Assembly: GCA_903931735.1 (NCBI GenBank)
Contig: CAIZDL010000060.1
Location: 1 to 35,178 of the forward strand
Direction: 5' to 3'
Source: an uncultured Rhodospirillales bacterium
GTDB taxonomy: Bacteria; Pseudomonadota; Alphaproteobacteria; Azospirillales; Azospirillaceae
DNA: 35,178 nt
Part shown: piece by piece, positions 1 through 35,178 of the stretch
Numbering within the stretch: position 1 is the stretch's first letter
How the letters are laid out: the number at the start of each line of letters is the position of its first letter
Position numbers and translations under genes: made by a program
The notes under the pieces: model-generated
Databases searched by the model: none
Told to the model about the DNA's origin: nothing
The model's input: only the letters and a program-made list of their open reading frames with translations

Positions 1-186
1 ATCAAGGGCGATAAAAGCGACAAAGCGTCCCCCATCGCGGCCCTGCAAAAAGCGCTCAAGATCGGCGCCGATGGCGATTTTGGCTCCGGCACCATGCTCG
101 CGGTCTGGAACTATCAAAAGACCAACGCCGCCCTTGCCGATAGTGGCGTTGCCGACACGGCAACCCGCACCGCGCTGAAGGTCTAA
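1..186 (+). CDS. C-terminal fragment of a peptidoglycan-binding-like protein (partial)
   Basis: The first 61 codons of the window are open from base 1 and end at TAA 184-186, so this is the tail of a gene that begins upstream. The visible residues include IAALQKALKIGADGDFGSGT followed by LAVWNYQKTNAAL and end in TATRTALKV. The pattern of LQKAL, then G-x-x-x-DG-x-FG-x-GT, then V-x-x-x-Q is that of the PG_binding_1 (PF01471) peptidoglycan-binding domain. Such domains usually sit at the end of secreted muramidases, lytic transglycosylases or L,D-transpeptidases and hold them on the cell wall. The catalytic part is outside the window, so the enzyme class cannot be given. The gene runs toward the DUF484 gene, which is convergent with it 70 bases away. 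Confidence 0.72.
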   Translation: MKGDKSDKASPIAALQKALKIGADGDFGSGTMLAVWNYQKTNAALADSGVADTATRTALKV

Positions 187-256
187 ACCCACACCGGGCG
201 ATCGCCAGGCCGGCAGCGCAAGCCCGGCATGGCGGCCCCCACACTCACCGCGACAC

Positions 257-982
257 TCAGGCTGGCAGATCGAGCCAACTGCGAATGCAACGCTCCACCA
301 CCCGGGCAAGGAAGCTGAGCAACTCGGTCCCCTGGCCTTGGTGGAACATCTCGGAATTGCGTGAGCCGAACGCCAGCATTCCGGGCGAAGTTTCGGTGCT
401 GATGTGAAGCCGGATAAGCGCTTGTGCGCGGACCAAGCCGGCAGCGCCACCAAAAATGTTGGGGTCGCCATAAAGGTTATTGGCCAGCACGATTTCGCGG
501 CGACCGAGCCAGCCATCGATGGCACCGGCTTTCACCACCCGCACCCCGGCGGTTTCATTGCGAGGCAAGTCGCGGGCGCCGGACTCAACGATTAAGCAGG
601 CCACATCCAAATCAAGCAGGACCGCAAGATCGGTGGTTATGGTCTGGATGAGTTGCTCAAAGCTTTGTGCATCAAGCAGGAACAACGCCGCCGCGTGGAT
701 ACGGTTCTGGTTATTCAAATTGCCCCGGGAGACAGCCAACAACTCTTGCTGCTCTGCACGCAGCCGGCCCATCTCGGCCTGAAGGCGCTCGATCATATAG
801 TACTGGAGATCGGCGATGTTGGTATCGCCGCGCCGGGTCAGGGGCGGCGTCAAGTGCTGCACAATATCAGCGTTTCGGATCAGAAAATCAGGATTGTCCC
901 GCAGATATGCAACGACTTCTCCGGCATTGAGAGCGCCGCCAACCCGTTGATTGGCCCCCTGCTCGCGACCCATTTTCCTCAT
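257..982 (-). CDS. DUF484 family protein
   Basis: This 241-residue protein matches the DUF484 family (PF04340), a GAF-like fold of unknown function. The N-terminal part holds the usual VVAYLRDNPDFLIRNADIV stretch, and a probable helical or coiled segment follows (about residues 60-90, MIERLQAEMGRLRAEQQELL). The C-terminal half is the GAF-like portion, which ends in ELLSFLARVVERCIRSWLDL. In many Proteobacteria DUF484 lies beside xerC and priA. Here it lies downstream of the aldolase gene and close to priA, but no xerC is visible. The start at 982 (MRKMGREQ) is the longest reading; an internal ATG at 973 has AGGAAA just before it and could be used instead. Assignment to the family is firm; its role is not known. 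Confidence 0.88.
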   Translation of the reverse strand: MRKMGREQGANQRVGGALNAGEVVAYLRDNPDFLIRNADIVQHLTPPLTRRGDTNIADLQYYMIERLQAEMGRLRAEQQELLAVSRGNLNNQNRIHAAALFLLDAQSFEQLIQTITTDLAVLLDLDVACLIVESGARDLPRNETAGVRVVKAGAIDGWLGRREIVLANNLYGDPNIFGGAAGLVRAQALIRLHISTETSPGMLAFGSRNSEMFHQGQGTELLSFLARVVERCIRSWLDLPA

Positions 983-1107
983 GTCATCCGCCTGCTGCTA
1001 TCCGGACCGGCCGGGCACGGGCAAGCGATTTTTGAGAGGGGGGAGGAGCGCTGCACCACATCACCTTAGCACCGCGCTTTAAGACCACCCCGCAACCCAA
1101 TGAATCG

Positions 1108-1767
1108 TCAGCCCAAAATTGTCTGACCAGTCTTTTGCCAGTCAGCGACGAATTGCGCCAGCCCCTTGTCCGTTAGCGGATGGCCGAACAGCAAACGGAT
1201 CACACTGGGTGGCATTGTTGCAACATGAGCACCAAGCTTGGCCGCATCGACCACGTGGATCGGATGACGCACCGACGCCACCAGCACCTCGGTCTTAAAG
1301 GCGGGATATTGCTTGTAAATCTGGCAGATATCGGCGATCAGCCCCATGCCGTTGGTGCCAACATCATCGAGCCGCCCCACGAACGGTGAAACGAAGGTGG
1401 CGCCGGCCTTGGCCGCCAAAATCGCCTGGGCCGCCGAGAAGCAAAGAGTGACGTTGACCATGATCTCGTCCGAAGACAACGCCTTGCAGACCTTGAGGCC
1501 AGCCGGAGTCAGCGGCACCTTAACCGCGATTCGGGGTGAAATCTTGGCGAGCTTGCGCCCTTCCTTCATCATGGTCTCAAAATCGGTGGCGGCGACTTCG
1601 GCACTGACCGGACCATCAACCACGTCACAAATTTCGGCAACCAGATCGAGGAAATTACGACCAGACTTGGCGATCAGCGACGGATTGGTGGTAACACCAT
1701 CCAACAGGCCGGTGGCGGCGAGGTCTTTAATGTCGTTGAGGTCAGCGGTGTCGACGAAGAATTTCAT
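1108..1767 (-). CDS. fsa: Transaldolase-like fructose-6-phosphate aldolase (FSA/TalC family)
   Basis: The 219-residue product begins [16 protein letters not shown] and contains [13 protein letters not shown], the signature of the small transaldolases. The Schiff-base lysine is expected in [12 protein letters not shown], at about residue 83. Later family motifs are [22 protein letters not shown] and [13 protein letters not shown]/TalC proteins of about 215-220 residues cleave fructose 6-phosphate to dihydroxyacetone and glyceraldehyde 3-phosphate, or act as transaldolases. Which activity this protein has cannot be told from sequence. The reading frame stays open far upstream as the antisense of priA, but homology begins at the ATG at 1767, so that start was chosen. 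It is divergent from priA, with 81 bases between them for both promoters. Confidence 0.93.
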
Positions 1768-1848
1768 GAAACTCTGGTCCTTATCGATGATGATGCCAAG
1801 CGTGGCCCAAGCCGCGTCCCCACGCGGCAAACAGGCGCAGTTTAGCCG

Positions 1849-4095
1849 ATGACCACCGACAACGCCAGTTTCCCCACCCGGCCCGCCGCCGAGGCACCAA
1901 CCCGGCCCGCCGCCGAGGCACCCGGCCGGCGGGTTGGCGTGTTGTTGCCATTGCCCCTCACCGGCCCCTACGACTACCGGGTGCCCGATGACATGAGCCT
2001 TGCCGCCGGCGATTATGTCGAGGTGCCGTTGGGGCCGCGCCGGGTCGCCGGGGTGGTCTGGAGCGCTGGCTCGGGCACCTTCGACTTTGCCCGCCTCAAG
2101 CCGGTGGCCCGGCGCTTCGACGTGCCGCCCATGAGCGAGGTGACCCGGCGGTTTATTGATTGGCTCGCGGCCTATACCCTGGCGCTGCCGGGCGCGGTGC
2201 TCAAAATGGCCCTCAGCGTGCCAGGGGCGCTGGAGCCGCCCCGACCGGCCGTCGTTTGCCGCCTCACCGGCGCCGCCCCGGTGGCCGGCTTCAAAATGAC
2301 CGCAACCCGCGGGCGGGTGCTCGCCATCGCGGCTGAAGGCGAGCCCCGCACCCTTGCCGACTTGGCCGCCGCTGCCGAGTGCGGCCCGGCGGTGATCCAT
2401 GGCCTGCTCGATGGCGGACTTCTGGAAACGCTGGCGGTGCCGCTGGAGCCGGACTTGCCGCAACCCGATTACCTCCGCCCCGGCCCCACCCTATCCGACG
2501 ACCAGACGGCCGCAGCAAAGGCGCTCACCACCGCGCTCAGCGCCGGAAAATACAGCGTCACGGTGATCGATGGCGTGACCGGTTCCGGCAAAACCGAGGT
2601 TTATTTTGAAGCGATCGCGGCCTGTATCGCGTCGGGCCGGCAAGTCGCGGTTTTGCTGCCGGAAATTGCCCTCAGCACCCAATGGTTAGAGCGCTTCAAA
2701 CGCCGCTTTGGCGCCGCCCCCGGGCTGTGGCATTCGGAACTATCGCCAGGGCTGCGCCGGGCCACATGGCGGGCGGTGGCGAAAGGCCGCGCCCGCATTG
2801 TGGTCGGGGCGCGCTCGGCGCTATTTTTGCCCTACGCCGATTTGGGGTTGATCGTGGTCGACGAAGAGCACGACCCGGCATTCAAACAAGACGAGGTGGT
2901 GGTTTATCAAGCCCGCGACATGGCGGTTGCGCGGGCCTGGCTGGGTAGCATTCCGATCGCGCTGGTCTCGGCAACGCCCTCGCTGGAAACCATGATCAAC
3001 GTCGAGTCCGGGCGGTACACGCTCCAGCATTTGCCCTCGCGTCACGGCGGCGCCACCTTGCCCGTGATCGAGATCATCGACATGCGGGCGCAAAAGGTCG
3101 AGCGCCCCCGGCGGTGGCTGGCGCCGCCCCTGCGCAAGGCGTTAACGGAAACGCTTGAAGCCGGCGAACAGGCGATGGTGTTTTTGAACCGGCGCGGCTA
3201 CGCCCCGCTCACGCTCTGCCGAAGCTGCGGCTTTCGCCTGCAATGCCCAAATTGTTCGGCGTGGCTGGTTGAGCATCGGGCCACGGCGCGCCTGCTCTGC
3301 CACCATTGCGGCCACACTCTGCCCCCGCCCGAGCAGTGCCCCCAGTGCGAGAAGCCCGAAAGCTTCGCCGCCTGCGGCCCCGGGGTGGAGCGCATCGCGG
3401 AGGAAATCGCCGAACTCTTCCCCAATGCCCGCACGGCGGTGATGGCCTCCGACACACTCACCGGCCCCAACGCCATCGACGAGCTGGTGCGCAAGGTCAC
3501 GGCCCACGAACTCGATTTGTTGATCGGCACGCAAGTGATGGCCAAAGGCCATCACTTTCCGATGTTGACCCTGGTCGGGGTGGTCGATGCCGACCTTGGG
3601 CTGGGGGGCGGCGATTTGCGCGCCGCCGAGCGAACCTATCAGTTGCTCCACCAAGTTTCCGGCCGCGCCGGACGGGCCGACCGGCCGGGACGTGTGCTGC
3701 TGCAATCCTTCCAGCCCGAGCATCCGGTGATCCAAGCGCTGGCATCGGGCGATCGCGATGCCTTCCTCGCGGCTGAAGCCGAAGAGCGCCGCGACGGACA
3801 ATTGCCGCCATTCGGCCGGCTCGCGGCCTTGGTGGTCTCGGGTGAAAATATCGAGGAGGTCGAGAGCGCCGCCCGTGCCCTCGGCCGAAACGCCCCGCGC
3901 TCAGGCGAGATTGAAGTGCTGGGGCCGGCGCCGGCCCCCCTTGCCCTGTTGAGAGGACGCCACCGCCGCCGCCTGCTGGTCAAGGCCCCCCGCTCGGTAA
4001 CCCTGCAACCCTTGCTGCGGCACTGGCTTGCCACAACCCCCCTGCCCCCCGGCGTGCGGGTGCAGGTGGATGTGGACCCTTACAGCTTCCTTTAG
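1849..4095 (+). CDS. priA: Primosomal protein N' (replication restart helicase PriA)
   Basis: PriA is a 3'-5' superfamily 2 DNA helicase that recognises stalled forks and reloads the replisome. The N-terminal DNA-binding domain begins at about residue 27 ([19 protein letters not shown]). Walker A is at about 241-252 ([12 protein letters not shown]) and the DEEH box at 338-341. Zinc-binding cysteine pairs follow from about 457 (CRSCGF, CPNC, CHHCG, CPQC). Helicase motifs near the end include [12 protein letters not shown] and [13 protein letters not shown]. At 748 residues it is of normal length. Residues 10-25 are a duplicated TRPAAEAP made by a perfect 24-base repeat, upstream of the conserved domain and probably dispensable. 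No clear ribosome binding site precedes the ATG at 1849, so the start is less certain than the gene. Confidence 0.96.
1876..1923 (+). repeat. 24-base tandem duplication in the priA 5' end
   Basis: Two copies of a 24-base unit (1876-1899 and 1900-1923) differ only at the last base. They encode TRPAAEAP twice. The duplication keeps the reading frame and lies before the conserved PriA domain, so it looks like a harmless slippage event in a low-complexity N-terminal tail. Confidence 0.9.
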
Positions 4096-4105
4096 GCCCG
4101 CCTAA

Positions 4106-4807
4106 CTATTTGATCCGGATCACCAGAAAGCCCCGATTGGCCTTGGCGTCGCTGTCTTCGGTGGCCATGGAGGCCCAAACATCGGCGGCGGGAGCCCAAA
4201 CCGGGGGCAACTTGTAGCGGGCAACGTCGAGGATCAAAAAGCGGTCGCTGACGGCATCGTAGGCCGCGAGCGGCGAGTGATGGCCGGCGCCGTCCTGGCC
4301 CAAAACCTTGCGATGATAATTGATCTCGACCCGCGCCTTCGGATCGGCCAGCGCCGCCGAGGCAATCGCCCGGAACCCATCGAGATCCATCGGCGCTGCG
4401 GCGTGATGAACATCGACCGTGACCCCATAGGCCCGGATCATCCCGGCCAGCTCATCCAACGTGAGGCCGCTGAGGTGAACAAGCTTGGGCGGCTTGATGG
4501 CCAGCACCGCTTCGGTGAAGAAATTCGACTGATCGAACTTACGGAACGGATAAATCGCCGGCGCCGGAGGCGACTCGATATCGAGCGAATTGAGAATGAT
4601 GGTGGCGGAGGCGACCCCGCAATAGGTCTGATCGTTCTGGGATTCATAAAAATGAATCAATTTCCAGAACCCGACCTTGGCCTTGGCATCGGCAAAAATC
4701 TTCGCCGCCACCGGATCATCGATCGGAATCACCTCGGCAAATGCCGGGCTGCGCGCCAACAAAGCGCAAGCAGCCAAAAGCACGACAAGACACAGGCGGA
4801 AGGACAT
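4106..4807 (-). CDS. Exported phytochelatin-synthase-like cysteine peptidase
   Basis: The 233-residue protein has an N-terminal signal sequence (MSFRLCLVVLLAACALLARS, then PAFAEV with a probable cleavage after AFA). A phytochelatin synthase catalytic domain (PF05023) follows. The triad is visible as Cys63 in QTYCGVASATI, His176 in GAGHHSPLAAYD and Asp194 in LILDVARYKLPPVW. In this family the Cys-His-Asp site removes glycine from glutathione, and in plants it also joins gamma-Glu-Cys units. Short bacterial members without the C-terminal plant domain mostly act as glutathione hydrolases, so hydrolysis is the more likely activity; that is inference. The ATG at 4807 was preferred over one at 4849 because GAGAGAGG lies just upstream of it and the signal peptide begins there. 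Only 10 bases separate it from the convergent priA stop. Confidence 0.88.
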   Translation of the reverse strand: MSFRLCLVVLLAACALLARSPAFAEVIPIDDPVAAKIFADAKAKVGFWKLIHFYESQNDQTYCGVASATIILNSLDIESPPAPAIYPFRKFDQSNFFTEAVLAIKPPKLVHLSGLTLDELAGMIRAYGVTVDVHHAAAPMDLDGFRAIASAALADPKARVEINYHRKVLGQDGAGHHSPLAAYDAVSDRFLILDVARYKLPPVWAPAADVWASMATEDSDAKANRGFLVIRIK

Positions 4808-4986
4808 CGACGTGGGCCTCTCTCGGGGAAAATATGCCATGGTGAGCACCTCACTTCGGCAAATGGCAGCCAGCTCCGGTAAGTGAGGAAGCCACCCGCA
4901 ACACAGCCTAAGCTAACAAGAATATCACAACGTCGGCAAGCCGATTGATCAGGACCAAGCCAGACCGGAAGGCCCCGCCCGAAAAA

Positions 4987-5208
4987 TCATACCACCCGCG
5001 CGTTTTCCAGTGAAACGACGGCATTGGTGAGCGCCGTCACGGCCTCATCCAAATCGCCGCCCTGGTAGAGCGTCAGCGGGATCAGGTAATCAGCGCACAT
5101 ACAAATGGTGATCGGGTGAGCGGGGCGACCAACGAGACCAAGAAACGTCACGTCGGGAACACGGTCATTGGCGTCCATGATCGCGGTCAACAGCCGATCG
5201 TTTCCCAC
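4987..5208 (-). CDS. Small protein of unknown function (73 residues)
   Basis: This reading frame starts at GTG 5206-5208 with AAGGGG six bases upstream on the coding strand, a good ribosome binding site, and ends just before a 137-base gap to the peptidase gene. The product has MDANDRVPDVTFLGLVGRP in its first half and ends with GGDLDEAVTALTNAVVSLEN and ARVV, a likely helix. There is no signal peptide or membrane segment, and the two cysteine-like residues in ICMCADY are the only notable chemistry. I do not recognise a family. Codon positions look like those of a real gene rather than an antisense shadow, because no larger gene overlaps it. Confidence 0.5.
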   Translation of the reverse strand: MGNDRLLTAIMDANDRVPDVTFLGLVGRPAHPITICMCADYLIPLTLYQGGDLDEAVTALTNAVVSLENARVV

Positions 5209-5423
5209 ATTCTGCCCCTTTCGGCACCTGCCCGACGAGTATTACAATGCCTGCGTGCCGGGAGCCGGTCAACGCCGGTCGCGGCCCCTCGGCCCCGCGC
5301 TCGCGTGTTTTGCTATTTTTTTTCTGCCGGACTAGGCATGGTGACTTTCACTGGTGAGCTTAGATGGTGGACACCAGATGGCGAACACCCGGCCCGGCCG
5401 GCGGCAAAGAAAGGGAGGCGGGT

Positions 5424-7619
5424 TTGGCGAACGCTCGAAAGAATGACCCCCAGACGCCGTTAATGTCGATCGTCAAAGCGGTACTGGCAGCCCTGCTGCG
5501 TCTCTTTTACCGGGTCGAGGTGCGCGGGCTTGAACATTACCATGCGGTGGAACGGGCGGTGGTGGTGGTTAATCACCTGTCTTTGCTCGATGCGCCGCTC
5601 CTGGCCGCCTTTTTGCCCGGCAGAGCCAGCCTCGCCATTACCGCCGACATGGAACGCTGCTGGTGGATGCGGCCGTGGTTGAAGCTGGTCTGCGCTTTTA
5701 AGGTTGATCCGCGCAGCCCACTCGCCATGCTGCCGGTGGTGCGGGCGCTGAAACGCGGTGGCCGCTGCGTCATGTTCCCCGAGGGCCGGCTCAGCGTCAC
5801 CGGCGCGTTAATGAAGGTCTATGACGGCCCGGCGGCGGTTGCGGCCCGGACAGGCTCGCCGATTCTGCCGGTCTGGATCGACGGAACCCAGCATTCGCCC
5901 CAATCGCTGCTCGGCAGCAAGGAGCGGCGGCGCTGGTTTCCCAAGGTGACCATTACCATTCTTCCGGCGCAAACCATCGAGCTGCCCGCTGGCGTTCGGG
6001 GACGAAAACGCCGGCAACTCGCAGGTGAACAGCTTTACGATCTGATGACCGAGGCGGCATTTGCCGCCGGCAATCCCCACCGCACCCTCTTTGAAGCGGT
6101 GCTCGATGCCCGCACCCGGCATGGCGGCGCCAAACTGGTGTTCGACGATCCTGAAGGCAAGCCGATCAGCTACGACCGGCTGATGGTGGCGGCATCGGTC
6201 CTTGGCCCCAAATTAGCCCGAGTCGCGCCCCAAGGCGCGGCAATCGGGGTGCTGATGCCCAATGCGGTCGGCACGGTGGCACTGTTTACCGCGCTTCAGG
6301 CCATCGGTCGGGTGCCGGCGATGCTGAATTTCACCGTCGGCCCGTCTCAGTTGGCCGATGCGTGCGCCGTCGCCAACCTGAAAACGGTGGTGACGGCCCG
6401 GCGCTTCATTGCTCTCGCCCACCTTGAAGCCTCGATCGCGGCGCTGTCCCAAGTCGCCACCATCCTCTATCTTGAAGATATTCGCGCCAGCATCACGACG
6501 GGCGACAAACTGCGGGGACTGCTGGGCACGTTCACCGCCCGGGCGCGCCACCAAGCGCTGGGAATAAAGCCCACTGACCCGGCGCTCATCCTTTTTACCT
6601 CCGGCTCGGAAAACCTGCCCAAGGGCGTGGTGTTGAGCCACCAGAACCTTGTGGCCAACTGCCTCCAACTCAAAGCTCGAGTCGATTTTTCCCCCGCCGA
6701 TGTGCTGTTCAATGCGCTGCCGGTTTTCCATTCGTTTGGCATGACCGGCGGCTTGGTCTTGCCGTTGATTTCGGGCTTCAAGTGCTTCCTTTATCCCTCG
6801 CCGGTCCACTACCGGCTGGTGCCCGAGGCGGCTTACGGCTGCGACGCCACCATGATGTTTGGCACCGACACCTTTCTCAACGCCTATGGCCGCACCGCGC
6901 ATCCCTATGATTTCCGGGCGGTGCGCTACATTTTTGCCGGCGCCGAGGCCCTGCGCGAAGAAACGCGGCGGTTGTGGGCCGACCGGTTCGGCGTGCGGAT
7001 ATTGGAAGGCTACGGCGCCACGGAAACCGGGCCGGTGCTGGCGGTCAACACCCCGATGTTTGCCGAACCGGGCACGGTTGGGCGGTTTTTGCCGGGCGTC
7101 CGCCATCGCCTGGAACCGGTGGACGGGATCACCAGCGGCGGGCGGCTGCTGGTTTCCGGCCCCAATATCATGATCGGATACCTCAAAGCTGAAGCGCCCG
7201 GCGTGCTGGAGCCCACCCCCGGCGGCTGGCACGATACCGGCGACATTGTATCCGTCGACGGCCACGGCTTTGCGCGGGTGGTTGGCCGGCTGAAGCGCTT
7301 TGCCAAGGTGGCGGGGGAAATGGTGTCTTTGTCGGCCTCCGAAGCGCTGGTGATTTCCCTTTGGCCCGACAGCCATCACGCCGTGATCGCCGCCCGCGAC
7401 CCGCGCAAGGGCGAGCAACTGGTGTTGGTGACCGAGCGCACCGACGCCGGACGGGCGGCGCTGACCGAACACGCCCACCGGCTTGGCCTGTCGGAACTCC
7501 TGATTCCGCGCACCGTCATGGTGGTGCCGGCGGTGCCCCGGCTGGTAACAGGTAAGGTTGACTACGTTAAGGTCCAGACTTTGGCAGCGAACGCCAGTTC
7601 CGGTCGGCGGGCCGCGTGA
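5424..7619 (+). CDS. aas: Bifunctional lysophospholipid acyltransferase / acyl-ACP synthetase (Aas-like)
   Basis: The protein of about 731 residues fuses two enzymes. The N-terminal third is a PlsC-type acyltransferase, with the H-x4-D box NHLSLLD (about residues 50-56) and FPEGR (about 118-122). The rest is an AMP-binding acyl-activating enzyme, with the phosphate loop LFTSGSENLPKGVVLSH and the motif EGYGATETGPVL. Both motifs resemble E. coli Aas, which re-acylates lysophosphatidylethanolamine using fatty acid bound to ACP. The N-terminal major-facilitator (LplT) domain found in some fused relatives is absent. The frame is open from an ATG at 5364, and another ATG lies at 5463. The TTG at 5424 was chosen because AGGGAGG lies five bases before it. 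It stands alone, with a CBS protein gene about 100 bases downstream. Confidence 0.9.
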   Translation: MANARKNDPQTPLMSIVKAVLAALLRLFYRVEVRGLEHYHAVERAVVVVNHLSLLDAPLLAAFLPGRASLAITADMERCWWMRPWLKLVCAFKVDPRSPLAMLPVVRALKRGGRCVMFPEGRLSVTGALMKVYDGPAAVAARTGSPILPVWIDGTQHSPQSLLGSKERRRWFPKVTITILPAQTIELPAGVRGRKRRQLAGEQLYDLMTEAAFAAGNPHRTLFEAVLDARTRHGGAKLVFDDPEGKPISYDRLMVAASVLGPKLARVAPQGAAIGVLMPNAVGTVALFTALQAIGRVPAMLNFTVGPSQLADACAVANLKTVVTARRFIALAHLEASIAALSQVATILYLEDIRASITTGDKLRGLLGTFTARARHQALGIKPTDPALILFTSGSENLPKGVVLSHQNLVANCLQLKARVDFSPADVLFNALPVFHSFGMTGGLVLPLISGFKCFLYPSPVHYRLVPEAAYGCDATMMFGTDTFLNAYGRTAHPYDFRAVRYIFAGAEALREETRRLWADRFGVRILEGYGATETGPVLAVNTPMFAEPGTVGRFLPGVRHRLEPVDGITSGGRLLVSGPNIMIGYLKAEAPGVLEPTPGGWHDTGDIVSVDGHGFARVVGRLKRFAKVAGEMVSLSASEALVISLWPDSHHAVIAARDPRKGEQLVLVTERTDAGRAALTEHAHRLGLSELLIPRTVMVVPAVPRLVTGKVDYVKVQTLAANASSGRRAA

Positions 7620-7721
7620 ATTAGGGCTTTGCGCCACGACAGAATGGATTTAAATTTCACTCGCTGCGGGCCGGCTGCGAACGGTCGGTCCGGGCGATTC
7701 CCTGGGGAGGATTGCTCTACA

Positions 7722-8153
7722 ATGTACGTCGCGGAAATCTTGCGCGCCAAAGGCGCCGATGTGATTACCATCGTCGAGACCGAGACCATCGAGGCTGCGG
7801 CCAAGGTGTTGCGGGAAAGGAAGTTTGGCTCACTGGTGGTGCGCGACCGCACGGGCAAGCTCGCCGGAATCATCACCGAGCGCGATATCATTCGCGCCGT
7901 GGCCGATAAGGGCGCCTCGGGCCTGACCTACAAGGTCGAAGACTTTATGACCCGCGAAGTCCGGACCTGTAAAACCACCGCCAGCATCAAGGATGTGATG
8001 GAACTGATGGCGCTGCGCCGGGTCCGCCACGTTCCGGTGCTCGAAGATGGCCTGTTGAAGGGCATGGTCAGCTCCACCGATGTGGTCAAGTTTCGGCTGG
8101 AAGAGCGGGCCGCCGAAGTGGCGGTGCTGCGCGACGTTTCGCGGTCGCGCTGA
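7722..8153 (+). CDS. CBS-domain-pair protein
   Basis: This 143-residue protein is two CBS domains and little else. The first covers about residues 8-65 (ITIVETETIEAAAKVL to ITERDIIRAV) and the second about 75-130 (VEDFMTREVRTCKTTASIKD to MVSSTDVVKFRL). CBS pairs bind adenosine nucleotides such as AMP, ATP or S-adenosylmethionine and regulate partner proteins; stand-alone pairs in alphaproteobacteria are common but mostly uncharacterised. The start at 7722 is set by GGGGAGG twelve bases upstream and by the point where homology begins; the frame is open further upstream without support. Its ligand and partner cannot be inferred from the neighbours. Confidence 0.92.
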   Translation: MYVAEILRAKGADVITIVETETIEAAAKVLRERKFGSLVVRDRTGKLAGIITERDIIRAVADKGASGLTYKVEDFMTREVRTCKTTASIKDVMELMALRRVRHVPVLEDGLLKGMVSSTDVVKFRLEERAAEVAVLRDVSRSR

Positions 8154-8176
8154 ACCACCACCCAACACCACCGTCG

Positions 8177-8215
8177 CCCATTCCCCTCCACCGCCACTCG
8201 CGGGAGGGGAATGGG
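8177..8215. repeat. Perfect 13-base inverted repeat between CBS gene and pip
   Basis: The arms at 8177-8189 (CCCATTCCCCTCC) and 8203-8215 are perfect reverse complements around a 13-base loop. There is no run of T on either side, so it is not a standard intrinsic terminator. It lies between two convergent genes, where it could stop or stabilise transcripts from both sides, or be a copy of a dispersed palindromic element. Confidence 0.7.
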
Positions 8216-8265
8216 TGCGGAGGCGAGATAGGCTAACAAAAACCGCGCCTGAAAACCCCGGCGCC

Positions 8266-9219
8266 TCAGGGCGTAATGCTTTTAAACTGTTCCGTTGCCT
8301 GCACCAGCGCGGCACGGATACCCGGCTCCATCGCCGAGTGGCCAGCATCGGGAATGATGCGGTAATCGGCCTCGGGCCACGCGCAGTGCAGCCGATTTGC
8401 GGTCGCGATCGGGCACACAATATCGTAACGCCCCTGGATGATCACCGCCGGGATGTGCCGGACCCGGCGCACCTCATCGAGCAGCTTGGTATCCGGGTGG
8501 AACAAGTTATCGCGGAAATAGTGCGCCTCGATCCGCGCAAGGCCAAGGGCGTGGCTGTCCTCGGAGGCGGCGGAGACCAACTCCGGATTGGGCAACAGCG
8601 ACGAGCACGCGCCCTCATAAGCGCTCCAGGCCCGGGACGCCGTGATTCGCACCGCAGGGTCGGAGTCGTTGAGGCGGCGCCAATAGCCTTCCAGCACGTC
8701 GCCCCGCTCGGCCTCGGGCAAAAAGCTTAAAAACACCGCCGCAGGTTCGGGGAAGATTGTCCCCATGCCGCTGAGAAACCAATCGATTTCGCTTTGGCGC
8801 ATCAAAAATATGCCGCGCAGAATGAGACTGAGACAGCGCTCGGGGTGGCTCTCGGCATAGGCCAGCGCGAGGGTGCTGCCCCAGGACCCGCCAAAGACAT
8901 GCCAGCGGTCTATTTCCAGCATACCGCGAAATCGCTCCAGATCGGCGATCAGCAACTCGGTGGTGTTGTTCCGGGTCTCGCCCAACGGGCGGGAGCGCCC
9001 GGCACCGCGCTGGTCGATCACCACGATGCGATAATGGGCGGGGTCGAAGAAGCGGCGATGAGTGGGGGAGGCCCCCGCCCCCGGCCCGCCATGAAGAAAC
9101 AGCACCGGCACCCCGGCCGGGTTGCCGCTCTGCTCCCAATAAATGATATGCGACTCATCGACCCGCAGCATCCCAGACTGATAAGGCTCGATGGGCGGGA
9201 ACAGTTCAGCGCGTATCAT
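8266..9219 (-). CDS. pip: Proline iminopeptidase (alpha/beta hydrolase, S33)
   Basis: The 317-residue protein is a cytoplasmic alpha/beta hydrolase that removes N-terminal proline from peptides. The oxyanion motif HGGPGAGASP is at about residues 43-52, and DQRGAGRSRP follows. The nucleophile Ser112 lies in GGSWGSTLALAYAE. The acid is in QGRYDIVCP and the catalytic histidine in DAGHSAMEP near the C terminus. Length and motif order match the S33 family. The frame extends 19 codons upstream, but the ATG at 9219 gives the usual N terminus (MIRAELFPPIEPYQSG). It ends convergent with the CBS gene, and the trmL gene reads in the same direction 72 bases upstream, so the two may share a transcript. 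Confidence 0.94.
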   Translation of the reverse strand: MIRAELFPPIEPYQSGMLRVDESHIIYWEQSGNPAGVPVLFLHGGPGAGASPTHRRFFDPAHYRIVVIDQRGAGRSRPLGETRNNTTELLIADLERFRGMLEIDRWHVFGGSWGSTLALAYAESHPERCLSLILRGIFLMRQSEIDWFLSGMGTIFPEPAAVFLSFLPEAERGDVLEGYWRRLNDSDPAVRITASRAWSAYEGACSSLLPNPELVSAASEDSHALGLARIEAHYFRDNLFHPDTKLLDEVRRVRHIPAVIIQGRYDIVCPIATANRLHCAWPEADYRIIPDAGHSAMEPGIRAALVQATEQFKSITP

Positions 9220-9291
9220 GGTCTTTACTCTTGAATCGAGGGTCCGGAATGGCAAATCGCGAAGCACCGGCGCCACCCGGGTCTTTATAGG

Positions 9292-9753
9292 TCAGGCTGG
9301 CGGCGCGGGCAAGCCGCCGGTCTGGCGTAACGCCTCGCCCAGCACAATCGCCGCCGCCAGCGCGACATTGAGCGATCGAGCCGGTGGGCACAGCGGGATA
9401 ATGACCGAAGAATCGGCAGAATCGGCCACAAACTCGGGCACGCCCGCGCTCTCACGGCCAACCAACACATGATCATCGGGCCGGAACGCGAACTCGGTGT
9501 AGGGCAAACGCGCTCTGGTGGTCAGGAGCACCAGCCGGCCCGGCCCGCGCGCCGCAACGAACGCCTGCCAGCTCCGATGCCGGACGAATTCCAGCGACTC
9601 GGTGTAATCCATGGCGGCGCGCCGCAGACGGCGGTCATCGAGGACAAAGCCGCACGGCTCGATCAGGTCGAGCCCCACCCCAAAGCAAGCCCCGAGTCGC
9701 ATCATGGTCCCGGTGTTTTGGGGGATGTCGGGTTGAAACAGCACTAAACGCAT
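9292..9753 (-). CDS. trmL: tRNA (cytidine/uridine-34 2'-O)-methyltransferase TrmL
   Basis: This 153-residue SPOUT-class enzyme uses S-adenosylmethionine to methylate the wobble nucleotide of tRNA-Leu isoacceptors. It begins MRLVLFQPDIPQNTGTMMRL, the family N terminus. The trefoil-knot motifs are visible as VLVGRESAGVPEF, IIPLCPPARSLNVALAAAIV and a C-terminal helix. Its length matches TrmL/YibK (about 155). The frame is open five codons upstream, but the family start is the ATG at 9753. It is divergent from petABC across a 343-base region, a location seen for this gene in several related genomes (recalled, not checked). Confidence 0.93.
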   Translation of the reverse strand: MRLVLFQPDIPQNTGTMMRLGACFGVGLDLIEPCGFVLDDRRLRRAAMDYTESLEFVRHRSWQAFVAARGPGRLVLLTTRARLPYTEFAFRPDDHVLVGRESAGVPEFVADSADSSVIIPLCPPARSLNVALAAAIVLGEALRQTGGLPAPPA

Positions 9754-10096
9754 GGCCGGGTCCCTCAATCGCCGCCCTCAAGCCCCAACCCTTGGGGTGG
9801 CGACCGCTCTTGGCTACACGAAACCGGGGGGGCTGCGTCAAGGTGCGCACTGCAACCGGGTCACGAAATTGCTATGAGGACAGCCTTCATTTAGAAGGCG
9901 GCCCGAATGGGTCCGGCTGCCGGCTGCGGGGCGCGTTAGGGTGGGGTTTGCGGCGGTGGAATTCTTCCACTAACTGTCAAATCAGCGAGGGGCATAAACG
10001 TCGCGGGTCTGCTAAGCAAGCCCGTCCGCGTAGTTTTTGTCCGCGCGTCCGCCACCGCGTGAGCGGCGCTGGGATCGTCAAGGAGAGAGAAAGCTG
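9754..10096. other. Divergent intergenic region between trmL and petABC
   Basis: This 343-base stretch has no convincing gene. It must carry promoters for trmL leftward and petABC rightward. The one clear local structure is a small palindrome at 9956-9970 (GTGGAA, three bases, TTCCAC), which could be an operator or chance. A strong ribosome binding site for petA (AAGGAGAGAG) ends the region. No confident -35/-10 pair was found. Confidence 0.5.
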
Positions 10097-10669
10097 ATGT
10101 CGACCATAGCGCATCCGTCTGGTGCGGGGGCTGCCCCCGGAGGCGGCGGAGGGGATGCCTCCCGCCGTAATTTTCTTTACATCGCAACAACCGCCGTGGG
10201 GGCCGCCGGTCTGGGCGCCGTTGCCTGGCCGTTCATCAACAGCATGAACCCGGCAGCTGACACCTTGGCGCTGGCCTCGATCGAGGTCGACATCACCACG
10301 GTGAAACCGGGCGAACAAATCGTCGTGACCTGGCAGGGCAAGCCGGTGTTCATTCGGCGCCGCACCCCCGATGAGATCACCGCAGCAGCACAAGCCAAGC
10401 TAGAGGACATGAAGGACCCGCAGGCCGATTCCGCGCGCGTCCAGAAGCCCGAATGGCTGATTCTGGTCGGCATCTGCACCCATCTCGGCTGCGTGCCCAA
10501 TTTCGACGGCAAGAGCAGCGGCCACCTTGGCGAGTTTGGCGGTTGGTTCTGCCCGTGTCACGGCTCCCAGTACGATACCTCGGGGCGGATCCGCAAAGGT
10601 CCCGCACCCAAAAACCTCGGCGTGCCGAATTACGTATTCCTGAAAGACACGGTCATCAAAATCGGCTGA
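10097..10669 (+). CDS. petA: Ubiquinol-cytochrome c reductase Rieske iron-sulfur subunit
   Basis: The 190-residue protein is the Rieske subunit of the bc1 complex, which passes electrons from ubiquinol to cytochrome c1. A twin-arginine signal-anchor is visible at about residues 22-47 (ASRRNFLYIATTAVGAAGLG), so the protein is probably exported folded by Tat and stays anchored. The 2Fe-2S ligands are in CTHLGC (127-132) and CPCHGS (152-157), with the usual GPAPKNL loop after them. The glycine-rich stretch at residues 9-19 precedes the signal and is unusual only in composition. AAGGAGAGAG at 10080-10089 fixes the ATG at 10097. It is first in the petABC operon, 29 bases before petB. Confidence 0.97.
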   Translation: MSTIAHPSGAGAAPGGGGGDASRRNFLYIATTAVGAAGLGAVAWPFINSMNPAADTLALASIEVDITTVKPGEQIVVTWQGKPVFIRRRTPDEITAAAQAKLEDMKDPQADSARVQKPEWLILVGICTHLGCVPNFDGKSSGHLGEFGGWFCPCHGSQYDTSGRIRKGPAPKNLGVPNYVFLKDTVIKIG

Positions 10670-10698
10670 TCGGCCCGTCAGGTTAGGAGATATCACAG

Positions 10699-11967
10699 AT
10701 GGCCTTGTATCCATCCAAATTCAAAAATCCCCTGATCAACTGGATCGACGCTCGGTTGCCGATCTTCACGTTGATGCACCACGAATACATTGAGTTCCAG
10801 ATGCCCCGGAACGTCAATTATTTGTGGGCGTTTGGGGCAATTGGTATGTTGCTTCTGATGACTATGATTGCCACCGGCATCATGCTCGCGATGCAATATA
10901 CCCCGAACACCCTTCTCGCCTTTGATTCGGTCGAGCACATCATGCGCGATGTCAACTATGGTTGGCTGCTGCGCTATATGCACGCGAACGCCGGCGCATT
11001 CTTTTTCCTTGCGATTTATGTCCACATCTTCCGCGGGCTCTATTATGGCTCTTACCAGAAGCCGCGCGAACTGATCTGGATTTTGGGCGTGTTGATCTAT
11101 CTGCTGATGATGGCCACCGGCTTCCTCGGCTACGTGCTGCCCTGGGGCCAGATGAGCTTCTGGGCCGCCACCGTGATCACCAACCTGTTCTCGGCCTTCC
11201 CCGTGGTCGGCGATCCGATCGTGACTTGGCTGTGGGGTGGTTTCTCGGTCGACAACCCAACGCTCAACCGCTTCTTTGCGCTCCACTACCTGATGCCGTT
11301 TGTGCTGCTCGGCGTGGTGTTGCTGCACCTTTCGGCCCTGCATATCACCGGCTCGAACAATCCGCTGGGCATCGAGATCAAAGGACCGCAGGACAGCGTT
11401 CCCTTCCATCCCTATGTAACCATCAAAGACCTGTTTGCTTTCAGCGTTTACCTGATCCTGTTCTCCGTGTTTCTGTTTTTCATGCCGAACTACATGGGGC
11501 ATCCGGATAACTACATCCCCGCCAACGCGCTGGTTACGCCCTCGCACATCGTGCCCGAGTGGTACTTCCTGCCTTGGTACGCCATCCTCCGCGCCATTCC
11601 CGACAAGTTGGGCGGCACGGTGATGATGTTCGCGGCGGTGCTGGTGTTGGTCGTCCTCCCCTGGCTCGACACCTCCAAGGTTAAGAGCTTGGTGTTTAAA
11701 CCGGTTTCGCGCCTCTTCTTCTGGGTGTTTGCGGCCGACTGCATCCTGCTTGGCTTCTGCGGCGCCAACCCTCCCGATGGGATCTGGGTGGTCGCGGCTC
11801 GCTTGGGCACGATTTATTACTTCGCATACTTCCTGGTTGCCCTGCCGTTGCTTGGTAAGTTTGAACGGCCACGGCCTCGTCCAGCGAGCATTGCCGAAGC
11901 GATTTTGAAAGGTGGTGGTTCGGTCCACGCTCATGCGGCCACTGCCCAGCCGATGGAGAAGGCATGA
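10699..11967 (+). CDS. petB: Cytochrome b subunit of the bc1 complex
   Basis: The 422-residue integral membrane protein carries both b hemes and the Qo and Qi quinone sites. Heme-ligand histidines are visible at 95 and 109 ([17 protein letters not shown]) and at 196 and 210 ([16 protein letters not shown]). The Qo motif PEWY is in [18 protein letters not shown]. Eight hydrophobic segments fit the family. The C-terminal tail of about 30 residues, rich in Ala, Gly and His after FERPRPRP, is longer than in mitochondria but common in alphaproteobacteria. A ribosome binding site TTAGGAG lies before the ATG. The gene ends with GCATGATG, overlapping the petC start by four bases, which suggests translational coupling. 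Confidence 0.98.
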
Positions 11968-12737
11968 TGCGTACCATGAAATCTATCATCTTCGCGGCTG
12001 CGGCGGTCGCGGTCAGCTTCGGCTTCACCGGGGCAACCAAGGCCCATGAGGGAATCGAGTTACCGGAACAAGCCTGGGCTCAGTCGGGGCCGATGGGCCG
12101 TATCGACAAGGCGCAGGCCCAGCGCGGCTTCCAGGTCTACAAAGAAATCTGCTCAAACTGCCACTCGCTCAATCTGGCGTCCTACCGCAACCTTAAGGGG
12201 ATCGGCTTCACCGAAGACCAAGTGAAGGTGATTGCCGCCGGGGTTCAGGTTCAGGACGGCCCGAACGATCAGGGCGAAATGTTTATGCGGCCGGGCATCC
12301 AGTCCGACCGGTTCGTCAAGCCATTCGCCAACGACAAGGCCGCCCGCGTTGCCAACAACGGCGCGTTGCCGCCGGATTTGTCGGTGATGGTCAAGGCGCG
12401 GCATGGTGGCGAGGATTATATCACGGCACTGCTCACCGGTTACGCAGAGGCGCCGGCCGGCGTCTCGGTGCCCGATGGCAAATACTATAATAAGTATTTC
12501 GCCTCGGGGACCATCGGAATGCCCCAAATGCTGTTCGACGATAGCATAACCTACGCCGACGGCACCAAGGCAACCGCGCTGCAAGAATCAAAAGACGTGG
12601 CGGTGTTCCTCTCCTACATTGCCGAGCCGACCCAGGATGAACGCAAGGCCTTGGGCATCAAGGTGATTTTGTTCCTTATTGTGTTCTCCGGGCTGATGTA
12701 TGCGTGCAAACGGCAACTGTGGGCCGATGTCCACTAA
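11964..12737 (+). CDS. petC: Cytochrome c1 subunit of the bc1 complex
   Basis: The 257-residue protein is the c-type heme subunit that passes electrons from the Rieske centre to soluble cytochrome c. A signal peptide covers about residues 1-27 (ending GATKAHEG). The heme-binding motif is CSNCH at 63-67 and the axial methionine is probably Met186 in [11 protein letters not shown] single transmembrane anchor at about 230-247 ([17 protein letters not shown]) is followed by positive residues. The sixth-ligand region and C-terminal anchor are both intact, so it appears functional. The start ATG overlaps the petB stop; internal ATGs at residues 2 and 5 are alternatives. Two terminator-like hairpins follow. 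Confidence 0.96.
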
Positions 12738-12753
12738 TCGGACCCTGTGACGC

Positions 12754-12802
12754 AAGCCGGCTTTGAGTTTGGCCAGCTTTATGACTCTAGGCCGGCTTTT
12801 TT
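12754..12802 (+). terminator. Long-loop hairpin with T run after petC
   Basis: AAGCCGGC at 12754-12761 pairs with GCCGGCTT at 12791-12798, followed by a run of T to 12802. The 29-base loop is long, so this may be the weaker of two terminators downstream of petABC. Confidence 0.55.
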
Positions 12803-12816
12803 AACTTAAGAACGAA

Positions 12817-12842
12817 GGGCGCCCGCATCGGCGCCCTTTTTT
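12817..12842 (+). terminator. Intrinsic terminator after petABC
   Basis: A perfect seven-base GC stem (GGGCGCC, six-base loop, GGCGCCC) at 12817-12836 is followed directly by six T residues. This is a standard Rho-independent terminator that separates petABC from ppa. Confidence 0.9.
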
Positions 12843-12965
12843 CTTGGCAGGACGGCGCTATTTGGGGACACTCCGAGCGCGGCGTCACCTCGCCTAACGA
12901 ATGTCTCCCCGGCGGTCTGTTCCCAAGCCCGGGCTATCCGTTACTCAGAAAAAAAGAGGACTTCC

Positions 12966-13520
12966 ATGGACATAGCGAGAGTTCCCATTGGTCGTATGCC
13001 GCCCTGGGATATCAACGTCATGATCGAAATCCCCTTGCGCGGGGAGCCGGTAAAATACGAGGTCGACAAGGCTTCGGGCGCGGTGTTCGTCGACCGCTTC
13101 CTTCATACCGCCATGTTCTACCCCGGAAATTATGGCTTTGTGCCCCATACCCTTGCCGCCGATGGCGACCCGGTGGACGTGCTGGTGGTTGGGCCAACCT
13201 CGGTCATGCCGGGCGCGATTCTGCGATCACGCCCCATTGGCGTCCTGATCATGGAAGACGAGGCCGGCAAGGATGAAAAGATCATCGCCGTGCCGGTGGA
13301 TGCGCTCCACCCGTTCCACGCCAACGTAGCGTCTTATCGCAATCTTCCCGAAATTTTGGTTCAGCAGATCACCCATTTTTTCCAGCACTACAAGGACCTG
13401 GAAAAGGGCAAGTGGACCAAAGTGGTCCGTTGGGGCGAGGCCGATGAGGCAGCGCAACTGATTACCGAGGGCATCGCCGCCTACCGCAACGCCGAGGCCG
13501 ACTCGAGTTCCGACCTCTGA
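12966..13520 (+). CDS. ppa: Inorganic pyrophosphatase (family I)
   Basis: The 184-residue cytoplasmic enzyme hydrolyses pyrophosphate to two phosphates and so drives biosynthetic reactions forward. The metal-binding signature DGDPVDVLV supplies Asp66, Asp68 and Asp71, matching E. coli Asp65, 67 and 70. Other family motifs are EIPLRGEPVKYEVDKASG, FYPGNYGFVPHT and a C-terminal HYKDLEKGKWTKV with the conserved lysines. GAGGAC lies shortly before the ATG at 12966. It follows the petABC terminators, so it should have its own promoter in the 120 bases upstream, where I see no clear -35/-10 pair. It is convergent with the START-domain gene, 39 bases away, with no obvious terminator between. Confidence 0.97.
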   Translation: MDIARVPIGRMPPWDINVMIEIPLRGEPVKYEVDKASGAVFVDRFLHTAMFYPGNYGFVPHTLAADGDPVDVLVVGPTSVMPGAILRSRPIGVLIMEDEAGKDEKIIAVPVDALHPFHANVASYRNLPEILVQQITHFFQHYKDLEKGKWTKVVRWGEADEAAQLITEGIAAYRNAEADSSSDL

Positions 13521-13559
13521 TCGCAGCGTCGCACCAACCAGGCACCAATCCCCCCCTCT

Positions 13560-14009
13560 CTATGGCTTGCCGACCGGCGGTGAGCCATAGAGGGATTGGG
13601 CGCGGGCCTCAAAAGCCGAGACCATCCGACGCACCGCCTCGGTGAAAAGTGCGGTGATAATCTTCTGCAACACCTTCGATTTGAACTCAAAATCGACAAA
13701 GAAGTCGATCAGGCAGCCTCCCGGCGCCGGCTCGAAAATCCAGTGGTTGGATAAATACTGGAACGGCCCCTCGGCATAGGTAACATCGATGCGATTGGGC
13801 GGGCTCAACACCACCTTCGACGTGAAACGCTCGCGCACCATCTTAAAACCGATCATAAGATCGGCATAAACCGTGGCATTCTCCCGCTTCCGAACCCGAG
13901 CACCAACGCACCAGGGTAAAAACTCCGGGTAACGCTCCATATCGGCAACCAGACGAAACATCTGGTCGGGCGTGTAAGGCAAAAACTTCTTTTCAGCGTG
14001 TGTCGGCAT
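13560..14009 (-). CDS. COQ10 / RatA-type START-domain protein
   Basis: This 149-residue protein has the polyketide cyclase/START fold of the COQ10 and RatA family. Visible motifs are KKFLPYTPDQMFRLVADMER and YPEFLPWCVGARV at the N terminus, then LMIGFKMVRERFTSKVVL, YLSNHWIFEPAPGGCLIDFF and a C-terminal amphipathic helix. In alphaproteobacteria such proteins are thought to bind ubiquinone or its precursors and help respiration; E. coli RatA was also reported to act on ribosome association. The nearby petABC operon fits the quinone idea, but this is inference. The frame extends 20 codons further upstream; the ATG at 14009 (MPTHAEKKFLPY) is the family start. It is divergent from the PP2C gene. 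Confidence 0.9.
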   Translation of the reverse strand: MPTHAEKKFLPYTPDQMFRLVADMERYPEFLPWCVGARVRKRENATVYADLMIGFKMVRERFTSKVVLSPPNRIDVTYAEGPFQYLSNHWIFEPAPGGCLIDFFVDFEFKSKVLQKIITALFTEAVRRMVSAFEARAQSLYGSPPVGKP

Positions 14010-14190
14010 CGCGCTAATTTGCAGCGCCAATCCGCCCCTGTCTACCCCGCAAGTTACGGCTTGCAACAAACTTGGGCCGGCGCTCCGTTGGCGCTCGGGC
14101 GCGACACGGCGGGTGCGGTATTATTCACCTTGGTCGAGCACGCCGGGGCCGGTATCCTCCGGCCCGAACCACCGGATCAGGATATCTCCC

Positions 14191-16239
14191 ATGGATGGGC
14201 TCGCCGCCAATTTGTTCAGCCGTTACAACAGCATCATGCGGGCCACCTTTTTGGGCGTGCTGCTGATCGCGGGGGGGCTGTTTTGGGTCCAGGTCGACCA
14301 GTCCGAGCGCACGGCGCGCACCCAGTTGGAAGCCCGGCTTCGCGAGGCCGCGCTGGCGCTCAACTTTATTCTGAAAGCCAGCGCCGATAATGTCGATGAT
14401 CTTGAGGTTGAAGCCGAAGACTGGCTCCAGACCAATACCACGCCCCCCGAGCCACCAAGCGCGCTTTATACCCGGCTGACCGCGCGGGCCAGCGCCGGCC
14501 TGTTCACGCTTGACCGGGTGCCGCCGCCCTACACCACCGAATTGATCGGGAACCTTACCGCGACTGCGCGCACGCCCGACGCCGAGTTCCGGTCTGAAAT
14601 TGAAATGGCGCTGTCCCTCAATGGGCGCTTTCACGCCATTGGCAAACTATTACCCAACGCTGCCTGGGTTTATTATACCTCGGCCAGCGGCTTTATTAAC
14701 ATCTACCCGTGGACGGCATCAAAGAGCTTCAAGTACAGCCCGGCGTTGCTGGAAAAAGAGTTTTTCACCGGAGGCCTGCCCAACAACAACCCCAAGCGCA
14801 AACGATTCTGGACCGAGGCCTATGTCGATGAAGCCGGCAAAGGGCTGATGGTAACGGTTGCGACACCGATCTACCGGGGCAAAAACTTCCGGGGCACCGT
14901 TGCTATCGACCTTACCCTCGATGAATTGAACCGCTTCGTAAAAACCTGGAACGACGGCTCGGGTGAGCTGTTTGTGGTCAACGACCGCGATCAAGTGCTG
15001 GCCCACCCCCGGCTCGTCACCTCCAAGGACACCGCGATCAAGCAGCTCGCCGAGGCACTCCCGGCCGAATTTCGCACCGACGCCAAGGCCCTGATGGCCG
15101 CCGCCCACGAAAAGCTGGCCAGCCGGGGGGACTGGCTGGTGGAAGCGCTGCCGCTGGAGCAAGCCCCGTTCCGGCTGGTGATGGTGGTCCATCACGGCTC
15201 GTTGGTGCTGGAGATTCTGGCTGGCGCCGGGCTGACCGTGCTCGCGCTGTTGCTGGGGCTGGGGCTGACGCTGATTCTCTCCTCGCGGCTGACCCTCGCC
15301 GGTTTTATCACGCCATCCCAAAAACTGGTGGACTACATCGCCCACAAGCTGCGCGACGAGAACACCGCGATTCCCCAGGTGCCTGAAGCGTGGACACCGT
15401 GGTTCAAAACCATCGCCGACGTGTTTGCCGATCACAATAAGCTGGCCGCGATCCAGAACGAACTCGATATCGCGCGCACCATGCAACAAAGCATTCTGCC
15501 CCGCCGCTTTCCGAGCGAACCCGAAGTCCAACTCCACGCCCGCATGTTGCCGGCCAAGGATGTTGGCGGGGATTTCTACGACTTCTTCTGGTTGGCGCCC
15601 GGCCTGCTTGGGGTGGTGGTTGCCGATGTTTCGGGCAAGGGGGTGCCGGCGGCGTTGTTCATGGCGGTCGCCCGCACGCTGATCCGCGCCACCGCCACCA
15701 CCTCCGACGGGCCGGGGGCGTGCTTCCGGCTGGTCAACACCCTGCTGGCAGAAGATAACGACACCGCGATGTTCGTTACCGTGTTCTACGGCGTGCTCGA
15801 TACCGCGAGCGGCGAAATGATGTACGCCAATGCAGGCCATTGCCCGCCCTGCGTGGTCAGCCCCGAGGGCACGGTCTCAACCCTGCCCGGCACCGGCGGC
15901 ATGGCCCTCGGCGTAATCGAGGACATGAATTTTGTCGAGGCCACGGTGGTTCTCCAACCCGGTTGCAAGCTGCTGTTCTACACCGATGGCGTGACCGAAG
16001 CCTTCGATCCCGCCCTTACCGAGTTCACCGAAGCGCGGCTGCGCCAAACACTGGCCGGCACCAATACCATTCCGGTCGCGGCCTTCGTCGATGGCGTCGT
16101 TGCGGCGGTGGAGAGCTTTGCCGCCGGCGCGCCCCAAGCCGACGACCTGACCTGCCTCGCCCTCCATTTTGGCCCGCCGCCTCCCACGACCGCGGCCGGG
16201 GCCGCCGCCGGGGCCGCCATGACCGCTGGGGAGGTCTAA
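14191..16239 (+). CDS. Membrane sensor phosphatase: Cache-like sensor plus PP2C (SpoIIE/RsbU) domain
   Basis: The 682-residue protein has a membrane segment at about 16-34 and a large extracytoplasmic sensor to about 336, of Cache/PDC type judged from PIYRGKNFRGTVAIDLTLDEL. A second membrane segment follows at about 337-364, then a HAMP-like linker and a PP2C phosphatase domain from about 425. Phosphatase motifs are QQSILPRRFP, AKDVGGDFYDFF (about 459-464 for GGDFYD), VADVSGKGVPAALFM, NAGHCPP, LFYTDGVTEAFDP and ADDLTCLALHF, so the metal-binding aspartates are present. SpoIIE/RsbU enzymes dephosphorylate STAS antagonists, and a STAS gene lies two genes on. The frame begins earlier, but ATG 14191 fits the first membrane helix. 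The C-terminal tail is a run of Ala and Gly. Confidence 0.92.
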   Translation: MDGLAANLFSRYNSIMRATFLGVLLIAGGLFWVQVDQSERTARTQLEARLREAALALNFILKASADNVDDLEVEAEDWLQTNTTPPEPPSALYTRLTARASAGLFTLDRVPPPYTTELIGNLTATARTPDAEFRSEIEMALSLNGRFHAIGKLLPNAAWVYYTSASGFINIYPWTASKSFKYSPALLEKEFFTGGLPNNNPKRKRFWTEAYVDEAGKGLMVTVATPIYRGKNFRGTVAIDLTLDELNRFVKTWNDGSGELFVVNDRDQVLAHPRLVTSKDTAIKQLAEALPAEFRTDAKALMAAAHEKLASRGDWLVEALPLEQAPFRLVMVVHHGSLVLEILAGAGLTVLALLLGLGLTLILSSRLTLAGFITPSQKLVDYIAHKLRDENTAIPQVPEAWTPWFKTIADVFADHNKLAAIQNELDIARTMQQSILPRRFPSEPEVQLHARMLPAKDVGGDFYDFFWLAPGLLGVVVADVSGKGVPAALFMAVARTLIRATATTSDGPGACFRLVNTLLAEDNDTAMFVTVFYGVLDTASGEMMYANAGHCPPCVVSPEGTVSTLPGTGGMALGVIEDMNFVEATVVLQPGCKLLFYTDGVTEAFDPALTEFTEARLRQTLAGTNTIPVAAFVDGVVAAVESFAAGAPQADDLTCLALHFGPPPPTTAAGAAAGAAMTAGEV

Positions 16240-16240
16240 T

Positions 16241-16678
16241 GTGACCAACGCGCTCGATATCCGGCTGGAGAACCGGCTCCCTGAAATTCATCGGCTGGCG
16301 ACCCTCGTGGAGGCGTTTGGCGCAACCCACGACATTCCCGCCCGAACGATCTTCAATCTCAATCTCGCCCTCGACGAGGTGCTGACCAATATCATCGACT
16401 ATGCCTATCCCGATAACGCGACCCACGAGATTTTGGTCCGCCTGACCCTGGCCGAGGCCACGCTCCGGGCCGAGGTGGTCGACGATGGCCCGCCCTACGA
16501 TCCGACCCGGCAGCCCGACCCCGACACCTCGCTTGCGGTGGAAGACCGCCCAATCGGCGGGCTGGGGATTTATTTTGCCAAACGCATGATGGACCGACTC
16601 GAGTACTATCGCCACGAAGGCGCCAACCACCTGACCATGGTGCGGCTGATGACCCAGGATACCGTCCCCGAAACCTGA
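16241..16678 (+). CDS. RsbW-like anti-sigma/anti-sigma-regulator serine kinase
   Basis: The 145-residue protein is a small GHKL-type ATPase of the HATPase_c_2 group (RsbW/SpoIIAB). The N-box is LNLALDEVLTNIIDYAY, the G1 box is VVDDGPPYDP and the G2 box is GGLGIYFAKRMMDR, in the usual order. Such kinases phosphorylate a STAS protein and in many cases hold a sigma factor or another target inactive. It begins at GTG 16241, one base after the phosphatase stop, with GGGGAGG just upstream inside the phosphatase gene, so the two are likely translationally coupled. The STAS partner is the next gene. No sigma factor is adjacent, so its target is not known. Confidence 0.93.
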   Translation: MTNALDIRLENRLPEIHRLATLVEAFGATHDIPARTIFNLNLALDEVLTNIIDYAYPDNATHEILVRLTLAEATLRAEVVDDGPPYDPTRQPDPDTSLAVEDRPIGGLGIYFAKRMMDRLEYYRHEGANHLTMVRLMTQDTVPET

Positions 16679-16730
16679 GCGATGCCCCCGCACCCAACGG
16701 CCCCTCTTTTCAACAGGATATCGACCAACC

Positions 16731-17081
16731 ATGGAAACCAGTCAGACTCATGCCGAGGGGGTGGTGATCATCAACGCCCAGGGACGCATCGACAGCAACA
16801 CCGCCAAAGCCTTTGAAGACAGGCTGCTCGGAGCAATCGCGACCACCGACCCTCGGATGGTGGTCGATTGCTCACAACTCGATTATGTCAGCAGCGCCGG
16901 CCTGCGGGTGCTCCTGATGGCGGCCAAGAGGGTCAAGGCCGCCAAGGGGATGCTGGCGCTGGCGGGGCTAAAGCCCCACGTCCAGGAAGTATTTGACGTG
17001 AGCGGCTTCTCCAGTATCTTCTCGATCCAGGCCGGGCGCGACGCCGCCGTTGCCGCGGTCTCCCGCGCCCCCGGTTTTTAA
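16731..17081 (+). CDS. STAS-domain anti-anti-sigma factor (SpoIIAA/RsbV-like)
   Basis: This 116-residue protein is a single STAS domain. The phosphorylation-site loop is DYVSSAGLRVLLMAAKR, where the second serine is the usual target of the RsbW kinase. It follows the strand VVIINAQGRIDSNTAKAFE, which has the conserved G-R-I-D-S. In partner switching the unphosphorylated STAS protein binds the kinase and frees its target; the PP2C protein two genes upstream would restore it. ACAGGAT lies upstream of the ATG at 16731. The gap of 52 bases from the kinase gene and 45 to the next gene fits one operon. Confidence 0.94.
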   Translation: METSQTHAEGVVIINAQGRIDSNTAKAFEDRLLGAIATTDPRMVVDCSQLDYVSSAGLRVLLMAAKRVKAAKGMLALAGLKPHVQEVFDVSGFSSIFSIQAGRDAAVAAVSRAPGF

Positions 17082-17126
17082 GCTCCCGTTTTTACACCGT
17101 CATTCTCCCGACTTGCAGGTGCCACG

Positions 17127-17732
17127 ATGGTCGAAGCCGCCGACATTCCCGATACGCTTGAAGGTCTTGAAGAGTCCTCCGCCGATAGCCGCACCCGGCA
17201 ATGGGTTGCGATTTTCATTTCGGCACTTGCGGTGGTGCTGGCCATCACCAGCATGGGCGGCGGCAACGCCACCAAAGACATGATGCACGCCAGCATCGTC
17301 GTCAACGACACCTACGCCTTCTATCAGGCCAAAAATATCCGCCAAAACGAGATGCGGTTGGCCGCCGATCAGCTCAAAGCCCTGAAAGCCGCCACCCCGC
17401 AACTCGCCCCCGAAACCAGCGCTTGGATCGACGAGCGGGTGAAAACTTATCTCGCAACCGCCGACAAATATGAGTCCGAGCCCAAAACCGGCGATGGCAA
17501 AAGAGAACTGCTGGCCAAAGCCCGGGAATATGAGGCCGTTCGCGATCACGCCGGCGAGCAGGACCCGTTCTTTGATTATGCCGAGGCGCTGATCCAGATC
17601 GCCATCGTGCTCGCATCGGCCAGCTTGGTGGGCGGACGGCGCTGGGTGCTGTATCTGGCCTATTTCTTTGCCGGCATCGGCGTGCTGCTGACCCTCAACT
17701 CCTTTCTCCTGGTGTTCACACTGCCAAACTGA
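17127..17732 (+). CDS. DUF4337 family membrane protein
   Basis: The 201-residue protein has one membrane segment near the N terminus (about 28-46, VAIFISALAVVLAITSM) and two near the C terminus (about 150-167 and 172-197). The central helical part between them contains the DUF4337 hallmarks GGGNATKDMMHASI and DTYAFYQAKNIRQNEMRLA. The function of this family is not known. It is probably the fourth gene of the phosphatase-kinase-STAS operon, so it could be an effector or membrane partner of that pathway, but position is the only evidence. Its stop TGA (17730-17732) lies inside the first unit of a 15-base repeat tract, and its last 73 bases are also coding on the other strand. Confidence 0.88.
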   Translation: MVEAADIPDTLEGLEESSADSRTRQWVAIFISALAVVLAITSMGGGNATKDMMHASIVVNDTYAFYQAKNIRQNEMRLAADQLKALKAATPQLAPETSAWIDERVKTYLATADKYESEPKTGDGKRELLAKAREYEAVRDHAGEQDPFFDYAEALIQIAIVLASASLVGGRRWVLYLAYFFAGIGVLLTLNSFLLVFTLPN

Positions 17733-18664
17733 GAGGGGCCAACCTGAGAAGGGCCAAGCTGAAGGGGGCCAACAGCGGCGGGGGGCAGCGAGCATTCCAC
17801 TGCCTTTAGCCGCTGCTCCAGCACACTTTGATTGGTAAGGCCCAGCAACTCTGAAAACTGCTTTCGCGCCATCGAGGTCTCGCCGGTCTGGCTTGGCCGG
17901 GCAGAAAGCAGGCGGGCCACCAAATCCTCATAATCCTCCATCCCGCCGACGATGACATCGAACCAATTCAGCCACGCCCGCTCGATCATCGGGTCGGCGG
18001 CGAGCGTCCGGCACAGCCGGCCGATTTTGGTCGACTGGTCGAGCAGGATAATGTCCATGGCATCCTCCGCCTCGGCCAATCTGCGCCGAAGCGCGAGGTC
18101 CCACCGGATGCTGATCTCGGGCAGGAAAATATAGCGCAGGCCGCTGACCAGCCCCACCCCCTCACCCACCGCCGGAATGGTGGTAAAGCCGTCGATCGGC
18201 CAGCCATCACCGGCAAAGCCATTGATCAAATCGCGCAACGGCTGAAGCGCGCCGATGCGCTGGGGCGTTTTGAAGGTCACGGTGATGCCGGGCCGGGTGT
18301 TGTCGGCCCACTCGTCGGCGGGCAGCACCCGGGCAATGAAGGCGTCTTGCTGATTGGCATCCCGCGCCAGACGAAACACGGTCGCAGCCACCTGTTCCAC
18401 CGCAAAACGCGGCCCGGCGACAATCTCCAAGCCAACCGAAAGCTCCTGGCTCGCCCCGTAACGCCCCAGCACCGCGCCCGAGGTGATCTCCAGCACATGG
18501 TCATCCTCGGCCAGAACCTCCAGCAAAGGCGCCGCAAACTCGGCCAGTTGCCGCCGCGTTGGGTAAACCAACCACGCCGGAACCACCACCGGCGCCCTTA
18601 GGCGCCCCAGCCCCCCCGCTTCGGTCTGACGGGTGATGCCGACGAAGTAGATATCGCGCTCCAT
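17660..18664 (-). CDS. Protein of unknown function (334 residues) with repeat-bearing C-terminal tail
   Basis: The product begins MERDIYFVGITRQTEAGGLG and has no signal peptide or membrane segment. Conserved-looking parts are PVVVPAWLVYPTRRQLAEF, VLEITSGAVLGRYG, DGWPIDGFTTIPAVGEGVGL and AWLNWFDVIVGGMEDYEDLV. I do not recognise a family. The C-terminal 35 residues are odd: GPLQLGPSQVGPSQFG is encoded by the 15-base repeats and the remainder is antisense to the end of the DUF4337 gene, giving a 73-base tail-to-tail overlap. The true conserved domain probably ends before this tail, at about LKAVECSLPP. ATG 18664 was chosen because it lies just upstream of the Nudix gene's divergent start and opens the recognisable folded part; the frame is open 23 codons earlier. 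Confidence 0.72.
   Translation of the reverse strand: MERDIYFVGITRQTEAGGLGRLRAPVVVPAWLVYPTRRQLAEFAAPLLEVLAEDDHVLEITSGAVLGRYGASQELSVGLEIVAGPRFAVEQVAATVFRLARDANQQDAFIARVLPADEWADNTRPGITVTFKTPQRIGALQPLRDLINGFAGDGWPIDGFTTIPAVGEGVGLVSGLRYIFLPEISIRWDLALRRRLAEAEDAMDIILLDQSTKIGRLCRTLAADPMIERAWLNWFDVIVGGMEDYEDLVARLLSARPSQTGETSMARKQFSELLGLTNQSVLEQRLKAVECSLPPAAVGPLQLGPSQVGPSQFGSVNTRRKELRVSSTPMPAKK
17729..17773 (+). repeat. Three tandem 15-base units over the DUF4337 stop codon
   Basis: The units are CTGAGAGGGGCCAAC (17729-17743), CTGAGAAGGGCCAAG (17744-17758) and CTGAAGGGGGCCAAC (17759-17773), each differing from the first by two bases. The stop of the DUF4337 gene lies in unit one. In the + frame that starts at 17729 the tract reads LRGANLRRAKLKGAN, a good match to pentapeptide repeats. 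On the other strand it is in frame with the unknown protein and encodes GPSQ-type repeats. Confidence 0.9.
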
Positions 18665-18726
18665 GGATTTCCCGTGTTCGACTTTGCCGTTGCAACCGGG
18701 GCCGCGACCCGCTAGACCCCTGCCCC

Positions 18727-19581
18727 ATGGCATACTTAGACCACATCAAAGCCTGCAACACCTGCGATATCGCCGGATTCCGGGGATTTTGGGTGGACGG
18801 GTTACGGGTCGGCTGGGTGCGACACGCCTTGGCCGAGCAGCTTTCATCCTTTCCCGACACGGTAACGGTGACCGATAACGGCGTTTATCTGTCGCGCCGC
18901 TATCACAGTTTTGAGTCGCGTACCCGGGCGATGGCCCAAATGATCACCGCACTGGTTGCCCGGGGCACGATCCCGCCGTTGCGCTGCGAGCAATACCCGG
19001 TGTTTCGGTCATGGCAGGGGGAGGCGCTGTTCGCGCTCGACCGGGCGGCGGTGCCTTATTTTGGCACCATCGCTTATGGCCTCCACGTCAACGGCTATTT
19101 GCGCCAGCCCGATAACAGCCTCCACCTCTGGATCGCAACCCGCGCGCGGGACCGGGCGGTGGCGCCGGGCAAGCTCGACAATCTCATTGCGGGCGGACAG
19201 CCGATCGGTCTCAGCCTCACCGAAAATCTGATCAAGGAAGCCTTCGAGGAAGCCGGGATCGGTCCTGATCTCGCCCAGCGCGCAGTGCCGGCCGGCACCG
19301 TGACCTATCGGCTGGAAACACCCCAAGGGCTGAAGGTCGATTGCCTGTTTGTCTACGACATGGAGGTGCCGCCCGATTTTGTCCCCCGCAACACCGATGG
19401 CGAGGTCGAAAGCTTTGCGCTCCTTTCGTCCGAGCGGGTGGCCGAAATCGTTCGCGAGACCGACGACTTCAAATTCAACTGCAACCTCGTGGTAATCGAT
19501 TTTATGATCCGCCACGCCCTGATTGGGCCAGATCACCCCGACTATATCGCGCTTGGGGCCGGCTTGCGCAGTTGGGGCTAA
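18727..19581 (+). CDS. DUF4743 / Nudix hydrolase family protein
   Basis: The 284-residue protein has an N-terminal DUF4743 region (about 1-115, with AYLDHIKACNTCDIAGFRG and GEALFALDRAAVPYFG) and a Nudix domain behind it. This layout is that of the thiamine-pyrophosphokinase-related Nudix proteins found from bacteria to yeast and plants, which act on oxidised thiamine diphosphates or other nucleotides. The Nudix helix is visible as LTENLIKEAFEEAGIG (about 165-180), with the metal-binding E-x-x-EE retained. The residue that is Glu in the general box (G-x5-E) is Leu here, which may be typical of this subfamily. It diverges from the unknown protein by 62 bases and its stop overlaps the gluQ stop by four bases. 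Confidence 0.9.
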   Translation: MAYLDHIKACNTCDIAGFRGFWVDGLRVGWVRHALAEQLSSFPDTVTVTDNGVYLSRRYHSFESRTRAMAQMITALVARGTIPPLRCEQYPVFRSWQGEALFALDRAAVPYFGTIAYGLHVNGYLRQPDNSLHLWIATRARDRAVAPGKLDNLIAGGQPIGLSLTENLIKEAFEEAGIGPDLAQRAVPAGTVTYRLETPQGLKVDCLFVYDMEVPPDFVPRNTDGEVESFALLSSERVAEIVRETDDFKFNCNLVVIDFMIRHALIGPDHPDYIALGAGLRSWG

Positions 19582-20408
19582 GATAAGCCCACCATCGCCC
19601 CAACTTCGGCCGCCGTGTGACCGGAAAAACGCAAAGCGCGCACCGTAAGCGCGCCGTCGCGTTTTGACAGGCGCCGGCCATCGCCATCGACCAACAGTTT
19701 GTGGTGGTGATATTCGGGGCTCGGCAAACCAAGCAACGCCTGAAGCAATCGGTGACTGTGGGTGGCGGCGAAAAGATCAGCGCCTCGGGTGACCAAGGTG
19801 ACCCCCTGAAGGGCGTCGTCAACCACGACGCTGAGGTGGTAGCTGGTGGGAGCATCCCGCCTTGCCAGCACCACATCGCCAAGCAGGCCCGGCTCGGCGG
19901 TCTGACGGCCGGCGGCGCGGTCGTGCCACCATAGCCCGCCGGTGAGACCCAAGGCCCGGGCAACATCCAAACGAACCGCATGAGGATAGCCCTCGGCGAT
20001 GCGGGCCGCGGTTTCGGCCACGCTGAGGGTTCGGCAAACGCCCGGATAGAGCGGCCCCTCGTCATCCCCCTGCTGCGGGGCGCCGCCGGCTGACGCAATA
20101 TCCTTTCGGCTGCAAAAACAGGGATAAACCACGCCCAACTCAAAAAGCCGCGCCAACGCCGCCCGATAATCGGCCAAATGATCCGATTGCCGGCGCACCG
20201 GTTGCTCCCAGACCAGACCGAGCCACGCCAAATCTTCGAGCAAATCGCGCTCAAAATCGGCACGGCAGCGCTGGCGGTCGATGTCCTCGATCCGGACCAA
20301 AAAGCGCCCGCCACCCGCCGCCGCCTGCAAAGCGCGAATGGCGGCGTAGGCGTGACCGAGGTGCAGGTGCCCGGTCGGGCTCGGAGCGAATCGGGTAACG
20401 GCAGGCAT
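19578..20408 (-). CDS. gluQ: Glutamyl-Q tRNA(Asp) synthetase
   Basis: The 276-residue protein is a shortened glutamyl-tRNA synthetase-like enzyme that attaches glutamate to queuosine at position 34 of tRNA-Asp. The N terminus MPAVTRFAPSPTGHLHLGHA holds the class I HIGH box as HLGH (16-19), and the KMSKS-like motif is LSKRDGAL near the C terminus. The anticodon-binding domain of true GluRS is missing, as expected of GluQ at this length. Zn ligands are suggested by PCFCSRKD and the YPGVCR further on. The ATG at 20408 begins exactly at the family start. Its 3' end overlaps the Nudix gene stop by four bases, a tight convergent arrangement. Confidence 0.95.
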   Translation of the reverse strand: MPAVTRFAPSPTGHLHLGHAYAAIRALQAAAGGGRFLVRIEDIDRQRCRADFERDLLEDLAWLGLVWEQPVRRQSDHLADYRAALARLFELGVVYPCFCSRKDIASAGGAPQQGDDEGPLYPGVCRTLSVAETAARIAEGYPHAVRLDVARALGLTGGLWWHDRAAGRQTAEPGLLGDVVLARRDAPTSYHLSVVVDDALQGVTLVTRGADLFAATHSHRLLQALLGLPSPEYHHHKLLVDGDGRRLSKRDGALTVRALRFSGHTAAEVGAMVGLS

Positions 20409-20429
20409 CGCCCTTCTCGGCAGGGTTCA

Positions 20430-20474
20430 ACTCAATTTTTCGGGGCCAATTTTCTCCGGGACCATTTTTTTTCA
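20430..20474 (+). repeat. Degenerate 15-base periodic tract upstream of gluQ
   Basis: Three 15-base segments (20430-20444, 20445-20459, 20460-20474) share the core CAATTTT or CCATTTT at the same offset and, in part, the end CGG/GGG. Read in the + frame starting at 20430 they give TQFFG, ANFLR and DHFFS, with Phe at the middle of each five. It sits in the divergent region between gluQ and the ECF sigma factor gene, just 22 bases from the gluQ start. Confidence 0.55.
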
Positions 20475-20583
20475 GGAAGAGCGAATAAAATCGCGGGAGC
20501 CGCTGTTCATGCTTCTAGGACCGGACATTTTGCCGATTACGAGGTATAGTCCGGGCGCTCCCACTTTGTAGCGGACGGCGCCC

Positions 20584-21099
20584 TTGAGTATCTTCGGGAT
20601 CGAGCTGGAAGTCCATATCGCGTCGCTGCGTCGCTACGCGCGTGCCTTGGTGCGCGACCGTAACGACGCCGACGATTTGGTGCAGGAGGCGCTGGCACGG
20701 GCTTTGTCACGAGCCGACAAGTTTATGGCCGGCACCAATCTGCGGGCGTGGCTGTTTACGATCATGCACAACGTGCATGTCAATCAGGTGCGCGCGCGGG
20801 CCGCCCGGCCGGTCGAGGTGCCGGTGGACGGGGTGGTCGAGTCCCGCTTGTCGGAACCGGCCAACCAGGAAGCCCGGGTCGAGCTGGGCGAGATGATGCG
20901 GGTGCTCGATACCCTGCCGACCGAGCAACGGCAGGTTCTATTGTTGGTGGCGCTGGAGGGGCTGAAGTACGAGGAGGTGGCCGCCGTGCTGGAGGTCCCG
21001 ATTGGTACGGTTATGTCCCGGTTGAGCCGGGCGCGCGAAGCTGTTCGGGTCAGGCTGGCCGGGGGCACCCCCACTGTGGCCCTGCGCCGGGTGAAGTAG
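20584..21099 (+). CDS. ECF-type RNA polymerase sigma factor
   Basis: The 171-residue protein is a two-region extracytoplasmic-function sigma factor. Region 2 is RRYARALVRDRNDADDLVQE and ALARALSRADKF up to NLRAWLFTIMHNVHVN, and region 4 is LPTEQRQVLLLVALEGLKYE, then EVAAVLEVPIGTVMSRLSRARE with the helix-turn-helix. It starts at TTG 20584: an in-frame TAG lies 15 bases upstream (20569-20571) and no other start codon lies near, so TTG is forced. The ribosome binding site is weak (GGACGG), suggesting low translation. The membrane anti-sigma factor gene follows 32 bases downstream, so this is a sigma/anti-sigma pair. The pair is not the NepR-PhyR general-stress type, as no nepR or phyR is nearby. 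Confidence 0.94.
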   Translation: MSIFGIELEVHIASLRRYARALVRDRNDADDLVQEALARALSRADKFMAGTNLRAWLFTIMHNVHVNQVRARAARPVEVPVDGVVESRLSEPANQEARVELGEMMRVLDTLPTEQRQVLLLVALEGLKYEEVAAVLEVPIGTVMSRLSRAREAVRVRLAGGTPTVALRRVK

Positions 21100-21131
21100 C
21101 CGCCGGACGTATTGAGAAGAGGAGAAGCACC

Positions 21132-22070
21132 ATGCGGGACAGCGATCTGCATGCCTATGTCGACGGACAACTGGATTCGGCCCGGCGTATCGAGGTCGAA
21201 ACTTGGCTTGCTGAAGACGAGGAAGCTGCGCGCCGGGTCGATGCCTATCGCGCCCAAAACGCAGCTCTGCACAGCCTCTTTGATTCCATCCTCAACGACC
21301 GACTCGACGGCCGGCTGGCTGAGGCCGGCGAGCGGCTCGGTAAACGGCTGGACGCCAACGCCGCCCGCCGGCCCTGGTGGTCACAACCGGGCTGGCAACG
21401 GCTGGCGGCATCGGTGGCTTTTATCGCGATTGGGCTGGGGGCCGGCTGGCTCGGGCGCGGACAAGTGGTTCCCGCCCCAACACTGACCCAAGCACCCGTG
21501 CAGCCAACCCTGCAAGCCTTCGCCGACGAGGCGACCCAAGCCCACACCTTTTATGCCAACTCGCGGTTTGAAGTGGAAATGGGCGCCGACAACCAGGACG
21601 CTCTCAACAACTGGCTATCCGAGCGTTTGGGACGGCCGGTGTTTGGCCCCGACCTTGCGAGCATCGGCTATCGGTTGATCGGCGGCCGGTCCCTCCCGGC
21701 CGAGGGCGGCGCGGTCGCGCAATATATGTACGAGACCGGGGGCGGCAACCGGCTGACCTTGTTCGTCGGGACCCCCCAAGCCAACCAACAAGCCGCGTTC
21801 AGCTTTGTGAAACACGGGGAGATCGCCAGCTTCTATTGGGCCGAGGGCGCGCTGAGTTACGCCCTGGCCGGGCGGTTCGACCGGGATCAGCTCATGCAGG
21901 TGGCTCAAACCGTCCACCAGAAACTCAAGAGCGGCCCGGCGGCCCGTTCACAAACGCCGTCGCAACCCCAAAATACGCCGGAAGCCAAGCCGGCGCCGGC
22001 TCCGGTCGAACAAATCATGCCGTCGCCACCCGCCAGCGCCCCCGATCAGGAACGGCCCAAAGCAAGCTGA
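21132..22070 (+). CDS. Membrane-anchored anti-sigma factor
   Basis: The 312-residue protein has an N-terminal cytoplasmic anti-sigma domain (MRDSDLHAYVDGQLDSARR and EVETWLAEDEEAARRVDAYR), one membrane segment at about 90-108 (LAASVAFIAIGLGAGWLG) and a periplasmic domain. The first part matches the anti-sigma family that pairs with ECF factors of this kind, and it lacks the H-x3-C-x2-C zinc motif. The periplasmic part has YANSRFEVEMGADNQDALN and IGYRLIGGRSLPAEGGAVAQ, and ends in a long Pro/Ala/Gln-rich tail (about 260-312) that is probably disordered. The ATG at 21132 has AGAGGAG shortly upstream. It should hold the ECF factor inactive until an envelope signal arrives; the signal is not known. 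Confidence 0.9.
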   Translation: MRDSDLHAYVDGQLDSARRIEVETWLAEDEEAARRVDAYRAQNAALHSLFDSILNDRLDGRLAEAGERLGKRLDANAARRPWWSQPGWQRLAASVAFIAIGLGAGWLGRGQVVPAPTLTQAPVQPTLQAFADEATQAHTFYANSRFEVEMGADNQDALNNWLSERLGRPVFGPDLASIGYRLIGGRSLPAEGGAVAQYMYETGGGNRLTLFVGTPQANQQAAFSFVKHGEIASFYWAEGALSYALAGRFDRDQLMQVAQTVHQKLKSGPAARSQTPSQPQNTPEAKPAPAPVEQIMPSPPASAPDQERPKAS

Positions 22071-22105
22071 GGGGGCGCGACTGTTCTGAGCGTCGCCTCA
22101 GGCCC

Positions 22106-22453
22106 CTATTTCACGGCTTTACGGTTTTTGGCGTAGGTCCCCAGCATCTTCTCGATTTCCGGCGCGAGGATGCTGAACGACCCGGCAAACTGCCGGTTGG
22201 CGTTGACCGACGTGATGGTAACGCGCGTGTTGAAGCTGAACTTGCCGCACCGGTCATCAACCGCCACCGTGATCGAGGCCAACTGGCCCTGAGCAATCGA
22301 GGCGTCATGATTGCCGGCAACGAAGCCCTTCGGAGTCAAGGTGACCAGCGGGTAGCTTCGGCTGTCGATCAAAACATTGGCACTATCGACCTTCGCTTTT
22401 GGCGCGGCTTTTTTGTCGTGAATCAGGATTTTAAGAAAATCGAACATGGCCAT
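22106..22453 (-). CDS. Small cytoplasmic protein of unknown function (115 residues)
   Basis: The product begins MAMFDFLKILIHDKKAAPKA and continues with DSANVLIDSRSYPLVTLTPK, GFVAGNHDASIAQGQLASI and TVAVDDRCGKFSFNTRVTI, ending with a helix (APEIEKMLGTYAKNRKAVK). The beta-rich middle with a GKFSF strand resembles a PilZ-type barrel, but the arginine motif R-x-x-x-R needed for cyclic di-GMP binding is not visible, so I call no family. The ATG at 22453 was chosen because homology-like compact sequence begins there and GGGGGTAA lies upstream; the frame is open 37 codons earlier through GC-rich non-coding-looking sequence. Its stop is 35 bases from the convergent anti-sigma gene. Confidence 0.72.
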   Translation of the reverse strand: MAMFDFLKILIHDKKAAPKAKVDSANVLIDSRSYPLVTLTPKGFVAGNHDASIAQGQLASITVAVDDRCGKFSFNTRVTITSVNANRQFAGSFSILAPEIEKMLGTYAKNRKAVK

Positions 22454-22655
22454 AGCGTTACCCCCTGGCTGTCGGCGCCCCCGCCGAGCACGGTTTTCCA
22501 GCATATAGCCCGGAAGGCCGCCCCGCCATAGCCCTTTCGGCCATCCGCCGCTTGGCCGAGACAAGCGCGGGTTTGCGGTTATTTCAGAGCGTCGCCTTAA
22601 AGCCCCTCACCGGTCCCCGAGCTTTAGCCGGGGTCCGGCGCGGGGCGCACCACAA

Positions 22656-23018
22656 TCAGCCAGCACTGGCTTTGCGGTCATCCGGACGCTTCTTAGAGGC
22701 GGGCTGGTAAGCAATGGCCGCATGTTCGGCGCAATAAGGCATACTCAATTGGGCGGGACGACCACAAAAATGAAAATCCTGGTGCTTAGGATCGCCGACC
22801 GGCCATTTGCACATCCGCTCCGTCAACGCCAAAATGGTCGCGCCACGGGTCGCCTTTTTCTTGATCGGGGATGGCCTGCCGGAAAGGCCCAGTCGATGAG
22901 CCTTCCCAATCACGGCGTTGCGGCTAACATCGCCCAGCTCTTCGGCAATATCACTGGCGCTCTTACCTTGCCCCCAAAGGGTTTTGAGATGTTCAATGCG
23001 CTCGTCCGTCCAACTCAT
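22656..23018 (-). CDS. gcrA: GcrA cell cycle regulator
   Basis: The 120-residue protein begins MSWTDERIEHLKTLWGQGKS, followed by ASDIAEELGDVSRNAVIGKA and HRLGLSGRPSPIKKK, the DNA-binding helix-turn-helix domain of GcrA. The C-terminal part has CKWPVGDPKHQDFHFCGRP and MPYCAEHAAIAYQP, the sigma-70-interacting domain, which bears conserved cysteines and histidine. In Caulobacter GcrA acts with sigma-70 at promoters carrying GANTC methylated by CcrM. GGAGAGAG sits close before the ATG at 23018, and the long upstream extension on the same frame is not coding. It is a strong marker for Alphaproteobacteria. It is divergent from ilvB across 747 bases. Confidence 0.96.
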   Translation of the reverse strand: MSWTDERIEHLKTLWGQGKSASDIAEELGDVSRNAVIGKAHRLGLSGRPSPIKKKATRGATILALTERMCKWPVGDPKHQDFHFCGRPAQLSMPYCAEHAAIAYQPASKKRPDDRKASAG

Positions 23019-23180
23019 CGGCTCTCTCCAGGCTGCTATCTCGCTGACAATACGCCGTTTTTCATTCTCATTCGGCCGCACCCGGCACGCCCCGCCCGTG
23101 CTTCGTCCGCCTCGCATCCCAATAGGCCGGCGGTCCGGCCCGAACGGCAAGGTCGATCGGGGCCGGGCGGAAACGCCGGT

Positions 23181-23230
23181 TGACAATATCTTGTGGCGGG
23201 GCCTTCTGAACCCTACCAGATATTAGGTCA
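23181..23230. promoter_or_regulatory. Candidate operator: imperfect inverted repeat
   Basis: TGACAATATCTTG (23181-23193) and CCAGATATTAGGTCA (23216-23230) are reverse complements except for a two-base insertion and one mismatch. The centre is 22 bases. The left arm overlaps a TTGACA hexamer. It lies about 165 bases upstream of gcrA and may bind a regulator of gcrA or ilvB; this is inference from symmetry only. Confidence 0.35.
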
Positions 23231-23388
23231 AGTTGATAAAGGGACACCCCAATATGCTTTTTGCTCAAGCAGCCTATGCCAATTCGGCTCCCAATGCAAC
23301 CGATCCCCGCAAATAAATATCTATCCTATGAACATATCATTGGCAATGACGGGGCAGGACGAGCCTCCCGCACCAGCGACAACGCCCT

Positions 23389-23429
23389 GAAAGCACACGA
23401 GAACGCAGGGGGTGCTTTCACCCCCTGCG
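23389..23429 (+). promoter_or_regulatory. Attenuator-like alternative hairpins in the ilvB leader
   Basis: An 11-base perfect stem (23404-23414 with 23419-23429) closes a four-base CTTT loop. GAAAGCAC at 23389-23396 is a perfect complement of GTGCTTTC at 23412-23419, so it could form a competing hairpin that breaks the main stem. A further run of G at 23448-23453 can pair with the C run 23421-23426. No T run follows the stem, so classical termination is not shown. The region lies about 340 bases before ilvB. Confidence 0.4.
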
Positions 23430-23765
23430 CGACCTGCGCCAACACTAAGGGGGATGCCCCAGCGGCGCTCTGCGACAAGGTGCCTCAGCATCGCTCAAGC
23501 TTCCGAAGCCGGGCCAACCGAAGGCCCCCGGCGACACATTTGCGCGGCGCCGCCCGGGTCTTGCCGGTGTTCGCCGATTTGGTTTGACCTGACCGGAGCG
23601 CGCGTCTAGTTTGCTCTTCCCGACGCGGCGCCTGTCCGGCAGCGCTCACGGCGAAGCTGTGCGCGGCGTTGCCGTGTATAGGTTTGGCCCGTGTGCTGCG
23701 CCCGTGGGCGACGGTGGGCCGGGAGGCGCCCGGGACAGTAACGGCGAGCACGAAGGTTGGAGACC

Positions 23766-25526
23766 ATGGCCGAAGAGTTGATGACTGGAGCCCAGATCAT
23801 TATGAAGGCTCTGAAGGATCAGGGCGTTGATGTGGTTTTTGGGTATCCCGGCGGCGCTGTGCTGCCGATTTACGACGCACTGTTCCAACAGAACGACATT
23901 CGCCATATCCTGGTTCGCCATGAGCAGGGCGCGGTTCACGCCGCCGAAGGATACGCCCGCTCTACCGGCAAGGTCGGCTGCGTCCTCGTCACCTCGGGTC
24001 CTGGCGCCACCAACGCTGTTACCGGCCTCACCGACGCCTTGCTCGACAGCGTTCCCCTGGTGTGCCTGTGCGGTCAGGTGCCGACTCATTTGATTGGCAA
24101 CGACGCCTTTCAGGAGGCCGACACCACCGGCATCACCCGCTCCTGCACCAAGCACAATTACTTGGTCAAAGACGTTAACAACCTCGCACGCACCCTGCAC
24201 GAGGCGTTTTATGTCGCCCGCTCGGGACGGCCGGGGCCGGTGCTGCTGGATATCCCGAAGGACGTGCAGTTCAACGTCGGGCGGTACATCACGCCCCAAG
24301 AAGTCACCCACAAGAGCTATAAGCCCCAGGTAAAGCCCGATATCGCCCGGGTCGAAGAGGCGGTGGCGCTGTTGGCGGCGGCCAAGCGACCGATTTTTTA
24401 CGTCGGTGGCGGCGTGGTCAACTCCGGTTTGCAGGCGGCAAAACTGCTGACCCAGCTCGTCCGCATGACCGGCTATCCCTGCACGACCACGCTGATGGGT
24501 CTGGGTGCGTTTCCGGCCAGCGACCCGCAATTCCTCGGTATGCTGGGAATGCACGGCACCTATGAGGCGAACCTCGCGATGCACGGCTGCGACCTGATGG
24601 TTGCCGTTGGCGCGCGCTTCGACGATCGGGTGACCGGCAAAATTTCCGAGTTTGCCCCGGGCTCGAAGAAGATCCACATCGACATCGACCCCAGCTCGAT
24701 CAATAAAAATGTGCGGGTAGACCTCTCGGTGGTGGGAGACGCGGCAAACATCCTTGAAGACATGATCCGGCTCTGGAAGGAGCGCCAGAAGCGCCCCGAC
24801 AGCGCCGCGCTGAAAGACTGGTGGGCGCAGATCAATACTTGGCGCAAACGTGAATGTCTGCGCTATGCCAAGTCTGACACTATCATTAAGCCGCAATATG
24901 CGCTGGAGCGTCTCCGCGAGGCGATCAAGGACAAGGATCACTACATCACCACCGAAGTCGGCCAGCACCAAATGTGGGCGGCCCAGTTCCTTCCCTTCGA
25001 CGAGCCTTTCCGCTGGCTGACCTCGGGCGGCCTCGGCACCATGGGCTATGGCTTGCCTGCGTCCATCGGCGTTCAAATCGCGCATCCGAACTCGCTGGTG
25101 ATCGGCATTTCCGGCGACTCATCGGTAATGATGAACATCCAGGAAATGGCCACCGCCGTGCAATGCGGCGCCGCGATCAAGGTCTTCATCCTGAATAACG
25201 AATACATGGGCATGGTTCGCCAGTGGCAGGAACTCTTGCACGGGTCACGCTATTCTCAGAGCCAACTTCACGGCCAGCCCGATTTTGTTAAACTCGCCGA
25301 GGCTTTTGGCGCCACCGGCCTGCGCGCAACCAAAGTTTCTGAGCTTGACGAGGTTATCCGCAAAATGATCGAGACACCGGGACCGGTGATCGCCGACATT
25401 GCGGTGGACCCGACCGAAAACTGCTTCCCCATGATCCCCGGCGGCAAAGCCCACAACGACATGCTGCTCGGCCCCGGCGACAAACCCGAATCCGCAACCC
25501 CAGAAGACGGGATGGTGCTGGTGTAG
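23766..25526 (+). CDS. ilvB: Acetolactate synthase large subunit
   Basis: The 586-residue catalytic subunit condenses two pyruvates, or pyruvate and 2-oxobutyrate, in the first common step of branched-chain amino acid synthesis. The N-terminal thiamine-diphosphate motif is VFGYPGGAVLPIYDAL and the catalytic glutamate lies in RHEQGAVHAAEGYAR at about residue 53. FAD-region motifs are seen in the middle. The cofactor-binding motif GDSSVMMNIQEM to LNNEYMGM is near residues 450-485. The ATG at 23766 is the family start; a TTG nine bases upstream is possible. It lies in the order ilvB, two unknown genes, ilvH, ilvC. The usual contiguous ilvB-ilvH order is broken here. Confidence 0.97.
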   Translation: MAEELMTGAQIIMKALKDQGVDVVFGYPGGAVLPIYDALFQQNDIRHILVRHEQGAVHAAEGYARSTGKVGCVLVTSGPGATNAVTGLTDALLDSVPLVCLCGQVPTHLIGNDAFQEADTTGITRSCTKHNYLVKDVNNLARTLHEAFYVARSGRPGPVLLDIPKDVQFNVGRYITPQEVTHKSYKPQVKPDIARVEEAVALLAAAKRPIFYVGGGVVNSGLQAAKLLTQLVRMTGYPCTTTLMGLGAFPASDPQFLGMLGMHGTYEANLAMHGCDLMVAVGARFDDRVTGKISEFAPGSKKIHIDIDPSSINKNVRVDLSVVGDAANILEDMIRLWKERQKRPDSAALKDWWAQINTWRKRECLRYAKSDTIIKPQYALERLREAIKDKDHYITTEVGQHQMWAAQFLPFDEPFRWLTSGGLGTMGYGLPASIGVQIAHPNSLVIGISGDSSVMMNIQEMATAVQCGAAIKVFILNNEYMGMVRQWQELLHGSRYSQSQLHGQPDFVKLAEAFGATGLRATKVSELDEVIRKMIETPGPVIADIAVDPTENCFPMIPGGKAHNDMLLGPGDKPESATPEDGMVLV

Positions 25527-25538
25527 GGTTAGGAACCG

Positions 25539-26024
25539 ATGTGGGACTGGGTAGGGAAAGCCGCCGATATCGCCTCGCTGGCTTCCCTGCTTGTTTCGGG
25601 GTATGCTGCTTGGCAGATTACGGCTGTTCGACGCAAAGTGAGCCGGCAGATCTTGTTTAATGTCCAGGCGCCTGAATTGGTGACTTTGGTGGTCGAGACA
25701 GCGAACTGGCTGTCGGGGAATTATGCCGGTGGCGCGGCTGTTGAGCAGGAGCTTCTCGTAAAAGTTGGTATCTGCCTTGGTCGCATCGCCCATCACGAGG
25801 CGGAACTATCAGGAGATATTCGAAAGCGTTTGAAGCTGTTAAATAGTATGTTTGGGGAATACAAGTGTCCCAAACGGTGGGTTATTCATAAGACGCAGAG
25901 CGAAACTGCTTCCGATCGCCGATTGAGGGTTATGGGGGACATGATTACCGAGTTCCAGGTTTTGGCGGGTGTTCTACCAGATATGATCGAAGCCCGGAGT
26001 ATCGGAGGGTCCGATGACGCCTGA
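25539..26024 (+). CDS. Membrane-anchored protein of unknown function inside the ilv operon (gene 1 of 2)
   Basis: The 161-residue product starts MWDWVGKAADIASLASLLVS and has one membrane segment at about residues 8-28, followed by a positive RRKVSRQ, so the bulk should face the cytoplasm. The remainder is mainly helical, with LVTLVVETANWLSGNY, EQELLVKVGICLGRIAHHEA, IRKRLKLLNSMFG and a second half including MGDMITEFQVLAGVLPDMIE. I do not recognise a family. Similar short anchor-plus-helical proteins occur in bacterial accessory loci, but that is a loose impression. AGGAA lies just before the ATG at 25539, 12 bases after the ilvB stop. Base composition is visibly lower in GC than ilvB. It overlaps gene 2 by 11 bases, which points to translational coupling and a joint function. 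Confidence 0.82.
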   Translation: MWDWVGKAADIASLASLLVSGYAAWQITAVRRKVSRQILFNVQAPELVTLVVETANWLSGNYAGGAAVEQELLVKVGICLGRIAHHEAELSGDIRKRLKLLNSMFGEYKCPKRWVIHKTQSETASDRRLRVMGDMITEFQVLAGVLPDMIEARSIGGSDDA

Positions 26025-26388
26025 ACTTGAGAGAAATATTCGCTTTGTCGGGAAGCTCTTAAAGCAAACAATGCTCGGCGTCATGAAATGGCGACGGACC
26101 GAAGATGCTTACGAGACTGAAACCGGCGGGATGGGGTTGCGTCTTTATATAAGACGCCCAGATACAATGTCACGCGCCTCAAGGCTGTATAAGAAATGCG
26201 GTAGCGAAGAAACTGTTCTGGAAATACGCGATCCGACGACGGATGACACCACAACCTTTAAGTACTCCGAGCTATTTAAAGGCATGGTAATCGTGCGCGA
26301 TCTTTACAATGTAGTCCGACAAAATACTTCGAGCGTAGACAGAAAGATTGATGCCTTTCTCAGAGAAGACGTGACCCATGCCCAATGA
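26014..26388 (+). CDS. Cytoplasmic protein of unknown function inside the ilv operon (gene 2 of 2)
   Basis: The 124-residue product begins MTPELERNIRFVGKLLKQTM and has no signal or membrane segment. The middle reads RLYIRRPDTMSRASRLYKKC, then GSEETVLEIRDPTTDDTTTF and KYSELFKGMVIVRDLYNVVR, a mixed strand and helix pattern, and the end is a charged helix (DRKIDAFLREDVTHAQ). No family was recognised. GGAGGG five bases before the ATG at 26014 is one of the better ribosome binding sites in the window, and the start lies inside gene 1. Its last 11 bases overlap the ilvH start. Sample lines of this gene hold 28 G or C per 60 bases, against about 45 per 60 in ilvC, which suggests later acquisition. 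An accessory role (for example defence or a toxin-antitoxin pair) is only a guess. Confidence 0.8.
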   Translation: MTPELERNIRFVGKLLKQTMLGVMKWRRTEDAYETETGGMGLRLYIRRPDTMSRASRLYKKCGSEETVLEIRDPTTDDTTTFKYSELFKGMVIVRDLYNVVRQNTSSVDRKIDAFLREDVTHAQ

Positions 26389-26896
26389 TCTGATGGATAA
26401 AATTGAAAAGCACACCATCGCGGTGCTGGTCGATAACGAGCCCGGCGTTCTTGCGCGGGTGATTGGTCTGTTTTCGGGACGGGGCTATAATATCGAGAGC
26501 CTCACCGTTTCGGAAATCGACAAGGAAAACAACCTGTCGCGAATTACTGTCGTGACATCGGGCACCCCCATGATCATTGAGCAGATCAAGGCTCAGCTCG
26601 ATCGGTTGGTGCCGGTTCACCGTGTCCGCGACTTGTCCGACGATGGGCCGAGCGTCGAGCGCGAGTTGGCGCTGGTCAAGGTCTCCGGCGCGGGGGACAT
26701 GCGCACCGAATCAATGCGCATCGCCGGCATCTATAATGCGCGGGTGGTCGACACGACCCTCACCTCTTTTATCTTTGAGCTGACCGGCACCGCCGACGAG
26801 CTTTCAGACTTCATCAGCCTTATGAGCAAACTTGGTATGGTCGAGGTCAGTTGTACTGGCGTCGTCGCCATGTCCCGTGGCCCCAACGGCTTCTAG
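26378..26896 (+). CDS. ilvH: Acetolactate synthase small (regulatory) subunit
   Basis: The 172-residue protein is the regulatory subunit that activates IlvB and carries valine feedback inhibition. The N-terminal ACT domain is visible as KHTIAVLVDNEPGVLARVIG and LFSGRGYNIESLTVSEID. The C-terminal part has ELALVKVSGAGDMRTESMRI and ends EVSCTGVVAMSRG. Length and motifs are normal. The ATG at 26378 starts inside the end of the unknown gene 2, with only a weak AGAGAAG upstream, so ilvH translation probably depends on ribosomes coming from that gene. An ATG at 26393 (MDKIEKH) is an alternative start. Thus loss of the inserted pair could affect ilvH expression. Confidence 0.96.
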   Translation: MPNDLMDKIEKHTIAVLVDNEPGVLARVIGLFSGRGYNIESLTVSEIDKENNLSRITVVTSGTPMIIEQIKAQLDRLVPVHRVRDLSDDGPSVERELALVKVSGAGDMRTESMRIAGIYNARVVDTTLTSFIFELTGTADELSDFISLMSKLGMVEVSCTGVVAMSRGPNGF

Positions 26897-27964
<1,068 letters not shown>

Positions 27965-27989
27965 CACGACAAAGTTACCGATACTGGAA

Positions 27990-28027
27990 GGCGGGCGGGC
28001 TCTTACTCAGCGCCCGCCGCTTTCTTT
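27990..28027 (+). terminator. Terminator hairpin after ilvC
   Basis: GGCGGGCG (27990-27997) and CGCCCGCC (28011-28018) are perfect complements around a 13-base loop, followed by GC and a T-rich run (TTTCTTTT) to 28027 or so. It fits an intrinsic terminator for the ilv operon, with the next gene's ATG close behind. Confidence 0.72.
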
Positions 28028-28039
28028 TCGAGGTTGCCC

Positions 28040-29056
28040 ATGTCGATCGCTTTCTTTCGGTATCTCACTCTGATCGTTGCTGCGGCAACGCTATCGTCTC
28101 CGGGTTTGGCCCTGGCCCGATCGGACACCGCTGAAGGAGGCGAGGCGGCCTCCCCGCTCGCCAACTGGCGGGTTGGCCCGGTGGTGGGCAAAGACGGCGA
28201 CTTTGCCTATTGCATTGCCGAGAGCCGGTTTGACAACGGTCATTCGCTGGTGATCGCCCGCAGCCGCCAAGGTGAACTCAACATCGGGCTCGGGCTCCCC
28301 TCCGCGCACCTGCCCAAGGGCGCCGCTTGGCCGGTATCGGTGGTGGTGGATGATAGCTTCAGCCGCGACCGGCAGGCGGTGGCAGCCGACCCCGACATGC
28401 TGGTGATTGCCAATGGAAACGATACCGCGTTGTTCGAGGCGCTTGCCCATGGCAGCACCCTCGCCATTCGTGGCCCAAAGGATACCCTCACCTTTCGGTT
28501 GACCAACACCAACAAGGCGCTACCGGATCTTAAGGCATGCGTCGATCAAGCCCGCGCCGGCAGGGCGGCAACGCCTTTGGGTAGCATCACCGCCTCATCC
28601 TTGCAACTACCGCCCCTCCTGAAGCAGCTTTTGGCGGAGGCCGGCTTCAAAAAAATCGGCTTGAAGGCGGCAACGACAGCGCCTCGGGGGTTGGGGCCGG
28701 CGGATTATGTTTGGACCGTTAACGGCGTCACCGCAGGCATGGCCGAATCCCGCAACGGGCGGAGCCAGGGCCTAACCAACCTTTCGGACACCGCGATTGA
28801 ACGCCTGCGCGACCGCTGCGCCCGCACCTTCCGGGTCACAGAAGGCGCTTCGGTCAATCTTCCCGGCGGCACCATCCGGGTGGCCGACGCTGAATGCGTG
28901 GAGAGTGCCGGCGCCCCAACCTACATCGCTTTTTTGTTTGAGTTGGGCCGCGCCGGCACCTTTCGGTCATTCTTTTTCGAGGCCGCCACCAGCGCCGCCG
29001 CCGCCCGCGACCGCGATGCCGTGGCAGGAGTGTTGAAGCAACTGGAAAGCCATTAG
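28040..29056 (+). CDS. Exported protein of unknown function (338 residues)
   Basis: The protein begins with a signal peptide (MSIAFFRYLTLIVAAATLSS, then PGLALARS with likely cleavage after LALA). The mature part has two similar-sized halves. The first contains GPVVGKDGDFAYCIAESRFD, SRQGELNIGLGLPSAHL and VSVVVDDSFSRDRQAVAADP, a pattern like the invasion-associated locus B fold, and ends near LPDLKACVDQARAG. The second half (from about 190) has KQLLAEAGFKKIGLKA and GPADYVWTVNGVTAGMAESR, with Cys in DRCARTF and DAECVES. I do not claim a family beyond a loose resemblance to IalB. GAGG lies six bases before the ATG at 28040. It follows the ilvC terminator and is convergent with the histidine kinase gene. 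Confidence 0.8.
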   Translation: MSIAFFRYLTLIVAAATLSSPGLALARSDTAEGGEAASPLANWRVGPVVGKDGDFAYCIAESRFDNGHSLVIARSRQGELNIGLGLPSAHLPKGAAWPVSVVVDDSFSRDRQAVAADPDMLVIANGNDTALFEALAHGSTLAIRGPKDTLTFRLTNTNKALPDLKACVDQARAGRAATPLGSITASSLQLPPLLKQLLAEAGFKKIGLKAATTAPRGLGPADYVWTVNGVTAGMAESRNGRSQGLTNLSDTAIERLRDRCARTFRVTEGASVNLPGGTIRVADAECVESAGAPTYIAFLFELGRAGTFRSFFFEAATSAAAARDRDAVAGVLKQLESH

Positions 29057-29097
29057 TGGGGTAAGCCCCGACAAAACTTTCAAATTGCCTTCGGCGA

Positions 29098-29118
29098 CCA
29101 AAGGCCGGGGGCCTTTGG
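29098..29118. terminator. Hairpin between convergent genes
   Basis: CCAAAGGCC (29098-29106) pairs perfectly with GGCCTTTGG (29110-29118) around a three-base loop, in the 120-base gap between the convergent exported-protein and histidine kinase genes. There is no T run, so it may act as a two-way transcript end or only as an RNA-stabilising stem. Confidence 0.5.
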
Positions 29119-29176
29119 AAACCCGGACTTTTACTGCGCACTCTAACTGATGAGACCGCTCTAAAGCCGGCGCCGG

Positions 29177-32100
29177 TTACACGTCGCGCGCGACCGCCTC
29201 GGTGACGCGAGCAAAGGCGGCGTGGACCTTAGGCAACAACGGGCGGGCGCCCTCGATGCCGGCCTCGACCACCACAGCCTCCAGGGCGCTGGCCACCGCC
29301 GCCAACTCCCCCGCGCCCGCCGTACGGGCAGCTCCAGCAATCGAGTGGGCGGCAAACCGCACGTCGTCAAGAGCGCCAGCTTCAAGGTACTGAACCAATT
29401 CAGTCACGGTCAAAAGAGTGGTTTCAAGAAAATACCCCATCATCGACCGCGCCTGCTCGGAATCGCCGAACAACTCGATCACGAACGCCACATCCAAGAC
29501 CACCTCATCTGGCGACGGGGCCGAGGAAGCCGCCGGAGCGCAAACGGCGGCGGCAATCGCCACAACCGGGGCCGAAGCCGGTTGGCCCTGGTCGGCTCCC
29601 GGTTTGCGCAGATCGAGCGCCGTTGGCAACCACCGCGCCACCATTGCCTCCAGCGCCGCCAGCGTCACCGGCTTTGTCAAATAATCGTCCATGCCGGCGG
29701 CAAAGCATTTGGCCGCCTCCCCCGAGAGGGCTGCGGCGGTTAGGGCCACAATCGGCAGATGCCCGCCCGCGAGCACCTCTCCTGCACGAACCCGCCGGGT
29801 GAGAGCGTACCCATCGAGCCGGGGCATAAAACAATCGGAGACCAGCAAACCATACCCGGCACATTGAAGCGCCTCCCACGCCGCCTCGCCGTCATCCACC
29901 AAATCGGCGGCAAACCCAAGGCGCAAAAACTGCTGCCGGATCACAATTTGGTTGGTCGGGTTGTCCTCGGCGATCAAGATCAGCGCGTTGGCCGCCTGGG
30001 CTTCCTCCCGGCTCGGCGGCACCAGGGTGACCGCCACGGCCTGGGCCGGGCCATGATGCTCGGGCGGCAACCGACCGGCGGCCCGCGCCACCGCCCGCTC
30101 CAAAACCTCGCGTCGAACCGGCTTGAACAAAACCTCGGCAATCCCCAACCCCTCGGCCGCGGCGGTAAGGCCAACGTCGTCAAGATGCGTGGTGACCACC
30201 ACCCCCAACCCGCGCCCGGCGGGAAGGCCACGCGCCGAGGCCACCAGCTCCAGCCCGTCAAGCCGGCCGGGGTCGAAGTCAACCACCAGCACCGAGAAGG
30301 GCCGCCCGGCGCCCTCGGCCTCCGTCAGCGCCTCCAGCCCGGCGCCGGTATCGAGCCCGGTCACCACCCGCGCCCCGGCCCCGCTCAAAATCGCATCGAA
30401 GGCCCGGCAGGCGGCCACAGCATCGTCGATCACCAACACGTCGAGGCCCGACAGATCCGGCCTCGCCAGCACGGGCAGCGCCGCCACGGCCTCATCGATG
30501 CCCAGCGGCACCTCAAACCAAAATGTCGAGCCGTAACCAACCGCGCCGCGCGCGCCGATGGTGCCGCCCATCAACTCAACCAGCCGCCGACAGATCGACA
30601 GGCCCAGCCCACTGCCGCCAAACCTACGGGTGGTCGAGGCATCGGCCTGGGAGAACGGCTCGAACAGCTTGGCCTGCAACGCCTCGGGCAGGCCGATACC
30701 GCTATCGACCACCTCAAAACGCACCGTCTCCGGGGCATCGGCCGCCTCACGGGGCATCGCCGAAACCATCACGGCGACGTAGCCATGCTCGGTAAATTTG
30801 AGCGCGTTGCCGACGAGGTTCAACAAAATTTGGCGCAACCGGACCGGATCGCCCAACCGGCCATCGGCCAGCGCCGGGTCCACGTCGATGATCAGATCGA
30901 GGCGCTGCTCCCGCGCCCGGGTCGAGAGCAAGTCGGCCACCCCCTCGACCACCGCCCGCAGCGACATCGGCACGCTTTCGATATCCAGCCGCCCGGCCTC
31001 AATTTTGGAAAAATCCAGAATGTCGTTGATAATGGTCAACAGCGCCGTCGCCGACTCGCGAATCACCGCGACGAATTTTCGTTGTTCGGCCTCCAGCGGG
31101 GTGCGTTCCAACACCTCCAACATGCCGAGCACGCCGTTCATCGGGGTGCGGATCTCGTGGCTCATGGTCGCGAGGAAGGTCGACTTGGACTTCACCGCCT
31201 CTTCCGCCAGCTCCTTGGCCTTCAGCAAGGTTTCTTCGGCGACCTTGCGCTCGGTGATATCGGTACAGGTGAACAGAAACCCGCCCTCGCGCCGACTATT
31301 GCCGCGAAACTCCAGATACCGGCCATTACCGAGCTTGGTCTCCCCCACCAGGGGCAGACCAGCAGAAATATAAGTGCCGATTTCATAAGTAAGCTGCTCA
31401 GCCGAGCGCCAGCCCAAATCTCCCCGCTCGGCCGAAAGGCGGATCAGGGCGCCAAGATAAGGCTTGGTGGCCATCAGGCTATCGGGGTAATCCCAAAGCT
31501 GACGATAGCGCTCATTGCAGATCACAACGCGAAATTCATCGTCAAACAAGCAGATCCCGTTGGGCATAGAGGAAAAAGCCGCCTGAAGCTGAAGGGATGC
31601 TTCCGCAACCTCCGCCTCGGCGCGCACCCGCTCGCTGATATCGACCACCGTGACCTGCATCGCCGGCTCGCCCATCCAATCGATGACCCGCTCGATCACC
31701 TCGCACCAAACCGGTGTGCCATCGCGGCGCAAGCGGGTGATGCGACGCAACCCCTGCTCCTGTTCGCCCGCCATCATCAGGAAGTAGCTGCGCCACGCCC
31801 GCGGGGCCTCCTCCAGCGTCATCAAGCATTCGAGGCTGGAAAGGGCCAACAGATCGACTGCGCGATCAAATCCGAAAATGCGCGCATAGGCTTCGTTCAC
31901 GAATAATGGCACAAAATTGCGATGGATCAGCACGCCCTGAATTGAGCCTTCGATCAAGCCCCGGAATCGTGCCTCGCTCCCCTTGAGTTCATTTTCCCGC
32001 TGCCGCAGCTCAGAGATAAAAAACTCGACCGACGCCCCCATTTCGGCGATTTCGTCGGTGCCGGTGGGCAAGATCACCTCCCGACCGGCCACCAATGCGC

Positions 32101-32680
32101 GCAGACCATCGCGCAATTCATCGAGCCTGCGCCCAACGGTGCGACGAATGTTGAAGCCCACCACGAGCACGCCAATCGCGCCCACCACCGCCAGCCCCAT
32201 CACGAGCCGACCATGCACCTTCGCTGCTTCATCCACCGCTTTGGTGTCGGCGACCAGCACGGCGTGGGCGACCTTGATCCGCTGATCGAGAGCGCGGGCG
32301 AACCGCGACGCCGCCGCGTGGACCTCCTCGTGAAACTCGCCGTCGCTGCTGGCCCGAAGCAAACCGGCCGCCGCCGAGTCGAGCAGAATGCAGCCGCCAA
32401 CAACCTCCCCCGGCGGGCATAACGCCGCAATCAGGGCGGCAAAGCGCTGTCGGTCGGCACCGCTGCCCATTGATACATCGCCCACCGCCAAAGCAACGGA
32501 AAGGCGCCCAACCTCGGCCGCGGTCTCCAATACCTGCAAATGGACAGCGCTCAGATTGACGACATTCCGAAATGAGCGACTGGACAGTGATGACGCCACG
32601 CCAATCGCCAGGGACACGACCGCCAGCACCACCAAGCCAATGGTCAACCGGGTCGTGATGCCGACCCCGACCTTCTTCAT
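29177..32680 (-). CDS. Hybrid sensor histidine kinase with two receiver domains and an HPt domain
   Basis: The 1167-residue protein has a membrane segment at about 10-30, a periplasmic sensor to about 155, a second segment at 158-178, a HAMP domain (about 180-235), PAS (235-355) and a second PAS (about 365-480). The kinase core follows, with phospho-acceptor His508 in [14 protein letters not shown]-box GNALKF at 624-629, G1 box DSGIG and G2 box GGSGLGLS (688-695). The first receiver has Asp801 ([11 protein letters not shown]) with the usual M-P replaced by P-G; the second is canonical (Asp949 in [12 protein letters not shown], Lys1003). The HPt domain bears His1112 in [16 protein letters not shown] 32680 gives a normal first membrane helix. 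No response regulator gene is nearby, so its output is unknown. Confidence 0.95.
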
Positions 32681-32926
32681 TCTGGAGCCCCCTCGAAATG
32701 CCCAAAGACCCACGGTCACCTTTTTACCGCATACTAAGGGATCGGCGTCGGGAACCAAAGCGCCGCCGCCGCTAATTATCGCCAAACCGCGTGACCCATG
32801 CTAGGTATGCCCGGCGAGGCTCCCGCTGGACGCCCCCAACCGGTGGAATGATCCAATTTCAGGGTGCATCGGACGGTCTGCTACGAAAGACGGATAAACA
32901 GTCAAAATTCAAAACGAGGCTGCATC

Positions 32927-33151
32927 ATGATCAACGCCGTGGAACGGGCCTTCGACATTGCCCGGGCAGAACAGGTCGCCAAGAATCATTACCTCGACGT
33001 TGCCTGGAAATTTGCGCGCGAGGCGATCGGCACCAAAGGGCCGTACGAACCCACAACCACGCTTGGGGACCTCAAGCAGGCACGGGAAACCTTTGAAGAA
33101 CTCGCAAAAGCGAGCCTGCTCGCCGACCGCAATCAGCGCGAACACGAATAG
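32927..33151 (+). CDS. Small protein of unknown function (74 residues)
   Basis: The product begins MINAVERAFDIARAEQVAKN and continues HYLDVAWKFAREAIGTKGPY, then LGDLKQARETFEELAKASLL and a charged tail. It is predicted to be mostly helical, without signal peptide or membrane segment. I do not recognise a family. GAGG lies seven bases before the ATG at 32927 and a clear terminator follows at once, so it looks like a complete single-gene unit. The frame is open 21 codons upstream, without a ribosome binding site. It is divergent from the histidine kinase, with about 245 bases between. Confidence 0.7.
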   Translation: MINAVERAFDIARAEQVAKNHYLDVAWKFAREAIGTKGPYEPTTTLGDLKQARETFEELAKASLLADRNQREHE

Positions 33152-33152
33152 C

Positions 33153-33177
33153 CGGTAGCCCACTACCGCGCTTTTTT
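33153..33177 (+). terminator. Intrinsic terminator after the small protein gene
   Basis: CGGTAG (33153-33158), a CCCA loop and CTACCG (33163-33168) form a perfect stem, followed by CGC and six T residues to 33177. The stem starts two bases after the stop codon. Confidence 0.8.
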
Positions 33178-33293
33178 AGCAGTTCTGCCCCGCCTTCCCC
33201 GCCCGGTCGAGTCCCTTGCTCACGGGCCGGGGAGAGGCTTAGCTGCGCCTGCCGATTCTTACATTTGCTCTTCACACGAGGCATCGCCGCGTT

Positions 33294-35084
33294 ATGACCT
33301 ATTCCGCCCCCATCACCGATATGCGGTTTGTCCTCAACCGGGTGATCGGATTCGACCGCATCGCCGGGCTGCCCGGCTACGAGGATGCCACGCCCGATCT
33401 GGTTGACAGCGTTCTCGAAGAGGCCGGCAAGTTTGCGGCCGAAGTGCTGGCGCCCATCAACGCCACCGGCGACCGCGAGGGCTCCAAGCTGGAAAACGGC
33501 GTCGTCCACCAGCCGGAATGCTTTCGGGCCGCGTATAAGCGCTATGTCGAGGCGGGATGGAACGGCGTGCCCTTCGAGCCCGAATATGGCGGCCAGGGCT
33601 TGCCCTGGGCGCTGGCGTTCGCGGTTCAGGAAATGTGGCAATCGGCCAACATGGCCTTCGGCTTGTGCCCCATGCTCAACCAGGGGGCCGTGGAGCTGTT
33701 GAGCGAGCACGGCAGCCCGGACCAAAAGGAAATGTTCCTCGCCAAATTGATCTCGGGCGAGTGGACCGGCACGATGGACCTGACCGAACCCTCGGCCGGC
33801 TCCGACCTTGGCGCCGTGCGCACCAAAGCTGTTCCCGATGGCGATGTTTACCGCATCTCCGGCACCAAAATTTTTATCACCTACGGCGAGCACGATCAGG
33901 CCGAAAACATTATTCATTTGGTTTTGGCGCGGCTGCCGGGCGCACCGGCCGGGTCGAAAGGCATTGCGCTGTTCATCGCCCCCAAGTTCCTGGTCAACCC
34001 CGACGGCTCGCTTGGCGCCCGCAACGATCTGCTCTGCACCGGGATCGAGCACAAGCTGGGCATCAACGCCAGCCCAACCGCCGTGTTGAGCTATGGCGAT
34101 AACGGGGGGGCCATTGGCTATCTGGTCGGCGAGCCGGGCCGGGGCCTTGAATACATGTTTTCCATGATGAACAACGCCCGGCAATCGGTGGGGCTCCAGG
34201 GGCTCGCGATCGCCGAGCGCGCCTATCAACAAGCCCGCGACTATGCCAAAACCCGGATTCAGGGCAAGGACCTGCGCAGCCCGCGCGGCCCCTCGGTGGC
34301 GATCATCAACCACCCCGACGTTCGGCGCATGTTGCTGACCATGAAGTCGCAGACCGAGGCGGCGCGGATCCTGTGCTATGAGGCCGGCGCCGCCCGCGAT
34401 ATCGCCAAGCGCCACCCCGACAGCGAGGCCCGCGCCGCAGCCCAGCTTCGCATTGAGCTGCTAACCCCGGTGGTTAAATCGTGGGTCACCGATTTGGGCT
34501 GTGAAATCGCCTCGCTTGGGGTGCAAGTCCATGGCGGCATGGGCTTCATTGAAGAGACCGGCGCCGCCCAACACCTGCGCGACGCCCGCATCGCCCCGAT
34601 CTATGAAGGCACCAACGGGATTCAGGCAGCCGACTTGGTGTTCCGCAAGCTGGGCCGCGATCAGGGCGCAGCGGCCCTCGCCTTTATCGCCGAAATGAAG
34701 ACGGTGGCCGCCCACGCCGCCGGCCATCCGGGCGACGACCTCAAAACCATTTCAGACGCGCTTTACGCCGGCACCATCGTGCTGGAACAAGCCACCCTCT
34801 GGATGGTCGAGACCTTGAAGCCCGATGCCGTGGCCGCCGCCGCCGGTGCCGCCAATTATCTGCGCATGTTCGGCTTGGTCACAGGCGGCGCCATGCTCGC
34901 ACGGGCCGCCAGCGCCGCCAGCGACGATCTTCGGCAGCGGGGGGCCGACGTGGACTTTCTAACCGGCAAAATCATCACCGCCCGCTTTTACGCCGAACAA
35001 ATCCTGCCTCAGGCCGCCGGCCTGCTGGTGCCCATCACCCAAGGAGCGGGCACGGTGATGGCACTCACCGACGATCAATTTTAA
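33294..35084 (+). CDS. Acyl-CoA dehydrogenase with C-terminal extension (DmdC-like family)
   Basis: The 596-residue flavoenzyme belongs to the long acyl-CoA dehydrogenases that carry an extra C-terminal domain. Members include 3-methylmercaptopropionyl-CoA dehydrogenase (DmdC) and fatty acyl-CoA dehydrogenases, and the substrate cannot be decided here. The N-terminal part has GLPGYEDATPDLVDSVLEEA; FAD-binding motifs are TMDLTEPSAGSDLGAVRTKA and KIFITYGEHD. The catalytic glutamate is in IAPIYEGTNGIQAADLV, and the region QVHGGMGFIEETGAAQHLRD is typical. The C-terminal domain runs from about 470 to 596. No other gene for an acyl-CoA pathway is nearby. Its stop TAA (35082-35084) lies inside the first unit of a 15-base tandem array. 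Confidence 0.94.
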   Translation: MTYSAPITDMRFVLNRVIGFDRIAGLPGYEDATPDLVDSVLEEAGKFAAEVLAPINATGDREGSKLENGVVHQPECFRAAYKRYVEAGWNGVPFEPEYGGQGLPWALAFAVQEMWQSANMAFGLCPMLNQGAVELLSEHGSPDQKEMFLAKLISGEWTGTMDLTEPSAGSDLGAVRTKAVPDGDVYRISGTKIFITYGEHDQAENIIHLVLARLPGAPAGSKGIALFIAPKFLVNPDGSLGARNDLLCTGIEHKLGINASPTAVLSYGDNGGAIGYLVGEPGRGLEYMFSMMNNARQSVGLQGLAIAERAYQQARDYAKTRIQGKDLRSPRGPSVAIINHPDVRRMLLTMKSQTEAARILCYEAGAARDIAKRHPDSEARAAAQLRIELLTPVVKSWVTDLGCEIASLGVQVHGGMGFIEETGAAQHLRDARIAPIYEGTNGIQAADLVFRKLGRDQGAAALAFIAEMKTVAAHAAGHPGDDLKTISDALYAGTIVLEQATLWMVETLKPDAVAAAAGAANYLRMFGLVTGGAMLARAASAASDDLRQRGADVDFLTGKIITARFYAEQILPQAAGLLVPITQGAGTVMALTDDQF

Positions 35085-35178
35085 CGGGGCCAGTTTTAAC
35101 GGGGCCAGTTTTAACGGGGCCAGTTTTAACGGGGCCAGTTTTAACGGGGCCAGTTTTAACGGGGCCAGTTTTAACGGG
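35079..35178 (+). repeat. Perfect 15-base tandem array running off the window end
   Basis: The unit TTTTAACGGGGCCAG occurs six times without change (35079-35168) and a seventh is cut by the window edge after ten bases. Unit one supplies the final Phe and the stop TAA of the acyl-CoA dehydrogenase; because 15 is a multiple of three, each later unit has the same TAA in that frame. In another frame it encodes the repeat ASFNG, close to the pentapeptide-repeat consensus. Confidence 0.97.

Follow-up and report, generated by a model that had tools for sequence, protein, structure and literature searches.

Two genes between the subunit genes of acetolactate synthase

In the 35,178 bp of DNA analysed here (the window), two extra genes lie between ilvB and ilvH, which encode the large and small subunits of acetolactate synthase. 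The explanation that we favour, and hold to be rather probable, is that they are a laterally acquired accessory pair at the level of the genus, whose products probably make up one complex and would be co-expressed with acetolactate synthase without belonging to the enzyme.

The order on the plus strand is ilvB, 12 bp, gene 1, gene 2, ilvH and ilvC. The ilvB gene (23766–25526; Pfam TPP_enzyme N, M and C) starts at the ATG at 23766, its mechanical ORF opening at a TTG at 23757. It is followed by gene 1 (25539–26024, 161 aa), gene 2 (26014–26388, 124 aa), ilvH (26378–26896; Pfam ALS_ss_C and ACT) and ilvC (26945–27964), which we take from sequence and position to encode ketol-acid reductoisomerase. 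The ilvB–ilvH spacer thus measures 851 bp and holds both extra genes. Genes 1 and 2 overlap by 11 bp (26014–26024), and gene 2 and ilvH by another 11 bp, from the ilvH start at 26378 to the end of gene 2 at 26388. The spacing reported in the first-pass annotation, 12 bases and two 11-base overlaps, is therefore exact (25526/25539, 26014–26024 and 26378–26388). The same annotation credited the genes with excellent ribosome-binding sites. Read directly, the sequence offers the Shine-Dalgarno-like AGGA at 25531–25534 for gene 1 and a strong GGAGGG at 26004–26009, within the end of gene 1, for gene 2 (GGAGGA at the matching position in a second species, G002), but upstream of the ilvH start only the purine-rich AGAGAAGA could serve. 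Because the ribosome site of gene 2 falls within the end of gene 1, and the ilvH start within the end of gene 2, translation is probably chained.

According to PMC10666635, genes for subunits of the same complex are over-represented among those with short overlaps. The present pair resembles the heteromeric-complex gene pairs described there in being co-directional with a short stop/start overlap. It differs in that both genes have their own ribosome-binding sites and in that the 11-bp overlap lies just outside the overlap class of that source, which spans −8 to +10.

We compared five genomes of the genus: that of the window (G000), G001, G002, G003 and G004. The divergent upstream neighbour of ilvB, the cell-cycle regulator gene gcrA (22656–23033, minus strand; Pfam GcrA, 1.2e-43), has orthologues adjoining ilvB in G002, G001 and G004, in which ilvC is orthologous too, and marks the locus as orthologous in all four readable genomes. 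The site is unreadable in G003, where the close ilvB match is 69 residues near a contig end and ilvH was not found. Both genes are present in G000 and G002, with spacers of 851 and 888 bp and overlaps of 11 bp at both junctions. As the pair in G002 is about half different in protein sequence and yet keeps both frames, both overlaps and the position, the observation is more than chance, and we reject an assembly artefact because this second genome has the identical arrangement.

Distribution of the pair

Among 194 relatives, intact gene 1 was found in two, G000 and G002, and gene 2 gave matches in five, of which we accepted those in G000, G002 and G001. The remaining two were judged to be chance: that in G008 lies within a 337-aa ORF resembling, by eye, a GGDEF protein, and that in G181 is interrupted by a stop codon, with a 477-aa ORF running across it on the opposite strand. 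A gene 1 alignment scan of an 84,980-species genome collection, which uses two near-exact short peptides and so sees close relatives only, returned a single locus, CAIOBP010000224.1, which is G002 (recorded as 'uncultured Rhodospirillales bacterium isolate VK3_bin-0780'). In 398 genomes of the phylum the gene 1 profile gave, beyond the window's own, four matches at E 0.013–0.032, which we took as chance; the three inspected (L069, L070 and L071, with L068 remaining) lie in or against other long ORFs. The gene 2 profile yielded, beyond the window's own, weak matches in the phylum genomes that were likewise taken as chance. A match in G331 has two stops, and a second match in the window's own genome has three and runs across other ORFs; both were rejected. 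The order-level search covered 82 genomes, the same 82 as the family search. There a whole-genome search with a gene 1 profile derived solely from the G000 and G002 sequences matched these two and also, at E = 0.02, G004 within the ilvB–ilvH spacer; it gave no match in G001. The gene 2 alignment used at this level already contained G001 and G004, where matches consequently arise by construction. The distribution rests on genomes of 97,973 of 199,900 species, metagenomes lying outside its scope.

The ilvB–ilvH gap was also measured in family genomes of other genera, 26 at loci from the searches and 15 on fetched stretches (two further stretches repeat genomes already measured). In all 41 it amounts to 15–190 bp, which leaves no room for the pair. 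The family has 77 genomes outside the genus, of which these cover 41, or 42 with G014, and all 12 other genera are represented. A class search found IlvH in 134 of 190 genomes, and our survey took the 89 best-scoring of these other than the window's own, leaving out 44 weaker-scoring ones. At all 87 measurable loci (two of the 89 could not be measured) the pair is absent and the gap lies between −10 and 315 bp; in the single gap above 250 bp no reading frame exceeds 71 codons. Of the 87 loci, two belong to family members and the other 85 to alphaproteobacteria outside the family. Since the gaps measured elsewhere run from −10 to 315 bp without the pair, ilvB–ilvH adjacency is the rule and the genus the exception. 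The earlier claim that the two genes are normally contiguous is thereby confirmed in 42 family genomes of other genera and in 85 other alphaproteobacteria. The locus shares gene order and strand with the ilvB(I)-ilvH(N)-ilvC operon of Alphaproteobacteria, and departs from it by two extra genes and a spacer of 851 bp. By eye, the non-coding ilvB–ilvH spacers of 139–184 bp at L043, L048 and L055 (G012, G028 and G078) resemble repeats or palindromes.

ORFan genes inserted into operons are lineage-restricted, lack known relatives and lie co-directionally in a conserved operon. Genes 1 and 2 are like them in each of these respects. In the genomes searched their homologues are confined to a narrow lineage, they are absent at the site in the relatives measured, and their frames are under selection. 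Unlike such insertions, they come as two genes, the downstream junction of each being an 11-bp overlap; a second species has kept this pair, and two others have a shorter form.

Base composition and rates of evolution

The lower GC of the pair, already remarked upon in the first-pass annotation, is borne out: 0.534 for gene 1 and 0.476 for gene 2, against 0.602 for ilvB, 0.572 for ilvH and 0.611 for ilvC. GC3 is 0.58 and 0.51 for genes 1 and 2 in the window and 0.60 and 0.43 in G002, with 0.74–0.88 for ilvB and ilvH. The window values are the two lowest among its gene-like ORFs, a 90-aa ORF (17201–17473; GC3 0.42) having been set aside as non-coding from its codon-position pattern. The ilvB–ilvH spacers of other genera have a GC of 0.57–0.79 in 16 of 17 stretches and of 0.49 in one. 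Low GC3 that has persisted since at least the age of the genus could instead mean weak codon selection. As for the annotation's proposal of an acquired module, the pair is indeed inserted, low in GC and tightly coupled; in the genomes searched it was found nowhere outside the ilv site of the genus, so that travel as a module is a conjecture. Horizontal arrival rests on composition and absence, since neither a donor nor a second genomic location was found.

Between G000 and G002 gene 1 is 49–53% identical and gene 2 43–50%, depending on the aligner, and IlvB and IlvH are 90% and 87% identical. The pN/pS values, which are rough because synonymous divergence is near saturation, are 0.49 (bootstrap 0.37–0.64) for gene 1, 0.55 (0.41–0.72) for gene 2, 0.10 for ilvB and 0.14 for ilvH. 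On these values genes 1 and 2, taken as whole genes, are under purifying selection. Indeed, because both intervals lie below 1 and overlaps and order are kept, we consider the genes to be real and their frames to be kept by selection. They are nonetheless the fastest of the 12 genes compared with G002, with pN of 0.29 (gene 1) and 0.37 (gene 2) versus 0.03–0.20 in ten neighbouring orthologues, and a pS near the highest of the set. Gene 1 is 81% identical over residues 12–58 and 32% over residues 59–131. In gene 2, identity is 64% and 76% at the two ends and 18% in the centre (49–87), with a pN/pS of about 1.07 for this poorly aligning part and of 0.22–0.27 for the four conserved stretches of the pair, segment limits having been chosen after viewing the alignment.

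Family searches, predicted structures and a possible defence function

Searches of Pfam, NCBIfam, PADLOC (PADLOC-DB 2.0.0) and PHROGs returned no family at E ≤ 10 for either protein of the window, and hence no known defence family and no known toxin or antitoxin profile. The G002 versions gave Pfam matches only at E 0.037–0.13, below the cut-off and none of them toxin–antitoxin. Neither protein has an ACT or ALS_ss domain in Pfam, both of which IlvH has. Sequence searches of the PDB gave nothing significant (best E 1.4 and 0.19), nor did tblastn against plasmids and phages (best E 0.4–2; phages without G002 gene 2) or scans of viral contigs. Several weak matches were discarded: one in Azospirillum lies within an ORF resembling, by eye, a response regulator, one in Paracoccus lies inside an annotated LysR gene, and one to a Pseudoalteromonas phage (E 0.4) and one over 29 residues (E 9.7) were judged to be chance. 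We also considered gene 2 as a possible member of a widespread type of small protein (helix, Lys-Trp strand, C-terminal helix); a consensus for this type gave nothing useful in Pfam or plasmids, and we do not claim such a membership. The phrase 'between ilvB' was absent among the matches listed in a literature search. On the window, Rfam gave no match, a terminator scan found 2 against 5.3 expected, and a promoter scan with no power to detect found 2 against 1.8 expected.

AlphaFold models, each built on a two-sequence alignment, are all-helical for gene 1 (pLDDT 72.7) and show a helix, four strands and two helices for gene 2 (pLDDT 77.5). Against the PDB, the gene 1 model gave a best Foldseek E of 4.8e-3 (a FAT domain) and a best VIA Z of 11.8 (rmsd 4.0, 113 aligned), corresponding to generic helical bundles. 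The gene 2 model found weak matches, with a best Foldseek E of 0.43 and a VIA Z of 5.0 (rmsd 2.3, 60 aligned) in the PDB, and an uncharacterised phage protein in BFVD (E 6.6e-3). The structure search proposed in the first-pass annotation thus returned generic or weak matches for both proteins. Its description of gene 1 as membrane-anchored is only partly upheld: RRK directly follows the hydrophobic segment in both versions of the protein, but the best 19-residue Kyte-Doolittle mean is 1.28 in the window and 1.42 in G002, below the usual cut-off of 1.6 for a membrane segment. As this N-terminal segment (about 11–29) is moderately hydrophobic, membrane attachment of gene 1 is possible.

These features bear on the idea that the two genes are an anti-phage defence or toxin–antitoxin pair, in which a membrane-associated gene 1 effector is held or triggered by gene 2 and the operon provides steady expression. 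Two-gene toxin–antitoxin and membrane-effector defence modules are like the pair in size, coupling, low GC and fast divergence. A variable centre in a constant framework, apparent loss in two species, and the combination of one helical, possibly membrane, protein with a small soluble one point in the same direction. On the other hand, the pair differs from such modules in that it has no PADLOC, PHROGs or Pfam match, no mobile context that we could find and one known location, no second locus having been found; nor did plasmids, phages or viral contigs yield a significant match. The scan of the neighbourhood covered ten other ORFs of the window, against Pfam. We regard a defence or toxin–antitoxin function as conceivable, though somewhat unlikely.

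Apparently shortened forms of the pair in two species

G001 and G004 have shorter spacers, of 379 and 324 bp. The start of the G004 spacer resembles the first ~28 codons of gene 1, and its end is about 80 codons in the frame of gene 2; the G001 spacer ends in the same way and is more decayed at its beginning. In shuffle tests, none of 5000 shuffles reached the score of the G004 peptide, picked by eye, against the N-terminus of gene 1 in either full protein. The G001 frame resembles the C-terminal half of gene 2 with p ≤ 2e-4 (G000) and 0.012 (G002), and the G004 stretch with p of 0.015 and 0.15, the last 8 residues being excluded in each case. A single-sequence gene 2 search gave no match in G004. 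The homology of the putative remnants appears uneven between the two genomes. Their spacer looks like the start of gene 1 joined to the last ~80 codons of gene 2 by an old deletion, and the simplest reading would be a single deletion that predates the split between G001 and G004. IlvB and IlvH of these two are 96–98% identical (IlvB of G004 over 493 codons), and it is from IlvB/IlvH identity, not from a tree, that the kinship of G001 with G004 and of G000 with G002 is read. In both species the pair seems to be eroding. A recent acquisition is rejected, because the pair or its likely remnant is present in every one of the four genomes in which the site can be read.

The remnants speak for a near-neutral passenger, that is, a pair of little or no function, kept because its 3′ end supplies the ribosome-binding region of ilvH, with an inner part that can be deleted freely. 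Besides the roughly 80 codons in the gene 2 frame, G001 and G004 have kept an almost identical ilvH start region: the last stretch of gene 2 (26362–26388), which encodes ..EDVTHAQ and in which ilvH has its start and ribosome-binding region, is nearly identical across the alignment of all four readable genomes. The remnant stretch has a pN/pS of 0.64 (0.42–0.97), compared with 0.03–0.04 in ilvB and ilvH, and by substitutions alone its frame could stay open by chance with P of about 0.12–0.22. We consequently dropped the open frame as proof of function and do not claim a working remnant protein. However, G000 and G002 have diverged for long and both still have intact genes, whose pN/pS is clearly below 1 and some segments of which are strongly conserved. 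A passenger would not be expected to keep these features, and we lean against this explanation about as much as against a defence pair.

The same two species tell against a factor that regulates or assembles acetolactate synthase and is made together with both subunits. Its location between the subunit genes and the overlap with ilvH would suit such a role. Yet the pair is absent at the site in 42 family genomes of other genera and in 85 alphaproteobacteria outside the family, is apparently broken in G001 and G004, which both retain intact IlvB and IlvH (96–98% identical between the two), and changes at several times the rate of its supposed binding partner, the enzyme. It is thus not kept beside the enzyme in relatives as a regulatory subunit would be, being shortened in G001 and G004 and absent in other genera. 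A regulator that the enzyme needs would hardly be lost in related species or diverge so fast, and we consider this role improbable. Still less credible is birth of the pair in place from non-coding spacer DNA: no credible homologue was found outside the genus among the collections searched, which are incomplete, but the joint birth of two overlapping genes with a GC below that of other genera's spacers is itself improbable.

A proposed model for the origin and fate of the pair

For the acquired accessory pair that we favour, the following course can be proposed. A two-gene cassette of foreign, lower-GC origin would have entered the ilvB–ilvH spacer in the ancestor of the genus. It would most simply be transcribed with ilvBHC, no promoter of its own having been seen in the low-power scan. 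The 11-bp overlaps would chain the reading frames, with the result that both proteins are synthesised jointly, alongside IlvH. We infer that they form one complex, in which the helical gene 1 product may act as a scaffold, possibly bound to the inner membrane, and the gene 2 product would be a small alpha/beta partner contacting it through its terminal helices, which are conserved. The centre of gene 2, being variable, may face a changing target outside the operon, as a conflict or sensing module would. The cassette would be dispensable, two species having apparently lost its middle and kept the 3′ end that carries the ilvH translation start region. Since the last codons of gene 2 hold the ilvH initiation region, clean excision is expected to harm ilvH, and this would explain the internal loss in G001 and G004.

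A bolder form of this model is that the pair is an undescribed two-protein conflict or sensing system residing in an essential biosynthetic operon, always expressed and not cleanly deletable because it supplies the ilvH translation start; we offer it as a speculation that is unlikely to hold in full. Equally speculative is the corresponding picture of the proteins, a helical and possibly membrane-bound scaffold with a small alpha/beta partner whose central sheet diversifies within a constant framework.

The locus offers a worked case of apparently foreign genes fixed in a core biosynthetic operon. The genes would first have been inserted and become chained in translation to the gene that follows; they would then have diverged rapidly and later been eroded, except for the piece needed by the host. 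If the pair is a defence or sensing module, it would represent a new family and would show that core operons can shelter such modules.

Other features of the window

Adjoining gcrA, a 115-aa ORF on the minus strand (22106–22453) without a Pfam match at E ≤ 0.001 diverges quickly, being 79% identical in G002 and 47% and 43% in G001 and G004. Gene order changes 3′ of ilvC (28040–35084), where four window genes were tested against relatives: none has a match in the G002 contig (13 kb past ilvC) or the G004 contig, and the sole match in the G001 stretch is a 25% identical part of a kinase gene. The 338-aa ORF directly 3′ of ilvC (28040–29056, plus strand) has a start that looks by eye like a signal peptide, no Pfam match at E ≤ 0.001, and no match in the fetched stretches of relatives. 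Finally, genes for a Cache-SpoIIE phosphatase, a HATPase_c_2 kinase and a STAS protein follow one another at 14194–17081 on the plus strand, in the same order in G002, and look like what we presume to be a partner-switching module.
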